Source: Vulcanisaeta souniana JCM 11219 (GTDB lineage: Archaea; Thermoproteota; Thermoprotei; Thermoproteales; Thermocladiaceae). Taken from it: a stretch of DNA of 64,000 bases. A program made the position numbers and the translations under genes. Positions 1 to 64,000 of the stretch are shown here, piece after piece. The stretch's first letter is position 1; every line of letters starts with the position of its first letter. The DNA lies in contig NZ_AP026830.1 in assembly GCF_026000775.1 (NCBI RefSeq), positions 1,759,056 through 1,823,055 of the forward strand. The letters are read 5' to 3'. The notes under the pieces are model-generated. The model had not been told where the DNA came from. It worked only from the letters and a program-made list of their open reading frames with translations, and searched no databases.

Positions 1-558
1 AGTGCCTACACTGACAGGTAACCCGAAGTAATCCCTAACCTTCTTCACATCCTCGTCCTTAGCATCAGGACTTAGTAGAACGCCTCTGTCATTTGCCACA
101 GCTATTGAGCCCACCAGGTATGTACCGCAGATCTCATCGATAATAACCTCGGTACCCAATGTATCCCTTATTAAATTAATGAATTCCTTCTCAATTATTG
201 GCGACACAACGGTCTTTTTATTATTCGTTAGTATTAGGTTGGCGATTGCTGTATACCTTGTACGTATTACCGACACCCTGAACCCACCCTTTTCCAACTC
301 ATTAATTTCCTCCTCAGTCACTATACTCGGTATCAATACGCCATTGTCATTACCCACGATGAAAATCCCGATCAATGGTGACTTTGCCAATGATGCCTTA
401 ACTACCGTAGTACCCAGGGTATCCCTTATGGAATTAATCACCTTGTCTGGGACGTCCATGGGTACCACAGTGAATGCGTTATTTGTAAATATGTAGACGC
501 CTATTGTTGAGGCCCCGTAAATACTTAATGGCGCCACTTCAAACCTACGCTTACTCAT
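1..558 (-). CDS. Translation initiation factor aIF6 (partial, C-terminus outside window)
   Basis: Archaeal initiation factor 6, which binds the large ribosomal subunit and prevents premature joining of subunits. The ATG is at 558 and the frame stays open to base 1, giving 186 residues; the C-terminus lies outside the window. The sequence shows the repeated IF6 unit: blocks of the type 'S(I/L)RDTLGT' recur, each followed by a hydrophobic strand and 'N(D)(N/R)GVL(I/L)', as expected for the five-fold pseudosymmetric IF6 fold. The protein starts with MSKRRFEVAP followed by a short strand. It is transcribed in the same direction as the radical SAM gene that follows on the map, after a 40 bp gap. 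Confidence 0.9.
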   Translation of the reverse strand, partial: MSKRRFEVAPLSIYGASTIGVYIFTNNAFTVVPMDVPDKVINSIRDTLGTTVVKASLAKSPLIGIFIVGNDNGVLIPSIVTEEEINELEKGGFRVSVIRTRYTAIANLILTNNKKTVVSPIIEKEFINLIRDTLGTEVIIDEICGTYLVGSIAVANDRGVLLSPDAKDEDVKKVRDYFGLPVSVGT

Positions 559-598
559 TCCTGGTCAGTATATTTACCCGTTTAATAACTATTATGGG

Positions 599-2152
599 TT
601 AACCTATGTGCTGAGTCGGAAGATCTATGCCAACTTCCTTAACATACCTAAGGAGCATTGACTTAAGATTGCCCTCATCAATACCTGGAATCCTTATGTG
701 GCTCCAGGGTAGTTCACTGTTAAGGGATTTCCATGAATATACATACCTACTAAGTAAACCCTCATACTTCCTAAGCAGCCTCCTCCAGGAACCCCTATCT
801 AGGCTCGTTAATGACGCCTCAAATATCAAGTCGCTAATATCCCTGTCCCCGAGTGATAGTAATGCCTGAACCTTGGCATCAAACGCACTATATGTTGAGA
901 ACCCGGTGTATGTATGTATTTCCCTCAAGGCCTTAACTCGGTCATTGATTACATCATCACCAGCCATGGGTAGCCATTGCAATGGTGTATGGGGTTTAGG
1001 TACCCATGGATTAACCGAGAGTGAGAACTTAATACCTAGCCTACGGAGCCTTAGTAATAGGTTGGTTATTGAATTTATATCATCATAAATTTCGCCGGGC
1101 AACCCAACCATGAAGTATAATTTTAAGTGATTAATACCAGCGTCTATCGCGTCCATGGCAACCCTGGCAATATCGTCATCTGAAAATCCCTTGCCCAACG
1201 CCCTCCTTAGTCTCTCGCTTGATTCTGGCGCTATTGTAAGGACCTTTTGACCGCCCCCCGCAATTAACCTAATGGCATCTCTATCCAATGAGTCAACGCG
1301 TAAAGACGGGGAGGAAACACTTAACCCTAGGTCATTTACGAGGAAATTCATTAACTCCTTAAAACCTGGGTGATCAGTTACGGAGAGACCCACCAACGTT
1401 ACCCCATTAACTAACTTCCTATCCCTATTTACATCCCTAAGAATTAAGTCCTTAATTGCAGTAACATCGGCAAATCTAACTGGTCTACTAACGAAACCCT
1501 CCATACAGAATAGGCAACTCCTCGGGCAACCCCTCATAACCTCAAGGACAGCTAGGTTATTAAATAATGATTTAGCGCCGCCGTAACTTAACTCAATTGC
1601 AGTATCATGAACCAATTTTATTGAGTATGATAAATCCCTTACGAAAGCCTTAGTTACGGTATGCTTACCAAGCGACGGGACGTAAAAACCCACTAAGTTA
1701 GCGTACTCCTCAATATTCTTACCATATTCCATATAATAATCAATGAGCGTAGGGATTAATACCTCGGCATCTCCAATGAGTATTATGTCAGCGAAGGACG
1801 ACATGGGTTCAGGATTTGCCATTAGTGTTGGCCCACCCATTACTATTAATGGGTCGTTGGCGGTCCTTTGAAAACCAAATGGATTTATACCACTTACCTC
1901 CATCATTTTTAATATACGTGGGTAATCAAGTTCATAATGCACAGAGAATATAACAATGTCAAAGTCCCTAAGTTGCTTTGTTATAGATCTACCGTCATTG
2001 CCCATGAATACGAAATCCGTGTATACATTTGAATACTCACCCAGTATTTTCCTGATTATGTGTATGGATAATGATTGAAGCGCTATTCTGGCGGTTGACG
2101 GGTATGCAATGGCTACCCTAATCATTCCTTTTCTGTACGCTTTGCTGTACAT
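599..2152 (-). CDS. B12-binding-type radical SAM protein
   Basis: A 517-residue radical SAM enzyme of unknown substrate. Residues 10-140 look like the cobalamin-binding-type Rossmann domain found in front of many radical SAM proteins (alternating strands with 'IVIFSVHYELDYP' and 'VMGGPTLMANPEP'), although no canonical DxHxxG motif is visible, so B12 binding is doubtful. The 4Fe-4S/SAM motif is C209-x3-C213-x2-C216 (CPRSCLFC), followed by a TIM-barrel-like region with a GLPGE motif. An alternative start at Met10 (base 2125) fits the fold equally well. It lies 4 bp after the preceding minus-strand gene, so the two are probably co-transcribed. The reaction cannot be named from sequence. Confidence 0.8.
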   Translation of the reverse strand: MYSKAYRKGMIRVAIAYPSTARIALQSLSIHIIRKILGEYSNVYTDFVFMGNDGRSITKQLRDFDIVIFSVHYELDYPRILKMMEVSGINPFGFQRTANDPLIVMGGPTLMANPEPMSSFADIILIGDAEVLIPTLIDYYMEYGKNIEEYANLVGFYVPSLGKHTVTKAFVRDLSYSIKLVHDTAIELSYGGAKSLFNNLAVLEVMRGCPRSCLFCMEGFVSRPVRFADVTAIKDLILRDVNRDRKLVNGVTLVGLSVTDHPGFKELMNFLVNDLGLSVSSPSLRVDSLDRDAIRLIAGGGQKVLTIAPESSERLRRALGKGFSDDDIARVAMDAIDAGINHLKLYFMVGLPGEIYDDINSITNLLLRLRRLGIKFSLSVNPWVPKPHTPLQWLPMAGDDVINDRVKALREIHTYTGFSTYSAFDAKVQALLSLGDRDISDLIFEASLTSLDRGSWRRLLRKYEGLLSRYVYSWKSLNSELPWSHIRIPGIDEGNLKSMLLRYVKEVGIDLPTQHIG

Positions 2153-2156
2153 ACCT

Positions 2157-2837
2157 CTATGGTGTTCCTTGGTATGGTTGTGATGGATTTATCCTAATCC
2201 TAAGGATGACAAGTGGTTGTTTTGAATCCTTTATCTCCATTATCTTCCTCAGTATCCTTAGTCGTATTTTCGTTATGTTGGTTGTTAATAGTTTTAGGAA
2301 TTCGTCCTTTCCATATTCATTGATTGCCTCACTGAAGGCCGTCCTTAGTATGAAGTCCGAAACAACATCAAGGCTACAGATCTCGTTTTGCTTCATAAGT
2401 TCGATCACTATTTCCTTACGTAACCTCTCGATTAACTTTTTTGGTACATTATTAAGCACATCATCGATATTAACCATGGTACTTAAATTCTCACTGGTCT
2501 CCTTCTGCTCATTCTCATTGAACACTAGCCTAACCCTTTGTCTCCACTTAACCACCCACCAATTGAACCATTCATCAACAATCCTAGTTATGAATTCCTC
2601 GTTTTTAAAGATCATTTTGCACAACTCAAACGAAGCATTCTCATCATTCGCATTAATTAAACCAAGCCTATACAGGAGGTAATACCTTAAATCCTGATAT
2701 GCATAGCTAATAAGGAATTCCTGCTCATTTTGATCTAAGTCCCAAGATAGGGAATCAATCCGTTGCTGAATCATGGAGGCTATTTTTCTCTCACCAAAGC
2801 CTTCCCTGCAGGCCGTTTCAATATCAAAATACTCCAC
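2157..2837 (-). CDS. Unrecognised 226-aa protein
   Basis: I do not recognise this protein. It is largely helical and charged, rich in Glu, Lys, Asn and Ile, with a Trp-rich segment (WFNWWVVKW) near residue 95 and a hydrophobic C-terminal strand 'PLVILRIRI' before a short polar tail. There is no signal peptide or membrane segment. It sits 4 bp upstream of the radical SAM gene on the same strand and probably shares its transcript. The DNA is more AT-rich than the neighbouring housekeeping genes. It could be an archaeal replication or repair accessory protein, but nothing in the sequence proves it. Confidence 0.6.
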   Translation of the reverse strand: MEYFDIETACREGFGERKIASMIQQRIDSLSWDLDQNEQEFLISYAYQDLRYYLLYRLGLINANDENASFELCKMIFKNEEFITRIVDEWFNWWVVKWRQRVRLVFNENEQKETSENLSTMVNIDDVLNNVPKKLIERLRKEIVIELMKQNEICSLDVVSDFILRTAFSEAINEYGKDEFLKLLTTNITKIRLRILRKIMEIKDSKQPLVILRIRINPSQPYQGTP

Positions 2838-2895
2838 AAAAACCCCACTTGTACATTATTTTACTTGGTATTTAAACATTTGGTTCATGTTATGT

Positions 2896-3714
2896 TTAAA
2901 TACGACTAAATAATTTATTTATGTCCATAAATTCATGAAGAATTTTTAAAATTACAAATAAATTAGGCAAAGAGTTGTACCACCTATTACCGAGGTAATT
3001 GACCACGTAGGAAAGACATCCAGGACACAATAACCAATTGGGCTCCCTATTACCATAATTAACATTCAACAGTAATAGACCATACGGCGACGCAGGAGGA
3101 ACAGGCCTTTTAACCTTGAATTCTATTAAATCCCTCAGTTCATCGATTGATAGGGTGCCAAGCCCAACCATCCTAATCGCATTAACAATCTTCCTAATCA
3201 TCTTATTCCTGAACCCCCTGCCAGTAATAATAAGCACTAGGTAATCACCATACCTCTCAATATTAACACCGTTTATCATCACTGTGGTCGGCACACCCCT
3301 CTCCTTAACCTGGAAATTCGACAGGTCATGAACACCCACAAACAATTCCGCCGCACCCTTCATTAAATCAACATCCTCATAAAGCCAGGGCATTACGTAA
3401 ATATACGTCCTAGAAACCGCAATCTTCGCATTGAATTCATCATTTACCTCAGCCCATGCCCAAACCCTTAAACCATGCGGTAACCTCGAGTTTAACATCC
3501 CTGGTGTCAACTTATGACCATCAGAGAATTGTATCGAGACCACATTACCAACGGCACTAACCCCAGGGTCAGTCCTAGATGCCTTACTCAGTGTGAAGTC
3601 CTTTACAAATCGTCTAATTGCCCTCCGTAGATAATACTCAATTGATCCAGTATTACCTGTAAACCCATTAAATAGGGAACCATCATAGAACACCTTGAAT
3701 GCAATCGTAACCAT
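2896..3714 (-). CDS. truA: tRNA pseudouridine synthase, TruA family
   Basis: Converts uridines of the tRNA anticodon stem-loop to pseudouridine. The TruA signature is clear: an N-terminal strand with 'FKVFYDGSLFNGF', then 'SRTDPGVSA' with the likely catalytic Asp at residue 49. Further on is the second-domain hallmark 'GRGFRNKMIRKIVNAI', followed by 'PVPPASPYGLLLL'. I place the start at ATG 3714 because TruA proteins begin directly before this first strand. An upstream in-frame ATG at 3804 would add 30 unrelated residues and overlap the TusA gene. Encoded length is 272 residues, slightly longer than many TruA proteins. Confidence 0.85.
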   Translation of the reverse strand: MVTIAFKVFYDGSLFNGFTGNTGSIEYYLRRAIRRFVKDFTLSKASRTDPGVSAVGNVVSIQFSDGHKLTPGMLNSRLPHGLRVWAWAEVNDEFNAKIAVSRTYIYVMPWLYEDVDLMKGAAELFVGVHDLSNFQVKERGVPTTVMINGVNIERYGDYLVLIITGRGFRNKMIRKIVNAIRMVGLGTLSIDELRDLIEFKVKRPVPPASPYGLLLLNVNYGNREPNWLLCPGCLSYVVNYLGNRWYNSLPNLFVILKILHEFMDINKLFSRI

Positions 3715-3778
3715 TAAAAGGATTGTAACCTGTGGTATTAAAACTGTACTGTATTTGAGCAATGGGATAGTGGTGATA

Positions 3779-4015
3779 TTAGGAAATTTCATGGGACTTT
3801 GCAACGACTATTCTATAATTATTCTCATCCAATTGCACTGTCTCCTTAATTTCCACATTAAGTATCCTCAAAACCCTCTGTAGCATCATAAAGCATATGA
3901 AGTCATCAGTGAGTATTGTTAATACGGATCCAATCTCCGCCTTGGATATTGCGTTGGATACCACGTTTATCGGTGTTGGGCATTGAAGTCCCCTAACATC
4001 AATTGTGCTGTCCAT
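3779..4015 (-). CDS. TusA/SirA-family sulfur carrier (first copy)
   Basis: A 78-residue TusA/SirA-type protein. The family carries sulfur as a persulfide on a single Cys. The signature is complete: 'DVRGLQCPTP' with the CPxP Cys at residue 12, then a beta-alpha-beta-alpha-beta pattern ending in a strand with 'RIVVAK'. It is the downstream-most gene of the minus-strand cluster with the SelD-like fusion (gap about 155 bp), the second TusA and DsrE, which suggests a persulfide relay. Family membership is firm; the acceptor (tRNA thiolation, molybdopterin, or cytoplasmic sulfur oxidation) is not shown by the sequence. Confidence 0.85.
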   Translation of the reverse strand: MDSTIDVRGLQCPTPINVVSNAISKAEIGSVLTILTDDFICFMMLQRVLRILNVEIKETVQLDENNYRIVVAKSHEIS

Positions 4016-4170
4016 ACTTCATGGCCTAGCATTAATATTTACTTAAATTAAATATGATTATATGCACATTTTTAATAAACAAGATAGACTTAAAAAGCTG
4101 ATCTGTGGAACCAGGTTATTTAATTAGGAATGGAAAGAAACAACACAATGCCATACGGCACCTATTTTCA

Positions 4171-5910
4171 TTACCTTACCTCAAAATCAACAAATTCACC
4201 ATTGTATTGCCTAACTACGTAATTAATCATATCAACACTGCCGACAGGGCTTGACCTAATCCATTCAATAAGTGCCATTGCGTCCTCTCTACATCCCTCA
4301 ATCACAACCTCCACAGAACCATCAGGCAAATTCCTGACATACCCAGTCAGACCAAAGGACAGGGCTTGCCTACGTAGTGTTGGTCTAAAGCCAACGCCTT
4401 GTACATCACCAAAAACCCTAGCCTCAACCCTAACCTTCTCGCACCTAACCTGCTGTCTCCTTAAACTTCTCAATACATCAATATCCATCGTTAACTTCAT
4501 TAATAAAGACTTACTTGTAATGTATTTTGTTATGTAATCAGGTACAAAGAGTCTCCCTGTTCCCTTGCCTATGACATCACCAATAACCATGGGTTGTGTA
4601 CCCTCAATTCCCCTTAAATCCTTAATTATTGAGTCAATAACGTCTTTGCTGGCCACTATGGCTATTGCGCCGTTTGTACCTGCCGTGGCATCAGTAATTA
4701 TGTAATGCCCAGCGGCAAAGCTTGCGATCTCGGGGGAAATCAGTGGTATATTGTGTAGGGCAATGTCCACATTGGCCTGCTCCGCTAATTCCTTAAACAC
4801 GAATATGCCAGGTCCTGATATATCTATTGTACCTGCTATGTGCTCGTCATCCTTAAATGACTCACCGAGCTCGGGTAGGTATTTATTCAATACCTTGGCT
4901 ATTTCGATATTAGGTCTTGAGAGAGTTTCCATTATTTTAACCTTCAATTTCTCAAGTTCATCAATACCCATGACATCACGTTCCAATTCATCCATTAATG
5001 ATTCATCTACGTGCGCCGTCAGATACGTAGAAATAATTGAAAGTTCACCAAACGGCCTAGTAACGAGAACCTTAAAGCCAGCCTTAACATTATCGTAAAA
5101 CATCGGTGGTTCCTTATCCAATAACCCAACAACGGTGGCACCCATTAGTAGGTAATTAACCCTTGGTTGCGGAACATCAGAATCTAATTGAAAGTTCCAT
5201 TTACCACTGAACTCCCTATAGTTATTCATCAACTTCTCCCTTAACTCCTCAATTGGCGCATCATAGACTGGGTATATCGTTATATCCCTATAGACGCCCT
5301 TTATGAACAGGTCATTCAATGCATTGCTTACGGCAGTAGCCACCTGCCTATAACTGCCTGGGTCCTCCGTTGGGTCAATTATTTGTATAGTATCATTATT
5401 AGCCAATAAATATTCATTACCTGTCCTTGTACCTATGAAATCAATTAGGGCGAATTCAGCCTTCTCCCTGGTCGAAACTATTGAGTGACCCTTACCAATC
5501 CTAATCTTAGTTGGCGAAGTCCCCAATTGCCTGTATAGGCTTATTATTGAGCCCGCGAATTCCCTTGGCGATGATGCACGTGCCTGATGCACCTGCAGTA
5601 GTAGTAATGCTGTTGATGGGTTGATTTTTGTCAGTTCATCCTTATTTATATTATTGCCATCTATGTTATATATTCTCCTTGTCAATGAATAGTCACCATT
5701 GCTCCTTAATACGGCTACGTCCTCCCTGGGTTGAATCTCTATGTTAAGCTTGGCTATTTCATTACCAACCAATGAGAGTGCCGGGTATAGTATATCGTAT
5801 AAATCAACCTTAACCGAACAGCCAATGGCAAGTGATAGCAGGTTAATACCTAATCCCAGGTACTTATCTAACCTCTCCCTGAAGTCCCTAATCCTCTCAT
5901 TACTCAACAT
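4171..5910 (-). CDS. SelD-like AIR-synthase-related protein fused to acylphosphatase
   Basis: A two-domain protein. About 480 residues resemble selenophosphate synthetase and related AIR-synthase-fold ATPases: an Asp/Pro-rich strand 'IIDPTEDPGSYRQVATAVSN' followed by 'ALNDLF', like the SelD/PurM segment before 'ALSDxYAMG', and later 'IDISGPGIFVF', like the 'TDVTGFGL' block. The N-terminal Cys/Sec-Lys pair of true SelD is not evident. The last 90 residues are an acylphosphatase domain with 'VFGDVQGVGFRP' (catalytic Arg) and 'GYVRNLPDGSVEVV' (catalytic Asn). The start is ATG 5910, 2 bp after the TusA stop, with a GGTGAT ribosome site; a longer start at 5943 would overlap TusA. The context suggests a role in sulfur or selenium activation. 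True selenophosphate synthesis is unproven. Confidence 0.75.
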   Translation of the reverse strand: MLSNERIRDFRERLDKYLGLGINLLSLAIGCSVKVDLYDILYPALSLVGNEIAKLNIEIQPREDVAVLRSNGDYSLTRRIYNIDGNNINKDELTKINPSTALLLLQVHQARASSPREFAGSIISLYRQLGTSPTKIRIGKGHSIVSTREKAEFALIDFIGTRTGNEYLLANNDTIQIIDPTEDPGSYRQVATAVSNALNDLFIKGVYRDITIYPVYDAPIEELREKLMNNYREFSGKWNFQLDSDVPQPRVNYLLMGATVVGLLDKEPPMFYDNVKAGFKVLVTRPFGELSIISTYLTAHVDESLMDELERDVMGIDELEKLKVKIMETLSRPNIEIAKVLNKYLPELGESFKDDEHIAGTIDISGPGIFVFKELAEQANVDIALHNIPLISPEIASFAAGHYIITDATAGTNGAIAIVASKDVIDSIIKDLRGIEGTQPMVIGDVIGKGTGRLFVPDYITKYITSKSLLMKLTMDIDVLRSLRRQQVRCEKVRVEARVFGDVQGVGFRPTLRRQALSFGLTGYVRNLPDGSVEVVIEGCREDAMALIEWIRSSPVGSVDMINYVVRQYNGEFVDFEVR

Positions 5911-5912
5911 GA

Positions 5913-6149
5913 TCACCGCTTCCTGACCACAATCCTCCAGCAATTACCCTCCTGCCTAACCTCAAGTACTTCATGACCAAGTTTCCTAATTGCCGCTGGA
6001 ACATTATCGCAACTCGCTGGGTTATCAACGAGAACCTCCATTACCGAACCACTACTTAGATCCTTAATCGCCTTTAGTGTGAATACCTGCGGGTATGGAC
6101 AGGCATAGCCCCTGGCGTCCAATATGTATCTGTCATTATTTACCTTCAT
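5913..6149 (-). CDS. TusA/SirA-family sulfur carrier (second copy)
   Basis: The second TusA-like protein of the cluster. With the start at 6149 it has 78 residues, and the persulfide Cys (motif CPYP) is at residue 17 after 'LDARGYA'. The C-terminus has the expected strand 'CWRIVVRKR'. The frame is open to an ATG at 6227 (26 more residues), but the extension has no TusA counterpart. A TATA-like TATATAAAG at about 6179-6187 fits transcription starting just before 6149, so I prefer the shorter form. It ends 2 bp before the SelD-like start, so the two are tightly coupled. The two TusA copies differ enough to have separate partners. Confidence 0.8.
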   Translation of the reverse strand: MKVNNDRYILDARGYACPYPQVFTLKAIKDLSSGSVMEVLVDNPASCDNVPAAIRKLGHEVLEVRQEGNCWRIVVRKR

Positions 6150-6221
6150 GAGTTTCACAGCAGTACTATTGACGTACACTTTATATAGCATTAAATCAGT
6201 GCTGTTTTTGCACAGTTTAGT

Positions 6222-6240
6222 ATTCATTTAAATTTAAATA
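6222..6240 (-). promoter_or_regulatory. AT-rich element shared with the ArsR-type gene (copy 1)
   Basis: Read on the minus strand this is TATTTAAATTTAAATGAAT, lying in the gap between the DsrE-like gene and the second TusA gene. The same 19 bases occur at 6957-6975 on the plus strand, upstream of the ArsR-type regulator. A nearby TTTGAATAA word also accompanies both copies. It could be a TATA element of the TusA promoter, a regulator site, or both. Confidence 0.45.
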
Positions 6241-6253
6241 AATTTATTCAAAT

Positions 6254-6688
6254 TCACAGCGAGACCGACTTATCACACCACTCAAGCAGCTCAATGTACT
6301 TACCAATCATGACCAACTCATCTACGATGCCCAGGAAATCACCCAAGCCAACCTTAATACCAGCCAACTCAAAGGGCTGGGTACAGACATAAACCCTTAC
6401 ACTGCCAATCTCCTTGGCTTGCCTAATCATCTCATACCACTTGAAGAATCTACCATTAATAACGGCATTATTATATCCACTAACAACATTATTAATCAAC
6501 CCACTCAGTGCGGGATCACCGCTGTAATTGCTGATCTTATCAGCATAATCCTTAAGGAAAGCAAAGGATGCCGATTGCGTGGCATATATTGCTACATCAT
6601 GACCCATACTCACTGCGCCAAGGACTATCGTGCCTAATGCAAGCAACTTATCCAATGCCGAACTAGTGATTAAAATCAATATCTTCAT
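6254..6688 (-). CDS. DsrE-family protein
   Basis: A 144-residue DsrE/DsrF-like protein, a family of sulfur-handling proteins that often pass sulfur to or from TusA. It starts with the typical strand 'MKILILITSS' and has a central single Cys in 'VYVCTQPFELAGI', the likely persulfide site, and a C-terminal helix with a further Cys. The frame is open to a GTG at 6703, but a TATA-like box (TTAAATA near 6721-6728) puts transcription start after that codon, so ATG 6688 is preferred. It lies upstream of the second TusA on the same strand, with an AT-rich 104 bp gap to the preferred TusA start. Confidence 0.75.
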   Translation of the reverse strand: MKILILITSSALDKLLALGTIVLGAVSMGHDVAIYATQSASFAFLKDYADKISNYSGDPALSGLINNVVSGYNNAVINGRFFKWYEMIRQAKEIGSVRVYVCTQPFELAGIKVGLGDFLGIVDELVMIGKYIELLEWCDKSVSL

Positions 6689-6817
6689 TGCCGAACCACT
6701 CACCCTCCATAGATAGGGGCTATTTAAGGCAAGGGGAATTATGCAATCTCTACACGGTAAAAATGCAGTAGGTAGGTATAAATTTTAAAGGGGGCACTGA
6801 TTGAGCTTAATTAATGC

Positions 6818-6913
6818 CTATTCCTTATCTTGTACCTCTTGTTTGTTCTTATCCTCAGTCTTCATATCCTCCTTACTCTTCTTCTTGGTCGTGTAAGGAC
6901 TTGGCATACACAT
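6818..6913 (-). CDS. Possible 31-aa lysine-rich small protein
   Basis: A short ORF in the gap between the DsrE-like and ArsR-type genes, reading MCMPSPYTTKKKSKEDM and continuing with mainly Lys, Glu and Asp to a stop at 6818. Support is mainly its promoter: a TTATAA box at 6944-6949 would start transcription near 6920, a few bases before the ATG at 6913. Composition (about a third Lys, plus acidic residues) suggests a disordered peptide. No family is recognised, and it may be non-coding. A shorter start at 6907 is possible. Confidence 0.35.
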   Translation of the reverse strand: MCMPSPYTTKKKSKEDMKTEDKNKQEVQDKE

Positions 6914-6956
6914 ATTTGGTCAGTAAGCGATAAATGCATATGCTTATAAATGTTTC

Positions 6957-6975
6957 TATTTAAATTTAAATGAAT
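6957..6975 (+). promoter_or_regulatory. AT-rich element shared with the TusA/SelD promoter (copy 2)
   Basis: Exact 19-base match (TATTTAAATTTAAATGAAT) to the element in front of the second TusA gene. It is in the divergent gap between the sulfur cluster and the ArsR-type regulator, 80-100 bp before the regulator's start. Its position suits autoregulation plus control of the sulfur cluster, but in an AT-rich gap chance similarity is possible. Confidence 0.4.
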
Positions 6976-7054
6976 TAATTTGAATAAAAATAAATATAAA
7001 TACATTGTTATGCATATAATTAAGCATTTAAACTAATCCATGATCTAAGCCTTA

Positions 7055-7495
7055 ATGATGGTAGTTAGTGAACTCCTTAAAGACTTAATAATACCCTTCC
7101 TAGCACTACTCGTGGGCAAGATGAGCGATGATGATTTAGCAAATAATGATAGAATGAGCGATAATACGCCCTCTGATGGAGTGATACATACATGCCCCAT
7201 GTACGCAAGAATTAGGTGGTTACTCGTTGAATCAAGGGGTGGCCCCATAAGGTCTAAGATATTGTTACTACTCAGGGAGAGACCAACCAATATCAATAGG
7301 ATTGCTAAGGAATTGAACATGGACTATAAAACAATTAAGCACCACCTGGAACTACTTGAGAAGAACGGCCTAGTTCAAAGACTTGGCTTGAAGTATGGGG
7401 ATGTTTATTTCATTAATGATAATGCCTATAAGCACTGGGATGAGTTGTATGTTCTAGTTAAGGAGAGTTTAAAACTGGATTCTAACTCTCGGTAA
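7055..7495 (+). CDS. ArsR-type winged-helix transcription regulator
   Basis: A 146-residue DNA-binding regulator. The ArsR-like winged helix is in the second half: 'ARIRWLLVE', 'RSKILLLLRERPTNINRIAKELN' (split here by a turn) and the recognition helix 'MDYKTIKHHLELLEKNGLV', then the wing 'YGDVYFIND'. In front is a hydrophobic stretch (residues 7-20) and a Cys just before the first helix, possibly for sensing. TTTAAA at 7027-7032 lies 26 bp before the ATG, fitting a leaderless transcript. It is divergent from the TusA/SelD/DsrE cluster and is its most likely local regulator (inference). Its 3' end overlaps the convergent gene by 14 bp. Confidence 0.75.
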   Translation: MMVVSELLKDLIIPFLALLVGKMSDDDLANNDRMSDNTPSDGVIHTCPMYARIRWLLVESRGGPIRSKILLLLRERPTNINRIAKELNMDYKTIKHHLELLEKNGLVQRLGLKYGDVYFINDNAYKHWDELYVLVKESLKLDSNSR

Positions 7496-7862
7496 CCACA
7501 TCAAATTGAAACCCACCAATACTAAGCAGACCATCACTAATCATCTTAAGCTTAACGAAATCCAACGCATCCATTAATTCACTACTTACCTCATACTCAA
7601 CATCAAAGCTCATGCATTCGCCAGGATTTAACTGAAACATCTTACTCTCAACGGACTTGTTACTCACCATAATATCATTACTAATCAACGCTATGTAAGT
7701 GATGTAATTCTCGAGATTTGTCCTCGTGAACGGCCCACCATACCTTAACCTCACTCTCAAAGTCCTTCCCTCATTATTGCACAGCCTTACTGAACCAGGA
7801 TACTTGGCTCTCCCATTTACGTCCCTAGTTACGTAAATTAGGTACCTATGAAACACCCGCAT
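7482..7862 (-). CDS. Unrecognised small protein at the end of the cbs cluster
   Basis: A 126-residue protein with no recognised family. It has alternating strands (for example 'RTLRVRLRYGG' and 'CMSFDVEYEV') that suggest a soluble beta-sandwich, and no signal peptide. It overlaps the end of the CbsB-like gene by 17 bp, so it is translationally coupled and probably belongs to the same operon. In Sulfolobus the cbsAB-soxLN cluster also carries an extra small gene (odsN); equivalence is only a positional guess. I chose ATG 7862, preceded by GGTGATGG; ATGs at 7868 and 7871 are alternatives. Confidence 0.6.
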   Translation of the reverse strand: MRVFHRYLIYVTRDVNGRAKYPGSVRLCNNEGRTLRVRLRYGGPFTRTNLENYITYIALISNDIMVSNKSVESKMFQLNPGECMSFDVEYEVSSELMDALDFVKLKMISDGLLSIGGFQFDVVTES

Positions 7863-8886
7863 GACCATCACCCACTTCCCGTGGCTTGTTAATAATGTTT
7901 AAGTATATTATTAAATTGGTTATTGTTAGTACTGAGGCGAAGATTACGATTATCGCGTGCTCTATGAATGCGGTGGTTACGTAGATAAGTGAAGCAACAG
8001 CAACTAGGTAATACATGGGTATCTTATTCATTATACCACTTATTACCAAGGCAATTATCGAGTACGTGTATATTCCCATAAACACAGCAATCAACGGCAT
8101 TGAGGATGGAGGAGACAGTATTCCCAGGCCCATGGCGAATACCATTGACATTATGTGAGACATGAAGCCATTGTACATAGTAAGCGTGTAAAGAGGATAC
8201 GCCATTGATACGCTGAGCACGGCCGCAGCCACATAACCTAAAATCAACCTTGCATTAACTTTACCCTCAATAATTAATGCATATGTACTGTATATGAGGA
8301 GCGCTATACTGCCAATACCCGCCAGGTAGAGCATTGGGTAGACAAAGTATGGACTTAAATCACCTAGAGGTAATGCGAAATACTCAGTTAGTACGTTGGC
8401 AATATATAGTATTAAGGATGCTAATTGAAGAAGAATTAGCGGTATTAATGGTAGTGACTTAATCCTTAATTCATAGATCAGGGTTATTAATGATAATACC
8501 GTTAGCGCAACATAAATAAGACTACCTATTACCCACGGAATACTCATATAATACATTGGGTAGAGAATACTGAGCAGCGTGCCTCCCCATAGCATTAGCA
8601 CTGTGATTATGAAGTAAACCCCACTGAGCGGCGCCTTGATGAGGTATAGCATGAATGGTATAACGATTTCAAGGCCAAATACTGAGAATGTACCGATAAG
8701 TTCCAGGTCAACCATATTAATGCCAGTACTTGGCATGAATGGCGCTACGTAGAATAAGAATTCCCTAAATATGAAATAGAGGAGAAATAACACCGAGAAT
8801 AATACCATTAATATTGTTTGATCTCTGCTAAGTAATCCATGAGTATAACTGTAATTTTTACCCTTGTTAATAATATTAATATCCAT
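7846..8886 (-). CDS. cbsB: CbsB-like multi-spanning membrane protein (cytochrome b558/566 subunit B)
   Basis: A 346-residue membrane protein with about nine hydrophobic helices and short loops, and no soluble domain. It is encoded directly after (10 bp) the CbsA-like haem protein and next to divergent soxL and soxN genes, which is the gene content of the Sulfolobus cbsAB-soxLN cluster. The identification as the membrane anchor and electron-transfer partner of CbsA rests on this context and on size and topology, since CbsB proteins have few motifs. No conserved His pair for haem is obvious. It is likely an integral subunit of a b-type cytochrome complex on the outer face of the membrane. Confidence 0.65.
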   Translation of the reverse strand: MDINIINKGKNYSYTHGLLSRDQTILMVLFSVLFLLYFIFREFLFYVAPFMPSTGINMVDLELIGTFSVFGLEIVIPFMLYLIKAPLSGVYFIITVLMLWGGTLLSILYPMYYMSIPWVIGSLIYVALTVLSLITLIYELRIKSLPLIPLILLQLASLILYIANVLTEYFALPLGDLSPYFVYPMLYLAGIGSIALLIYSTYALIIEGKVNARLILGYVAAAVLSVSMAYPLYTLTMYNGFMSHIMSMVFAMGLGILSPPSSMPLIAVFMGIYTYSIIALVISGIMNKIPMYYLVAVASLIYVTTAFIEHAIIVIFASVLTITNLIIYLNIINKPREVGDGHAGVS

Positions 8887-8895
8887 TTGATTTAA

Positions 8896-10239
8896 TCACC
8901 CTCTCCTCCTTATTGAGTAATATACGAGACCTACGGCCACTATGGCAACCATTATCCCTATTATAGCTACAGTCAAAACGGCCGTGGGTATTACCGATGC
9001 GGCATGCGATGGTGGTGACGAGGTTGATATGGTCAGTGGTATAAAGCTTGGTGATATTGACTTATCCCAGGAGGTCTCACCGGCCTTACCAAACCAAATT
9101 GCAAAGGCTACATCATATGTCTGGCCCGGCATCAGGTTCACAGTGTCAGGCATTGGCGCTGATAGTCGTCCAACAAACTCCACCATCCAATACCCGTTCT
9201 CATAAACAGCGCCAGTATATTCGCTGAAATACCCGGGCTCAGGGCCGGTGGCATTTGGATACCAAATACCCCCATCACCTACGTCATAAAGCCCCGTCTG
9301 ATTATCAAATAGGTTTATGAAGAAGCCATGCGGATTCGATGCGAACTGCTGCGCGGCTGCCGGATCGATGCCATTCTCTACATCCCACGTTACGTTAGTA
9401 AAATAGTTGAAGTTATCACCCTGTGGATCAGTGGCCCCAGAAATCCACTCCCAAATATTGGCTGCGCCGGAACTCAGTGAACCACCCGTGTATTCCACTA
9501 CATTGGTTCCTAAATAAGCCTGTGCGAGTTGACCGAGTTCACCAGGTATTTGATAGCTTGGGTGCCCGGCACCTATGTTCATGCAATCACTTGGGTTTTG
9601 CTGTGAACCCATGTACCACATTATCGCCGCCCTATCGGGGTAATAATGACCACTTGTTACGTTCACGTAGTATCCGTAGAAGTAGACGCCATAATGGGGA
9701 GCTAAGTAGGCAAGTACATACTCCATAGGCCTTGGAGAACCCTTAATCACTGCGTAACTTGCATTAATTACGAAGTACTTCTTATGGAACGTACTGGTTA
9801 ATAACTTTAAGAATGTCATGTTAAGGGGCCCATTTGGATTATAAACAAGGGGCCAGTGGCCAGGACCAGCAATTGAGGCAGGACCAGCATAGCTTGGTCC
9901 ATATGGATCTGGCCATTCTAGTAGGATGAATATGTCTGTACCGTTCCACGCAGCCTTAACTAATACGTAAGGTACCAGTCCCGATGTTGGTACGTTGTAG
10001 CTAATTGGCAGCATCTGAGTTGAGAGGTTGGGTACAAGAGATACGTTATACGCAGGTATTTCCTTCCAGAAGCTCTCGGTGCCTGGTGCAGCTAAGTTGG
10101 CGCTGCCAACAACTTTATATGCCACGATGCCGGATGGAGCCTGCGCAAGCGGTATTGGGTATACCATGGCCAGCACACCCACTATTATGACCAGAACTAT
10201 CGCGAGTATTGTGGTCAGTCTTAGCCCAATCCTCATCAT
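8896..10239 (-). CDS. cbsA: CbsA-like exported mono-haem b cytochrome (cytochrome b558/566 subunit A)
   Basis: A 447-residue exported protein: N-terminal signal helix (residues 8-32), a large extracytoplasmic domain of the ethylbenzene-dehydrogenase haem-binding type, and a C-terminal membrane helix ending in RRR. Family hallmarks include 'DRAAIMWYMG' (candidate Met haem ligand) and the C-terminal 'VAFAIWFGKAGETSWDKS'. Many N-x-S/T sequons fit the heavily glycosylated Sulfolobus CbsA. The start is ATG 10239 or 10236, about 26 bp after a TTAAATA box near 10260, so probably leaderless. It heads the minus-strand operon CbsA-CbsB-small protein, divergent from soxL/soxN. Confidence 0.8.
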   Translation of the reverse strand: MMRIGLRLTTILAIVLVIIVGVLAMVYPIPLAQAPSGIVAYKVVGSANLAAPGTESFWKEIPAYNVSLVPNLSTQMLPISYNVPTSGLVPYVLVKAAWNGTDIFILLEWPDPYGPSYAGPASIAGPGHWPLVYNPNGPLNMTFLKLLTSTFHKKYFVINASYAVIKGSPRPMEYVLAYLAPHYGVYFYGYYVNVTSGHYYPDRAAIMWYMGSQQNPSDCMNIGAGHPSYQIPGELGQLAQAYLGTNVVEYTGGSLSSGAANIWEWISGATDPQGDNFNYFTNVTWDVENGIDPAAAQQFASNPHGFFINLFDNQTGLYDVGDGGIWYPNATGPEPGYFSEYTGAVYENGYWMVEFVGRLSAPMPDTVNLMPGQTYDVAFAIWFGKAGETSWDKSISPSFIPLTISTSSPPSHAASVIPTAVLTVAIIGIMVAIVAVGLVYYSIRRRG

Positions 10240-10249
10240 GAGTTAGGGC

Positions 10250-10337
10250 TAATCCCAGTATTTAAGTCTTATCATATTTTGATATAGGAATAAAAATAGG
10301 TATTAATTAGATATAAATTGGTATAAAATTGGGATTA
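10250..10337. promoter_or_regulatory. Divergent promoter of cbsA and soxL with mirrored TAATCCCA/TGGGATTA
   Basis: An AT-rich divergent promoter. TAATCCCA (10250-10257) and its reverse complement TGGGATTA (10330-10337) bracket the region. The left copy lies between the cbsA TATA box and start codon; the right copy lies just upstream of the soxL TATA box (CTTATAAG, 10353-10360), which is about 26 bp before the soxL ATG at 10381. The matched arms could bind one regulator controlling both sides. Confidence 0.45.
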
Positions 10338-10380
10338 AAGCATTTAAGTAAAACTTATAAGCAAGTAATGAATAACGTTA

Positions 10381-11160
10381 ATGATGAGCGAGGGGAATAG
10401 TGGTTTGTCTATGGGTAGAAGAGATTTCCTTAGGGCTGTATTGTTCGTTTCTGGTGCCGCCGTTGTCCTTGGAATGCTTAGGGGACTTGAGTACCTCATT
10501 CCGCCATCAATAGGCATTAGCTCATTTCCAAGGTTATTGCTCGTTGATGAGAATGGTAACCCAATAAAGGCGAGCCAGTTACCTGTTAATGCCCAACCAA
10601 CAATAGCCCTATTCCCATACCCACTCAACAATGAGCCAAACTTCCTATTAAACCTCGGTGATGATAATAATCAACCGGTTGAGATACCGCCAACCACAGT
10701 GATCATTCCACAGAATGGAGTTAAGTATGAATTCCCTGGCGGCGTCGGTCCTAGCAAGTCCATAGTTGCCTTCAGCGCTATCTGCCAGCACCTGGGCTGC
10801 ACATTCCCCGAGATGACATTCTACCCACCTGGGTATAAAGCAATCACAGCATTGGGGCCCAAGGATAAGGTACTTCACTGTTCATGCCATGGTTCTACCT
10901 ATGATCCTTATTTGGGTGGCGCTGTGGTTACCAGCCCCACGGTTAGGCCATTGCCCGCCGCCGTCCTGGAGTGGGACCCGAGTACAGACCAACTATATGC
11001 CATCAAGATGATGGGGCCGGTGATCTACGGACACCCAGGGTACGATAACCCAACGCAAAACACGGTCAACAATCCATTGGGTGATTTACAAGGTGGATCG
11101 CCAATAAGTGGTACCACAACAACCATTACAACACATACCAACCCAGCTATATCGGGGTGA
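10381..11160 (+). CDS. soxL: Rieske iron-sulfur protein SoxL
   Basis: A 259-residue Rieske 2Fe-2S subunit of a bc1-like complex. Both cluster boxes are present: CQHLGC (residues 135-140; C135 and H137 as ligands, C140 for the disulfide) and CSCHGS (167-172; C167 and H170 as ligands, C169 for the disulfide). The N-terminus has 'GRRDFLRA' before a hydrophobic helix, a twin-arginine signal-anchor, so the domain folds inside and is exported. A Thr/Pro-rich C-terminal tail follows. TATA box CTTATAAG at 10353-10360 makes it leaderless from ATG 10381 or 10384. Its stop overlaps the start region of soxN. Confidence 0.93.
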   Translation: MMSEGNSGLSMGRRDFLRAVLFVSGAAVVLGMLRGLEYLIPPSIGISSFPRLLLVDENGNPIKASQLPVNAQPTIALFPYPLNNEPNFLLNLGDDNNQPVEIPPTTVIIPQNGVKYEFPGGVGPSKSIVAFSAICQHLGCTFPEMTFYPPGYKAITALGPKDKVLHCSCHGSTYDPYLGGAVVTSPTVRPLPAAVLEWDPSTDQLYAIKMMGPVIYGHPGYDNPTQNTVNNPLGDLQGGSPISGTTTTITTHTNPAISG

Positions 11161-11165
11161 TGCAC

Positions 11166-12596
11166 ATGGGTAATAAGAGAGACCTCACTGACTGGTTTGC
11201 CGAACTTCTTCACCTTAAGGATGTACCGTTTATGGGCGTGCCCAGTTACATGTTTAGTATTGAGTATTGGCTTGGCGGGATAGCCGCCAGCGCGCTCGCT
11301 TGGCAAGTATTAACTGGGTTACTGCTTTTATTTTATTACGAACCAAGTAATGCCTATGATTCGACAATGTCCATACTACATAACGTGTCATTCGGCTCAA
11401 TAATATTGTCATCGCACCTATACGGCGCGTACATCATGATATTTGCCGTATACATGCATGGACTCTATGTAATGCTTAAAGGTGGTTATAAGAAACCCAG
11501 GGGATTTCAATGGATCCTTGGTGTGCTGCTATTCGTATTAACGCTTGGTGTATCATTCATTGGGTATTCATTAACTGGGGATGTATTGGCAGCTGACGCT
11601 GTGGATGTGGGTAGGGGGTTATTAACGGCATTGGGTATGCAATCATTAATACCCATTGCCTTCGGTAACGGCACGGAACTCGACCTCTTCTCAAGGCTTC
11701 TTGCATGGCACATCACGATTGCAGCCGCAATAATACTTCTATTCCTACTACATTTCTACCTGGCCGAAGAGAATGGATTAATGCCCAGACTTAAGGATTC
11801 TGGATATAAGGTTCCAGCCATGATCAACAAGAATAGCAAGGACTTACCACCCTGGTGGCCCAGGAACTTCATCTACATGGCTGCTCTCGTACTCATGATC
11901 TGGGGCATAATAATACTAATACCATCAATACTGGCGCTACCTAGCATTTATCCAAGCATACCAATACTCTTCTCTCCATACCCCGGGCCCTCACCAACGA
12001 GTCCACAGGCAGCCGCAGTGCCTGCTTACCCACCCTGGTTCTTCCTATTCATTTATAAAATGCTTGACATGCCCTTTGGGCTTAAGATAGATGAGGTCCT
12101 ATCAATGATAGCGCCATTAATAATACTACTAATAATACCCGCACTTGATAGAAACGAAAAATTGCATCCGCTCGATAGGCCAGGCATTCTAGCATTGGCG
12201 TTAATTGGCTTGATTTGGCTCATTGAATTGAGCGTATGGAGCGCAATACAGCCTGGCGTGCCCGTTAATCCTTCATGGGCTGCGCTCGTTATGCTACCGC
12301 CATTGATAATAGTAATAACCGGTATATATGCAACTCATAGATCCTGGGTAAGGATTAGGGGTAATGCGTTTAACGGGGGTAAGGCCGGCAATAACAAATC
12401 TAGTTCATGGATATTGAGTAAATCAACAGCGTCGATCATTGGTTATGTAACGGCCATATTAGCGATAATAATCATTGCTCTATCACTGATCCTAAGCCCA
12501 ATAAATGATGGGCCATTCATAGGTGTTTCATGGGGCGCGGCACTGCTGTTGCTGTCTGCATCGATATTTAATTACTTCTATGTAAATTACGTTTAG
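11166..12596 (+). CDS. soxN: Cytochrome b subunit SoxN
   Basis: The cytochrome b (quinol-oxidising) subunit partnering the Rieske protein. Two haem-binding His pairs are spaced 14 residues apart: 'SSHLYGAY...YMHGL' in one helix and 'LAWHITIA...LLHFYL' in the other, as in b6/bc1-type cytochromes. A PPWFF motif replaces the Qo-site PEWY. About ten membrane helices. I choose ATG 11166 with GGGGTGAT about 6 bp upstream; GTG 11157 and ATG 11160 are in frame and overlap the soxL stop. Together with CbsA/CbsB this forms a respiratory segment passing electrons from quinol to an external b-type cytochrome, by analogy with Sulfolobus. Confidence 0.9.
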   Translation: MGNKRDLTDWFAELLHLKDVPFMGVPSYMFSIEYWLGGIAASALAWQVLTGLLLLFYYEPSNAYDSTMSILHNVSFGSIILSSHLYGAYIMIFAVYMHGLYVMLKGGYKKPRGFQWILGVLLFVLTLGVSFIGYSLTGDVLAADAVDVGRGLLTALGMQSLIPIAFGNGTELDLFSRLLAWHITIAAAIILLFLLHFYLAEENGLMPRLKDSGYKVPAMINKNSKDLPPWWPRNFIYMAALVLMIWGIIILIPSILALPSIYPSIPILFSPYPGPSPTSPQAAAVPAYPPWFFLFIYKMLDMPFGLKIDEVLSMIAPLIILLIIPALDRNEKLHPLDRPGILALALIGLIWLIELSVWSAIQPGVPVNPSWAALVMLPPLIIVITGIYATHRSWVRIRGNAFNGGKAGNNKSSSWILSKSTASIIGYVTAILAIIIIALSLILSPINDGPFIGVSWGAALLLLSASIFNYFYVNYV

Positions 12597-12639
12597 CCAA
12601 TCAAGATAGTCATTATTTAATTCCTCATGATTAAAATAA

Positions 12640-13413
12640 CTAAGTACCTCTATACCTAGAGATGCATTTTAATTTGGCATTCTTTACAGCCTTTAATAAT
12701 TCATCGCGTCTACCTTGGTCCATCAACACGGATGATAGCGCATCTAGATACAGCGAGTCAATGGCGTTGATGCTTGTCCTAACCCAATCAACCAACTGAT
12801 GCCTTATGAGTGGTGGTATTTTCAAGCCTTTAATGATCGTTTTGGCATCACCAAAAAGGTTCTCCCTATTAACCACATGAACAATCCCATAATTAACAGC
12901 CTCGGCGATTGCCAGTGGTGATCCCGTGAGAACACCTATCGCCTTATACCTGGGTAATTTCTTAAGAACAATCCTGGCTCCAAGGGGCATTGGTATACCA
13001 ACTATGCCCTCTGGGTAACACATATACACGTCAGGCGGTGCAATCACTAAGTCACTCACCAGGGCTAGCTCCATCCCTAAACCCAGTGCCGACCCATTGA
13101 GTATGGTTATCACGGGTTTATCCATCACGGACATAACCGAGATAAGTGCCTTGATGCCCCTTATCAACTCCTTGATTGATGCATAGTTAGGCACTATTGA
13201 ATCCCAGGGTACACCAACGGTGAGGAATGAACCACCAGTCCCCGTTATAACTACCCAATTAATTCCATTATCATTATTGGCCATCGTCAATGCCATAGTT
13301 AATTGCGCCAGTACATCGAGATCAATAGCGTTCTCAGGACCGTTATTAACAGCAATAACTCCAACACCCTCTTCATTCCAGAACATTATCTTATTGAATT
13401 GAACAGATGACAT
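12640..13413 (-). CDS. Enoyl-CoA hydratase/isomerase family protein
   Basis: A 257-residue crotonase-fold protein. The typical oxyanion-hole segments are visible: 'VVITGTGGSFLTVGV' corresponds to the usual 'LTGAGxAFSAGxD' block but has lost the usual Asp, and 'ILNGSALGLGMELALVSDLVIA' matches 'xxGxAxGGGxELALxCDxxIA' (Leu in place of the second Gly). The later 'YPEGIVGIPMPLGA' fits the 'PExxxGxxPxxG' block that carries one catalytic Glu. Substitutions in the first box mean the exact reaction (hydratase, isomerase or other) is uncertain. It is convergent with soxN and downstream of the aldo/keto reductase on the same strand. Confidence 0.8.
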   Translation of the reverse strand: MSSVQFNKIMFWNEEGVGVIAVNNGPENAIDLDVLAQLTMALTMANNDNGINWVVITGTGGSFLTVGVPWDSIVPNYASIKELIRGIKALISVMSVMDKPVITILNGSALGLGMELALVSDLVIAPPDVYMCYPEGIVGIPMPLGARIVLKKLPRYKAIGVLTGSPLAIAEAVNYGIVHVVNRENLFGDAKTIIKGLKIPPLIRHQLVDWVRTSINAIDSLYLDALSSVLMDQGRRDELLKAVKNAKLKCISRYRGT

Positions 13414-13467
13414 CTAGCACTTCGTGATTAAGACGCGCTTTAAAATAATAACGCTTTAACGAACAAC

Positions 13468-14307
13468 TCAAGAAATAATGCCCTCAAGGTACTTAATTTC
13501 CTCCTCAGTTAGCCTCCAACCAGCAACGCCTAGATTCTCCCCAACATGGTCAGGATTCGAGGCCCTAGGTATTGGAAATACATGCTCATGCTTACTAATT
13601 ATCCAATTAAGCACTATTTGGGCCACGGTCTTTGGTCCATGGTTCCTACTTATCGTTTCCAGGGCATTCCTTGGAAACCTACTGATTAGTTTACCATGAC
13701 CAAGTGGGTAATATGCTATCACTGCCATGCCGTTTTTCCTTGTGTATGGTATTATGTCATTTTCAATTCTCCTATCTACCAGGCTATAGGGCATTTGGAT
13801 AGAGGCAATCTCGTACTTCTTCAGGGCATTCTGGGCTTCAATGACTTGGCCAAGGTTGAAGTTGCTAAGTCCTATGAACCTTATTAAGCCATTATCGACT
13901 AGGCATTCCATGGCCCTCATGGTCTCCGTGATTGGGACCCTCCTATTCGGAAAATGTATTTGGTATAGGTCTATGTACTTAACACCGAGCCTTTTAAGGC
14001 TCTTCTTCGCAGCTTTAATGACTGCGTTGTACCTGAGGTGTGTTGGCCAGACCTTAGTGGCTATGAACAGCTCCTCCCTGTCAAAACCCCTAATAGCTTC
14101 ACCAACCAGTGGTTCTGACCCGTATATCTCCGCCGTATCTATGAAATTAATGCCTCCCTCCATACCAACTCTTAAGGCCTTGAGCCTTCTCTCGTAGTTG
14201 GGCCTTATACCGAGCCTTGATAATACTATCCAGCCCGGGTCGTAATACGTGCCCATGCCTATTATGGACGCCTTAACACCAGTCTTGCCAAATACCCTAT
14301 ACTCCAC
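13468..14307 (-). CDS. Aldo/keto reductase
   Basis: A 279-residue NADPH-dependent oxidoreductase of the aldo/keto reductase superfamily. The (beta/alpha)8 barrel shows the catalytic tetrad context: 'INFIDTAEIYGSE' (Asp and Tyr), 'ELFIATKVW' (Lys) and 'IDLYQIHFPN' (His). The cofactor segment near the C-terminus reads 'VFPIPRASNPDHVGEN'. Length is somewhat short for the family but no core element is missing. It starts at ATG 14307 and is followed after 54 bp by the enoyl-CoA hydratase-family gene on the same strand. The substrate is unknown. Confidence 0.88.
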   Translation of the reverse strand: MEYRVFGKTGVKASIIGMGTYYDPGWIVLSRLGIRPNYERRLKALRVGMEGGINFIDTAEIYGSEPLVGEAIRGFDREELFIATKVWPTHLRYNAVIKAAKKSLKRLGVKYIDLYQIHFPNRRVPITETMRAMECLVDNGLIRFIGLSNFNLGQVIEAQNALKKYEIASIQMPYSLVDRRIENDIIPYTRKNGMAVIAYYPLGHGKLISRFPRNALETISRNHGPKTVAQIVLNWIISKHEHVFPIPRASNPDHVGENLGVAGWRLTEEEIKYLEGIIS

Positions 14308-14430
14308 GTATTGGCATTACCAACATCCCATTATTAACTTATCCCGGTTAATTTCAAGGATCGTAAGGATTAACAATTTATGAATAGGGGCAGGTGCTTT
14401 ATATCCTAACTATGCTTAACGTAATGAGCC

Positions 14431-16098
14431 ATGTCATTTAATAAATTGTTTGAGCAGATTACAGTGGGTGGTGTCGAATTAAGTAATAGGATTGCCATGT
14501 CGCCAATGGCCACCAACTTGGCAACACCCGAGGGTTACCCAACGGAGGAGTTAGTAATGTATTACGTTAGGAGGGCCTCCGCCGGCTTAATAATAACTGA
14601 GTATACCTACGTAAATAGGGTTGATGCCAGGGGTACGCCGAACCAACTCGGCCTATATAGCGATGACCTAATACCCAAGTTTGCAAGGCTAACGGAGGCT
14701 ATTCATAACGCTGGTACCAAAGTATTCGTTCAGTTGGTTCATGTTGGTAGGAAGACCAGGAGGGACTTAATATGGAGCAATACGCCGATAGCCCCCTCTA
14801 ACGTGCCATTGCTTGACCCGGTTAGGGAGATGAGCGAGGATGACATTAATAGGGTCATTAATGATTTTGTTAAGGCGGCCATTAGGGCTGAAAGGAGCGG
14901 TTTTGATGGTATTGAGCTTCATGGAGCGCACGGATACTTAATAGCCCAGTTCCTATCGCCTGCCGTAAATAAGAGGAATGATAGGTATAGGGATGGCGTT
15001 GTATTCCTTGAGGAGCTAATTAAAGAGGTTAGGAACGCTGTATCCATACCCATTGGCCTGAGGATATCAGTTACTGAGTTCGACGGGGAGGGCTTGACAC
15101 CAGAGGTGGTTGCCAGGATCATTAGGAGGGTTGAGGGATTACTTGATTACGTTCATCTATCGGCTGGTAGGGATGGGCCATTGGGAAGTTCAATGCCATT
15201 CTACTACAAGAGACCGAGCTTTATTGATGAGGCTAGGGTTGTTAGGGCGGTGACCAAGTTACCGCTGTTCCTAGTTGGTTCTATATCTACACCCAAGGAT
15301 GCCGAGAGGGTTCTTGAGGTTGCCGATGTGGTTGTCCTCGGTAGGCAACTACTTGCTGATCCTGACTGGCCTATTAAGGTCAGGCTTAGCATGCCGATTA
15401 GGCCATGTATTAGGTGTAATCAATCATGTAGGTTATTAGCCACTAGGGAGGTTAGGTGTGATGTTAATCCAGAGCTAGGTTGGGAATTACTTCCCCTACC
15501 ATTCAATGGGTCTGGTGAAGTTATCGTTGTTGGTGGTGGATTAATGGGTATGGAGACAGCCCGTGTATTGGCTCTACGGGGCTTTGATGTTAGGCTTTAC
15601 GAAAAGTCTGATAGGCTTGGTGGACAACTTAATGAGATCAGGGATCCGTATAAGAGGGCTGAGCTCATGAGGCTCATGGACTATTACGAGAGGGAGTTGA
15701 AGAGGTTGGGCGTTAAGGTTTATCTTGATATGGAGTTTAAGGATGATGGAGATAACGTTATTTATGCCGTGCCTAAGGAACGCCAGCCAGAGTTTAGGGA
15801 TTATAGGGGTTTGAGGATACTCCTTGATTCTAATCTATATGCTTATCAGGATTACGTATTTGAGTGGGCTAGGTATAATGAGGTTTACGTCACTGAAAAC
15901 GTGTTCAGGGATCTCGATAGGGCAAGGGCTTACCTATTGATGGAGAGGTATAGGGAGTTGGGTGTTGAGTTTGTTGGGTCGCAGAATTCAGTAAAGGCTG
16001 ACGTGGTCATAAACGGTGTCTACAGGAATCAACCATCAATAGGAAAGACCATAGCAAGTGGTTACTGGCTTGGAAGAACCTACGGTCGGGTTAATTAG
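14431..16098 (+). CDS. Old Yellow Enzyme-type NADH:flavin oxidoreductase with short C-terminal domain
   Basis: A 555-residue flavoprotein. Residues 1-340 form the FMN barrel of the 2,4-dienoyl-CoA reductase / Old Yellow Enzyme family ('[20 protein letters not shown]', '[16 protein letters not shown]'). A 4Fe-4S Cys cluster follows, '[11 protein letters not shown]' and a later Cys, then a Rossmann FAD motif '[21 protein letters not shown]'. Full-length relatives have about 640-670 residues with a second nucleotide-binding domain; here the C-terminal part is shorter and poorly matching, suggesting loss of one Rossmann unit. The first domain retains all expected active-site blocks. The start fits a promoter just upstream; it is divergent from the aldo/keto reductase. 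Confidence 0.85.
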
Positions 16099-16285
16099 AT
16101 AATATCGGGTTATTAATTAACCTGTGGGCGTAAAATGTGCAAGTGGAATCAGATACCCCAGGAATCCTCATCCTTCAGTCGGCATGTCACTCTTCATCAA
16201 TTAACCCATCAACTTCATTACTTTAAATACCTAACTTAAACGCCACTCGATGGATTTATAAACAAGTGGCACTAACTTGGTCAAC

Positions 16286-16687
16286 GTGAGCGTCAGTAGT
16301 AGGGACTTAGTCGCCAAAAAGATGGCTCAATTAATTAGGACCGGAGCGACTCTGACGAATTATACATGCCCAGTTTGCGGTACTCCGTTGCTTAAGTTGA
16401 AGACAGGTGAGTATTACTGCGCTAATTGTGATAGGCCCGTAGTCATTGTTAGGTCTGATGCCGAGGAGAAGGAGGTCATGATTAGGTATGGCCTTATGGA
16501 CATTAGGGACACACTCTATGAGAGGCTTATGATGATTAATAATGAGCTCAAGGAGGCCAAGGACATTGATAGAATAAATGAACTGGTTAAGTCAATGGTA
16601 CTTATCCTGGAGGCTTACGATAAGATAACACAGATAATAAGCCAAGGATCACCAAAGACCGAGGCAACTAAGATCGAGAGGAAATAG
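16286..16687 (+). CDS. UPF0148 / autoantigen p27-type zinc-ribbon protein
   Basis: A small archaeal protein (133 residues from GTG 16286) of the UPF0148 family, related to the Sjogren syndrome/scleroderma autoantigen 1. It has an N-terminal helix 'KKMAQLIRTGATL' and a four-Cys zinc ribbon: 'YTCPVCGTPLLKL' and 'YYCANCDRPV'. The C-terminus is a long charged helix. TTTATAAAC at 16255-16263 lies 26 bp before GTG 16286, so a leaderless message from there is likely; TTG 16277 is in frame but too close to the box. Its 3' end overlaps the convergent pelota gene by 20 bp. Confidence 0.8.
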   Translation: MSVSSRDLVAKKMAQLIRTGATLTNYTCPVCGTPLLKLKTGEYYCANCDRPVVIVRSDAEEKEVMIRYGLMDIRDTLYERLMMINNELKEAKDIDRINELVKSMVLILEAYDKITQIISQGSPKTEATKIERK

Positions 16688-17720
16688 GGAATCTTAGTAA
16701 TGCGGCGACACCGCCAATACTCCTCAGCTTCTCACCGCCCTCGGTACTTGATGGTATTATCACGAGGCTAGCCCTCGTCCTCAGCACCATACTAACTAAC
16801 TCCCTCATTTCACCGCCCCTCTCCTTATATGTCTCGTCGAGTACTATTAATGTATCCACGGCACCAAACTCAAGTGCCTTCCTAACCTCATCAATGCCAA
16901 CAGACACCAACTCATTACCCATACCCAGTCTATTGAACACCTCATCAACGTACTCCTGCCCAAGGCTAATATTCAGCTTCCTAAGAACATCACCACCAAC
17001 CCTCTCAAACTCATAAACACCGGCCAAACCACCCTCGCCCTGCTCATGATAAATAATGGGCATGCCCAACTTACCCAACTCATCATTAATCACGTCCCTA
17101 GCCATCGAAAGAGTCATATGGTTACCAACAACCACCACATGCGTCGGCCTCCTAACCTGCGCCCACTGCTTGATCTGGGTCAACGCATTCCTAAGGGATC
17201 TTCTAAACCTATCAAGTGAGTCCTCCCCCTCCTTACCACCACCCTGTATCGGTATTGACCCCAGCAACTCCCTACCAAACCTACGGATATGGGCGACGGC
17301 AACCTCCTCCATGGAAACCGAAACCAATAACACACTTATTGATGCGCCACTAAACGTCTCCAGGACCTTACTAATGAACTCCCTATCAATACCGCCCGGT
17401 TTAACCAACCTATACTCAAGCCCATAGGACAACTCTATCGTGTGGTGACTACCCTTGGCGCCCTCAAACCACTCAGGAACCTCTATTAACACACCCCTAA
17501 CCCTAAGCACACCCCTGAATGCATGGTACTCAAGGTCCTCGACCCTAAGGCCAACGTAGATCCTAATCCTCTCACCCCTGGAACTCTCCCTACCCCTAAA
17601 CTCCCTGACCGTCCAACCATAAATAACGTCGCCCGGATCAATTAGCAGGTAAATGACGTATAGGTCATCCTCGCTCTCAACCACGAAGTCAACCCAATCC
17701 TTACCAAAGTTAAGCTTCAC
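16668..17720 (-). CDS. pelA: Pelota (Dom34 homologue), ribosome rescue factor
   Basis: Releases stalled ribosomes together with aABCE1 and the GTPase partner aEF1A. The N-terminal Sm-like domain is diagnostic: 'DVIYGWTVREF', then 'RIRIYVGLRVEDLEYHAF' and 'LRVRGVLIEVPEWFEGAKGSHHT' (split). The central and C-terminal eRF1-like domains follow, with 'ALEFGAVDTLIVLDE'. Length 350 is normal for archaeal pelota. There is no GGQ motif, as expected, which separates it from release factor aRF1. It is convergent with and slightly overlapping the zinc-ribbon gene. Confidence 0.92.
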   Translation of the reverse strand: MKLNFGKDWVDFVVESEDDLYVIYLLIDPGDVIYGWTVREFRGRESSRGERIRIYVGLRVEDLEYHAFRGVLRVRGVLIEVPEWFEGAKGSHHTIELSYGLEYRLVKPGGIDREFISKVLETFSGASISVLLVSVSMEEVAVAHIRRFGRELLGSIPIQGGGKEGEDSLDRFRRSLRNALTQIKQWAQVRRPTHVVVVGNHMTLSMARDVINDELGKLGMPIIYHEQGEGGLAGVYEFERVGGDVLRKLNISLGQEYVDEVFNRLGMGNELVSVGIDEVRKALEFGAVDTLIVLDETYKERGGEMRELVSMVLRTRASLVIIPSSTEGGEKLRSIGGVAALLRFPISSRS

Positions 17721-17757
17721 GGGAGAACCAACGAACCCAGGTAATTAAAAATCCTAA

Positions 17758-18513
17758 CTATCCACTGGGACTCCTTCCTTGACCCTCCTTCGACTTTTTC
17801 TCCTCAAGCTTCCTAAGCGTTATGCCATGCATCACGGACGCGTACCACAACATCTTCCAAACATCAGGTCCCCTATCACCATACTCCATAACGAACTTCC
17901 TAGCCAATTGCAATAACTCATCAGCCTCCTCCAGCGTCAACTCATCCTTATCAATAAGCTCAAGTAACCTCCTCTTCTCAGCCTCCGTAGGTGGGTTAGT
18001 GGCCGCAACAACCATGCTATGTAATGCTGCCTTAACGAAACTCACATCCTTACTATCAAGAACACCCCTAAAACCAAGGAACTCAGTAATGAACTCATTC
18101 TGACCAGTGATAATATTGACAAGCCTATTAAACCTTCCATCCACGTAATTCCTAAATTCAATAAGTTTTGAATCAACATAACCCTTCAACTCATTAATCC
18201 TCGAGTCAACATAACCCTTGAGATCACCAAACCTGGTGTCCACATAACCCTTCAAATCCCTCTCAAGCCTATCAAACCTATCGTCAACTTTTTCAAACTT
18301 CTTATCAATTTCCCTAAATCTACCATCAATTTCTTCGAATCTTTTGTCGATTTGTTTGAATCTTTCGTCGATTTGCCTGAAGTGCTCATTAATCTCCTTA
18401 AACCTCATTTCAATTTCCTTAAACTTACCACCGAGCCAATAAAGCGTCGTACCCAAAATCGTAACTATAGTAACCACAGGCCCAACAACACCCAAAATCA
18501 ACGAAACATCCAT
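17758..18513 (-). CDS. Membrane-anchored coiled-coil repeat protein
   Basis: A 251-residue protein: an N-terminal membrane helix (residues 5-27), then about 70 residues of perfect heptads of the type 'RFKQIDKRFEEID' (at least seven), then three 11-residue repeats with 'LKGYVD', predicting a long coiled coil. A helical C-terminal domain with 'TNPPTEAEKRRLLELID' and a charged tail follows. No catalytic motif. It is likely an anchored rod or scaffold protein. The heptads are also visible as near-repeats in the DNA at about 18240-18420, where slippage could change the repeat number. It lies downstream of pelota on the map, same strand, 38 bp upstream in transcription order. Confidence 0.75.
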   Translation of the reverse strand: MDVSLILGVVGPVVTIVTILGTTLYWLGGKFKEIEMRFKEINEHFRQIDERFKQIDKRFEEIDGRFREIDKKFEKVDDRFDRLERDLKGYVDTRFGDLKGYVDSRINELKGYVDSKLIEFRNYVDGRFNRLVNIITGQNEFITEFLGFRGVLDSKDVSFVKAALHSMVVAATNPPTEAEKRRLLELIDKDELTLEEADELLQLARKFVMEYGDRGPDVWKMLWYASVMHGITLRKLEEKKSKEGQGRSPSG

Positions 18514-18601
18514 TATTTATTAATGATTATGAACGAATTAATATTTCTTACGCAAATAATACCTTAATTCATCCATAAGTTCATTTGGGAATTATTTATA
18601 A

Positions 18602-18619
18602 ATAGGATAATTATCCTAT
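18602..18619. promoter_or_regulatory. Perfect 18-bp palindrome (candidate operator) between TATA box and start of MFS gene
   Basis: ATAGGATAATTATCCTAT reads the same on both strands. It begins at the end of the TATA box (TTTATAAATA, 18595-18604) and ends 1 bp before the ATG at 18621. A protein bound here would block transcription start of the transporter and kinase operon. The half-site core TAGG/CCTA recurs in the operator-like repeat of the second MFS gene. Confidence 0.6.
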
Positions 18620-18620
18620 C

Positions 18621-19862
18621 ATGATGGTTAGGTACGAAAAATGGAGCAGGATACATGCACTAATTTTCACGGTGTTTTCCATAAGTACCACGATTGAGGC
18701 CTACATATATTCCATAGCCTACATAGCCTCTGGCTGGGTCTCGGTACCAAGAGCCTTAATTGCCCTACTATCTATTTGGCCGCCTCTATGGCTACTAATC
18801 GGCGGTGCCGTAATGGGGCCTATCTCAGATGCCATTGGTAGGAAGAGGAGCCTTTACTTATCGTTGATTATGTACGTAGTGGGTTCCGTGAGCCTAATAC
18901 TTAGTATTAACTACGCATTATTGCTGTTTTCCATAGCCATACTAATGCTCGCCGTTGGAGGTGAGTATAATACGGTTATGATCTCATCCCATGAATACTT
19001 CCCAAGTAGCATCAGGAGCCGTGCTGTTTACTTAATACTTAACTTTACGAATTTCGGCGGTGCCTTAGCAACGGCCCTAGCCCTGGCAAACATAACATCG
19101 GTAGTGCTTCAAAAACTCGCACTTGGGCTGACAATACTCATAATAATCCCAGTGCTTTACCTACTTAGGTCATTAATTCCTGAATCACAATACTGGCTCA
19201 GGGCTAGGAAGGTAATCCCCGAGGGTCAGTGGCCTGATTTAATTAAGGAGGAAGGTAATCGTACATCAGTAATGTTACCACCATTATCAGTTAGGATAGT
19301 GATTGGTGGCTTAATTGGCTGGTCATATACAGCGGGCTTCACATTAATGGTATTAACCTTCGGGCCCTACTACTTCCCTAACCTTACTAATTGGCTTATT
19401 TTCACCTTCTCGGTGGCGTCCTTCATCTCCGGAATACCAGTGAGCATGTTTGCCGATAAGGTTAGTAGAAAGTTACTATTACTCACTTCATCGTTAGGAT
19501 CCCTAATTACCTCAATACTCATACTATCACTAATTAGCAGTCTCGTGAACGATCAATACATCTTCTGGGCGCTCTTCATACTATTTTCAATACTCGTAAA
19601 TACATACTTCCTAACCGAGGACGCACTAAAATCTGAGTATTGGGTTACGAGGCGCAGGGGCTCCTACACCGCGGCTGTTAGGGTTATGTCATTGGGTGGT
19701 TCAATACCTGTGATATTCCTATCATCTTACCTGCCAGTGAGCTCATACTTAGTATTGGCGACCGCAATATTCAGTGTTGGTTTTGCGGCATCCCTTACCT
19801 GGTACTTAATTGGTGCTGAGACTGGTAAGGGAATTAGTATTAGTGCGTGGGAACATGAGTAA
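18621..19862 (+). CDS. MFS transporter (sugar-porter-like)
   Basis: A 413-residue major facilitator superfamily transporter with about twelve membrane helices. The motif-A loop between helices 2 and 3 reads 'GPISDAIGRKRSLY', and a second one, 'MFADKVSRKLLLL', occurs between helices 8 and 9. It is coupled to the PfkB-family kinase (8 bp overlap), suggesting uptake of a sugar or nucleoside that the kinase then phosphorylates (inference). TATA box TTTATAAATA at 18595-18604 puts transcription start at or next to the ATG. The start is ATG 18621 or 18624. An 18-bp palindrome lies between the box and the start. Confidence 0.85.
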   Translation: MMVRYEKWSRIHALIFTVFSISTTIEAYIYSIAYIASGWVSVPRALIALLSIWPPLWLLIGGAVMGPISDAIGRKRSLYLSLIMYVVGSVSLILSINYALLLFSIAILMLAVGGEYNTVMISSHEYFPSSIRSRAVYLILNFTNFGGALATALALANITSVVLQKLALGLTILIIIPVLYLLRSLIPESQYWLRARKVIPEGQWPDLIKEEGNRTSVMLPPLSVRIVIGGLIGWSYTAGFTLMVLTFGPYYFPNLTNWLIFTFSVASFISGIPVSMFADKVSRKLLLLTSSLGSLITSILILSLISSLVNDQYIFWALFILFSILVNTYFLTEDALKSEYWVTRRRGSYTAAVRVMSLGGSIPVIFLSSYLPVSSYLVLATAIFSVGFAASLTWYLIGAETGKGISISAWEHE

Positions 19863-20769
19863 TAATGAGGATAAATTTGACCTAATGATAATCTCTGACT
19901 GCGTCTTAGATATTTATTATAGGGTTAGGGAATTACCTATTAAGGCTGGTGACGTTGCCGTATCCGATATAATTGCCCTATCACCCGGCGGTGCATGCAC
20001 AACGGCCATAGTAGCCCGTAAACTAGGCCTTAAGGTCGCAGTCATTGATAGGGTTGGTGATGACCCATTCTCCGACATACTCATTAAGTACCTTAATGAC
20101 GTCGGCGTGCACACGGGATTTATAAAAAGGGTGCGTGGTTTCGTAACAATATCCAATAATATAATTGACGCTGATGACCACGCATTCATGGGTTACCTAG
20201 GCGTTGGTAAGGAACTAACTATTAATGATATTAATGAGAATATTATCAGGAATTCGAGGGCTGTATTTATCAATGGCTTCTATGCCTCATTTACGAGAGA
20301 CATTATCAAAGTATTCGCAGAGGTAATTAGAATTGCCCGTAAGTACTCAGTCCCTATATTCCTCGATACGGGACCCTCCATTAGTAATACGGACCTCATG
20401 ATTAACCTCCTTAAGTCAGTAAGTACCGTCTTTATAAATGAGAAGGAGATGAGGAGGTTATTTGGTGATATAAATGGTTTAGCTAACACCACACGTGGTA
20501 CTGACGTTATTGCCGTAGTGAAGCTAGGCAGTAATGGCGCTGCCCTGGTACATAATGGAGTAATTCATCAATGCCAACCTTATAACGTGAGTAATGCAGC
20601 GACAACAATAGGCGCTGGTGATACATTTAATGCTGCTTACATGGCTGGCATCATGCATGGTCTGAGTCCCATGAATTCCTGCGATTTAGGTAACAAAATT
20701 GCTGCATTAAGGATTCAATACCTAACGCCAATCGAGCTACACAACCTCGAGGGTCTCATTACGTGGTAA
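19855..20769 (+). CDS. PfkB-family carbohydrate/nucleoside kinase
   Basis: A 304-residue kinase of the ribokinase/PfkB family. The N-terminal 'SPGGACTTAIVARKLGL' matches PfkB signature 1 and 'TIGAGDTFNAAYMAG' matches signature 2, with the catalytic Asp in GAGD. I choose ATG 19855, which overlaps the transporter stop (ATGAGTAA), typical of translational coupling; a longer frame from 19810 lies entirely inside the transporter. The substrate may be a sugar, nucleoside or adenosine-like compound brought in by the coupled transporter. The family is certain, the substrate is not. Confidence 0.88.
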   Translation: MSNNEDKFDLMIISDCVLDIYYRVRELPIKAGDVAVSDIIALSPGGACTTAIVARKLGLKVAVIDRVGDDPFSDILIKYLNDVGVHTGFIKRVRGFVTISNNIIDADDHAFMGYLGVGKELTINDINENIIRNSRAVFINGFYASFTRDIIKVFAEVIRIARKYSVPIFLDTGPSISNTDLMINLLKSVSTVFINEKEMRRLFGDINGLANTTRGTDVIAVVKLGSNGAALVHNGVIHQCQPYNVSNAATTIGAGDTFNAAYMAGIMHGLSPMNSCDLGNKIAALRIQYLTPIELHNLEGLITW

Positions 20770-20939
20770 TGCCGTTATTAAATGGTAAAGATTTGATATT
20801 AATTATGACGTTACATGAGTGCAATATTTCACGTGTTAATCAGGTCCAGTAATAACCCCTTAAAGACTCAATACCTACATGAAATGCCATGAAGATAATA
20901 TTACGTTAGTACCTTATTAATTATTTTAAAATAACATTA

Positions 20940-22517
20940 ATGATGTGCATCGCTCAAAATAAACATATCACGACTATAGAAATAGAAAATAGAGTAAATG
21001 TAGAGCTAATTAAGAAAAATAAATTTTGTAAGGGTATGAAGGTTGGTCATCATTATCGATGTATTAATGAAATTAAAAACCAGAAGACAATTAATCATGC
21101 CGTTGATCTACTGATTGAAGCTCTCAATAGGATAACCTATTGGCATATAGATACATCTGAATGGCTGGAGAAATATAGAAGAGAGCTCTTGGAAATAAGA
21201 AGAAATGTTAAAGAATTGAGTGAGAAATACGATGGTACTATTTACGAATTTGCGAAAACAATTAATTCTCTTATTAAGTATGTTAAGAAGTTTGAAAAGA
21301 AATATGTTAATATTAGTAATGAAATTAGGGAACTAATAAGTAAGATAGAAAATGGCTGCATAAAAATTATTGTACGCGAATCCAGTAATGGTACCTTATA
21401 TATTGTTGTAAAGAATAAACATATAACATTAAAAGTAAGTGAACCTACATCAAGCAAGTCTAAGGATATAACAGTTGTCTTATATTTTGAGGGCTTTAGA
21501 GGTATTAAGGTGATGGTACCAGATGTTATTGGTAAAATTCTGGAACAAAAGGATGAAAAGACTAAAGAACTATTAAAGGAAATAATAGAAGGACTGAAAA
21601 TAGGATTTGCGTCATCAGATGAATTGATGTATAAATGTCATTATGCCGCCATGGAAACTGCCAAAATACGTCAAATGATTCTTTGGCTTCTGTTATATCC
21701 TGGTAAGACATATGTACATATAAATGGAATTAATGTAAATAAGAAAAGTGTAGCAATAAGATGGTTTTTAGTATCATCTCATAACTCACTTAAGAATTCT
21801 ATTGCTACGCTTCTTAATAAAGCAGGTATAAATTTAGCTATACCGGCTTTATATACCGCGATAGTTGGTGATGGCAATGTTGATATTAAAAAGTTAAGGA
21901 TTCAACTTGCAACTAAGGACATAAGTATTTGGATTCCAATAATTGAAAAGCTTGGAATTAGATGGCGACCATCACACGGTAAAATAACACGAATATCATA
22001 TTATAGTAGTCATGCGGTAGAATTAGCTAGGTTGATTGTCAATACGCTTCAAGAGTTACATGATTTATTAAATGCAGTAGGTGAGGAGAAGTGGGTAATA
22101 ATTAATGAAATTGCCAAGAAAGAGCTAAGGAGAAGGGGTGAAGCGCAGGTTATTGTAGCTGGTGAAAGATTCACTGTTCATACTCCGAACTGGCGTACAG
22201 TCATATTAATGCGTAGGACTAAATCATCGGATATGATGAATACTATTACTCAAAAATTGAAAGAAAGATACAGCAATGATGCTCTTATTTATACCCATAC
22301 ATATCGCGACTTTATAGTTATTGAAATACCTATTAAAACGATAATAAATAACAATGATGGAGATGTTATGATACAAATAATAAAGGTACTTTGTAAAAAG
22401 ATTATAAAGGCTAAGAATGAAAAAATTAGGAAAAGATTATCAAAGCTTTTAATGAAATACATAAATATGTTCACAGAAGAGACAGTTAAGGAAATACGAA
22501 ATTCATGCCAAGTATAG
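20940..22517 (+). CDS. PaRep2b-like protein of a crenarchaeal repeat family
   Basis: A 525-residue Lys/Ile/Asn-rich protein resembling the PaRep2b family, first known as a repeated gene family of Pyrobaculum. An N-terminal 'FCKGMKVGHHYRC' Cys/His stretch is followed by a helical region (residues 50-160, probably coiled coil). The C-terminal part has 'AVELARLIVNTLQELHDLL', then 'EKWVIINEIAKKELRRRGEAQV' (split). The function of the family is unknown. The DNA is visibly AT-rich and uses AAA, ATA and AGA codons far more than the neighbours, pointing to acquisition. A decayed relative lies at 50646-51421. A 44-residue ORF overlaps its 3' end. Confidence 0.65.
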   Translation: MMCIAQNKHITTIEIENRVNVELIKKNKFCKGMKVGHHYRCINEIKNQKTINHAVDLLIEALNRITYWHIDTSEWLEKYRRELLEIRRNVKELSEKYDGTIYEFAKTINSLIKYVKKFEKKYVNISNEIRELISKIENGCIKIIVRESSNGTLYIVVKNKHITLKVSEPTSSKSKDITVVLYFEGFRGIKVMVPDVIGKILEQKDEKTKELLKEIIEGLKIGFASSDELMYKCHYAAMETAKIRQMILWLLLYPGKTYVHINGINVNKKSVAIRWFLVSSHNSLKNSIATLLNKAGINLAIPALYTAIVGDGNVDIKKLRIQLATKDISIWIPIIEKLGIRWRPSHGKITRISYYSSHAVELARLIVNTLQELHDLLNAVGEEKWVIINEIAKKELRRRGEAQVIVAGERFTVHTPNWRTVILMRRTKSSDMMNTITQKLKERYSNDALIYTHTYRDFIVIEIPIKTIINNNDGDVMIQIIKVLCKKIIKAKNEKIRKRLSKLLMKYINMFTEETVKEIRNSCQV

Positions 22518-22639
22518 TATACGATATGCATAGGCTTGTGCGTGATGAGGAGGATAATAAAGTGTATACTTATGACCAGAACGGTAATAGGCTTGGTGTT
22601 ATAAGCCTAGAGGGTGTTGAGAGGTTAAGGAAAGTTTAA
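22505..22639 (+). CDS. Small ORF coupled to the PaRep2-like gene
   Basis: Forty-four residues, starting MPSIVYDMHRLVRDEED and ending EGVERLRKV. The ATG lies 13 bp inside the PaRep2-like gene in another frame, with the PaRep2 stop just after it, typical of translational coupling. A second start is Met8 (22526). It contains a compact Tyr/Asp/Gly strand-turn-strand with 'VYTYDQNGNRLGVISLE', then a short helix, so it could fold. No family is recognised. Composition is less AT-rich than the preceding gene. Confidence 0.4.
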   Translation: MPSIVYDMHRLVRDEEDNKVYTYDQNGNRLGVISLEGVERLRKV

Positions 22640-22673
22640 GGAGGTCTTGGTATATTTTCAGTTCTCTTTAAAT

Positions 22674-23006
22674 TTAAAACACCAATACCTGATACCCATT
22701 ATTTATGTAGTATGCCACCCTATCACCTGCGGGGTGTAGTTTAATGCCTATCTTAGTTAATTCCTGATCTATTCTCTTATTCTTTGCATAATTAATGCAT
22801 GCACTATCGATTGCGCCAGACCTTAGTAATTTCTCGAAGTTGTCTCTGGCAGGCCCTTCAAGCCTTAGTAGTCTTTCTTGAGCAGGCCCCCAAAACACTA
22901 CCTTAAAGTCTTCGTATCTATTTGTTCCCACTGTGTTCGCTGCCATTGTTAGTGCTAGGTCCATTTTTACGTCATCACTCATTATTAGGAAGACTACCTT
23001 TGCCAT
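22674..23006 (-). CDS. DsrE-family protein (second locus)
   Basis: A 110-residue DsrE/DsrF-like protein. It starts with a strand 'MAKVVFLIMSDD', has 'FKVVFWGPAQERLL' as the second strand and a single Cys in 'IDSACINYAKNK', which aligns with the Cys position in several DsrE-like proteins. It ends with a short strand 'YQVLVF'. It is a solitary gene convergent with the PaRep2-like locus and divergent from the second MFS gene, far from the sulfur cluster at 4-6.7 kb. Possibly a sulfur carrier or a signalling relative. Confidence 0.65.
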   Translation of the reverse strand: MAKVVFLIMSDDVKMDLALTMAANTVGTNRYEDFKVVFWGPAQERLLRLEGPARDNFEKLLRSGAIDSACINYAKNKRIDQELTKIGIKLHPAGDRVAYYINNGYQVLVF

Positions 23007-23111
23007 TGGCAGTGATTCAATGCAATCATGTTTATGTACATTTCGCGGTTGTTAATAGTTAGTCAGCTTAGTTTCATTATTTATTACTTAACGCGATTGG
23101 TTTAAAAGGCA

Positions 23112-23126
23112 TTAGGGTAGCCCTAA
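23112..23126. promoter_or_regulatory. Inverted repeat TTAGGG-TAG-CCCTAA between TATA box and start of MFS gene
   Basis: TTAGGG (23112-23117), spacer TAG, CCCTAA (23121-23126). It lies between TTTAAAAG (23101-23108) and the ATG at 23132, the same position as the palindrome in front of the first MFS gene at 18621. Half-sites share TAGG/CCTA with that site, but spacing differs. Confidence 0.5.
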
Positions 23127-23131
23127 CGTTA

Positions 23132-24385
23132 ATGATACAGGAAGGAAGGGGTAGAGATGGGGTAACAATACTTGGATTAACATCAATCGGTCACTTCATT
23201 AATGATGGAAACATGTGGTTAATACCCGGTATAATACTCCCGATACTTAGCCAAGTTGGTGTTAATTATGCAACAGTTGGATTATTATCTGCATTATACG
23301 CGGCAATATCCGCATTGGCAAGTCCACTGGTGCCCCTGAGCATTAAGTGGCTTGGTGGGCACATGAGGGCAATGGCACTTGGAATGTTCCTGTGGGCATT
23401 CGCCATTGGATTATCCTCAATAGGCTTCCTAATACATGATCTATTCCTAGTCTACATAGGCGTTGTATTGGCAGGAGTCGGTGCAGCCTACTACCACCCG
23501 ATTGGAAGCGCATTGTTATCCGCAACATATGGAGGAACAGCGGGCTCGGCGCTGGGCATAAATGGCGCATTCGGTAGCTTAGGCAGAACCCTCTATCCAC
23601 TGATAGGCTCGGTGCTCGTATTTGCAAGTTCTGTAAGCGCTGCATACAATTTGTGGGTATTGGCATTCATAACATTCATTGTGGGTCTCTCAGTATTACT
23701 ATACGGTATTTACAGATTCGATGTCAAGGCATATAGGAGGAGTAATAATAAGGATGACCCACCTAATAATAAATCAACAACACTCAAGGTATCAATAATG
23801 CTAATAACACTGCTCTTCGTAATAACATTACTAAGGAATGCGGCTGGTCAAGGCATACAAACGTTCCTAGGTATATACATAAATAAGGTACTCGGTATAA
23901 AGCTCAGTATAACTTATGGAGAAATCTTATCAATATTACTCGCCTCAGCCATAATAGGCCAGCCAATACTTGGTTGGTTAAGTGATAGGGTTGGTAGGAG
24001 ACTCATGGCGTCATTCTCCACATTCGCCTTCGCCATACTATTCATAGCATTCATATACACGGGAAACCTAGTCTTTGCCTTCTTTGCAATGCTCTTCGTG
24101 CTCAGTAACTTCCCACTAATAATGGCTGTCCTAGGCGACTTATTCCCAAGGGAACAGGTTAGTTGGGCAACATCAATTGTTTGGAACGGTGCTGTTACTG
24201 GTGGTAATGTGCTTGGTTCATTAATAACGGGCCTAATTGCCCAAGACTACGTGCCCATCTACGGTGAGGTCGGCGCCTTGGAACATGCACTGCTAATAGT
24301 GCTAATACTGGCATTCGTATCGGGGGCCCTATGGGTTGCTATACCTAAACCACCAAAACGTACCAAGGTTCCCCTATTCGGTTAA
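23132..24385 (+). CDS. MFS transporter (fosmidomycin-resistance-like)
   Basis: A 417-residue transporter with about twelve membrane helices. The first loop lacks a classical motif A, but the second half has 'GWLSDRVGRRLMAS' between helices 8 and 9. The N-terminal 'SIGHFINDGNMWLIPGIILP' resembles efflux proteins of the fosmidomycin-resistance branch, which starts with 'xHxxxDxxxxxxPxLLP'. Substrate unknown; drug or metabolite export is the family precedent. TTTAAAAG (23101-23108) is about 26 bp before the ATG, so the transcript is likely leaderless. It stands alone, with no co-oriented neighbour nearby. Confidence 0.82.
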   Translation: MIQEGRGRDGVTILGLTSIGHFINDGNMWLIPGIILPILSQVGVNYATVGLLSALYAAISALASPLVPLSIKWLGGHMRAMALGMFLWAFAIGLSSIGFLIHDLFLVYIGVVLAGVGAAYYHPIGSALLSATYGGTAGSALGINGAFGSLGRTLYPLIGSVLVFASSVSAAYNLWVLAFITFIVGLSVLLYGIYRFDVKAYRRSNNKDDPPNNKSTTLKVSIMLITLLFVITLLRNAAGQGIQTFLGIYINKVLGIKLSITYGEILSILLASAIIGQPILGWLSDRVGRRLMASFSTFAFAILFIAFIYTGNLVFAFFAMLFVLSNFPLIMAVLGDLFPREQVSWATSIVWNGAVTGGNVLGSLITGLIAQDYVPIYGEVGALEHALLIVLILAFVSGALWVAIPKPPKRTKVPLFG

Positions 24386-24549
24386 ACTTGCTAAATTAAT
24401 CCTTCCTCATTAATTGCTCCTCTTCATAATCTCATTATGCATACCTCCTCACCTAAATTAAATTTTAATGAAGGCCATAACTGTATTCACTTAGTCGTAA
24501 TTTCATCAGTCAGCAGAATGCATATAAGTGCGTCAGGTCATGGTTAGTC

Positions 24550-25107
24550 ATGCCGCTCTTCAAGTTTCCAAATGAAGTTACTGTGGAGTTAATCAAGGGT
24601 GATATAACTGAGGTCGAGGCTGACGCTATCGTTAATGCCGCAAATTCTTACCTTGAGCATGGTGGTGGTGTTGCTGGGGCTATTGTTAGGAGGGGTGGTT
24701 GGGTAATCCAGGAGGAATCCAGGGAATGGGTTAGGAAGCATGGTCCTGTTCCCGTTGGCGGAGTTGCTGTAACCAGCGCAGGCAAGTTGAAGGCTAAGTA
24801 CGTGATCCACACCGTTGGGCCTAGGTGCGGTATTGAACCTATTGAGAAGCTTGATGACGCGGTTACGAATTCACTTAAGAAGGCTGAGGAATTAGGTCTA
24901 ACTAGCATAGCCTTCCCAGCAATTAGTACCGGTATATTTGGGTGCCCGTATGAGGATGCCGCGAGGATTATGGCACGTGTAATTAAAAGAGAGGCACCCG
25001 GTCTTAGGAACATAAGGAGGATAATCATTTGCCTATACGGTGATGAGGCATTCAATGTGTTTAGCAAGGTACTTAGTGATGAATTGAAGGAGTATAAGTC
25101 AAGCTAA
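24550..25107 (+). CDS. Macro-domain protein (ADP-ribose-binding)
   Basis: A 185-residue single macro domain. It binds ADP-ribose and, in close relatives, removes it from proteins or from O-acetyl-ADP-ribose. Hallmarks: '[28 protein letters not shown]' (given in two parts: [18 protein letters not shown], then [10 protein letters not shown]) and the second loop '[12 protein letters not shown]'. These include the ADP-ribose-contacting Asn and Gly residues. A CATATAAG box at 24520-24527 precedes the start by about 26 bp, consistent with ATG 24550. The Cys-containing tail '[13 protein letters not shown]' is typical. Confidence 0.92.
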
Positions 25108-25242
25108 ATTAATCAGTAAGGGGTGATCTCATCAATATTCAGGCCGGAAACCTTCGCATCACTAAAATCATTGCTAGGCATGCTCTTTAAATACTTATGT
25201 CGCGCAACTTTTATTAATTAGCAATCAATTTCTCTTTTTAAT

Positions 25243-25788
25243 ATGAAGACATGGTTATTAATAGCATTGGTATTTCTGGCTGGTTTGAGTGGCATGGCCG
25301 TTGCAGCCAATATGAGTAGTAATGGTATACTAGCTTACCTAAGTTACCATTTAATCTTACCACCAATAACGTATAATACCATTGCTGCGTATATAAACCT
25401 CGGTAATCTAACGCCTGGGATGAACGGTACTGTTGAATCCACAGCCCACTTATTCGTTAATTCCTCAGGTTATTTCAAGGTGGTGCTTCATCATGAGGGC
25501 TTGGATGATGTATTTAGTAATTTCACGGTGACCATAACCATTGGTAATCAAACAGTAACGCTTAACCAAGATAAGGATGAGCATATCGTGTATCTAATGC
25601 CCGGTAATTACACAGTGTCAATAACTGTTTACTATACTGTTAGGTCCAATCCTAAGGGTCCTCTGGGTGCCGTTAATAAGCCCCTAGTAGTGATCAAGCC
25701 CGTGGGCGAGCACGAGGGAGACCATGGTGATAATTACACGGCGCCTAATGGCCAAGGTAGTGATAAAAACCAGGGATCTGAGGATTAG
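25243..25788 (+). CDS. Secreted or surface protein, unknown function
   Basis: A 181-residue protein with an N-terminal signal peptide (residues 1-21, 'LLIALVFLAGLSGMAVAA') and then an all-beta region with several N-x-S/T sites, for example in 'NLTPGMNGTVES' and 'NFTVTITIGNQTVT'. The tail is acidic and polar with Gly, Asp and Asn. It looks like a small extracellular beta-sandwich domain. There is no membrane segment after the signal. No family is recognised. The next gene starts 45 bp downstream on the same strand. Confidence 0.6.
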   Translation: MKTWLLIALVFLAGLSGMAVAANMSSNGILAYLSYHLILPPITYNTIAAYINLGNLTPGMNGTVESTAHLFVNSSGYFKVVLHHEGLDDVFSNFTVTITIGNQTVTLNQDKDEHIVYLMPGNYTVSITVYYTVRSNPKGPLGAVNKPLVVIKPVGEHEGDHGDNYTAPNGQGSDKNQGSED

Positions 25789-25832
25789 TTAACCGCAATA
25801 ATTCTTTATTACTAGAATCACCTATTTTTGTT

Positions 25833-26912
25833 TTGTTGATTGGCGTTACATGGAAGGACAGTATTAATGAGATTGAAGGAAAGAGGAAGATAATTAGGGT
25901 TAGTGAGGATGTGCCGCAGGTAGGTGTGTTGGCCTTTGGTCTCGTTGATAGGGGCACGAATATAATTGAGGTTAGACCGACAACGCTATGCCCACTTTCC
26001 TGCATATACTGCTCAGTAAATGCAGGACCAAGGTCAACGAATAGGTGGGCTGAGTTCATTGATGATCCAGGGGCATTATTGTCGGCTTTAGAGGAGGTTA
26101 TTAGGTTTAAGGATGTAAATGATGTAGAGGTTCACATTGATGGTATGGGCGAGCCTGGTGTTTATCCACACTTGGTTGAGTTAGTCCGGGGTATCAAGGC
26201 AATAAGTGGTGTTTCCAGGGTGTCCATACAGACCAGGCTGTACATGCTCAACGATGACTCACTTAGGGAATTAGCACAGGCTGGCCTGGATAGGATTAAC
26301 CTAAGCGTTGACTCATTAAACCCTGAATTAGCCAAAAGAATAAGTGGTGTGCCTTGGTATGACGTTAATCGCGTCAAGGATCTGGTGACGCATGCCCTTG
26401 AATTGGGTATTAATGTCATAATATCACCGGTCTGGTTACCTGGCATTAATGATGATGACATGGTCAGCATTATTAAGTGGGCCAGGGAAGCAGGATTGGG
26501 CAAGAATGAATTACCACCTGTGCTTATTCAAAAGTACATACCACATAAGAGAGGCAGAAGGGTTAAGGTCAGGGTCATGACCTGGCAGGAATTCTGGGGG
26601 AAAATTAGGGAATTAGAGAATAAATTAGGCGTTAAATTATCGGCGACGAATGATGGGTTAAATATACATAGGGCTCCTAAATTACCAATACCATACGATG
26701 TTGATGATGAGGTTAAGGTTAGAATAATTAGTAGGGGAATAATTAAGGGTGAGTTCCTGGGGGTCATATTACCATTAAGAAATTCAGTGATATACGATAG
26801 GGTCATTACGGTAATAGCTGAACCTAACATGGAGAAGATACTCATCGGAAAACAAGTCAAGGTTAGAATCATTGAGAATAATAATAACATTTACATCGGG
26901 CGTCTTATTTAG
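25833..26912 (+). CDS. Radical SAM protein (COG2100-like)
   Basis: A 359-residue radical SAM enzyme with motif C-x3-C-x2-C in 'PTTLCPLSCIYCSVNAGP'. 'VEVHIDGMGEPGVYPHL' matches the GGEP-type SAM block of the barrel. The C-terminal 70 residues are rich in short strands ('KVRIISRGIIKGEFLGVIL') and look like a small beta domain, perhaps RNA-binding. It resembles the archaeal predicted Fe-S oxidoreductases of COG2100. Substrate is unknown. The first codon is uncertain: TTG 25833 is used here, TTG 25836 is next, and no ATG lies before the core. Confidence 0.72.
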   Translation: MLIGVTWKDSINEIEGKRKIIRVSEDVPQVGVLAFGLVDRGTNIIEVRPTTLCPLSCIYCSVNAGPRSTNRWAEFIDDPGALLSALEEVIRFKDVNDVEVHIDGMGEPGVYPHLVELVRGIKAISGVSRVSIQTRLYMLNDDSLRELAQAGLDRINLSVDSLNPELAKRISGVPWYDVNRVKDLVTHALELGINVIISPVWLPGINDDDMVSIIKWAREAGLGKNELPPVLIQKYIPHKRGRRVKVRVMTWQEFWGKIRELENKLGVKLSATNDGLNIHRAPKLPIPYDVDDEVKVRIISRGIIKGEFLGVILPLRNSVIYDRVITVIAEPNMEKILIGKQVKVRIIENNNNIYIGRLI

Positions 26913-26936
26913 GAGTTCATTTTCTATAAATTGTCT

Positions 26937-28046
26937 TCATGGCAGTTTGATGACTGCTCTACCGAGTATTTTGCCGTGGTGTAGTTCCTCAAGTGCCTCA
27001 TTTGCATCCTCAAGCCTACTGTATATGTTTGTGATTATCATGTCAATATTAATTATGTTCTTGGCTATTAGGTCGAGGATTACCGGTATGTCTTGCGATG
27101 GTCTTCCCCCATAAGACCCTATTATCATCACTTCCCTTCTCACTAGGGAATTAATCTCATAGGGTGCCTCAGCACCAGCCTTAGACAAACCAACCATGAC
27201 TGCTCTACCACCCGCCCTAACTGACTTAATCGCCTGTATCTGCGTTGCCGGTAATCCAATGGCCTCAACGGCTACATCCGCACCTCTACCATTCGTTATC
27301 TTCATAATTTCATCAACTGGGTTAACCCTACTTGAATTAATTATGAATTCTGCACCGAGTTTCTGTGCGAACTCAAGTTTCTCATCCTTAATGTCTATGG
27401 CGATTACGCGCGCATTGAATACCTTACTCGCTATCTGTACTATGTTTGTCCCAACACCACCAATTCCATAAACCGCCACAAACTCGTCAGGCATTAACCC
27501 AGCATTCCTACATGCGCCATAAGCAGTCATAACAGCACAGCCTACTGGTGCTAATTTCCATAATTTATCATACAAAGATTGAGGCGCCTTAAATACATCA
27601 GTCGCCGGAACAACCGTATACTCAGCCCAACCACCCAGTAAATACGTATATATTGGAGCCCCATCACGGGTCCTAAACCTCGTGTTGCCATCAAAGTAAA
27701 CACCTCTTCTAAGGGTTGAGTGGAATTTCTCGCATAATTCCTCACGTCCACGCCTACAGTAATAGCACTCACCGCAGGGTACTATGAAGGATGTAACTAC
27801 GGCGTCACCCTTTGACAACCCCTCCACGTCTGGACCTACCTCTTCAATTATGCCAGAAACCTCATGACCAAGCACGGCGGGCAATGGGAAAGGTATCTCT
27901 CCCAAGGCGACATGTAGATCGGAATGACAAACGCCAGAACCAACAACCCTAATAAGAACCTCCCTTCTTCGAGGGCTTGGACGGGGTATATCCTCAACAT
28001 CCATAACCCACGGAAAACCAATCCTCCTAAGAACCACGGCCTTCAT
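26937..28046 (-). CDS. Zinc-dependent alcohol dehydrogenase
   Basis: A 369-residue medium-chain dehydrogenase. The catalytic zinc site shows 'GVCHSDLHV' (Cys) and 'LGHEVSGIIEEVG' (His/Glu); the structural zinc has four Cys in 'CGECYYCRRGREELC'. The Rossmann motif is 'VAVYGIGGVGTNIVQIAS'. It oxidises or reduces alcohols and aldehydes with NAD(P). The start is ATG 28046 rather than 28058, since the family begins with 'MKAVVLRRIG'. It faces the SDR gene across a 337-base gap, so the two may be regulated together. Confidence 0.9.
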   Translation of the reverse strand: MKAVVLRRIGFPWVMDVEDIPRPSPRRREVLIRVVGSGVCHSDLHVALGEIPFPLPAVLGHEVSGIIEEVGPDVEGLSKGDAVVTSFIVPCGECYYCRRGREELCEKFHSTLRRGVYFDGNTRFRTRDGAPIYTYLLGGWAEYTVVPATDVFKAPQSLYDKLWKLAPVGCAVMTAYGACRNAGLMPDEFVAVYGIGGVGTNIVQIASKVFNARVIAIDIKDEKLEFAQKLGAEFIINSSRVNPVDEIMKITNGRGADVAVEAIGLPATQIQAIKSVRAGGRAVMVGLSKAGAEAPYEINSLVRREVMIIGSYGGRPSQDIPVILDLIAKNIINIDMIITNIYSRLEDANEALEELHHGKILGRAVIKLP

Positions 28047-28382
28047 TAACGTAATCAATAAAACATTTATTTTTAAACTATATACCTCAAAGGAGGAAAA
28101 GCTATACTTATAAACTTGGAATTAATTAATTAATCTTGGACTTTTAAACCATATATTGTTGGTGAAATCCGTAATTATCGATGACATGCTAATGTCATAT
28201 CAGCGATCAAAATAATTTAGTTATAAAGAAACAATGCACTGGTGCAGGTTCAAATTATTCCTAGGAGTTAGCGTATAAATAGTGTGTATTCATTTTACAT
28301 GTGGCGCATATTTATGTATTACTATATTGATTATATATTTATAAGTTAAGCTAATCTAAGTAACACTTAATTTACCATCTGC
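28047..28382. other. 336-base divergent gap between alcohol dehydrogenase and SDR genes
   Basis: AT-rich non-coding DNA. It holds the promoters of the two divergent dehydrogenase genes (a TATA-like TTATATATTTATAA near 28331-28343 precedes the SDR gene) and an inverted repeat at 28181-28198. I see no ORF, tRNA or other gene. Confidence 0.6.
28181..28198. repeat. Inverted repeat ATGACAT-GCTA-ATGTCAT
   Basis: Perfect seven-base arms (28181-28187 and 28192-28198) around a four-base spacer, in the divergent gap between the alcohol dehydrogenase and SDR genes. It could be a regulator site or a transcript hairpin. It lies about 135 bp from the alcohol dehydrogenase start and 185-200 bp from the SDR start, too far for a simple start-site block. 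Confidence 0.45.
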
Positions 28383-28397
28383 TTGTGCTTGTTTGAT

Positions 28398-29183
28398 ATG
28401 GTTGGGAGGGTTGTTGTTGTCTCGGGCTCTGGTCGTGGTATTGGAAGGGCTATTGCTGTTAGGTTGGCTAGGGATGGCTTTCGTGTTGTTGTTAATTATA
28501 AGAGGCATGATGAGGAGGGTGAGGAGACCATGAAATTAATTAAGGGTGTTGGTGGCGTGGCTATCATGGTTAAGGCTGACGTGGCTACGGCTGATGGCGC
28601 AAAGGCCGTGGTCGATGAGGCAGTGAAGCAGTGGGGTTCCGTGGATGTTGTTGTTAATAACACTGGTTTGGGCATAATGAGGCCCTTCGTGGATATTGAT
28701 GAGGGTTTGTGGGACAAGATAATAAACACGAATCTTAAGTCAGCCTACCTACTGAGTAAGTTTGCCGTGCCTTACATGGTTAGGAATAATTGGGGTAGGG
28801 TCATAAACATGAGCTCAATAGAAGGCATAATGGGCGCGGCCTACAATGTACCCTACGCGACTGCTAAGGCGGCCTTGATAGGATTCACGAAGGCCCTAGC
28901 TGCTGAATTAACGCCTTACGGTATAACCGTCAATGCGATAGCCCCCGGTCTAGTAAGAACCAAGATGGGTATGAGCCTTTTAGAGGTGCTTAATGTCAAA
29001 GAGGAGGAGTGGGCGAAATCTGGGACTTTGACTGGTCGGATAATAGAGCCCGAGGAAGTTGCGGACTTAGTGGCATTCCTAGTGAGCGATTCTGCAAGGA
29101 ATATAACGGGGCAAGTCTTCGTGATAGATGCCGGTTCAACGATATTACCAGCAGCTAGGCACTTGGCGAACATGCCCAAGTGA
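28398..29183 (+). CDS. SDR-family oxidoreductase
   Basis: A 261-residue short-chain dehydrogenase/reductase. Cofactor motif 'VVSGSGRGIGRAIAVRLA' (GxxxGxG), Asn in 'VVNNTGLGIM', catalytic Ser in 'INMSSIEG' and 'YATAK' (YxxxK). The C-terminal 'VTGRI' segment differs but 'AEEVADLVAFLVSD'-type sequence is present (written here as 'EPEEVADLVAFLVSD'). Typical 3-oxoacyl reductase-like enzyme; the substrate is not evident. ATG 28398 is preferred; the frame also offers TTG at 28383. Divergent from the zinc alcohol dehydrogenase. Confidence 0.88.
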   Translation: MVGRVVVVSGSGRGIGRAIAVRLARDGFRVVVNYKRHDEEGEETMKLIKGVGGVAIMVKADVATADGAKAVVDEAVKQWGSVDVVVNNTGLGIMRPFVDIDEGLWDKIINTNLKSAYLLSKFAVPYMVRNNWGRVINMSSIEGIMGAAYNVPYATAKAALIGFTKALAAELTPYGITVNAIAPGLVRTKMGMSLLEVLNVKEEEWAKSGTLTGRIIEPEEVADLVAFLVSDSARNITGQVFVIDAGSTILPAARHLANMPK

Positions 29184-29211
29184 AAGGTTAATGGGTAGGT
29201 TCGTTTTAAAA

Positions 29212-29880
29212 CTATATGGCCCATTGTTCCATCCTGTATGCCATGTCCCAGAACATGAATTCATAGATGCTCGCCTGCCTGAATATACTGGTTAATCTAC
29301 TGATATCGTGCATTAGGTGGTCACTGGTATCATCGATTATCCTCCTCAGGTCCATAACTATTCCCTCATATTCAGGGCTTAGGTATACCGATGCCCAATC
29401 TCTGTAGATGCCCACTGGATTATTGGCTAACTCCTTCTCGTGGTACCTGGCTATTTCCAGATACGTCCAATAACATGGTAGTATAGCCACCAGGCCCTCG
29501 TAAGGACCACCCAGAGCACACGTGGTTAATAGGAAGTTCATGTACGCAGTACTTGTGGGGGCCGGCCTTGCCCTAATAACGTCATTGAGACTTAGCCCTA
29601 GTGTATTGAGTAGTTTATTATAGTTCTCGAGCTCCGTTGATACATCGGCCAGCGCTAGCTCAAGGATTCTCCTGATGACTGTTGGTTCCTCGAGTTTAGA
29701 CGCTATCATCGCCTGGCATCTTGTCAGTGTTACTAGGTAGTTGTAGTCCTGGATTACGTAGAACCTGAACTTCTCGGGCGGTAATGAGCCCCTGAATAAT
29801 TCCACAACGAATGGGTGCTTAAGGATTCTTTCCCAAATATCATTAGAGGAATCCCTGAGGATCTCCGTTATTTTACCCAT
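29212..29880 (-). CDS. tenA: TenA-family aminopyrimidine hydrolase (thiaminase II)
   Basis: A 222-residue TenA-type helical protein that salvages thiamin breakdown products by releasing hydroxymethylpyrimidine. Family marks: 'HPFVVELFRGSLPPEKFRFYV' (split), 'QDYNYLVTL', the central helix with 'ILPCYWTYLEIA', and the C-terminal 'FMFWDMAYRMEQW'. The Cys in 'LPCYW' sits where the catalytic Cys is expected in TenA (C135 region). The start is uncertain: the frame is open to 29925, but ATG 29880 precedes the first conserved helix. It lies 13-58 bp after the topoisomerase gene on the same strand. Confidence 0.85.
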   Translation of the reverse strand: MGKITEILRDSSNDIWERILKHPFVVELFRGSLPPEKFRFYVIQDYNYLVTLTRCQAMIASKLEEPTVIRRILELALADVSTELENYNKLLNTLGLSLNDVIRARPAPTSTAYMNFLLTTCALGGPYEGLVAILPCYWTYLEIARYHEKELANNPVGIYRDWASVYLSPEYEGIVMDLRRIIDDTSDHLMHDISRLTSIFRQASIYEFMFWDMAYRMEQWAI

Positions 29881-29937
29881 TAATACCCAGAACATATCTG
29901 TGGTGCTTAAAATATTGTGTTTCACTTCTGCGATCTA

Positions 29938-31791
29938 TTAATTACTCGCCTTCCTATTCCTGCCACCCTTGCTTAGTGACTCCTTCAGCGCCTTCACAAG
30001 CTCCATAGCCACCTCACTCTGTTTACTCGAAAATTTCTCATAAATCTTCCTGGCCTCACTCTTAAACGTGAACAGAACATCACCAGGTCTTAGGGAACCC
30101 CTTGTTATTTCCATTAGCGCCTTCTCCATCCTAGATCTAAACCATGGATCAATGAGCTCACCGCCGGTCTTACTGAGCACACTTATCACCGCCTTACCCA
30201 GCGGCGTTGGTATACACTGTTTATTCCTAACCCTGAAGTATCCTCGGATTATATTGGTGTGTATGTGGTCTTGCATTGTAGCATCAGTTCCTATACCATA
30301 CCTCCTCATCAATCTAAGTAACTCCGACTCAGACAAGTATGGTGGTGGTTCGGTCTCCCTCTCCTCAACCCAAGCTTTTTCAATCCTCAACTCCTCACCA
30401 ACCCTTAGCCTAGGTAATACCCTCTCACTGGGACTCTCGAATGGGTAAATCACCAAGTAACCCCTCTCAATAATCCTCAGTCCATCCGCATTAAATCTAT
30501 GACCAGCGACCTCAACGACAACCTTTTGTCTCTCCACACGGGCCGGTGGGCTCAGGGTGGCTAGGAAGTGCCTAACCACTAAATCGTATATCCTCCAATA
30601 CCTCTCGTTCTTAAAATACCTAAGCAATTCCCGCCTCCCTACGCCCTTCGTTGGGTATATTGGCGGGTGTGCGCCATCATTACTATCACCACGCGTCGGC
30701 CTGATTGGTGAGTTAAGTAATTCCTTAACATAGTCACTGTGCTCGCCGTGACTAAGACTAAGTAATATCTGCTTAAGGTTCAGGGTTTGTGGATAAATCG
30801 TAGTCTCTGTTCTTGGGTACGAGATGTACCCATGCCTATACAATTCCTCGGCTATGTCTAGCGCCGCCTTGGGCCTAATATTCAGGAATTTGCTTGCCCT
30901 CCTCTCGAGTTCGATTGTATCAAGCGGTATTGGCGGACTTAATGCTTCCTCCTGATAATTGGCAATCACGACCTTAGCACTACCGGCACTCTTCACAACA
31001 TCCAGGATCTTCTCCGCATCCTGCCTTGCCTTGAACGTACCATCATGGTTAAGGGTTATTTTATTGCCATTAGCGTCAACAATTATGTGGAGCGTATAGT
31101 ACTTCTCGGGCTTGAAGTTCTCCCTCTCAAGAGCCCTCCGCACCACTAAGTTGAGTACTGGTGTCTGGCACGGACCGTAACTAAGGAAACTACCTCTTGA
31201 TAATATCTTCCTATCCGACCTCTCAACACTCAGTGTTAACGCTCTGGTAAAAACGGCACCCAACGTTAAGTCAAGCATCATTCTAGTGAAGACCCTTCTT
31301 GCAAGACCTGGGCTTAGGTTCGTCAGTGAGTCAAAGGCCTTTATTATCTCGTCCCTAGTCACTGCCGAAAACAATACTCTCCTGAATACTGCCTTGGGAT
31401 TCACATTAGATACGACAATCATGACCTCGTAGGCTATGGCCTCGCCCTCTGGATCGGCATCCAACGCCAGGTAAATGGTCTTAGCCCTTGCACCTAGGTA
31501 TGCCAATGCCTTCACATAGTTAGTATTGTCCTCCCGAATAACCAGTATGGGCTCCACATCAAATAGCTTAGACGGCTCAACCAAGTGCCATTTATTTAGT
31601 TCCTCGGAGAAGTCTAGGTTCATTATATGACCCCTAAGCCCGACACTGACCCATTGTTGGCTATCCCTTGTGAACCAGTAGGTTTTAATGCCATAGGTTC
31701 TCTTGACATCTACATTGCCCTGGCTCAGATACATAGCAATTGCCTTAGCCACTGAGTCCTTCTCCGCAACAACCAAAGACTCAATAACCAT
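29938..31791 (-). CDS. DNA topoisomerase IA (topoisomerase III-like)
   Basis: A 617-residue type IA topoisomerase that relaxes or decatenates DNA by single-strand passage. The TOPRIM domain has Glu in 'VVAEKDSVAKA' and the acidic 'LALDADPEGEAIAYEV' (DxDxEGE). The active-site Tyr is in 'GYISYPRTETT'. The family's late blocks 'GRYLVIYPF' type and 'RRYGIGTDATMQDHI' are present. There are no C-terminal zinc fingers, only a basic tail. Length and layout match archaeal topoisomerase III rather than reverse gyrase. It starts at ATG 31791. It is divergent from the proline-rich gene. Confidence 0.9.
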   Translation of the reverse strand: MVIESLVVAEKDSVAKAIAMYLSQGNVDVKRTYGIKTYWFTRDSQQWVSVGLRGHIMNLDFSEELNKWHLVEPSKLFDVEPILVIREDNTNYVKALAYLGARAKTIYLALDADPEGEAIAYEVMIVVSNVNPKAVFRRVLFSAVTRDEIIKAFDSLTNLSPGLARRVFTRMMLDLTLGAVFTRALTLSVERSDRKILSRGSFLSYGPCQTPVLNLVVRRALERENFKPEKYYTLHIIVDANGNKITLNHDGTFKARQDAEKILDVVKSAGSAKVVIANYQEEALSPPIPLDTIELERRASKFLNIRPKAALDIAEELYRHGYISYPRTETTIYPQTLNLKQILLSLSHGEHSDYVKELLNSPIRPTRGDSNDGAHPPIYPTKGVGRRELLRYFKNERYWRIYDLVVRHFLATLSPPARVERQKVVVEVAGHRFNADGLRIIERGYLVIYPFESPSERVLPRLRVGEELRIEKAWVEERETEPPPYLSESELLRLMRRYGIGTDATMQDHIHTNIIRGYFRVRNKQCIPTPLGKAVISVLSKTGGELIDPWFRSRMEKALMEITRGSLRPGDVLFTFKSEARKIYEKFSSKQSEVAMELVKALKESLSKGGRNRKASN

Positions 31792-31867
31792 AGTCTACAC
31801 CAAATAGGCACTTCGAAACATTTATTAACTTATTAATTAAAGGCTAGGTAATTAAACGGTGTTATAA

Positions 31868-32563
31868 ATGAGCGAGAAGAAGCCAGAGGAGAAACAAGCA
31901 AGGAGACCACCATATCAGCAACCATACCCTGTCTATCCACCCCCACCGCCTCCACCACAAATGCCACCACCTCCACCACCGCAGTATAGGCCACCTCCAC
32001 CACCGCAATACTCACAGACATATCAAGCACCACCACAATTACCACCAAGGCAAGCACCAGTTAGCAGACCTACAGTTAGTCAACCCAAGATAGAAGACTT
32101 GGCACCCAGTGTGAGCAAGCTCGTGCTTTACCTAGGTGTTCCACTTGCGTTAATAGCCATCGTATTCATAATAACCGTAGTAGCCATACTCCCAACAACA
32201 AGCGATGCCTATGTTCCATACTCCTCAATCGCATTTATGGCAGCCCTAATAGCCATAGCAGGTGCCCTAATTGTGAGCTTCATAGCAATGTACCAAATAG
32301 CCATGGGCCTAGACAAAAGATTCGAATCAATAATGAGGACACTAAGGCAACAAACCACAACCTCGCAGGTAACAATGACTGCACCAACACAGACACCGCA
32401 ATACACACCGCAGTATCAACCACCACAGGAAAGGTTCTTTGCACCACCACCGAGGCCAGCCCAGGTAAAGCCCCAACAGCAGCCACCACCAGTAACAACC
32501 CAAGAGAGCAATGAAGAGCAGGACACAACGCAAGGAAGCAATGAGGAAATTACTGAGGAGTAG
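31868..32563 (+). CDS. Proline-rich membrane protein
   Basis: A 231-residue protein: an N-terminal Pro/Gln/Tyr-rich cytoplasmic-type segment with runs of six or seven prolines (residues 14-70), two membrane helices (about residues 88-110 and 124-146), and a second Pro/Gln-rich tail ending in acidic repeats 'QESNEEQDTTQGSNEE'. No enzymatic motif. It probably forms an interaction platform with two disordered arms. Its last bases overlap the convergent XPD-like helicase by 14 bp. The function is unknown. Confidence 0.7.
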   Translation: MSEKKPEEKQARRPPYQQPYPVYPPPPPPPQMPPPPPPQYRPPPPPQYSQTYQAPPQLPPRQAPVSRPTVSQPKIEDLAPSVSKLVLYLGVPLALIAIVFIITVVAILPTTSDAYVPYSSIAFMAALIAIAGALIVSFIAMYQIAMGLDKRFESIMRTLRQQTTTSQVTMTAPTQTPQYTPQYQPPQERFFAPPPRPAQVKPQQQPPPVTTQESNEEQDTTQGSNEEITEE

Positions 32564-34421
32564 AATGCATTATTTTATTTATTAGTTCTTCGTCATCGAC
32601 AATGACGTACTTACCAAAGTAATCCTCAAAGATCTTGGCTAGCCTATTTTCCCGAAATCTGCGGTCCATGAGGATCACCAAGGCCCTATCGTTTTCCGAC
32701 CTAAAGGCCCTACCAACCGCCTGCTTAATCCTAACAATGGCGGGCCACTGGTAAGTTAGTTCCCAAGCCAGGCTTCTATCATTAAGCCTGGCCGCAAGTA
32801 TTTCCATAACGCTATCTAGGTAATCATTGGGCTCTGGGTATGGAATACCAACAATTATTATGAGCCCGAGTAGGTTTTCCGTACCGAGCCTGTATTCAAC
32901 ACCTTCAACAAGTTTGCCGCCAGCTACGGCCATTATTAACCTCCTGCGGTCATTCCTTAATTCCCTTATTAGGTCATCAATGGACGTATTACCCAATTCC
33001 ATTATGTATTTAACACCTGGACTTAGGTACTTCCTAACGGCCTTAAGTACAACGTATGATGGAAATATGGATAGTATTGCTTTGTCAAGCGTGAAGGCTT
33101 GATAAATCCTACTTAGCACATTGGCTATCTTGGCGTACTCCTCCTCATCCCTCTCCGCATATCTCGTGGTTACTCCATCATATACAAAAACACCATAATT
33201 CTCGGGTCTAATATAATTCCTGAAGCCAATCCTATGCTCAAGAACACTCCTGTTAATGCCCAACATGCCCACCACATAATCCCTAGGAGGCAATGTACCA
33301 CTCATTAAGATAACCCCATTGGCATTATTAAGTACAGGACTGCCTATTATCGAAGGATCAATGCATTTGTAAACCAGGGAAAAGCCCTGCTCATCCCTCG
33401 TAAGAAACATGCCAAAGCCACTCACCTTATTAAGTATGGCCTTATGAAAGTCTAATATGCGAGACAACGGTGTGTATGGTATTGGAACCCCAACACTTCT
33501 TTTTTTCTTTATTATTTCATAGTAGGCCTCGCTAATTGCCTGGAAGTCCTCAAAGAATTGAAGAACATCACCGAGCTCTAGAGATACCATGTTCTCCTCC
33601 TCGAGGACCTTACCCAACTTAACCATGTATGATTGAAGACTCCTCAATATCCTCAGCGTCCTATTTCTCAATTCCTCATCATCGATGAACCTCTTGACTT
33701 CGGCCATAGAGGATGTTATTGACGTTAATGCCAAGTTAACCGTGTTTAAGCTACTTATGGCATCAGGTAGGTTGTGTGCCTCATCAATTATTAACACAGA
33801 ATTCTTAATATCAATATTCACGGTCTCGGGTTTACTAATACTAAATACGTAGTAATAGGTCATGATCCCAACCCTAGCCCTCTCCAGGTAATCCTTAGAC
33901 ACTTCATATGGGCAGACACCTGATGAACAAAGTGATGATACGTACTCATTAATATTACCTGCCTTGTCAACTACGTAGGTCATCACATTATCAATATTAA
34001 TCCTCCTCATGCCGGTATAATAGGGACACTCATCACTGGACCTGAGCAGTCTGCATTCTTCGAGGAACTCCTCATAGGGAAGCCTACGCGTACTAACCAT
34101 ACAGCACATGTCTGGTCTATTCCTAATCACTGCGTAACCAACGTCAACACCCCTATCCCTCAACCTACGTAATTCCCTAATTGGGGCTTGAGCCTCATTC
34201 TTAGTCCTCACAAGGAATAGAGCTCTGGTACCACTCTCCTCAGAGTAGGCCAGTGAGGCTGCCAATGCGCTGGCGGTCTTGCCGACCCCCGTTGGCGCCT
34301 CAATCAACGCGACCCTACCACTCGACAATGCATCATATATAGTCTTCGCTATCTCCCACTGGTATTTCCTGAATGTATCGTATGGGAAATACCTCCTGAT
34401 CAATGATTCAATGCCGGACAC
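32550..34421 (-). CDS. XPD/Rad3-like Fe-S helicase
   Basis: A 623-residue superfamily 2 DNA helicase of the XPD/Rad3 family, 5'-3' polarity, for repair. Walker A 'IEAPTGVGKTAS', Walker B/DEAH 'VLIIDEAHNLPD'. Four Cys for the 4Fe-4S cluster are present between them: in 'PDMCCM', 'FLEECRLL', 'SSDECPYY' and 'SSGVCPYE'. The final motif 'AVGRAFRSENDRA' is motif VI. It starts with GTG 34421 preceded by AAGG. Sequence blocks match archaeal XPD. It is divergent from ELP3 and convergent with the proline-rich gene. Confidence 0.9.
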   Translation of the reverse strand: MSGIESLIRRYFPYDTFRKYQWEIAKTIYDALSSGRVALIEAPTGVGKTASALAASLAYSEESGTRALFLVRTKNEAQAPIRELRRLRDRGVDVGYAVIRNRPDMCCMVSTRRLPYEEFLEECRLLRSSDECPYYTGMRRINIDNVMTYVVDKAGNINEYVSSLCSSGVCPYEVSKDYLERARVGIMTYYYVFSISKPETVNIDIKNSVLIIDEAHNLPDAISSLNTVNLALTSITSSMAEVKRFIDDEELRNRTLRILRSLQSYMVKLGKVLEEENMVSLELGDVLQFFEDFQAISEAYYEIIKKKRSVGVPIPYTPLSRILDFHKAILNKVSGFGMFLTRDEQGFSLVYKCIDPSIIGSPVLNNANGVILMSGTLPPRDYVVGMLGINRSVLEHRIGFRNYIRPENYGVFVYDGVTTRYAERDEEEYAKIANVLSRIYQAFTLDKAILSIFPSYVVLKAVRKYLSPGVKYIMELGNTSIDDLIRELRNDRRRLIMAVAGGKLVEGVEYRLGTENLLGLIIIVGIPYPEPNDYLDSVMEILAARLNDRSLAWELTYQWPAIVRIKQAVGRAFRSENDRALVILMDRRFRENRLAKIFEDYFGKYVIVDDEELINKIMHSTPQ

Positions 34422-34497
34422 CTTGGAATACCAATAAATAGAATTAATACTTGATTTAAAAACCTATGATGTGGATTACATCACATGACTATTGACA

Positions 34498-36072
34498 ATG
34501 CCGCAAAAGTGTTTAAAGCCATTAAAACCATTGATAACTCAGGCAATGAAGAGCATTAACACAGCCCTCAATAGGTTAAAGCCCACGAGGACCATATCAG
34601 GGGTAGTCCCAGTGGCCATAATGGTTGGGCCCGTGGCATGCCCATTCAACTGCACATACTGTCCCGGCGGGAAAAAGACGAATACACCAAAGAGCTACCT
34701 TCCGGATTCGCCGGTTGTCCTCAGGGCAACTCCGTTAAATTACGACCCATATAAACAAGTCATAGCCAGGATAAGGCAGTACGAAGCTCTCCATCACCCA
34801 GTATCGAAGGTCGAGTTAATAATCATGGGGGGTACCGTGACCTCACTACCCGAGGACTATCTGGAGTGGTTTATTGGTAATGCCCTCAGGGCAATCAATG
34901 ATTACCCCTTCATGGGCACAGGCTCAACTGATAATCCAAGTATTGAAATGGAACATAGGCGTAATGAGAGGGCGAGGGTTAGGGTTGTGGCCCTTGAACT
35001 AGAGACAAGACCTGATTTTGCTAAGCCGAGACACATAGATTTAATGCTCAGGTTAGGCTTCACGAGGGTTGAGATTGGGGTTCAGTCGATATATGATGAT
35101 GTATTAAGAGCAGTTAGGAGGGGCCACGGTGTTAAGGAGACGATTGAAGCAACGCAGTACCTGAAGGATGCAGCTTACAAGGTCTGCTACCACATAATGC
35201 CCGGCCTCCCAGGCTCAACGCCAGATAGGGACCTCGAGATGATTAAGACGGTATTCAACGACCCAAGCTTCATGCCCGATTGCGTTAAGGTTTACCCAAC
35301 CTTCGTTGTCAAGGACACCGAGCTATACGAGGAGTGGTTGAAGGGGCTATACAGGAGTTATGATGAGGAGACCTGGCATTGGTTATTGGCTAACATCATG
35401 GCGTCAATCCCCAGATGGGTCAGGGTTATGAGGTTTGGCAGAGACATACCACTTCACTGGGTTGTTGATGGACCAAAAATAGGTAACATGAGGGAGGTAG
35501 TGCTTAGGGACATGGAGAAACTAGGCCTTAGTTGCATGGAGATTAGGTGCCGTGAGGTTGGTCATAAGTACGTAAAGAGGGGCCTTGTACCAACGCCGAG
35601 GAGACTAATGATTAATAGGGTTGATTACGATGCCTCCGGAGGTCACGAGGTTTTCCTGGAGGTTATTGATGAAGATGACACGCTCTACGGAATACTAAGG
35701 CTCAGAATACCAAGCAATAATGCACACAGGTCTGAGATTAAGATCGGTAGGGCGGCCTTAATCAGGGAGTTACATGTTTACGGCCCTGAACTACCGGTTG
35801 GTAGCAAGGCAACTGACCTATTCTGGTGGCAGCACCGTGGCATTGGCAGGGCATTAATGGCAAGTGCTGAGCACATAGCCCTTGATGAGTTCAACGCCTA
35901 TAGGATGTTTGTGATATCCGGCGTTGGCGTTAGGGAGTACTATAGGATGCTTGGTTATAGGAAGTACTCAGGTAGTTTCTACATGTTTAAGGACCTTAGG
36001 AAATCCATATTAAATGATGTGGACTTAAATTCTGAGGTTATTCAAGGCGGTGAGGAATTAATAACGGGTTGA
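34498..36072 (+). CDS. elp3: ELP3-family tRNA carboxymethyluridine synthase
   Basis: A 524-residue archaeal ELP3 that modifies wobble uridine in tRNA. It has a radical SAM domain, 'VACPFNCTYCPGGKKTNTPK' (C-x3-C-x2-C), 'YEALHHPVSKVELIIMGGT', then 'LGFTRVEIGVQS', and a C-terminal GNAT acetyltransferase domain with 'QHRGIGRALMASAE' (acetyl-CoA loop) and 'YYRMLGYRKYS'. Domain order and length match the family. The frame also offers TTG at 34492, two codons upstream; a TTTAAA box at about 34454-34460 suits ATG 34498 with a short leader. Its stop abuts the nitrilase gene. Confidence 0.93.
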   Translation: MPQKCLKPLKPLITQAMKSINTALNRLKPTRTISGVVPVAIMVGPVACPFNCTYCPGGKKTNTPKSYLPDSPVVLRATPLNYDPYKQVIARIRQYEALHHPVSKVELIIMGGTVTSLPEDYLEWFIGNALRAINDYPFMGTGSTDNPSIEMEHRRNERARVRVVALELETRPDFAKPRHIDLMLRLGFTRVEIGVQSIYDDVLRAVRRGHGVKETIEATQYLKDAAYKVCYHIMPGLPGSTPDRDLEMIKTVFNDPSFMPDCVKVYPTFVVKDTELYEEWLKGLYRSYDEETWHWLLANIMASIPRWVRVMRFGRDIPLHWVVDGPKIGNMREVVLRDMEKLGLSCMEIRCREVGHKYVKRGLVPTPRRLMINRVDYDASGGHEVFLEVIDEDDTLYGILRLRIPSNNAHRSEIKIGRAALIRELHVYGPELPVGSKATDLFWWQHRGIGRALMASAEHIALDEFNAYRMFVISGVGVREYYRMLGYRKYSGSFYMFKDLRKSILNDVDLNSEVIQGGEELITG

Positions 36073-36074
36073 CT

Positions 36075-36869
36075 ATGAGCGAGTTAAGAGTAACAATTGC
36101 ACAGATAAGGAGGTTTGGTAATTACCGTGATGGCGTGACTTGGCTAAATAGTAACGCTAGGGAATTATCCACAGATTTGATAATACTGCCAGAAAATTGG
36201 GTTGGAATCAAGGTGTTGAGTGAGGATGAGTTTAATGACTACATAGGGCTACTTAAGGACTTGGCAAGGGGCATTAATGCCTTGATCATTGGTGGGGCTG
36301 CCTATGTCAATACCGATGGTAAAAACACGAGTATATGCCCAATGGTCAATGGGAGGGGACTCATTAATTACTCAGAGAAGATATACCCATCAAAAGCCAC
36401 TGGTGAAAGAATGGAAATAAGCGCCGGCAGGAGACTGGGCATTGTGGAGCTTGGCAATTGGCGGATCGGCTGCATAATATGTGTTGACGCGGTATATCCA
36501 GAATTGGTAAGGCGCATAGCCATGCATGGCGCCGACTTAATCACAAACCCCAGTAGCATAAGTGCAGATAGGGCGCAGTTATGGAGAAGCCTAGGGCTTA
36601 TTAGGGCATTCGAGAACTCAACCTACTTCGCATCAGCGATGGGGACTGGGTATAGGTATCCGGATGGGCGTGATGTGCTTGGCGGTGGCTTCGTGGCATC
36701 GCCCAATGGTGAACTTACATTAAGTATTGAACTAGGAGCTGAGGGATTGTTCACAACAGTACTTAACCGCTACGAACTTGAATACGCAAGGGCAAGGAGG
36801 GGGTATATTAATGATTTGAGAGATAGTTCGTTAATTAATAGTATTGTGTTAGAAATCGTACGTGCCTAG
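36075..36869 (+). CDS. Nitrilase/carbon-nitrogen hydrolase family protein
   Basis: A 264-residue carbon-nitrogen hydrolase. Catalytic triad context: Glu in 'LIILPENWVG', Lys in 'YSEKIYPSK' and Cys in 'RIGCIICVDAVYPELVR' (GCxxCxDxxxPE form). It hydrolyses an amide or nitrile; no specific substrate is shown. It follows elp3 immediately, the frame starting in the elp3 stop (TTG 36069, or ATG 36075 as chosen), so the two form an operon. Its last 4 bases overlap the convergent acyl-CoA dehydrogenase. Confidence 0.88.
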   Translation: MSELRVTIAQIRRFGNYRDGVTWLNSNARELSTDLIILPENWVGIKVLSEDEFNDYIGLLKDLARGINALIIGGAAYVNTDGKNTSICPMVNGRGLINYSEKIYPSKATGERMEISAGRRLGIVELGNWRIGCIICVDAVYPELVRRIAMHGADLITNPSSISADRAQLWRSLGLIRAFENSTYFASAMGTGYRYPDGRDVLGGGFVASPNGELTLSIELGAEGLFTTVLNRYELEYARARRGYINDLRDSSLINSIVLEIVRA

Positions 36870-38095
36870 GTTATTGACTTCGCAATATCTTGGCTTATAA
36901 CACCCTTCTTCGTTAGGGTCCTTAAGAGCTGCCTAAAGGCAACTACCCTCTGGATATTGTTTGCACCTTCATAAATCTCCGTTATCTTAACATCCCTAAG
37001 GAACCTCTCGATACCAGTCTCATGAATAACACCAACACCACCGTGAATATCGATTGCCTTAGAAACTATCTTCTCAGCAACCTCAGTGGTGTAGAACTTC
37101 GCCAGGCTAGCCACGTACTTAAACTCCTCCTTACCCTGGTCAGCCAGGTAGGCGGCCAAGTACACCAGGTACCTAGCCGTCATTAACTCAGCCATCATCT
37201 CAGTAAGCGTGAATTGAATGGCCTCAAAGCTGGCCAGGTACTGACCAAAGGCTGTCCTTTGAAAGGAGTATTGGAAGGCCCTCTCAAAGGCTGCCTGCGC
37301 CATACCAAGCCCTTGAGCAGCAACGCTAACTCGCGTCCTATCATAGGTCTCCATGGCTATTATGAACCCCATGCCAACCTCACCAACCCTGTTTTCATCA
37401 GGAACCTCAACGTCATCAAAAATAACCTCCATGGCATGGCTGCCCCTTAAACCCCTCTTCTCGAACTTAGTGCCGATCTTGAGGCCCTGTGCACCCTTCT
37501 CAACCACGAAGGCCGTTATGCCAAACCAACGTCTATTTGGTTGTGGTTCACTGGTTCTCGCGAAGACCACCATATAGTCAGCAATGTCTGCATTACTAAT
37601 GAAGATCTTCCTACCATTAATAACCCACCTGTCGCCCTTCTTAACAGCCCTGGTCTGTATACCTGCAGCATCACTTCCACAGCATGGCTCTGTCATGGCA
37701 TGAGCACCAAAAGCTTCACCCCTGGCTATCGGCGGTATGTACTTCCTCCTCAACTCCTCACTTCCAAATAGTAATATGGGTATTGAAAATAATTCATTGG
37801 TGCCACGTATAACAGCTAAGGGCGGTGCTACCCTACTTAACTCCTCCATTACGATAACTGCAGATATCGTATCACCACCTTGACCGCCATAATTCTCCTC
37901 AATGCCAATTCCCCACAACCCCTGCTCCCCAAGTTTCCTTAGTACTTCCCTGGGGACCTCATCCTTATCATCAAACTCAAGCGCATGCGGCGCCACCTCC
38001 CTCTCAAGAAACTCCCTAACACTTTTTCTCAGCATTTCATGCTCCTGCTTAAACATTAATTGGTAGTCCTGTAAACTATCCAATGGAAAAACCAT
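36866..38095 (-). CDS. Acyl-CoA dehydrogenase
   Basis: A 409-residue FAD enzyme introducing a double bond into an acyl-CoA. The family blocks are clear: 'GEAFGAHAMTEPCCGSDAA' (variant of the 'AxTEPxxGSD' motif), 'VINGRKIFISNADIADYMVV', and 'IHGGVGVIHETGIERFLRDV' near the C-terminus. A catalytic Glu is expected in 'EIYEGANNIQRVVA' (YEG motif). The start is ATG 38095. It faces the ferritin-VIT gene across 85 bp, and its role could be in fatty acid or amino acid catabolism. Confidence 0.92.
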   Translation of the reverse strand: MVFPLDSLQDYQLMFKQEHEMLRKSVREFLEREVAPHALEFDDKDEVPREVLRKLGEQGLWGIGIEENYGGQGGDTISAVIVMEELSRVAPPLAVIRGTNELFSIPILLFGSEELRRKYIPPIARGEAFGAHAMTEPCCGSDAAGIQTRAVKKGDRWVINGRKIFISNADIADYMVVFARTSEPQPNRRWFGITAFVVEKGAQGLKIGTKFEKRGLRGSHAMEVIFDDVEVPDENRVGEVGMGFIIAMETYDRTRVSVAAQGLGMAQAAFERAFQYSFQRTAFGQYLASFEAIQFTLTEMMAELMTARYLVYLAAYLADQGKEEFKYVASLAKFYTTEVAEKIVSKAIDIHGGVGVIHETGIERFLRDVKITEIYEGANNIQRVVAFRQLLRTLTKKGVISQDIAKSIT

Positions 38096-38180
38096 CGTAC
38101 CAAACTATCCTTGGGTCTTTATAAATTATCCCAAAATATAAACTTAATAACTTCAGGTGAAGAATGATGCCTGATGCCCA

Positions 38181-39308
38181 ATGGAACTGAGGCTTAGTAG
38201 GGATGATATAATTAATAATTATAAGGATGAGATGACGGATGCTGAGATCTACGCCGCGCTTGCAAGAATTGAGAAAGACAAGGAATTAAAGAATGAATTA
38301 TTAAGGCTCTCTCAATATGAAATAGAACATGCAGAGTTCTGGAAACAAGTGGCCAATGAGGCAGGCATTGACGTTAGTGGCATTAAACATTCAAGATTCG
38401 CAGTACTATTCTCAACATTTATCAGGAGAGTACTTGGGCTAGGTTTTCTTGTTAAGTTAAGGGAGAGTTCAGAGGTAGATGCAATCAGGAAGTATGGAAA
38501 CCTCATTAGGAATAAAGCACTTGGGCCGTACACTGATAGGCTTAGGGAGATACTTCTCGACGAGGTATCGCACGAGGAGGTCTTTAAGGAGGAGGCATCG
38601 AGGTTTGAGGCATTTATTGATAATATTAGGGACGCCATGTATGGAATGAGCGACGGACTAGTGGAAGTATTAGCTGCAGTGGCTGGCCTGGCGCCCGTCG
38701 TTGCCAACCCCATGCTTATAACACTAGCCGGCCTAATAGTTGGTACGGCAGGCACATTATCAATGGCCGTGGGCGCCTACATGTCAACAAAGGCCCAGAG
38801 GGACATTAGGGAAACCATGCTCTCAAAGATAGACATAGAACTCGAGAACCTTGACATAGAGGATAGAACCAGGAGGGTTAAGGATGCCCTAAATAAAATG
38901 GGCATTGGCGAAAAAACAGCCAGTGAAATAGCCCCTAGCTTATCAACAGACGTGGACATAAGCAAAAGAATAACGGAAGTAAGCGAAGTGGGTCTATCCA
39001 AGGAGGCGCTCGAGAACCCTGGAAAATCAGCCCTGTACACAGGCATATTCTACCTAATAGGCGCACTACTCGTCATTGTACCATTCCCATTACTCGGCCA
39101 TGTAATTGGAAACGTGGGATCACTATACATATCGATAGTGCTCGTGGCCCTGGCACAAGCCATAAGTGGCCTGTTAACGGCAATATCAGGTAGTGGCCGC
39201 ATAGTCCATACAATGGCCATGAACATAGCACTATCCCTAGGCGCAGCCGCAGCCACATACACAATAGGTACAGTGGCCCATCAACTACTGCATATTGCCA
39301 TAACCTAA
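38181..39308 (+). CDS. Ferritin-like domain fused to VIT1/CCC1-type iron transporter
   Basis: A 375-residue fusion protein. Residues 1-150 are a ferritin-like four-helix domain with di-iron ligand patterns 'DAEIYAALARIEKD', 'SQYEIEHAEFWK' and 'LLDEVSHEEVFKEEA'. From residue 155 on is a VIT1/CCC1-type domain: 'MSDGLVEVLAAVAGLAPV' and several helices with Gly/Ala-rich 'IVGTAGTLSMAVGAYMS', ending with membrane helices. Similar fusions (MbfA-like) export or store iron or manganese at the membrane. Which metal is unknown. The start is ATG 38181. It overlaps the convergent decayed protease gene by 4 bp. Confidence 0.85.
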   Translation: MELRLSRDDIINNYKDEMTDAEIYAALARIEKDKELKNELLRLSQYEIEHAEFWKQVANEAGIDVSGIKHSRFAVLFSTFIRRVLGLGFLVKLRESSEVDAIRKYGNLIRNKALGPYTDRLREILLDEVSHEEVFKEEASRFEAFIDNIRDAMYGMSDGLVEVLAAVAGLAPVVANPMLITLAGLIVGTAGTLSMAVGAYMSTKAQRDIRETMLSKIDIELENLDIEDRTRRVKDALNKMGIGEKTASEIAPSLSTDVDISKRITEVSEVGLSKEALENPGKSALYTGIFYLIGALLVIVPFPLLGHVIGNVGSLYISIVLVALAQAISGLLTAISGSGRIVHTMAMNIALSLGAAAATYTIGTVAHQLLHIAIT

Positions 39309-39703
39309 CCTGGCGTACACGAGCCCCTAAAGACCCTACCTAACTCATCCCTAAAGCACCAAATGCCATTACCAGCATCGATAATGACCACTCTCAACTC
39401 CGTCAGAGCCTTATCACTAAGGATTACGTAATCCACGGATTCGGAAACCACTGGCGTTAACCCAATTATTGGCGTGTCCCTATCATTGACTAACACCTTA
39501 ACATCAATATTTTCCTTAAGACGATATATTGGAGCAATACCCGACGCAGTACGTACCGCGTAAACCTCAACATTACCACCCGAGAGACCCAACCCAAGTC
39601 TTTGGGCAACATTCACGGGCATTAATATGTCCGGACCCAGGCCTCAAACCCCCGTATTGGCTAGGGCGCAGGTAACTAATTCATTGCTTCCCTTCCTTAA
39701 CAT
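39305..39703 (-). pseudogene. Decayed retropepsin-like (clan AA) aspartic protease gene, copy 1
   Basis: In one frame from ATG 39703 it reads 'MLRKGSNELVTCALANTGV', then a TGA stop at 39644-39646, then 'GLGPDILMPVNVAQRLGLGL' and 83 further residues to a stop at 39305. The organisation matches small clan AA aspartic proteases whose signature is AxxDTGF, then a strand and 'MPxxxAxxLGL'. Here the catalytic Asp position holds Asn (ALANTG) and the motif is followed by the stop. The frame from Met (39622) alone would lack the active site. A short decayed partner lies upstream. The second copy at 43154-43558 shows the same layout. Confidence 0.6.
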
Positions 39704-39841
39704 TATCCTTAACCAAGTGGTCATTCCTTCTCAATCCCCTGACATACTCATCATATGTCCCTAAATAAGCAATATACCTAATATAACCAACGAAGCCCCT
39801 GACCTCAAGCTTGGCAACCCCCTCTTATCACTATTCGACAT
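39681..39841 (-). pseudogene. Decayed small gene upstream of protease copy 1
   Basis: From ATG 39841 the frame reads 'MSNSDKRG' and would then need a one-base shift to enter 'KLEVRGFVGYIRYIAYLGTY', followed by 'DEYVRGLRRNDHLVK' and a stop at 39681. The second part looks protein-like (strand-rich, then a charged helix) but has no start codon of its own. It overlaps the protease fragment start by about 20 bp, as coupled genes do. I do not recognise a family. Confidence 0.4.
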
Positions 39842-39904
39842 CGAAATATTACCTATTCAGGGCTTAAAAACCGGTTGTTCTTAGATCAAGGATCAAGATT
39901 TAAA

Positions 39905-39927
39905 CACCCCTATAATATACAGGGGTG
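39905..39927. promoter_or_regulatory. Inverted repeat CACCCCT...AGGGGTG before the ATPase pseudogene
   Basis: Perfect seven-base arms (39905-39911 and 39921-39927) around a nine-base AT spacer, ending 8 bp before the ATG at 39936. A TTTAAA box lies just upstream at 39899-39904. As DNA it would be an operator overlapping the start region. The right arm also contains GGGGTG, a possible ribosome site, so an RNA hairpin is a second reading. Confidence 0.5.
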
Positions 39928-39935
39928 CTTATTTC

Positions 39936-41023
39936 ATGCTATTCGACCTTGAGCCAAAATCGAAGAGAGAAGACCTATTCGGTAGAGATAACGAGGTAAA
40001 TGCCATCGTAAACTTCATAAGGAGTAAGTCAAGGTTCCTTGCAATATACGGAATTAGGCGTGTAGGTAAGACATCGGTGCTAAGGGTCGCCCTAAATGAG
40101 GCAAGCATACCCTATTGCTACATTGATGCAAGAATGCTTGAGAATGACTTCACAAAAAGAAGACTTTACCAACTAATATCAAACTACCTGACCGAATTAT
40201 CCATCAAATGGCGCCTTGAGAAGCCATTAGGAATATCGCAAGGGCAGTTCGGGGCATAAACATACTCGGTAACGGCATTGAACTTAATGTCGAGATTGAT
40301 TGGAGGAACGCCCATTTGACGGACTTACTAAACGCACTATCCAAGAACCTAAGCCAAATAGTGATCGCAATTGACGAAGCCCAAATACTCAGGATGATGA
40401 GGGGATTCGGCAAGATCGATTTCACACAGGTACTCGCCTATACATACGATAACCTAAATAATGTTAAGGTCGTACTAACGGGCTCCGAGGTCGGCCTACT
40501 ACATGACTTCCTCGGCCTTGACAACCCCAAATCATCACTCTACGGTAGGTTCGTCGAGGAGCTAACAATAAAACCATTCAGTAGGGACGTATCAATTCAA
40601 TTCCTAATAACCGGCTTTAGACAATACGGAGTTGAAGTAACAATAAATGAAGTACTTGACGTAGTCGATGGGCTCGATGGTATCGTAGGGTGGCTAACAT
40701 ACTACGGTAATGCCAGGGTACGCGGAATAAGTAATATCAATGAAATTTATGAGAGGGCTATGAAACTCATAGACGGCGAATTGAAGCCACTATTAAATAA
40801 GTCAATTTATTATGGGTTGGTGCTAGAGGCGATAGCCAGGGGTAGAAAGCACTTTAATGAGATTAGAGAGTACATAACACTAAGACTCAATAAGTACGTG
40901 GCGCCAGGCGAGGTCGAGAGGGCCTTAAGCAATCTTATGAAGATGAGCATAGTAAGTAGGGTAACCCATGGTGAGTACGAAATAATGGACCCAATAATAA
41001 GAATGAAATTCAGTCAGGTTTGA
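39936..41023 (+). pseudogene. Archaeal P-loop ATPase gene (Arch_ATPase family) broken by one frameshift
   Basis: Two frames complement each other. The first, 39936-40259, has 'LFGRDNEVNAIVNFI' and Walker A 'IYGIRRVGKTSVLRV'. The second continues with 'AIRNIARAVRGINILGNGI' (from about 40222), Walker B 'IVIAIDEAQILR', the sensor-like 'VVLTGSEVGLL' and a C-terminal winged-helix region. Near 40219 the bases CTTGAGAAGCC would read through if one G were restored. This is the STAND-type archaeal ATPase family, often toxin- or mobile-element-linked. Sequencing error is the main alternative; the surrounding decay favours a true pseudogene. Confidence 0.7.
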
Positions 41024-41050
41024 TGATAAGTCGACTTAAAACGGCGCTAA

Positions 41051-42913
41051 CTAAGTATTGAAGGGCGTCCTATAGTTTTGCTTCCTCGCCTCATACTCCT
41101 CAAGATCCTTCTTAACCCTCTCATACGTGAACCTACTAATCCTACCCTCCCTATACGCCTCCTCAATCACGCGCCTACTCTTCTCCTCAAGCCTATCAAT
41201 GATCGGTATCCTAACACCCCTCTCCCTAGCAACTATCAAGGACTTCGGATAACCAGCATGGACATGCCTAACAACACCAGAACCTGGATCAACCGTGAAG
41301 ACCCTGAGGGCCTTCTCCTCAGCAAGCTCAGTACCATCAACAACCATACCAAAACCAGCATGAATAGCGTAACCGATCCCCGTGCCGCCGCCATGGTGGA
41401 AGCAAGTCCAAGTTGCGCCAGCAGCGGTGTTTAGCGCGTAATTCAGTATTGGCCAGTCTCCTATTGCGTCTGAGCCGTCGAGCATGCCCTCAGTCTCCCT
41501 GAAGGGTGAAGCGACGGAACCACTGTCTAGGTGGTCCCTACCAAACCATATTGGCCCACTTAGCTCGCCCTTCCTAACCATCTCACTAACGATCTTGCCA
41601 AACAGTGCCCTCTCACCATAGCCTAGGTAAACTACCCTGGCTGGTAGTCCCTGGAATTTTACATACTGGTGGGCGTTCTTGATCCACCTGACTAGTCTTG
41701 GGTTCTTCTTCTCGAAGAGCGTTATCAATACATCATCTAGTTTATATATGTCGTTTGGATCACCCACTAGGCTTGTCCACCTGAATGGTCCACGGCCTTC
41801 CTCAAATAATGGCCTCATGTACTCCATTTGCCCTGGTATCTTGAATGCGTCCTCAACACCTGCATCATATGCCTGCTTCCTGAGGTTGTTGCCGTACTCG
41901 AAGGTCACGGCACCCCTAGCCTGTAACTGGAGCATTAGTTGTACGTGTTTCTTCATAGTCTCCCTAGCCAGCAGCATGTATTTATCTGGGTCGCTTCCCC
42001 TTAATTGCTCGGCTTGTTCAATGGTGAATCCTTGGGGTACATAGGAGAGAGAGTCGTGAGCTGGTGTTTGGTCTGTGAGTATGTCTGGTACTATGTTTTC
42101 CTTGATTAACTTCTCAAGTAGGTCTACAGCGTTCGCGAGTATTCCAATACTCGTCGCTTGCCTTCTTTCCTTGGCGTCAAGGGCCATGTCTATGGCTTTG
42201 TCCAGGTTGTCGGTCCACGTGTCCAGGTAACCGGTATCTATCATTCTCTGTATCATTCTTTTGTCGACATCGGCTATCAATGCTATGCCGCCCAGCATCT
42301 TGATGGCCAGTGGCTGCGCTCCGCCCATGTTACCAAGGCCGGCGCTAACCACCAGCCTACCCTCGAGCGAGCCGCTGAAATGCCTATCTGCGGCTGCCCC
42401 GATTGTTTCGTAGGTTCCCTGGAGAATACCCTGGGTACCGATGTATGCCCAGCAACCGGCGGTCATCTGGTGGAAGCTTATCAATCCCTTGGCCTCGAGT
42501 TCCCGGAATATCTTCCAATCAGCCCACTTGGGAACGAGCATTGCATTGCTCATTAAGACCCTTGGAGTGTATTTACTAAGTTTCCAAATAGCCACAGGCT
42601 GACCACTCTGTATTACTAGTGTGTCCTCACTGTCCATGGTGAGCAGGGAATCCACTATGGCCTCGAAGTCCTCCCATGAACGGGCAGCTTTACCAGTGCC
42701 ACCATAGACAATTAGGTTCTTTGGGTCCTTAGCAACCGCAGGGTCAAGCACGTGAAAGAGCATCCGTAGTGGACCTTCGAGTTGCCAATCACGACTATGC
42801 ACGTGAATCTCCGTACCAGTGATGATGTGGACGGCCCTAGTCTCAGGGTCGTAATAACCAGCCGAGATCAATTCTTCGATGGGCCTGCCCCTGTATTTTT
42901 GAGGGACTGACAT
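41051..42913 (-). CDS. hutU: Urocanate hydratase
   Basis: Second enzyme of histidine degradation: urocanate to imidazolonepropionate, with NAD+ as prosthetic electrophile. 620 residues from ATG 42913. Family blocks: 'HQMTAGCWAYIGTQGILQGT', NAD loop 'VSAGLGNMGGAQPLAI', and 'GATWTCFHHGGGTGIGYA' with the conserved Cys. Bacterial enzymes have about 555 residues; the extra length is spread through the protein, as in archaeal relatives. The frame is open three codons further (42922), but MSVPQKYRG is the natural start. HutH is 12.8 kb away, so the pathway genes are not clustered. It stands alone between decayed genes. Confidence 0.93.
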   Translation of the reverse strand: MSVPQKYRGRPIEELISAGYYDPETRAVHIITGTEIHVHSRDWQLEGPLRMLFHVLDPAVAKDPKNLIVYGGTGKAARSWEDFEAIVDSLLTMDSEDTLVIQSGQPVAIWKLSKYTPRVLMSNAMLVPKWADWKIFRELEAKGLISFHQMTAGCWAYIGTQGILQGTYETIGAAADRHFSGSLEGRLVVSAGLGNMGGAQPLAIKMLGGIALIADVDKRMIQRMIDTGYLDTWTDNLDKAIDMALDAKERRQATSIGILANAVDLLEKLIKENIVPDILTDQTPAHDSLSYVPQGFTIEQAEQLRGSDPDKYMLLARETMKKHVQLMLQLQARGAVTFEYGNNLRKQAYDAGVEDAFKIPGQMEYMRPLFEEGRGPFRWTSLVGDPNDIYKLDDVLITLFEKKNPRLVRWIKNAHQYVKFQGLPARVVYLGYGERALFGKIVSEMVRKGELSGPIWFGRDHLDSGSVASPFRETEGMLDGSDAIGDWPILNYALNTAAGATWTCFHHGGGTGIGYAIHAGFGMVVDGTELAEEKALRVFTVDPGSGVVRHVHAGYPKSLIVARERGVRIPIIDRLEEKSRRVIEEAYREGRISRFTYERVKKDLEEYEARKQNYRTPFNT

Positions 42914-43024
42914 GGTGATCAAAGTATGATTTATTTATTGTTGTATTTTTATTTTTCCATATTGATTATAATATGGGACTGATTTAATCAAGTTTTTATA
43001 CCTGGTTGTTAAGTTAATTTATTA

Positions 43025-43180
43025 TTGAATGGGATTAGTAGGTTGTATGGGATTGATGGGAACGTGGAAGTTAAGGGTAGGGTTTGTAGGCTTTACCCTG
43101 TTTATAAGTATCCGTGGGTGATTGAGCTTGGCGGTGAGGATTCGGGTAAGGTTGAGGGCGAGGGAGGGAGGTCACGATAG
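43025..43180 (+). pseudogene. Fragment upstream of protease copy 2
   Basis: An open frame from TTG 43025 encodes 51 residues: 'LNGISRLYGIDGNVEVKGR', then 'VCRLYPVYKYPWVIELGG' and a short charged tail ending in a stop. It looks protein-like, but there is no clear promoter or family. By analogy with copy 1 it may be the remains of the small gene that precedes the protease gene; the two fragments are not obviously similar to each other. Confidence 0.35.
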
Positions 43181-43558
43181 CCTTGGTTAATAGTGGTTTT
43201 GAAAGTAGTACGCCGAGATATTATTACTAATGAATTTGGCCAGGCACCTTGGGTTGTGGGATGAGGTCCTGGTTGAGGGCGGGGGTTCCAGTTGTTCGGT
43301 ACCGTGGCCGACCCAACTAAGCTGTATATATTACCTTCATCGATTTACGCGTCAATACTTGAGGATGATTATGAAACAACGCCCGTGTTTTCTGACGCGG
43401 TCATTTCCAAGGTTGAGCATGAGGTTTTGATCAGTGATTATCTTGCTGGTTCCCTGGGCATTATCGTTGAGTATTTTAGGAATGGCGTTTGGAGAATTAG
43501 TGGTGATCCTAACGGTAAGGCTAGAGGAATTATAGACCGCAGTATTGGTAGTGCGTAA
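43154..43558 (+). pseudogene. Decayed retropepsin-like (clan AA) aspartic protease gene, copy 2
   Basis: Three frames join up. The first (43156-43218) reads 'GREVTIALVNSGFESSTP' and a stop; the second (43230 on) reads 'MNLARHLGLWDEVLVEGG'; the third (43292-43558) gives 'MFGTVADPTKLYILPSSIYA' and later 'VISKVEHEVLISDYLAG', then 'SLGIIVEYFRNGVWRI'. The pattern, active-site loop then 'MxxARxLGLW' then a beta-rich half with 'ISDYLAG', matches the small clan AA proteases. The catalytic Asp position holds Asn (LVNSGFES, versus the usual DTG/DSG). At least two frameshifts. Its end lies antisense to a radical SAM pseudogene. Confidence 0.6.
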
Positions 43559-44632
43559 ACACCGTATAGCCTATAACACGTGATACATTGACTAGGTGGT
43601 GTTAAATCAATGCTGTAATCCGCGGTAAGTCCCTGGATCCTTCTCCTTATGAATTTAGACCTAAATTCCCTATAGTCCTTATTATTCCATATACTCGTAA
43701 CACTCTCGTTATTTATATTCCCGAAAATCACCTTCTTCATTCTGAAGCACCTTTTCATGAAGCATCGCAGTATGTAGTTACCCTTAATCGGCAAGTTCAG
43801 GAAGACACATGGCGAGACATCGCCATTGACATTTATGAAAATAGATTCAGTAGGTCTTTCCGGGCATTCGATGAGTTCCCAACAACTCAATGAATAGGCA
43901 AATACCTTGATGCCTAACTCCCTAGCCCTTTCTAGCGTGATGTTGATTACGCGTTTAAAGGCCCATGGCTCTTGCTCAAAGGGGTCTGTAAAGATCCTCC
44001 ACGTGAACATATCCTTATTTAATATATACAATGAGTTATTAATAACCACCTCGTCAATGCCTAGTTTATGGCATTAGTTCAATGAAGTCGGGTAGTTCAT
44101 GAATATTCATTGATAGTGCAATGTAACTCGCAATCACCTTAGTGCTACCCCTTAACCTCTCCTTAACCTTAATGAGCCCTCTTACATTTTTAACTAGAGT
44201 ATTAAAGTCACAACCAATCCTTATGGCATTGTGCGTTGATGGATTAGTTCCCGCGAAGGTTATAGCTATGACGTTAATTCCCATCGAAATTAATTTATCC
44301 GAATAACGCTCATTTAGTAATAATCCATTCGTTGTAAGTCCAAAGTATGTTTTACCCCGAACCTCATTAGTCATATCCATAAGGTTTGGATGTAGAAGTG
44401 GCTCACCCCATCCCTGTAAATGCACATAGTTTATTGATTCCATGCTTAATAACTCCCTTATTACTTTACGGTATAGCCCTAGGTCCATGAGCCTGGAAAT
44501 CCACTCACTCCTTAGTACTGTCCTCGGGCAATAAATACATGATGCATTGCATGATGTTGATACCTCAATTTGTGCTATTCGTGGGGTAGAATTGAAATTA
44601 TCATTGGTTTTAATTTTAAGGTTTGTTATTAT
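43438..44632 (-). pseudogene. Radical SAM/SPASM gene broken by frameshift
   Basis: The 5' part (to 44066) contains the SAM motif in 'VSTSCNASCIYCPRTVLRS' (C-x3-C-x2-C) and the barrel blocks 'VHLQGWGEPLLHP' and 'GLTTNGLLLN', but there is no start codon in the open region before it. A stop at 44066-44068 (after 'DFIELMP') is bypassed by a one-base shift into 'KLGIDEVVINNSLYILN'. The 3' part (43438-44049) has SPASM-type Cys in 'GDVSPCVFLNLP', then 'SIWNNKDYREFRSKF' and 'PSQCITCYRLYGV'. The tail beyond about 43560 reads antisense to the protease remnant, so the original stop seems lost. Function unknown. Confidence 0.65.
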
Positions 44633-44644
44633 TCATCACCTCAT

Positions 44645-46123
44645 TTAGGGTGGTGGTAGGCCCGCAAAGAAGACTATTGATAACGCTAATCCTATTAGTA
44701 TTATTATTGTTAGTGATACTATGTATGCAACTATCATACGCCCAGCTTTTATCTCAGCGAGTGTCTTGAACCTGGTCGTTAGCCCTATTGACATGAAGGT
44801 TAGGGCGAAGAAGAAGTACCTAAATAACTCAGTCTGTGGTGTTATACCGCCCGTCATGAACTTCCACGACACGGCGGCGCCAACCGCGAAACCAACACCC
44901 CATAGTAATAACCATGTAGCCAAGTAACCAAGCACAAACTTGGGGAACCTAAACCAAATCTGAATCATGGGGACCCTCTCCCCGGGTCTTCTTTCAACTC
45001 TGGTCACCCATATCACGGCCAGTATGAATGCCCATAGCCCAATCCATATATCAATGAACACCTTACTCATGACCGCCGTCGTCAATACCCACGTCTTATA
45101 GGCAGCAAGGCCCGGCTGAGCACTAATCAAGGCATCAGCTAAAGCGCCACTGGCCGCAGCCGCGCCATCAGTTTTAACAGAGAGACCCATCCAGGCACCA
45201 GCCGCATATGGCGCCCACTTTAGGAACGTGGCAGCCGCGAATGGTAGTACCACTAGCTCTACGGCTGCGAATAGCACAATTATTGATGCAATGGTGGCTG
45301 GTACTATTGATGGGGCGCCTATTGCGGCGGCCGTGGCTATGGCTGCCGAAACACCACATATACTAACACCTGATGCCAGTGTTGCTGCCCACTTAATGTC
45401 GAGCTTGAACACCTTATGAGATACTAGGTACGAGATTGGCCAGTAGATTAGGTAGGCGGCGACTATGGCAATTAACGATCTCTCCACAAGACCCACTGCC
45501 AGTGTTATGTACCTGAGAGATGATGCACCAATCAAGGCCCCAAGAAGGACTATGGCTGTCTTTATGTACCACTCGGTTCTGGCCCCGGTTTCTAGGGTCG
45601 CCGGCAATTTTTTGTAAAATACTACATTGGATATAAATAAGCCTACGAGCAGTAGGTATATTAGTATACCGTCTGCTCCCACGGGTATTGACCAGGCAAT
45701 GTGAAGCTTGGCATATTGGTCAGGCGTAGCGTTGAAGTATGCATAACCAAAGAGCCACCAGAAGCCAAAGGTTAGTATGAACATTATTGTGAAGCTAGTC
45801 ATGAATCTCTTGACATTATGTCCCATTGACCAAGCCGCTAACGTGAGGATCACCAATAGGAATAGGTAAAGCAGGATCACGCTGAGTAGTGGATTTAGGC
45901 CTAGGTATGCCTTGGTCATAGTCAGGGCTTGTCCAACAACCACAATGCTCTTTGAGGGGTCTAACCATGGTGCCGAGACCCTGGGAACCCAACCAAGTAG
46001 GTAAATACCGTAGTAGCCAGGTAGCGATAGGAGAAAGATAAGAAGCCCGATCCAAAGTGCCCACCAGTCCTCTTTTTTCCATAGCGACGACCAGTCAATC
46101 TTTGTTGCTGCTTGGGTTGCCAT
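44645..46123 (-). CDS. YeiH/UPF0324-family membrane transporter
   Basis: A 492-residue membrane protein of the family often called putative sulfate exporter (Cons_hypoth698). The diagnostic stretch 'ASGVSICGVSAAIATAAAI' is present, followed by the family's Gly/Ala-rich helices ('GLSVKTDGAAAASGALADA'). About eleven helices. The start is ATG 46123 (a frame from 46153 is open). The substrate is unproven; the family has been linked to sulfur compounds and other small anions. It stands alone next to the decayed radical SAM gene, with an AT-rich 250 bp upstream region. Confidence 0.82.
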   Translation of the reverse strand: MATQAATKIDWSSLWKKEDWWALWIGLLIFLLSLPGYYGIYLLGWVPRVSAPWLDPSKSIVVVGQALTMTKAYLGLNPLLSVILLYLFLLVILTLAAWSMGHNVKRFMTSFTIMFILTFGFWWLFGYAYFNATPDQYAKLHIAWSIPVGADGILIYLLLVGLFISNVVFYKKLPATLETGARTEWYIKTAIVLLGALIGASSLRYITLAVGLVERSLIAIVAAYLIYWPISYLVSHKVFKLDIKWAATLASGVSICGVSAAIATAAAIGAPSIVPATIASIIVLFAAVELVVLPFAAATFLKWAPYAAGAWMGLSVKTDGAAAASGALADALISAQPGLAAYKTWVLTTAVMSKVFIDIWIGLWAFILAVIWVTRVERRPGERVPMIQIWFRFPKFVLGYLATWLLLWGVGFAVGAAVSWKFMTGGITPQTELFRYFFFALTFMSIGLTTRFKTLAEIKAGRMIVAYIVSLTIIILIGLALSIVFFAGLPPP

Positions 46124-46373
46124 ATTTATCGAGACTACCTTTGTGGATGTCAAAAATAAGACTTGCTACATTTACCCAGGATCTCTTATGCAGAATAATG
46201 CTTAAAAACCTTTAATTTAGATAATAAATTTATTATCAATAGTTTCAAAATTATGATAATAAATATTAATTTATTATAAAGACTTTAGTTAGATACAAAA
46301 GTGTTCTTGTGCTAATTATTTTAACCTAGTAGAAGATTCTTATAAAAATAATTTTTAGTTTACTATTGAAACC

Positions 46374-46592
46374 TTGGTTAAGGTTACTAGGAATTACCAA
46401 GAAACGATACCTGCGGGTATTAGGGAGAGACTTGAGATTAAGGTTGGCGATTTGTTAAGTGTTGAGATTGATGGTGATCGAATTATTCTTAGGACAGTCG
46501 TTCAAGAAATACCAATAATTAGGTTAGATGGGGAATTAACGATTAATGATATTGAGGGATTCATTGAGGAAGGCTTGATGAAGAACGTCTGA
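46374..46592 (+). CDS. vapB: VapB-type antitoxin (AbrB/SpoVT fold)
   Basis: A 72-residue swapped-hairpin (AbrB/SpoVT) DNA-binding protein: 'MVKVTRNYQETIPAGIRERL' then 'VGDLLSVEIDGDRIILRTV'. A TTATAAAAATA box at 46340-46350 lies about 26-30 bp before TTG 46374, fitting a leaderless TTG start. The last part is a short acidic tail that would wrap the toxin. It is intact, whereas the following toxin gene is not. It probably regulates its own promoter. Confidence 0.75.
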   Translation: MVKVTRNYQETIPAGIRERLEIKVGDLLSVEIDGDRIILRTVVQEIPIIRLDGELTINDIEGFIEEGLMKNV

Positions 46593-46596
46593 GACT

Positions 46597-46990
46597 GTGA
46601 TTAATACTAATGCATTGATATTTTACGTCGTTGAGGATTCTAGGGAGCATGCCAAGGCGTTGAGGTTTTAGATAGTTTGGACAAGTGGTTCTTACCTCAC
46701 GTTGTTATTTATGAACTGGCCTGGTTTTTAGGTCCGTTAATGTGTCAAGGGAACGTGCCGTGGATATTTTAAGTAGCTTAATTAACCATAGGGAGGTGGT
46801 TTTGGTGGACGATAATGATGTTATTAAGTGGGTGTTACGTGCGATGCAGGATACCAGTTGGGGGCTTGACTGTTTTAATGACTTGATAGTATTAGGGACT
46901 GCGTATTCATTGAGTAAGCCGTTGTTTACGTTTGATGAGGAACTAAAGAAGAGGGCTAAGAGGGTGGGTGTTAGGGTTCTTGAGGTTTAG
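46597..46990 (+). pseudogene. VapC PIN-domain toxin, broken by two frameshifts
   Basis: Starts 4 bp after the VapB stop. Successive frames read 'VINTNALIFYVVEDSREHAK' to a stop at 46669-46671, then 'LDSLDKWFLPHVVIYELAWF', then 'SVNVSRERAVDILSSLIN' and on to 'WGLDCFNDLIVLGTAYS' and 'FTFDEELKKRA'. These are the four acidic blocks of a PIN RNase, in order. Two single-base deletions (near 46668 and 46730) explain the shifts; total length 394 is two short of a multiple of three. The first catalytic Asp is Asn (VINTN, versus IDTN). An isolated piece from 46742 could still be translated. Confidence 0.72.
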
Positions 46991-47035
46991 TTCGTGACGT
47001 AGTACTTTTAATACTATCGCCATTGCCTACTTTGT

Positions 47036-47932
47036 ATGCGGTTTGTTAGGGAGTCCATGTATAAGTTCATTAAGGACCCTGGTGACATCAGGATTGGTGA
47101 GGTTGTCAAGAGGAGCTGGGTTAGTGGTGATGTTGGTATCCTTGGCATTCCCTGGGATGGGGCGGTGGGTACGAGACCTGGCTCTAGGCTTGCCCCTGCC
47201 AGGGTTAGGTCCTGGCTTTACTCCTCACCATATACCTTTAGTAATGTTTCGATTGTTGATCTTGGTGATGTTGATGTGGTTGTTGGTGATCATAATGAGA
47301 CTTGGCGTAGGGTTGAGGAGACCGTTAATGAGGCTTTGGGGCTTGTTAGGGAGTTGATTGTCATTGGTGGTGACAGTACATCCTCCTATGCAGCATTCAG
47401 AGGCTTAAGGAAGGCGGTTAATGGCAGGTTAGCGTATGTCTTGCTTGATGCTCATCCTGATGTTAGGGTCATTACTGAGGGGTTGACAAGTGGGCAGGTT
47501 ATTAGGTGGATTAGGGGTGTTGACTCTAATGCTTACATAACCATAATTGGTGTCAGGCCCCATTCAAACGCACCTTACTTGTTTGATGAGGCTAGGAAAT
47601 TGGGCGTTACGATATACACCATTGATCAAGTTGATTCCATGGGAATTAATGCAGTGGTTAATGAGGTCGTGAATAATATTGGTGATAGGGTTGCTCACTT
47701 AAGTATTAACCTTGATGTTGTTGATCCCGCATTTGCACCTGGTGTTAATAGTCCATCACCCGGTGGCTTCATGTCAAGGGAGGTGATTAGGCTTGTTCGT
47801 GAATTGAGCGTTAGGTTGAGACCTAGGGTTTTTGATGTTGTTGAGGTGACGCCGCCATTCGATGTTAATGATGTGACGAGTATGCTTGCGTCAGCAATAA
47901 TAGTCAATGCCATATGGGTTGGTAAGACGTGA
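47036..47932 (+). CDS. Ureohydrolase-fold protein (arginase/agmatinase/HutG family) with missing metal ligands
   Basis: A 298-residue member of the arginase/agmatinase/formiminoglutamase superfamily. Metal blocks: 'IGGDSTSSYA' where GGDHS is expected (Ser114 for His), 'LLDAHPDVR' (D138, H140, D142 kept) and 'LSINLDVVDPAFAPG' where SxDxDxxDP is expected (Asn225 for Asp; D227 kept). So two of the usual six ligands are gone. ATG 47036 is about 26 bp after TTTTAATA. With HutU and HutH in the window, a role as HutG (formiminoglutamate hydrolysis) is tempting, but the altered metal site makes that uncertain. It is not clustered with them. Confidence 0.78.
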   Translation: MRFVRESMYKFIKDPGDIRIGEVVKRSWVSGDVGILGIPWDGAVGTRPGSRLAPARVRSWLYSSPYTFSNVSIVDLGDVDVVVGDHNETWRRVEETVNEALGLVRELIVIGGDSTSSYAAFRGLRKAVNGRLAYVLLDAHPDVRVITEGLTSGQVIRWIRGVDSNAYITIIGVRPHSNAPYLFDEARKLGVTIYTIDQVDSMGINAVVNEVVNNIGDRVAHLSINLDVVDPAFAPGVNSPSPGGFMSREVIRLVRELSVRLRPRVFDVVEVTPPFDVNDVTSMLASAIIVNAIWVGKT

Positions 47933-47990
47933 TTCGCATTGATATCAAGATATCTTAAACTTAAATAATCGGTAATGATTAAACTTTAAA

Positions 47991-48304
47991 TTATTGTGGA
48001 CAATTTCCATCTATTGGTGCTATCTTCATTATTTCGTTTAAGGCATGGGCTATTTTCCATTTCTGCTCATTACCTTTCACGTTTTCATGTCTCCTACGGA
48101 GTACCTGGATGATCTGAATCCTTATGTCACAATTCCTTGCCACTAATGCCTTCAGGTAGCCCACGTTATGACAACCTCATACCTCTTACCATATTGCCGT
48201 ATACGGCATGGCTCGCCATCAACAACATCTTCAAGCGCACTCTTTAACTCATTGTAAACGATATTTGCCTCATCTTCATCAAATGTGTAGTATATTAATT
48301 CCAT
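47991..48304 (-). pseudogene. Small gene broken by one frameshift, next to the TnpB right end
   Basis: From ATG 48304: 'MELIYYTFDEDEANIVYNEL', then 'VVDGEPCRIRQYGKRYEVVI', and near 48160-48172 a one-base shift into 'VGYLKALVARNCDIRIQII', 'RRRHENVKGNEQKWKIAHAL' and a stop at 47991. The joined product would be about 104 residues. Total length (314) is not a multiple of three. I do not recognise the family. Its start is only 22 bp from the TnpB hairpin at 48326, so it is a plausible insertion target. Confidence 0.45.
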
Positions 48305-48325
48305 CGAATTTTTAGATGTGAGCTA

Positions 48326-48345
48326 CCCCGCCCTTTAGGGCGGGG
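48326..48345. repeat. GC-rich hairpin at the end of the minus-strand TnpB remnant
   Basis: Eight-base arms CCCCGCCC (48326-48333) and GGGCGGGG (48338-48345) with a TTTA loop. On the minus strand the last codons and stop of the TnpB piece fall inside the hairpin, a layout known from TnpB right ends and their guide RNAs. A copy with two changes is at 50586-50605. Confidence 0.6.
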
Positions 48346-48790
48346 TTTTCTGCTTCATTGCCTCACCTTGCCCCTGGGGAACCAGGGGTATTGGGCGGGG
48401 CTCCACAGGCAGTTGGGCTGGCTCCCAGCCCCCACGCTTCAGGATGTTTATGCTCGCATTCAAGTCCCTATCAATGACTAGCCCGCACCTTAGGCACCTG
48501 AACACCCTATCCCTCAGCGTTAATTTCTCATTAACGTAGCCACACCTTGAGCATTTCCTCGAGGTATCCCTCGGGTTAACCAGCCTGAACTCCTTACCGT
48601 ACTTAACCACCTGCCACTCAACAATCCTCCTCAACTCCCTATTGCCTTTGCCAATCAATTGACTAACCTTGATGTCCTCCATGACCACCACATCGTAGTT
48701 TAATGCCAGGTACTTCCCAAGCTTGAAGTACAGGTCCCTCCTGAAGTTGACTAGGCGCTCATAAGCCTTAGCCAGCCTAACCCTAGCCGT
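48335..48790 (-). pseudogene. TnpB C-terminal remnant
   Basis: The open part begins right after a stop at 48791-48793 and reads '[19 protein letters not shown]', then RuvC-II with '[14 protein letters not shown]' (catalytic Glu), the Cys4 zinc ribbon '[13 protein letters not shown]' and '[20 protein letters not shown]' (with the third RuvC Asp). The first RuvC Asp and the N-terminal domain are missing here; a matching N-terminal piece is at 50265-50522 on the same strand. Inactive as it stands. Confidence 0.75.
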
Positions 48791-48829
48791 TTAGGACTCT
48801 GTGATATTTTTCGTTAGTTTTGATTATTT

Positions 48830-48973
48830 CTAATCACTTTCTTCAATTACTATGACCTTAACCTTTTTCCCATGTAGTTTCGATAGTTTTTCCTGGTATT
48901 CCTTTGGTGGGTATATTAGAAACTTCCTCATGGTCTTTACAATTTTTGCTTCAAATACGTATATCGAGACCAT
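48830..48973 (-). CDS. 47-aa small protein divergent from TnpB
   Basis: Reads 'MVSIYVFEAKIVKTMRKFL', then 'IYPPKEYQEKLSKLHGK' and a strand 'KVKVIVIEE' before the stop. The strand-helix-strand pattern and the C-terminal 'HGKKVKVIVIEE' look like a small DNA-binding or antitoxin-like fold, but I do not recognise it. A GGTGAG ribosome site lies 6 bp before the ATG. It is divergent from the plus-strand TnpB, and the two starts are each 38 bp or so from one shared TTATAA box. It may be an element-borne regulator. Confidence 0.5.
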   Translation of the reverse strand: MVSIYVFEAKIVKTMRKFLIYPPKEYQEKLSKLHGKKVKVIVIEESD

Positions 48974-49007
48974 TACTCTCACCAGGTAAATAGTAGAGTG
49001 CAAAGGC

Positions 49008-49013
49008 TTATAA
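49008..49013. promoter_or_regulatory. Shared palindromic TATA box for small gene and TnpB
   Basis: TTATAA is self-complementary and stands midway (about 38 bp on each side) between the ATG of the plus-strand TnpB (49049) and the ATG of the 47-residue minus-strand gene (48973). Both genes then have GGTGA-type ribosome sites, so a bidirectional promoter fits. Confidence 0.45.
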
Positions 49014-49048
49014 ATCTGTACTCCAAGTGACTAACTGGTGAATCCCCG

Positions 49049-50217
49049 ATGAAGGCGTTTATCCACCGCTCACTTCGGTGGATGCCTGAGGGGACGTACT
49101 ATAAGGCTCTAAGGGCTGAAGCTGAGGTTGTTAATGGTGATATAAACGACCTTCTATGGGAGCTGGCTGTCTACAGATACGCTCTGCAGAAGGTCATAGA
49201 TGCTCTATGGGAGTTAGGCAGGCTTCCAAGGAAGAGCCAACTTCATCAGTTGTTCTATCCCTTGCTAAGAAGCTATGGTTTTAGAGCTCATGTAACAAGG
49301 AACATATATGACTATGCACTAGCTCTAGTAAAATCTGCTGGGAGCAATGGTGGTGGTAAGCCAAGGGTTAGAAGGCTATCAGCTAGGTTCGACTATCAGG
49401 ATGCCAGGGCGGAGATGGATAAAGGAACCGTAAAGATAATTCTGAGAGATAAATGGTATGTGCTGAAGCTCAAACACGGAAGAGAATATATTGGAAAGTT
49501 TAAGGGATTGAGGTGGAAGGAGGTTCACGTAAAGTACGAGAATAGGAAGCTCTACGTTAGCGTAGTGTTTGAATTAAGGTATCAGCCATATACACCTAAA
49601 GGATTCGTAGCCATAGATGTAAACCTTAGGAACATTACAACATTCAATGGCTCTGAGGTTAGGAGGTTCGGGACTAGGTTCATCGAGGCTTTGAGTAAGA
49701 GGGCTAGGGCTGAGGAGCTTCAGAGGAAGTACCCAAGGAGGTGGAAATTCAATAGGAGGATTCTGAATAGGGTTAGGGCACTGCATGGGAGTGCTAGGAA
49801 CATCATTAATGACTTCTGCTGGAAGGTGGCGAAGGAAATAGTCCTAAAGGCGCTGAGGCTTAGGCATGCGATTGTCCTGGAGGATTTAGAGCTTTGAGGG
49901 ATTCGATTAATAAGAAAGATGGTGGCGTTAGGTGGAAGCTAACGCTATTCGCCTATAGGAGACTTCAACATGCAGTCATAGCCAAGGCCGTTGAGTACAA
50001 TGTGCCGGTGGTATTCGTGGATCCCAGGGACACGTCTAACGTCTGCCCAATGTGCGGGGCGAGACTTAACTACATTCACAGACTAGCATACTGCCTAAGA
50101 TGCGGATTCATAGGCGATAGAGACGTAGTTGGCGCAACAAACATTTGGCTAAGGGCACTGCACGCGTATGTGGGAGGTGCTCGGGTCACCCCTAAACGCC
50201 CCCGCAATGAACAATGA
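49049..50217 (+). pseudogene. TnpB RNA-guided nuclease gene, split by frameshift
   Basis: Two overlapping frames together make a full-length TnpB of about 390 residues. The first (49049-49897) has the N-terminal helical domain, RuvC-I 'GFVAIDVNLRNITTF' (Asp) and RuvC-II 'HAIVLEDLEL' (Glu), then a TGA. The second, starting with TTG 49894 ('LRDSINKKDGGVRW'), has the zinc ribbon 'NVCPMCGARL' and 'AYCLRCGFIGDRDVVGATN' with RuvC-III Asp. The four-base overlap could be a recent frameshift or coupled translation of two halves. All catalytic residues are present. It starts after a TTATAA box with a GGTGA ribosome site. Confidence 0.75.
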
Positions 50218-50264
50218 AACCCGAGGGAACGGGGAAATAAAACATGATGGGATGAAGCAAACAA

Positions 50265-50522
50265 TCAAAAGTACTCAGAGGTAAAAACATCAACCAGACC
50301 CAAACCCACTTGGCTGTAGAGCATCTTGAAGTCTTCATCCTGCCTCCTAAGCTGTAGTGCCAGCTCCCTAAGGTCATTCCTGGAGAGCCTAATACCGTAG
50401 ATATTATAGAAGTATAAGTCTGCCCACCGCAGGGTGTTGTACAGCTCCCGCGCCACCTCCAGCTGGGCCTCCACGGCCCTAACATCACCATAAGCCCTGA
50501 ACTTGAACCCCACGGTGGGCAT
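50265..50522 (-). pseudogene. TnpB N-terminal remnant
   Basis: 85 residues: 'MPTVGFKFRAYGDVRAVEAQ' and 'YGIRLSRNDLRELALQLRRQ', then 'LYSQVGLGLVDVF' before the sequence diverges and stops. This is the typical N-terminal helical domain of TnpB with the 'LYSQV' block. The rest of the protein is missing at this end; its C-terminal counterpart is the same-strand remnant at 48335-48790. The break point (about 50280) is next to the end of the plus-strand TnpB element. Confidence 0.7.
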
Positions 50523-50585
50523 TAGCTAGCTAGTTAGTTTATTCAATTTTAAGCGTTCTGTTTGTAATACTGAAAGACTGCATAA

Positions 50586-50605
50586 CCCCGCCCTAAAGGA
50601 CGAGG
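50586..50605. repeat. Second GC-rich hairpin, right-end-like
   Basis: CCCCGCCC, loop TAAA, GGACGAGG: the same hairpin as at 48326-48345 with two base changes and also flanked by TTTTC on the same side. It matches the first copy in minus-strand orientation. No TnpB coding follows it in that orientation; the PaRep2-like remnant lies there instead, so it may be the scar of another element. Confidence 0.5.
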
Positions 50606-50645
50606 TTTTCGTTAATGCCTGCTTCAATAACATGCAGACTAAGTT

Positions 50646-51421
50646 CTATCCAAAAACCATTACCTTCATCTCACCAGGTCTCCAGTTTATTTCCTGCTGC
50701 GCAATTTGTCTTATCTCCACCCATTTATCCATGTTTAAGGCATCTAGGAGATCCTGCACTTCTGGCGGTAACGCATTTATGATCATTCTAGCCAATTCAA
50801 TGGCATTAGAGCGGCAGTAAGCCATCAAGATTATGCCATGCTGATTAGTGTTACTCAGCACTATTTTAATCGTCATTGCCTCATTAACTTTATCAATGTG
50901 GATTATAACATGTTTTCCATATATCCTAATGGTTGACTCCAACGATTTACCAAGGATAATTTCGGCTTTACCACTTTTACGGCTTTAATTAAATTCTGAA
51001 CCTCAATACTCACGTACTTAATCCAATAATCCTTAAATTCATTAATATAGTATATCACCTCATTAATTACCGTTAATAGTTTATCGACGGCATCACTATA
51101 CTTATCCTTAAGTGATACGACCCTCTCCTTAATAATTTCCCATTCCCTCTTATTACTATCTATCCAATAAGCATTCCAAACTCTTAATTCTATTAAACGA
51201 TTAATTGCTTCAATTAACTAGGGTAATAATATTTTTAATTAGACTGGATCTTTAACTTCTTCACCGCATCTATACCTTAAACCCTTTCTTTTAATGCCAT
51301 AGCAAATTCTATTCCTCCTAAGTATCTCTCCATTTATCTCACTCTTTAAAATTTCATAAGTTACTTGGTCATTAATCGCCATATCCTGGTCTGAGCAACA
51401 TCTCTCATCAAAAGCCATCAC
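50646..51421 (-). pseudogene. Decayed PaRep2b-like gene
   Basis: Same family as the intact gene at 20940-22517. The N-terminal piece (from ATG 51421) has 'RRNRICYGIKRKGLRYRC', matching 'KKNKFCKGMKVGHHYRC'. After two in-frame stops (51239-51241 and near 51220) comes 'LIEAINRLIELRVWNAYWID', matching the helical region of the intact protein. A frameshift near 50970 leads to 'IRIYGKHVIIHI', then 'AIELARMIINALP' and 'DKWVEIRQIAQQEI', matching the intact 'AVELARLIVNTLQ' and 'EKWVIINEIAKKEL'. About 170 residues of the middle are deleted, and the C-terminus is missing. Confidence 0.7.
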
Positions 51422-51529
51422 TATTATTAACCAAACTAACTTTTAAGGTACTTAAATCGTAATTATAATAATTATTGTTAAAAATTAAATTTTTAGAATT
51501 TAAAAAGAGAGATATCGCTGATAACGCAT

Positions 51530-52159
51530 TTACTTTATGTATTTCCTTAGTCTATTCTCAGCTTCCTCCCAATTTAGTACGTTCCAAATAGCGTCTATAT
51601 AACCATTCCTATTATTCTTGAATTGAAGGTAATAAGCATGTTCAAACTCATCGACTATTAGTAGGACTGGTAATTCGGCGATGTGTTGGTTGTAGTGGTT
51701 TTCGAAGGTTGTGAATTCTAGATTGCCGGTCTCTGGGTCGTAGTAGAGCACCGTCCATCCACAGCCTGGTAGTGACCTCATGACTTCCGTGAACAGTGCC
51801 TTGAACCTATCGAAACTCCCGAATTGTTTCTTTATTAGGTCTCCTAGGTAACCGCCGGGTGCCCCTCCTCCCTTGCCTGATGGTGCCATTGAGTTCCAGT
51901 ATAGTGTGTGCAGTTTGTGACCGTTTATGTTGAAGAATAGGTTCCTCAGTAGTCCCTGTACGTCATAACTGGTTACGTCGCCCTTAATTATCTTCTCGAG
52001 CCTTTCTATTGTTGCATTGGCTCCATTTACGTAGCCTTTATGGTGACCGTTATAGTGCACATCAATTACCTGACCACTTATGTGCGGTTCCAGTGCATTT
52101 ATTGAATAGGGTAGTGGCGGTAGCTCATACCTTTTGAAGAGATTTGCTGGAAGGCTCAT
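51530..52159 (-). CDS. sod: Superoxide dismutase (Fe/Mn type)
   Basis: 209 residues from ATG 52159. Metal ligands in the classical places: His in '[17 protein letters not shown]', His in '[13 protein letters not shown]' and Asp/His in '[15 protein letters not shown]' (the usual DVWEHAYY has changed to DEFEHAYY, ligands kept). The C-terminal '[15 protein letters not shown]' is typical. The frame continues upstream to 52372, but TTTAATAAG at 52183-52191 is 26-28 bp before ATG 52159, so the short leaderless form is preferred. Detoxifies superoxide in the cytoplasm. The start region is shared with the divergent exchanger gene. Confidence 0.93.
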
Positions 52160-52229
52160 CAAGGATTTTGTTGGGATTGGGCTTATTAAATGTTGTTTTT
52201 GCATTATTTTAATTTGGGATGATGAAGTG

Positions 52230-53225
52230 ATGATGATTATTTTGTACATGGTTGGAGGATTTATTTCTGTGCTTATAGGTGGTTGGCTTTTCACGAACTC
52301 AATGGAATACGTAAGCCATAGGTATAGGATTGGTTCCTCCTTCGTTGGTGCAGTGCTATCGCCAATCCTCACATCACTTCCAGAACTAATAGTATTCCTG
52401 ATAGCCCTATTGCTTTATGACGATGTATCTGGCGAGGATGTTGCCGTGGGTACTATTATTGGGGAACCCTTTGTGGTGTCCACAATCATATACCCGGTTA
52501 TCTTCATGGTGGCCGCCGTGGGTTTTTACCTACGGCGCAGAGACGACGTGGTTCTTGAGGTTGATAAAGAATTAACAATACCATTTATCGTGGTCTTGCT
52601 CCTATTTCCCACCGTGCTCCTGCCCGCGATCATTAAGTCCCTGGCGGTTAGATACTTGATTGCTGTGTTTTTGGTTACAGCCTATCTACTTTATGCCCAT
52701 ATAATGAGGAATAGACAGGGACTTGTGATTGAAGATTACGAGAGACTTTACATAATTAGAGTTATCAATAGGCTTAGGATTGATTGGGCAGCGTTTATTC
52801 TTCAGCTTGTGGTTTCCGTGGTATTACTATTCGCGGGCTCCAGGGCATTGGTTGAGGGCATTATTGATTTGTCTAAGTACCTCATGCTTGATGTGACGGG
52901 GTTATCAATAATAGTAGTGCCGACGGCTACGGTACTTCCCGAATCAGTAACCGCGGTAATATGGACTTGGAAAGAGCGTGATACCATGGCTGTTGCCGCA
53001 TTAATTGGCGAGAAGGTTCTTTACTCGACTATCTACCCAGCATTGGCTCTTGCGACCACCAGGTGGTTACTGAGTGTTGAGGCCTTGGTAAGTGTTGCGG
53101 TTGTTGAGGTGGTTTCTTCAGTAATGCTTTATCACGTAATTAGGGGGAAGCTAACCTGGGATGTGGCTGTGATAGGGCTTGTTGGCTATTTGGCGTATTT
53201 ATTGATTTTAATACACTTCATTTAG
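52230..53225 (+). CDS. Sodium/calcium exchanger-family (CaCA) membrane protein
   Basis: A 331-residue cation/Ca2+ antiporter-type protein with about ten helices and two inverted alpha repeats. Repeat 1 is '[19 protein letters not shown]' with '[13 protein letters not shown]'; repeat 2 is '[19 protein letters not shown]' with '[12 protein letters not shown]'. The acidic residues of the transport site (Glu in each TSxPE/xLPES block) are kept. I choose ATG 52230; ATG 52233 and a longer frame from 52134 are possible. It shares a short divergent region with the superoxide dismutase. The transported ion is unproven. Confidence 0.85.
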
Positions 53226-53530
53226 GGTTCCAATAATGCCAAGCAAGGTAATTCTTATGAAACGGATTAACCCTCAACCTTCGTTTCAAGAATGGAGCCT
53301 GGAGTTAATGCATTAGTTAATGCATTATTGGTATATTCATGTGCGCCTTGATGAATATCCGCAGTACCGCGATACTCATATAATCACGTGCTCTCCAAGT
53401 CCTCACCTAGGCGTCTCCTCGTATAATACCGTAATCAAGGTATTTAGTAATTGAATGGAAAAACACATCCCACATTACTGTGGGTTATATATTGAGAATG
53501 CCCAGACCAATGGATCCCCATTGCCATACT
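53226..53530. other. 305-base gap between convergent genes, with short repeats and hairpins
   Basis: No ORF with a family match and no tRNA. It holds a tandem pair of AGTTAATGCATT (53303-53314 and 53315-53326), an inverted repeat ATATTCAT/ATGAATAT (53333-53340 and 53351-53358), and a hairpin CAATGG-ATCC-CCATTG (53508-53523) close to the end of the winged-helix gene. It may contain terminators for the two convergent genes or a small RNA. Confidence 0.5.
53303..53326. repeat. Two exact tandem copies of AGTTAATGCATT
   Basis: Twelve-base unit repeated once without change between the exchanger gene and the winged-helix gene. The unit contains the palindrome AATGCATT. No function is apparent. Confidence 0.5.
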
Positions 53531-53956
53531 TTAATTATTCGAATAAGCCGAGTTATCATGAGCGGTGGAGGACCCCAACACCCAAATAAGCATTTCGAAT
53601 GGTAGTAAGTTTAGGATCATTATTAGTGGCATTAATGCCATGTATTGATTAAGAAACTCCTCAAGTTCCTTCTCATTCATCGAGCTAATCCTACTAAGTA
53701 TTTCATGTGATATTTCCCTCAGTTTCTCATATGCCTTTTGTGCTTCTTCGAGCCCAGTCGGTGTTAGGTCAAAGACCTCTTTCCTGAATAATATGCCCCT
53801 TTTGACCCTGGTGATTAATTTATCAAGTTCCAGGTATTGCAACTCGTCCTTGACCTCATTAACATTCCTTCCAAGGTAGTGCGCTATTTCCTCAGAGGCC
53901 AATGGACCTCTCTCCCTGAGTAGGATAAGTATCTGCTCATCGAGTGTTAATTCCAT
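53531..53956 (-). CDS. Winged-helix DNA-binding protein
   Basis: A 141-residue protein with an N-terminal winged helix: 'TLDEQILILLRERGPLASEE', 'YLGRNVNEVKDELQYLELDK' (recognition helix region) and the wing 'KRGILFRKEVFDLT'. Residues 70-105 are a helical linker; the C-terminus has a hydrophobic stretch (residues 107-128) that may be a membrane anchor or dimer helix. It could be a PadR- or MarR-like regulator. Its starts lie back-to-back with the DHPS-like gene, so it may control that gene or itself (inference). Confidence 0.65.
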   Translation of the reverse strand: MELTLDEQILILLRERGPLASEEIAHYLGRNVNEVKDELQYLELDKLITRVKRGILFRKEVFDLTPTGLEEAQKAYEKLREISHEILSRISSMNEKELEEFLNQYMALMPLIMILNLLPFEMLIWVLGSSTAHDNSAYSNN

Positions 53957-54007
53957 TAATAATTGGGAACAAAATGTATATAATAAGCCTTGCTCACGCG
54001 TTTCGTA

Positions 54008-54976
54008 ATGCCTAGGGCTAGACTTGGTCGTGTTTGGTTTGGTGATAGCGAACCTGTTAGGTTGGTTGGAGTCATTAATGTAAGCCCTGAATCCTTCTTC
54101 AAGGGCTCTGTAAAGAGGAGTGTGGATGATGTTATTAAGGCCGTTGAGTCAATGACTTCTAGCGGTGCTGACGTTGTCGATGTTGGCGGTATGTCTACGG
54201 CCCCCTACAATAAGACGTTTATTAGTGTTGACGAGGAGTTGAATAGGGTTATGCCCATTGTTAGAGCCTTGAGGAGGGAATTCCCGAACCTAGTTATTTC
54301 AGTTGATACCTTTAGGGCGAGGGTGGCCGAGGAGACCCTGAGGGTTGGTGCAGACGTTATTAATGATGTTACTGGGTTAAAGGGTGATGTTGGCATGGCG
54401 CGTGTCATAGCTGATCACAATGCCTCCGTGATAGTTATGGCCAGGGAGAAAGAACCTGCGTTAGGCAGAGACCCTGTGGTTAGGACTGTGACCGCGCTAA
54501 GGGAGAGCCTGGAGATGGCACTTAGTGGCGGCGTTAATGAGGAGCATATTGTTATTGATCCTGGTGTTGGTGCGTGGCCTCCATTAAGTATGGACCCGTT
54601 ATTCACAGGCGGCGAACCATTGAGCGGCGAGTATGTGCATGGTGATCATGAGTATCCTTGGTACATCTGGGACTCAATAATCATAACGAACGTTGGTAGA
54701 ATAAGGAGCGAGCTGGGTAGACCCGTACTAGTTGGTGTTTCCAGGAAGTCGTTCCTAGAGAGACTATTGCGTAGGAAGGCGCCGCCTGAGGAGAGACTTT
54801 TTGCGTCGGTGACTGCCGAGGCAATTGCGGTGGTCATGGGCGCTGATGCCATTAGGACACACAATGTAAATGAGAGTAGGGATGCGATTAGGATAGCCGA
54901 ATCCCTAAGGCTATGTATTAATAGCGAGCCTGCTAGGTGTGGTATGGAGTTAGCAAGGCTATTAAGGGGTGGATAA
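54008..54976 (+). CDS. Dihydropteroate synthase-like protein
   Basis: A 322-residue TIM-barrel protein of the DHPS (pterin-binding) family. Blocks: 'VGVINVSPESFFKGSV' (family start motif), 'ADVVDVGGMSTAPYNK', 'ISVDTFRARVAEETLRVGA', 'INDVTGLKGD', 'IVIDPGVGAWPP' and 'GRPVLVGVSRKSFLERLL'. True folate DHPS has GxxSTRPG; here it is GGMSTAPY, so pterin-related or other substrate use is possible. TATATAATAA at 53977-53986 is 26 bp before ATG 54008; the longer frame from 53990 is less likely. An archaeal pterin or methanopterin-like role is plausible but unproven. Confidence 0.82.
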   Translation: MPRARLGRVWFGDSEPVRLVGVINVSPESFFKGSVKRSVDDVIKAVESMTSSGADVVDVGGMSTAPYNKTFISVDEELNRVMPIVRALRREFPNLVISVDTFRARVAEETLRVGADVINDVTGLKGDVGMARVIADHNASVIVMAREKEPALGRDPVVRTVTALRESLEMALSGGVNEEHIVIDPGVGAWPPLSMDPLFTGGEPLSGEYVHGDHEYPWYIWDSIIITNVGRIRSELGRPVLVGVSRKSFLERLLRRKAPPEERLFASVTAEAIAVVMGADAIRTHNVNESRDAIRIAESLRLCINSEPARCGMELARLLRGG

Positions 54977-55008
54977 CCATTAAAATTAATCCTAGGTATT
55001 AGTTGATC

Positions 55009-55710
55009 GTGAGTAGTGCCGACATCGCAAGGGAGGCTGCTGCCAAGGAGGCTATTAAGTATGTGACGGATGGAGCTGTGGTTGGTGTTGGTACCGGGTC
55101 AACCGCAATGGTTTTTCTTAGGGAGCTTCATAGGTTAATAAGTAATGGACATGTTAAGGACGTGCTACTGGTCCCAACGTCTACTGAGACTGAGATCGAG
55201 ATAATAAACCTTGGATTGGCACATTTATTGCGTTATCCATGGCAAGTGAATCATATTGATGTGGCGGTTGATGGGGCTGACGAGGTTGATAGAAACAAGA
55301 ACCTGGTTAAGGGTGGTGGCGCTGCATTGACCAGGGAGAAGATTGTTGATTACTGGGCTAGGTCATTTGTGGTGATTGTAGACGAGTCTAAGGTTTTTGA
55401 TAAAATACCGGCGAAGCACCCAATACCCATTGAGGTGATACCCTTTGCCTGGCCCATTGTTAAGGCTAGGCTTGAGGAAATCGGCGGTGTCGTTAACCTA
55501 AGGTTTGGCAGTGGTAAAAGAGGACCAATAGTTACTGATAATGGTAATTACATACTTGATTATGTGCCAAAAACCGAGATAGTGCCTGATGAGGCAGAAG
55601 GGTTCATTAAGAGAGTGCCTGGCGTTGTCGAGGTGGGGCTCTTCAATGGTAAGAGGGTTTCGAAGGTAATAATCGGTAGACCTAATGGATCTATCATCAC
55701 TATGGACTGA
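55009..55710 (+). CDS. rpiA: Ribose-5-phosphate isomerase A
   Basis: Interconverts ribose-5-phosphate and ribulose-5-phosphate in the pentose phosphate pathway. 233 residues from GTG 55009 (TTG 55003 also in frame). Family blocks: 'VGVGTGSTAMVFLREL', 'LVPTSTETEIEIINLGL' (ligand loop), 'DVAVDGADEVDRNKNLVKGG' (catalytic Asp/Lys), 'GAALTREKIVDYWA' and 'PIEVIPFAWPIV'. It lies 26 bp or so after the DHPS-like gene and may be co-transcribed. The 3' end overlaps the convergent hutH by 11 bp. Confidence 0.93.
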   Translation: MSSADIAREAAAKEAIKYVTDGAVVGVGTGSTAMVFLRELHRLISNGHVKDVLLVPTSTETEIEIINLGLAHLLRYPWQVNHIDVAVDGADEVDRNKNLVKGGGAALTREKIVDYWARSFVVIVDESKVFDKIPAKHPIPIEVIPFAWPIVKARLEEIGGVVNLRFGSGKRGPIVTDNGNYILDYVPKTEIVPDEAEGFIKRVPGVVEVGLFNGKRVSKVIIGRPNGSIITMD

Positions 55711-57193
55711 CCCTTAGTTCAATAAAGCCAGATAGCTCATCAATTGAGCCCATAAGCCTAGTCACGGCCTCATTGTGAGTCTGTGCACTAGATATGTACT
55801 TACCTATCGTGTCATAGATACGTGTGGTTGCTTTACCACAACCTGCGCATGCATTGTTTGCACTAATTACTGAGTAACTTACATAGGCGAGTATTGAGAT
55901 TAATTGCATAATTAATGAGTTAATTTCATGGAGTTTTATCGCTGAGTTTGCACTCATGGAGTTGACATCCTCCTGGAAACCACTAGTTGGTATATTCTGC
56001 ACAGTAGATGGCACGGACGATTCCCTAAGCTTAGCCGCCAATGCAGCTGCGGTGTATTGGGTTAACATCAAACCAACACGCCAGGGACCATTAGCCAGAT
56101 AATTATTAGCACCATTAATCTCCCTTCTAAGTAACTGCGTTACCTGCCTCTCAATTAAGTTGCCAAGCACAACAAGTGACATATTGAGAAGATCCGTAGA
56201 TATGGCTATGTACTGCCCATGGAAGTGACACGTGGAGAAAACACCATTACCGATTATCACTGGGTTGTCGCTCACGGAATTAACCTCGTTCAACACATTG
56301 CGCAATGACCAAGTGAACGCATCAAGCACGGAACCCAGGACTTGCGGTATGCACCTTATTGAGTATGGGTCCTGAACCCTACCGCTGGTATTTGCATTCC
56401 TACTATCACTTAGTAACTCAGTGAGCGCTCTCGCTACTTCATTTTCACCGTTATGTAGCTTCACGGAGTTTATTTCAATGCTTAACGGTGCTGTTCCTGC
56501 TCGCGATGCCTCAATGACCAGTGCCATGACAGCCAATGAAGCCCTCAATAACCTGAACGAATCCCAAATACCCAGTGAGGCCACGGCTGCGCTGTAACTA
56601 GTTCCGTTAATTAATGAGAGAGCCTCTTTATAACTAAGCTTTAGCTCGTCGAGACCGGCTGCCCTCAGAGCCTCTGCGCTACTCATTGCCCTACCCTGGT
56701 ACTTAACAAAGCCCTTACCCAGTAGTGTTAGGGCTATGTGGGCCAGTGGTGCTAGATCGCCAGATGCGCCGACAGAACCAAACCGAGGAACCAAAGGCGT
56801 TATCCTAAGGTTCAGGAAATTGATTAACCTCTCCGTAATTAGGCTTCTTATACCGCTATAACCTAGGGATAGTTGATGAGCACGAATTAGCATTGTGGCC
56901 CTAACCCAATCATCAGGTGCATAATCGCCAATACCCATTGAGTGATCAATGATCATATCCAGCGAGTACCTAGCCACGTCTTCTGGGTTCACGGTAATGT
57001 TGTATAGATCACCGAGCCCCGTATTAACGCCATAAATCTTAATGTTGCCGTGGATGAGTTCTTCGAGGGCCCTCCGTGATCGCATCATGACATTTAAAGC
57101 ATCACTGCTTATCTTTACATCCTCATAATTTCGGGAAACACTAACAATATTGTCCAACTTAAGGTGTGAACCTGTCCCTATTTCCACGGTCAT
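55700..57193 (-). CDS. hutH: Histidine ammonia-lyase
   Basis: First enzyme of histidine degradation: histidine to urocanate plus ammonia, using the self-made MIO cofactor. The MIO motif Ala-Ser-Gly is in 'GSVGASGDLAPLAH'. Other blocks: 'YGVNTGLGDLYN', 'LINGTSYSAAVASLGI', 'GRVQDPYSIRCIPQVLG' and 'NSVSDNPVI'. Length 497 is normal. The C-terminal part keeps the 'SGFQEDVNSMSANSA' block. ATG 57193 is preceded by an AT-rich promoter. It is followed on the map by rpiA (convergent). Tyrosine- or phenylalanine-lyase activity is less likely given the histidine-type motifs. Confidence 0.92.
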   Translation of the reverse strand: MTVEIGTGSHLKLDNIVSVSRNYEDVKISSDALNVMMRSRRALEELIHGNIKIYGVNTGLGDLYNITVNPEDVARYSLDMIIDHSMGIGDYAPDDWVRATMLIRAHQLSLGYSGIRSLITERLINFLNLRITPLVPRFGSVGASGDLAPLAHIALTLLGKGFVKYQGRAMSSAEALRAAGLDELKLSYKEALSLINGTSYSAAVASLGIWDSFRLLRASLAVMALVIEASRAGTAPLSIEINSVKLHNGENEVARALTELLSDSRNANTSGRVQDPYSIRCIPQVLGSVLDAFTWSLRNVLNEVNSVSDNPVIIGNGVFSTCHFHGQYIAISTDLLNMSLVVLGNLIERQVTQLLRREINGANNYLANGPWRVGLMLTQYTAAALAAKLRESSVPSTVQNIPTSGFQEDVNSMSANSAIKLHEINSLIMQLISILAYVSYSVISANNACAGCGKATTRIYDTIGKYISSAQTHNEAVTRLMGSIDELSGFIELRVSP

Positions 57194-57251
57194 ACAGACC
57201 CAAATATTGCGGTAATTATTAATTTATTTTCCTCAATATAATTATAGACCA

Positions 57252-58448
57252 TCAATGCCCAGGGCACCTTGCTAAGTAATTAGCAATTAACCTAATGCCT
57301 TCCTCGATATCTCTCTCGTTCTCCCTGGCAAACGCCATCCTCACATGCAACCTACCCATATCGCCAAATGCAGACCCTGGTACAACCGCAACATGGGCTT
57401 CCCTAACAAGTCTCATGGATAGGTCACGATCGTCAATACCAAGCCTTCTTAGGTGAGGCTCTAAATTAAGGAACATAAATAGTCCAGCCTTGGGCTTTAT
57501 AACCCTAGCCTCAGGCAAGTACTCCCTTATTGCCTTATACATTGCCTCCATTCTTGACTTATAAATCGGCACTGTCTCGCTTAGGTACTTCTCCTTGTAT
57601 TTTTTGAGGTACAGTAGGCCTGCGTACTGGGCAGGTGTGGGTGGGTTTAGGTTCGTGTACTGCTTTACCCTGTTGAAAACCTTTATGAAGTCCTCATGAG
57701 AAACCACATAACCCAACCTCCAGCCAGGCATTGCTGGATCTTTGGAGAACGTGTTTAGTGCAATGACGTTTTCAAGGCCGTACTTAATGGCATACGTGTG
57801 TCCGCCCTCATAGTACAAATGTCTATAGGCTTCGTCGTAGATCAAGAATGCGTCGTGATCACGGGCTAGGTCTATCAATAACTTAATCATGGGCTCCCTC
57901 AAAACCCTACCAGTTGGGTTGTCTGGGTTAACGACTATTATTGCCTTAACCCTATTACTCATTATTGCCTTAACATCCTCCTCGTTGGGCTCCCAACCAA
58001 GTTCTTCCTTGGCCATTACCTTCCTTACCCTGCCGCCCAGGTAATTAATGACCGGCTCATACATAAGGTAGGTTGGGTCAAATAGTACGACTTCATCACC
58101 CTCATCTATAATGCTCATGAACGTTGCTAAGATGGCCTCTGCAGAGCCCGCTGATACTGACACATTGCCATTATTTACCTTAATTCCCGAGTACCTCGAG
58201 TAGTCCTCTGCGATGACCTCTCTTAATTCCTCAATACCACTGCTCGGCGTGTACATACTGTACTCAAATGGCTTTTCGAGAAGCTCCTTAGTGAACTCCA
58301 GGAGAAGCTCTCTACTGGGTGGTAGGCCGGGTTGACCTATGTGGAAGCCGTAGACCTTGACTCCGCTTTGTTCAAGTTTAACAACCTCCTCATTAATTCC
58401 CCTAATTGCGGATCCAGGAAATGCACTACTCCTTTTCGATATCCTCAC
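57252..58448 (-). CDS. Class I/II PLP-dependent aminotransferase
   Basis: A 398-residue aspartate-aminotransferase-fold enzyme. PLP-binding blocks: 'SVSAGSAEAILATFMSIIDEGD', 'VVNPDNPTGRVL' (Asn), 'IYDEAYRHLYYEG' (Asp/Tyr), and the Schiff-base Lys in 'ALNTFSKDPAMPGWRLGY', with the Arg in 'WRLGY'. C-terminal 'LHVRMAFA' carries the substrate carboxylate Arg. The substrate (aspartate, alanine, aromatic) cannot be fixed from sequence. It stands upstream of hutH on the same strand and downstream of threonine synthase, so the three may share regulation. Confidence 0.9.
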   Translation of the reverse strand: MRISKRSSAFPGSAIRGINEEVVKLEQSGVKVYGFHIGQPGLPPSRELLLEFTKELLEKPFEYSMYTPSSGIEELREVIAEDYSRYSGIKVNNGNVSVSAGSAEAILATFMSIIDEGDEVVLFDPTYLMYEPVINYLGGRVRKVMAKEELGWEPNEEDVKAIMSNRVKAIIVVNPDNPTGRVLREPMIKLLIDLARDHDAFLIYDEAYRHLYYEGGHTYAIKYGLENVIALNTFSKDPAMPGWRLGYVVSHEDFIKVFNRVKQYTNLNPPTPAQYAGLLYLKKYKEKYLSETVPIYKSRMEAMYKAIREYLPEARVIKPKAGLFMFLNLEPHLRRLGIDDRDLSMRLVREAHVAVVPGSAFGDMGRLHVRMAFARENERDIEEGIRLIANYLARCPGH

Positions 58449-58502
58449 GGGACAAGGGTAGTGGGCATTTTTATAAATGTTACTCTTTTTGTATATATCT
58501 AA

Positions 58503-59591
58503 CTATATTCTGCCCATGGTATCTATATACTTAAGTCCATTACCTGTGAGCACAATGACAGCCTCGCGGTCATTACTTAAATAATTACCATTTAATAGCC
58601 TTAGGTAACCGGAGAGGGCTATTGCGCTACTGGGCTCAATAATAAAGCCCTTCCTTAACAGTGTTTTCCATGAATCCAGTATCTCGTTATCTGTCATCAC
58701 CAATGCATCGCCTCCACTACCAATGATAGCATCAACCATCTGCCCAAGCCTAGGCGGGTTAGACACCCTAAGGGCATCAGCGATCCTAGTGGGTTCTCCC
58801 GCAGTACTTCCATGGATCTTCTCATAAAGGCTCGCAAATCCCTGAGGCTGTACCGCATAAAGTCTCGGCACCCTACTAACTAGACCAATGCTCCTCAACT
58901 CATTAAAACCAATCCAAAGCCCAAGCAGTAATGTTCCAGCAGATACAGGTAAAACAACGGCATCTGGCACATGCCCCAATTGATCAAGTAATTCATAAGC
59001 CATGGTCTTGGTACCTTGTAAGAACCAGGGATTCCAGGTATGCCCAAGATAAGCCTCGCCATCTCTCAAGGACTCGATGGCCATCCTACCGGCCTCAGCC
59101 CTAGATGGCGCCTCAATTAACTCAGCACCCAATGATCTTATGAGACTCTTCTTGCCCTCAGGCGCATCCCTAGGTACGTATATCCTAGCCCTAATACCAG
59201 TCGCAGCCGCGTAAGCAGCTACAGATATGCCGGCATTGCCACTTGAATCTTCAATAACTAACTTGGCGCCTAACTCCACGGCCTTTGATACTGCCACGGC
59301 AGAACCCCTATCCTTAAATGACCCAGTTGGGTTGAGGTACTCAAGTTTCATGTAAGTATTGCCCCTCAGGAAACCCGGCCTAACTAATGGCGTGAAGCCC
59401 TCACCAAGACTAGCCAGTGGCTTCGCCGGAATGACGCTTGAGAATTTCCACATATCTCTACGCTCACTCAGTGTTAGTTTCAAGCCCTTAATATTCACGT
59501 CCAGCGGTCCACCGCACCTAGGACATCTCCAAAGCCATGTCGATGCCTCCGCAATAAAACCACACCTTGAACATCTATAAACAACCTCCAT
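58503..59591 (-). CDS. thrC: Threonine synthase
   Basis: A 362-residue PLP enzyme converting O-phosphohomoserine to threonine. It starts with a zinc-ribbon-like N-terminus with two CxxC pairs ('VYRCSRCGFIAEA' and 'LWRCPRCGGPL') typical of archaeal ThrC. Then 'LGEGFTPLVRPG', the PLP Lys in 'LEYLNPTGSFKDRGSAVAV', and 'VIEDSSGNAGISVAAYAA' (phosphate loop). The C-terminal 'GFIIEPSSAIALSGYL' is the expected closing block. Threonine synthase fits better than cysteine synthase or threonine dehydratase because of the Cys-rich head. ATG 59591 has a poor upstream ribosome site. Confidence 0.88.
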   Translation of the reverse strand: MEVVYRCSRCGFIAEASTWLWRCPRCGGPLDVNIKGLKLTLSERRDMWKFSSVIPAKPLASLGEGFTPLVRPGFLRGNTYMKLEYLNPTGSFKDRGSAVAVSKAVELGAKLVIEDSSGNAGISVAAYAAATGIRARIYVPRDAPEGKKSLIRSLGAELIEAPSRAEAGRMAIESLRDGEAYLGHTWNPWFLQGTKTMAYELLDQLGHVPDAVVLPVSAGTLLLGLWIGFNELRSIGLVSRVPRLYAVQPQGFASLYEKIHGSTAGEPTRIADALRVSNPPRLGQMVDAIIGSGGDALVMTDNEILDSWKTLLRKGFIIEPSSAIALSGYLRLLNGNYLSNDREAVIVLTGNGLKYIDTMGRI

Positions 59592-59669
59592 AGGCTAGAT
59601 ACACACTGCACCATGAGGAATAAAAGCACTGCGCAGAAACCACCGAGGGCCTTGGCCGCATCCCTTTAA

Positions 59670-60467
59670 TCAATCCTTATAATACTCCGCACTAGGGAAT
59701 TCACCATTTCTAACTTCACTCACGTACTTAGCCACCGCATCTCTTATAATGGACGCCAAATCTACGTACTTCTTGGCAAAGCTTGGCGGTCTCTCCGTGA
59801 GGCCAAGAACGTCATGAATCACGAGTATTTGCCCATCGCAGTGAGGACCAGCGCCGATGCAGATAGTTGGTATCTTCACACTCTCTGTTACTGCCTTGGC
59901 TACGCTTGCGGGGGTCATCTCTATGACTATCGCGAAGGCCCCGGCCTCCTGGAGCGCCTTGGCGTCCTCCATTAATTTCTTGGCTTGTTCCTCAGTCCTA
60001 CCGATCATCTTAAATCCGCCAAGCGAGAGAACCCTCTGTGGATTAAGTCCTATGTGACCCATCACGGGTATCCCGAACTTGACCAGGTTATTTACGATGT
60101 CAAATATTTCCTGACCACCCTCGGGCTTCACGGCCTCAGCACCCGCCCTGATAAGCCTTGAGGCATTCCTCAAGGCATCCCTAATGCCTGTTTCGTAGGT
60201 CATGAAGGGCATGTCGGCAATAAGCAGGGCCTTGGGCTTTGCCCTGGCCACGGCGGCCACGTGTATGAGCATGTCCCTGAGGGCGACCCTTAGGGTGCTT
60301 TCGAAACCTAATACAACCATCCCAAGGGAATCACCGACTAATATGCCGTCAATACCCGCCTGGTCCACCAGCCTTGCCGTTGGATAATCATAGGCCGTTA
60401 CCATTACGACCCTCTGTTTGCCCTTCATGCCCATTATTGTCTGTACCGTGACCTTCCTCCTCTCCAT
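59670..60467 (-). CDS. panB: Ketopantoate hydroxymethyltransferase
   Basis: Adds a hydroxymethyl group to 2-oxoisovalerate for pantothenate synthesis. 265 residues with clear PanB blocks: 'VMVTAYDYPTARLVDQAGID', 'LVGDSLGMVVLGFEST', 'LIADMPFMTYETGIRDALRN', 'AVKPEGGQEIFDIV', 'MGHIGLNPQRVLSLGGFK', and 'PTICIGAGPHCDGQILVIHD'. Metal and substrate residues (Asp, Glu, Lys) are in place. It is divergent from the phosphopantothenate synthetase across 63 bp, so both CoA genes share a promoter region. Confidence 0.95.
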   Translation of the reverse strand: MERRKVTVQTIMGMKGKQRVVMVTAYDYPTARLVDQAGIDGILVGDSLGMVVLGFESTLRVALRDMLIHVAAVARAKPKALLIADMPFMTYETGIRDALRNASRLIRAGAEAVKPEGGQEIFDIVNNLVKFGIPVMGHIGLNPQRVLSLGGFKMIGRTEEQAKKLMEDAKALQEAGAFAIVIEMTPASVAKAVTESVKIPTICIGAGPHCDGQILVIHDVLGLTERPPSFAKKYVDLASIIRDAVAKYVSEVRNGEFPSAEYYKD

Positions 60468-60530
60468 ATTAATGGGTCTTGCTTAATCTTGAATTAAAGT
60501 TTTAAGAGCACATAAAGGTATTAGGTGGCA

Positions 60531-61337
60531 ATGGTTGAGGATTCACATGCGTCCTGGGTACCGCCTAATCACCCAAGGAGAGAGTCATTATTCATTAGGG
60601 AGAGGCTGGTTGATGGATTTAGGGATGGCTATGTGGCGTTTCAAGGCTTGATTGCGCATGGGCGTGGTGAATGCTTTGATTACCTAGTTGGTGAGTCTAC
60701 AATACCTCCCGCACTAACTGCCGAGAGGGTGGCCGCAGCGGCGTTACTGACGGCTAGCCACCCAGTCATTTCGGTTAATGGTAATACGGCAACCCTCGCG
60801 CCGAGGCAAATAGTTGAGTTATCCAAACTCATTAATGCTAAGCTCGAGGTCAACCTATTTTACAGGACTAGGGAGAGGGAAGAGTTGATAGCCAGGGTAC
60901 TCAGGGAGAGTGGCGCTGAGGAGGTCCTTGGTGTCGCTGATGATGCGTCCTGCACAATACCCGAGTTATTCAGCGAGAGGCGTAGGGTCTCGTGTAGGGG
61001 CATTTACACTGCTGACGTGGTACTCGTACCACTTGAGGACGGTGATAGAACCGAGGCACTCAGGAAGATGGGGAAGACCGTAATTGCCATAGACCTGAAC
61101 CCGCTCTCTAGGACGTCCAGGGCCGCGAGCATAACAATCGTCGACAACGTGATTAGGGCGATACCGAACATGATCAAGTTCGCGGGAGAGATGAGGGAAA
61201 TGCCCAGGGATGAACTGGTCAATATGGTTAGGAACTTCAACAATGAGGAGAACTTGAGGTCCGTACTTACGTTCATTAGGGACAGGCTAAGTGAGTTAGC
61301 GAGCAAGGGTATCACGCTTGAGTTCCCTAAGCCCTAA
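60531..61337 (+). CDS. Archaeal 4-phosphopantoate--beta-alanine ligase (phosphopantothenate synthetase)
   Basis: A 268-residue archaeal enzyme (COG1701 type) that makes 4'-phosphopantothenate from phosphopantoate and beta-alanine in the archaeal CoA pathway. Recognisable blocks: 'VPPNHPRRESLFIRERLVDG', 'GLIAHGRGECFDYLVGE', 'HPVISVNGNTATLAP', 'LEVNLFYRTREREELI', and 'VIAIDLNPLSRTSRAASITIV' (first 20 only). Start: ATG 60531; GTG 60525 is in frame two codons before. It is divergent from panB. Together they cover two archaea-specific or shared steps; pantoate kinase and the reductase lie elsewhere. Confidence 0.9.
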   Translation: MVEDSHASWVPPNHPRRESLFIRERLVDGFRDGYVAFQGLIAHGRGECFDYLVGESTIPPALTAERVAAAALLTASHPVISVNGNTATLAPRQIVELSKLINAKLEVNLFYRTREREELIARVLRESGAEEVLGVADDASCTIPELFSERRRVSCRGIYTADVVLVPLEDGDRTEALRKMGKTVIAIDLNPLSRTSRAASITIVDNVIRAIPNMIKFAGEMREMPRDELVNMVRNFNNEENLRSVLTFIRDRLSELASKGITLEFPKP

Positions 61338-61420
61338 GGGTAGTCCTTCATATTCGTTATTATACGCTGATTATTAAACGTTTAATTAAGTATATAATCC
61401 GGCCAAGCAGGGGTTGGTTA

Positions 61421-62575
61421 ATGTTTGTGTCGGATCCGTTAATAGCAACGCCAGGGCCTACGGAAATACCCCATAGGATATTACTTGCCATGGCAAGACG
61501 AACCACAAACCCTGACCTAGACCCAGAGTTCTTTAGGCATTATGACGAGGCCAGGTCAATGCTTGCGGAGATCCTCGGCACCAAGAGCGGTAATGTAATT
61601 GTGTGGGTTGGTGAGGCCATGAGCGGTCTCGAGGCCGCGGTAGCTAACCTAGTTGGGAGTGGGGATAAGGTTGCGGTGCTAAGCAATGGGATCTTTGGTG
61701 ATGCCTTTGCGGACTTGTTGCGGGCGTATGGTGGAGTCCCCATTATCCACAAGGTTGAGTATACAAAGGTGCTTGACCCAGATAAGGTTACCTCGTTCCT
61801 CAGGAATGAAGCTAGGGACGCGAGGGTAGTTACAATGGTCCACTGCGAGACGCCAAGCGGGACGTTAAATGACCTTAGGGAGATGGCTAGGGCCGTTAAG
61901 TCTGAGGGTAAGCTCCTAATCGTTGATGCTGTTTCATCAATTGGTGGTGTGGAAATTAATGTCGGGTGGGGCGTCGACATACTTATTGGTGGTAGTCAGA
62001 AGGTGCTTAATCTGCCGTCTGGCTTGACAATACTGGCCGTTAGTGATGAGGCTTGGGAGACCATGAAGAGAACCAATTACAAGGGGTTCTACCTAAACAT
62101 TAGGTTGTGGAGGGATGTGGTGGAGAAGATGGAGTTCCCATACACCCACAGTGAGCCGTTGATTAATGGCTTACTTGAGTCTCTCAAGATGATTCACGAG
62201 GAGGGGTTGGACAACGTCTATAGGAGGCATAGGGCTGTGGCGAGGGGTGTGGTTAGGGCTGTTGAGGCCGTGAACCTCAGGTTAATCCCCGAGTTGGAGG
62301 TTTTCGCGAGTCCAACCGTCACGGCATTCTACATACCAAACGGCTTGAGTGACGTGAAGGTTATAGAAACGGCGAGGAGGTACGGAGTCTTCATAGCCGG
62401 TTCATGGGGGCCATTGAAGGGTAGGGTGCTCAGGATTGGGCACATGGGATATACGGCATCCATAAACGCTATGTCCAACGCCATAATAGCTTTGATGAAG
62501 GCCCTCAATGAGCTGGGGTATCACGTTAAGGTCGGTGATGCCGTAGAGGCCTTCCTGAGCGGTGTTGGGGCATGA
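61421..62575 (+). CDS. Class V PLP-dependent aminotransferase (serine/alanine-glyoxylate type)
   Basis: A 384-residue class V aminotransferase. Key blocks: 'ATPGPTEIPHRILLAMARRT' (start of the family), 'VWVGEAMSGLEAAVANLVG', 'MVHCETPSGTLNDLRE' (cofactor region), 'IVDAVSSIGGVEINV' and the Lys in 'LIGGSQKVLNLPSGL' (Schiff base). It resembles alanine- or serine-glyoxylate aminotransferases; the amino donor is not shown. Its stop overlaps the permease start by 4 bp (ATGA), so both are one operon. ATG 61421 is preceded by TATATAAT-like sequence near 61390. Confidence 0.9.
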   Translation: MFVSDPLIATPGPTEIPHRILLAMARRTTNPDLDPEFFRHYDEARSMLAEILGTKSGNVIVWVGEAMSGLEAAVANLVGSGDKVAVLSNGIFGDAFADLLRAYGGVPIIHKVEYTKVLDPDKVTSFLRNEARDARVVTMVHCETPSGTLNDLREMARAVKSEGKLLIVDAVSSIGGVEINVGWGVDILIGGSQKVLNLPSGLTILAVSDEAWETMKRTNYKGFYLNIRLWRDVVEKMEFPYTHSEPLINGLLESLKMIHEEGLDNVYRRHRAVARGVVRAVEAVNLRLIPELEVFASPTVTAFYIPNGLSDVKVIETARRYGVFIAGSWGPLKGRVLRIGHMGYTASINAMSNAIIALMKALNELGYHVKVGDAVEAFLSGVGA

Positions 62576-64000
62576 ACATCTTCGTTAGGGAGAGCACGGG
62601 CCTTGTTAGGGAGGTTGGCCCATTTAGATTGCTGCTAATGAGCATGGGCTATAATGGCTTCCTCACGATACCGTTCGTTTACCTTGCTGGGCTTTACCTA
62701 TACGGCGCAGGGTCCATAGCCTACGCGGCCCTGGTAGTCTCATGGTTAATGTTCATACCTGGGGCATTGCTATGGTACTACATAACCAGGCAGTACCCGA
62801 GGACCGCGGGTGACTATGTGTATTTCTCAAGGCTAAGCCCACCTATTGGTTTCGCGGCGTGGTTCAACTTCACTGTGGGTGAGATGCTTTATGACGCAGT
62901 CCTCGTGTACTTCGCCATAGCCCAGTTAGGCACTGTAATGCAGGCATTGAATAACCCATTAGCAAGTGTGGTGCTTAATCCAAGGAACGAGTTCATACTA
63001 GCCGTAATACTAATCACTGTGTTAATCATGGTTAACGTAGTCTCGGCCAGGGCTGGATTAACGATGTTCGCAGTCATGTCCCTGGCTGCCTTGGCGACCT
63101 TCATAGCGTCAGCCATCTATGTGTTATCACTGCCGCGGGGTATAATTGAGGGCTCACTAGGTATTGAATACCTAAAGGCTGCGAATGAAGCCAATAAGGT
63201 GTCAGTGACTGGTGGGTTATATGGGTTGTTCGGTATGGTCGCCTTTACCACAGCCGTCTGGGCCTACATGAATTACCCTGTGACCATAGGTGGTGAAATT
63301 AGGAGGGATAGGTTAACGGTATTACTCGGTATCATTGGTGTGCTCGTGCTAGGTGGCCTATTTTTCACATTGTTTGTTGCAGCGTTCCTTAAGGGCTTCG
63401 GCTTGAGGTTCTACGTTGGGGCTAGTTACATGAGCGCCTACGGGTTGGATAATGGCTACATACTTGTTAACCCTGGCGCTGACTTGGCCTTGATGCATAC
63501 GCCAATAGCCATTGCCCTTGCGTATTCGTCAGTTCTTTGGTACATAGCGCCGGTGGCCGGCGTTATCGTTCAAATATCAAGGTACTTACTCGCCTTCTCC
63601 ATGGATAGGGTCCTCCCAATGGCCCTATCCTACGTAAGCTTAAGGACGCACTCGCCCATAATGGCTCACTTGGTAGACTTGGTGGTTACCATAGCCCTCA
63701 TATACATACTAATCCTAACACCACTAAGCTCGGCGCTGCTCTATGCGATAGACCTCGATGCGTTAGTGCTCTTGGTCTTCACATTCGTGGTTTCAATACT
63801 GCTGGCGTTGGTAATGCATGTTAGGGGCATTATTAAACTCGAAGCAAGTAAGAGACTCCTAATTACTCTGGACCTCGTATACTTAATGGTTCTATCAATT
63901 TTCGTTTACTATTGGCTAACGCAATCACAGTATTACTTATTAATCACAGGTAGCCCGTTACAGTTGTTGGCCGAGTCATCGATAATATTCATAGTGGGCC
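62572..64000 (+). CDS. APC-superfamily amino acid permease (partial)
   Basis: The frame is open from ATG 62572 to the window end (476 codons), so the C-terminus is missing. It begins 'MNIFVRESTGLVREVGPF', and the first helices have 'FRLLLMSMGYNGFLTIP', 'YAALVVSWLMFIPGALLWYY' and 'ITRQYPRTAGDYVYFSR', which matches the APC family's 'P.sGG.Y.y.sr' block after helix 2. At least ten membrane helices are seen. It overlaps the aminotransferase stop (ATGA). The substrate may be the amino acid used by the coupled aminotransferase (inference). Confidence 0.85.
   Translation, partial: MNIFVRESTGLVREVGPFRLLLMSMGYNGFLTIPFVYLAGLYLYGAGSIAYAALVVSWLMFIPGALLWYYITRQYPRTAGDYVYFSRLSPPIGFAAWFNFTVGEMLYDAVLVYFAIAQLGTVMQALNNPLASVVLNPRNEFILAVILITVLIMVNVVSARAGLTMFAVMSLAALATFIASAIYVLSLPRGIIEGSLGIEYLKAANEANKVSVTGGLYGLFGMVAFTTAVWAYMNYPVTIGGEIRRDRLTVLLGIIGVLVLGGLFFTLFVAAFLKGFGLRFYVGASYMSAYGLDNGYILVNPGADLALMHTPIAIALAYSSVLWYIAPVAGVIVQISRYLLAFSMDRVLPMALSYVSLRTHSPIMAHLVDLVVTIALIYILILTPLSSALLYAIDLDALVLLVFTFVVSILLALVMHVRGIIKLEASKRLLITLDLVYLMVLSIFVYYWLTQSQYYLLITGSPLQLLAESSIIFIVG

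Follow-up and report, generated by a model that had tools for sequence, protein, structure and literature searches.

Analysis of a 64,000-nucleotide stretch of DNA from Vulcanisaeta souniana (hereafter the window), which belongs to a genome consisting of a single 2.43-Mb contig, showed that a 579-residue protein encoded there is almost certainly the Thermoproteales form of the SelD-like family NF038049 joined to an acylphosphatase (AcP). Both domains of this fusion are present beyond chance, and comparisons with related archaea tie the two enzymes to each other and to TusA. The gene is one of four consecutive minus-strand genes between positions 3779 and 6688, which by our reading of the open reading frames follow one another in the order dsrE, TusA-1, SelD-like/AcP fusion and TusA-2 (Table 1). 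The TusA-TusA-DsrE setting described in the initial annotation, which was made from the sequence alone, was thus found in full.

Table 1. Positions of the cluster's genes, domains and motifs within the window.
Feature	Positions	Strand	Remarks
31-codon reading frame (MCMPSPY...)	6818..6913	minus	upstream of dsrE; same frame in L003, L012 and L059
DsrE-family protein	6254..6688	minus	ATG start; alternative GTG start at 6703; PF02635, 25.5 bits
TusA-1	5913..6227	minus	probable start at internal ATG 6146 (5913-6146); CPYP; PF01206, 78 bits
SelD-like/AcP fusion	4171..5910	minus	579 aa from ATG; 590 aa from upstream TTG 5943
SelD-like domain	4489..5886	minus	residues 9-474; NF038049, 687.9 bits
Catalytic Cys31-x-x-Lys34 motif	5809..5820	minus	by alignment with E. 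coli SelD (Cys17/Lys20 equivalents)
AcP domain	4177..4425	minus	PF00708; catalytic Arg509 and Asn527 (ATG numbering)
TusA-2	3779..4015	minus	CPTP motif; PF01206, 53 bits; 155 nt after fusion

Both TusA proteins match PF01206 and carry a CPxP motif (CPYP and CPTP), and the best NCBIfam match of TusA-1 is of the YedF type, at 70 bits under a cut-off of 79. The DsrE protein exceeds the PF02635 cut-off of 22.7 bits by a modest margin, and its candidate active-site cysteine lies within the sequence VYVCTQ. Only 2 nt separate the TusA-1 stop from the ATG of the fusion. Three other loci of the Vulcanisaeta group (L059-L061) likewise have a DsrE gene two places ahead of the fusion, and a counterpart of TusA-2 is present in L059 and L060 and absent from L061.

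Several features border the cluster. The 31-codon frame upstream of dsrE opens with the block MCMPSPY, shared with the three loci listed in Table 1, and continues into a Lys/Glu-rich tail; it may encode a small protein with cysteine at position 2, and it is possibly the first gene of the cluster, a place that we do not count as established. A TTTATAA stretch upstream of this frame is common to the window and L059. Further upstream, on the opposite strand, lies a gene for an ArsR-family helix-turn-helix regulator (7055-7495, plus), by which the cluster might be regulated. On the other side, the longest frame of a TruA-type pseudouridine synthase (2896-3804, minus; 128 bits against a TruA cut-off of 143) shares 26 nt with the end of TusA-2, and beyond it follows a radical SAM protein with a B12-binding-like N-terminus (599-2152, minus; TIGR03960, 226 bits, under its cut-off), in an order that is kept in L059 and L060.

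The initial annotation had read the fusion as a SelD-related, AIR-synthase-like domain followed by a complete acylphosphatase, and family models and folds bear out both halves. The SelD-like part matches NCBIfam NF038049 (SelD_rel_HyperS, 'SelD-related putative sulfur metabolism protein') at about 687 bits, with a cut-off of 250, over residues 20-485 of the 590-residue frame and positions 2-464 of the 465 in the model. Every SelD model falls far under its cut-off on this part, the next-best being NF010705 (43 bits against 291) and TIGR00476 (18 against 125); the HypE model TIGR02124 gives 13 bits against 252, and the Pfam AIRS models give no score on the fusion protein. The relation to SelD therefore rests on the NCBIfam family, on catalytic motifs and on fold. 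In an AlphaFold2 model of the fusion (mean pLDDT 87), the closest folds are those of selenophosphate synthetases (3fd5, E 1.2e-16), human SEPHS1 and bacterial SelD, followed by HypE and ThiL. It was fold comparison alone that matched: sequence searches with the SelD-like part, or with its profile, gave no significant hit among solved structures. Alignment of the N-terminal part with a family other than the AIR synthases was not seen. The AcP domain scores 80.5 bits against PF00708 (cut-off 22.5) over residues 507-589 of the 590-residue frame, and the last 90 residues of the model match the Sulfolobus solfataricus acylphosphatase at about 1.0 Å.

In the window domain, both catalytic residues of the SelD motif (Cys and Lys) are present, as are a metal-binding Asp and a catalytic Asn; profile comparison with E. 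coli SelD (NC_000913) confirmed equivalents of Asn87, Asp91 and Asp227. The family has an insertion of its own. When residue conservation was scored across 52 members of the SelD-like family, the catalytic Cys was kept in all 52, and the equivalents of the SelD Lys, Asn and Asp in 48. The four exceptions (L087-L090, family code f53) retain the Cys, but the Lys, the NND motif and the Asp that binds metal are missing from them. The genes of this divergent branch adjoin others that we read as putative ATP sulfurylase and PAPS reductase genes, neighbours that point to assimilatory sulfate reduction.

Matches to the family over cut-off occur in 57 of the 398 genomes of the phylum, and our survey of gene neighbourhoods covered 52 loci with a full-length SelD-like gene; the labels Thermoproteaceae, Sulfolobaceae and Caldivirga used for the surveyed genomes are our reading of kinship codes and matching named contigs. 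AcP is fused to the SelD-like protein in 16 of these loci, encoded separately alongside it in 14, and in neither state in 22, and is thus not universal in the family. In the 14 loci with a separate gene, AcP is the very next gene downstream on the same strand, with gaps of -41 to +9 nt. All fused genes fall into a single clade, to which SH-aLRT gives full (100%) support, and the adjacent-AcP loci belong to a neighbouring lineage in which they make up almost one group, a single member having no AcP. A fused clade together with an adjacent AcP gene is the classic operon-to-fusion pattern, which strengthens the case that the two enzymes are functionally linked. It could nevertheless be argued that AcP, a generic small enzyme of which most genomes carry another copy elsewhere, is a housekeeping domain with a function of its own, fused by chance, leaving the SelD-like part to act alone in sulfur metabolism, and the 22 loci without a linked AcP agree with this view. 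We consider it distinctly unlikely: several archaeal families show the linkage, both as a fusion and as the next gene, and the catalytic Arg and Asn are intact in every one of the 32 domains compared, which were fused, separate or from reference enzymes. The SelD-linked AcP is the only one found in five genomes (G129, G262, G277, G282 and G389).

TusA is a constant companion of the fusion. A TusA gene lies within 300 nt in all 16 fused loci, as the initial annotation's link between the fusion and TusA implied, as well as in 13 of the 14 adjacent loci and 8 of the other 22, and in most fused loci it overlaps or abuts the SelD-like gene. Nine of the 22 loci without a linked AcP also have no TusA nearby. 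Other partner genes differ between lineages: some Thermoproteaceae loci have DsrE genes and genes of the dsrA type, and there are rhodanese, SQR-like (type III) and DUF1641 genes in Sulfolobaceae, and a TusA-TusA-rhodanese neighbourhood in marine Thaumarchaeota. We also compared co-occurrence in 29 genomes of the order, of which 20 have the SelD-like gene and 9 do not. The adenylylsulfate reductase gene aprA was found in 19 of the 20 and in 4 of the 9 (Fisher p 0.005, uncorrected for phylogeny). For dsrA-type genes the corresponding figures, 17 of 20 and 6 of 9, did not differ significantly, and a link to dissimilatory sulfite reductase was rejected on this distribution, despite the dsrA genes that adjoin the SelD-like gene in some Thermoproteaceae.

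The resemblance to SelD raises the question of whether the enzyme handles selenium. It might be a genuine, if divergent, selenophosphate synthetase that works in a selenium trait not yet described, with a YedF-like TusA and a YeeE/YedE-type transporter as its uptake module: the nearest families and folds are those of SelD, TusA-1 scores best against YedF, and a transporter of this type precedes TusA-SelD-like(-AcP) in five deep lineages (L080, L083, L084, L085 and L086) and is also found near the SelD-like gene in marine Thaumarchaeota. The best model for these transporters is the selenium YedE/FdhT, under its cut-off, and the thiosulfate model is likewise under cut-off. We give this explanation little chance, given the very low SelD scores, a set of partners that includes the sulfur genes dsrA, SQR and rhodanese, and the markers of selenium use: SepSecS, archaeal SelU and YqeB gave no match over cut-off in 28 family-bearing genomes, the window's own among them. 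The marker search consisted of these three and was positive in the M. jannaschii control. A known selenium trait in the host was rejected on this absence, which also leads us to favour action of the SelD-like enzyme on sulfur rather than selenium, as judged from gene content.

A further possibility, suggested by analogy with the orphan SelD of selenium-dependent molybdenum hydroxylases, is that the SelD-like enzyme might provide molybdenum hydroxylases with their terminal sulfido ligand. In six Sulfolobaceae loci (L051-L056) the gene adjoins one for the large subunit of a glyceraldehyde-dehydrogenase-type molybdenum hydroxylase. However, four Caldivirga-type genomes have the SelD-like gene and no molybdenum hydroxylase, four Thermoproteaceae have the hydroxylase and no SelD-like gene, and the two showed no tie among the 29 genomes of the order. 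This distribution largely refutes such a role, which we regard as highly improbable.

We propose, as a tentative reading to which we give somewhat less than even weight, that the fusion uses ATP to phosphorylate sulfur delivered by TusA, giving an intermediate at the level of thiophosphate, and that AcP hydrolyses a phosphorylated product. The SelD-like domain would bind ATP-Mg, and Cys31 would take sulfur from TusA, itself loaded via DsrE or rhodanese. The sulfur would then be phosphorylated as SelD does selenide, a reaction that for sulfide is hypothetical in a SelD-type enzyme, giving monothiophosphate or a protein-bound S-phosphate. Hydrolysis of this product, or of a by-product, by the AcP domain would make activation be followed by release or proofreading. 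The observations from which we infer this chemistry are the family, the fold, the SelD catalytic residues, the intact AcP active site and the proximity of TusA. Acylphosphatases act on carboxyl phosphates, so that action on an S-phosphate is an extrapolation. The stronger claim, that a SelD-type enzyme converts TusA-borne sulfur to thiophosphate or another phosphorylated sulfur species as a new metabolite, with a dedicated AcP as the obligate second step, is possible but doubtful.

The substrate preference of AcP is the attraction of a different chemistry, in which a carbonyl or amide oxygen would be activated via an acyl- or imino-phosphate, as in PurM, PurL and HypE, and replaced with sulfur from TusA to give a thiocarboxylate or thioamide, AcP clearing misdirected acyl phosphates. 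The AcP partner would then make direct chemical sense, as ordinary acylphosphatase chemistry; the fold is that of the AIR-synthase superfamily, with HypE among the top matches, and of the 30 loci with a fused or adjacent AcP, 29 have TusA. On the other hand, the conserved SelD-type Cys-x-x-Lys is absent from other AIR-synthase families according to Li et al. 2014 (PMC4210487), and no carboxylate or amide acceptor is consistently encoded near the surveyed loci; we judge this chemistry unlikely. If phosphorylation of TusA-borne sulfur is the correct reading and its chemistry is shown, archaea would possess a donor of activated sulfur that parallels selenophosphate, and acylphosphatase, whose physiological role Li et al. 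called unknown (PMC4210487), would acquire a function. The comparative data already narrow the field, as the AcP partner is fixed by fusion and adjacency, and neither selenium traits nor molybdenum hydroxylases are required. The control genome S. acidocaldarius contains a homologue over cut-off. This organism is genetically tractable.

The family and the fusion are not new, having been described in 2014 and being covered by the existing curated model NF038049. Li et al. reported the SelD-like family in Sulfolobales and Thermoproteales, with AcP fused to it in all Thermoproteales, SirA/TusA-like and peroxiredoxin/DsrE-like genes as neighbours and an association with adenylylsulfate reductase, and put forward thiophosphate synthesis as a hypothesis; the example in their Figure 4 is Vulcanisaeta distributa (PMC4210487), to which the window organism is closely related. 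The domain reading of the initial annotation stands, and its suggestion that the pairing could be a distinct route of sulfur activation is not new, the same fusion and thiophosphate proposal having been in print since then. A 2026 review still treats SelD-like function as speculation (PMC13188914), and literature searches for later work returned no experimental paper on the family. The thiophosphate idea is thus that of Li et al., to which we add operon-to-fusion evidence for the AcP partnership. The window locus itself is essentially as they described; the new elements are the adjacent separate AcP, the degenerate f53 branch and a wider distribution, which takes in metagenome-assembled genomes labelled Acidilobaceae and Desulfurococcaceae, together with marine Thaumarchaeota, where the Desulfurococcales had been said to be without the gene (PMC4210487).

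Comparison with known systems places the fusion among several of them. With the family of Li et al. it shares the AcP fusion and its TusA (SirA-like) and DsrE-type neighbours. With SelD and SEPHS1 it has in common the fold, the catalytic Cys-x-x-Lys and the equivalents of the metal-binding Asp and catalytic Asn; in contrast to them it is about 100 residues longer, scores far under the SelD cut-offs, has an AcP partner, and occurs in hosts without a known selenium pathway, as judged by three markers in 28 genomes. HypE and HypF likewise pair an AIR-synthase-fold enzyme with an acylphosphatase-containing protein. Unlike HypF, however, the fusion has no YrdC or Kae1-like domains, and unlike HypE its SelD-like domain, as we read the sequence, has no cysteine near its end to serve as a C-terminal acceptor, the HypE fold match being weaker than that to SelD. 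The YedE-YedF-SelD module of bacterial and methanogen selenium genes is mirrored by the transporter, TusA and SelD-like genes of five related loci, whereas the window lacks the module as such and the transporters of the related loci fall under both the selenium and thiosulfate cut-offs. The DsrE3A-TusA pair of Metallosphaera cuprina, also a thermophilic archaeon, similarly comprises carriers of the TusA and DsrE types, but those carriers are linked to an Hdr-like complex (PMC4175335), while the carriers in the window are linked to a SelD-like enzyme.
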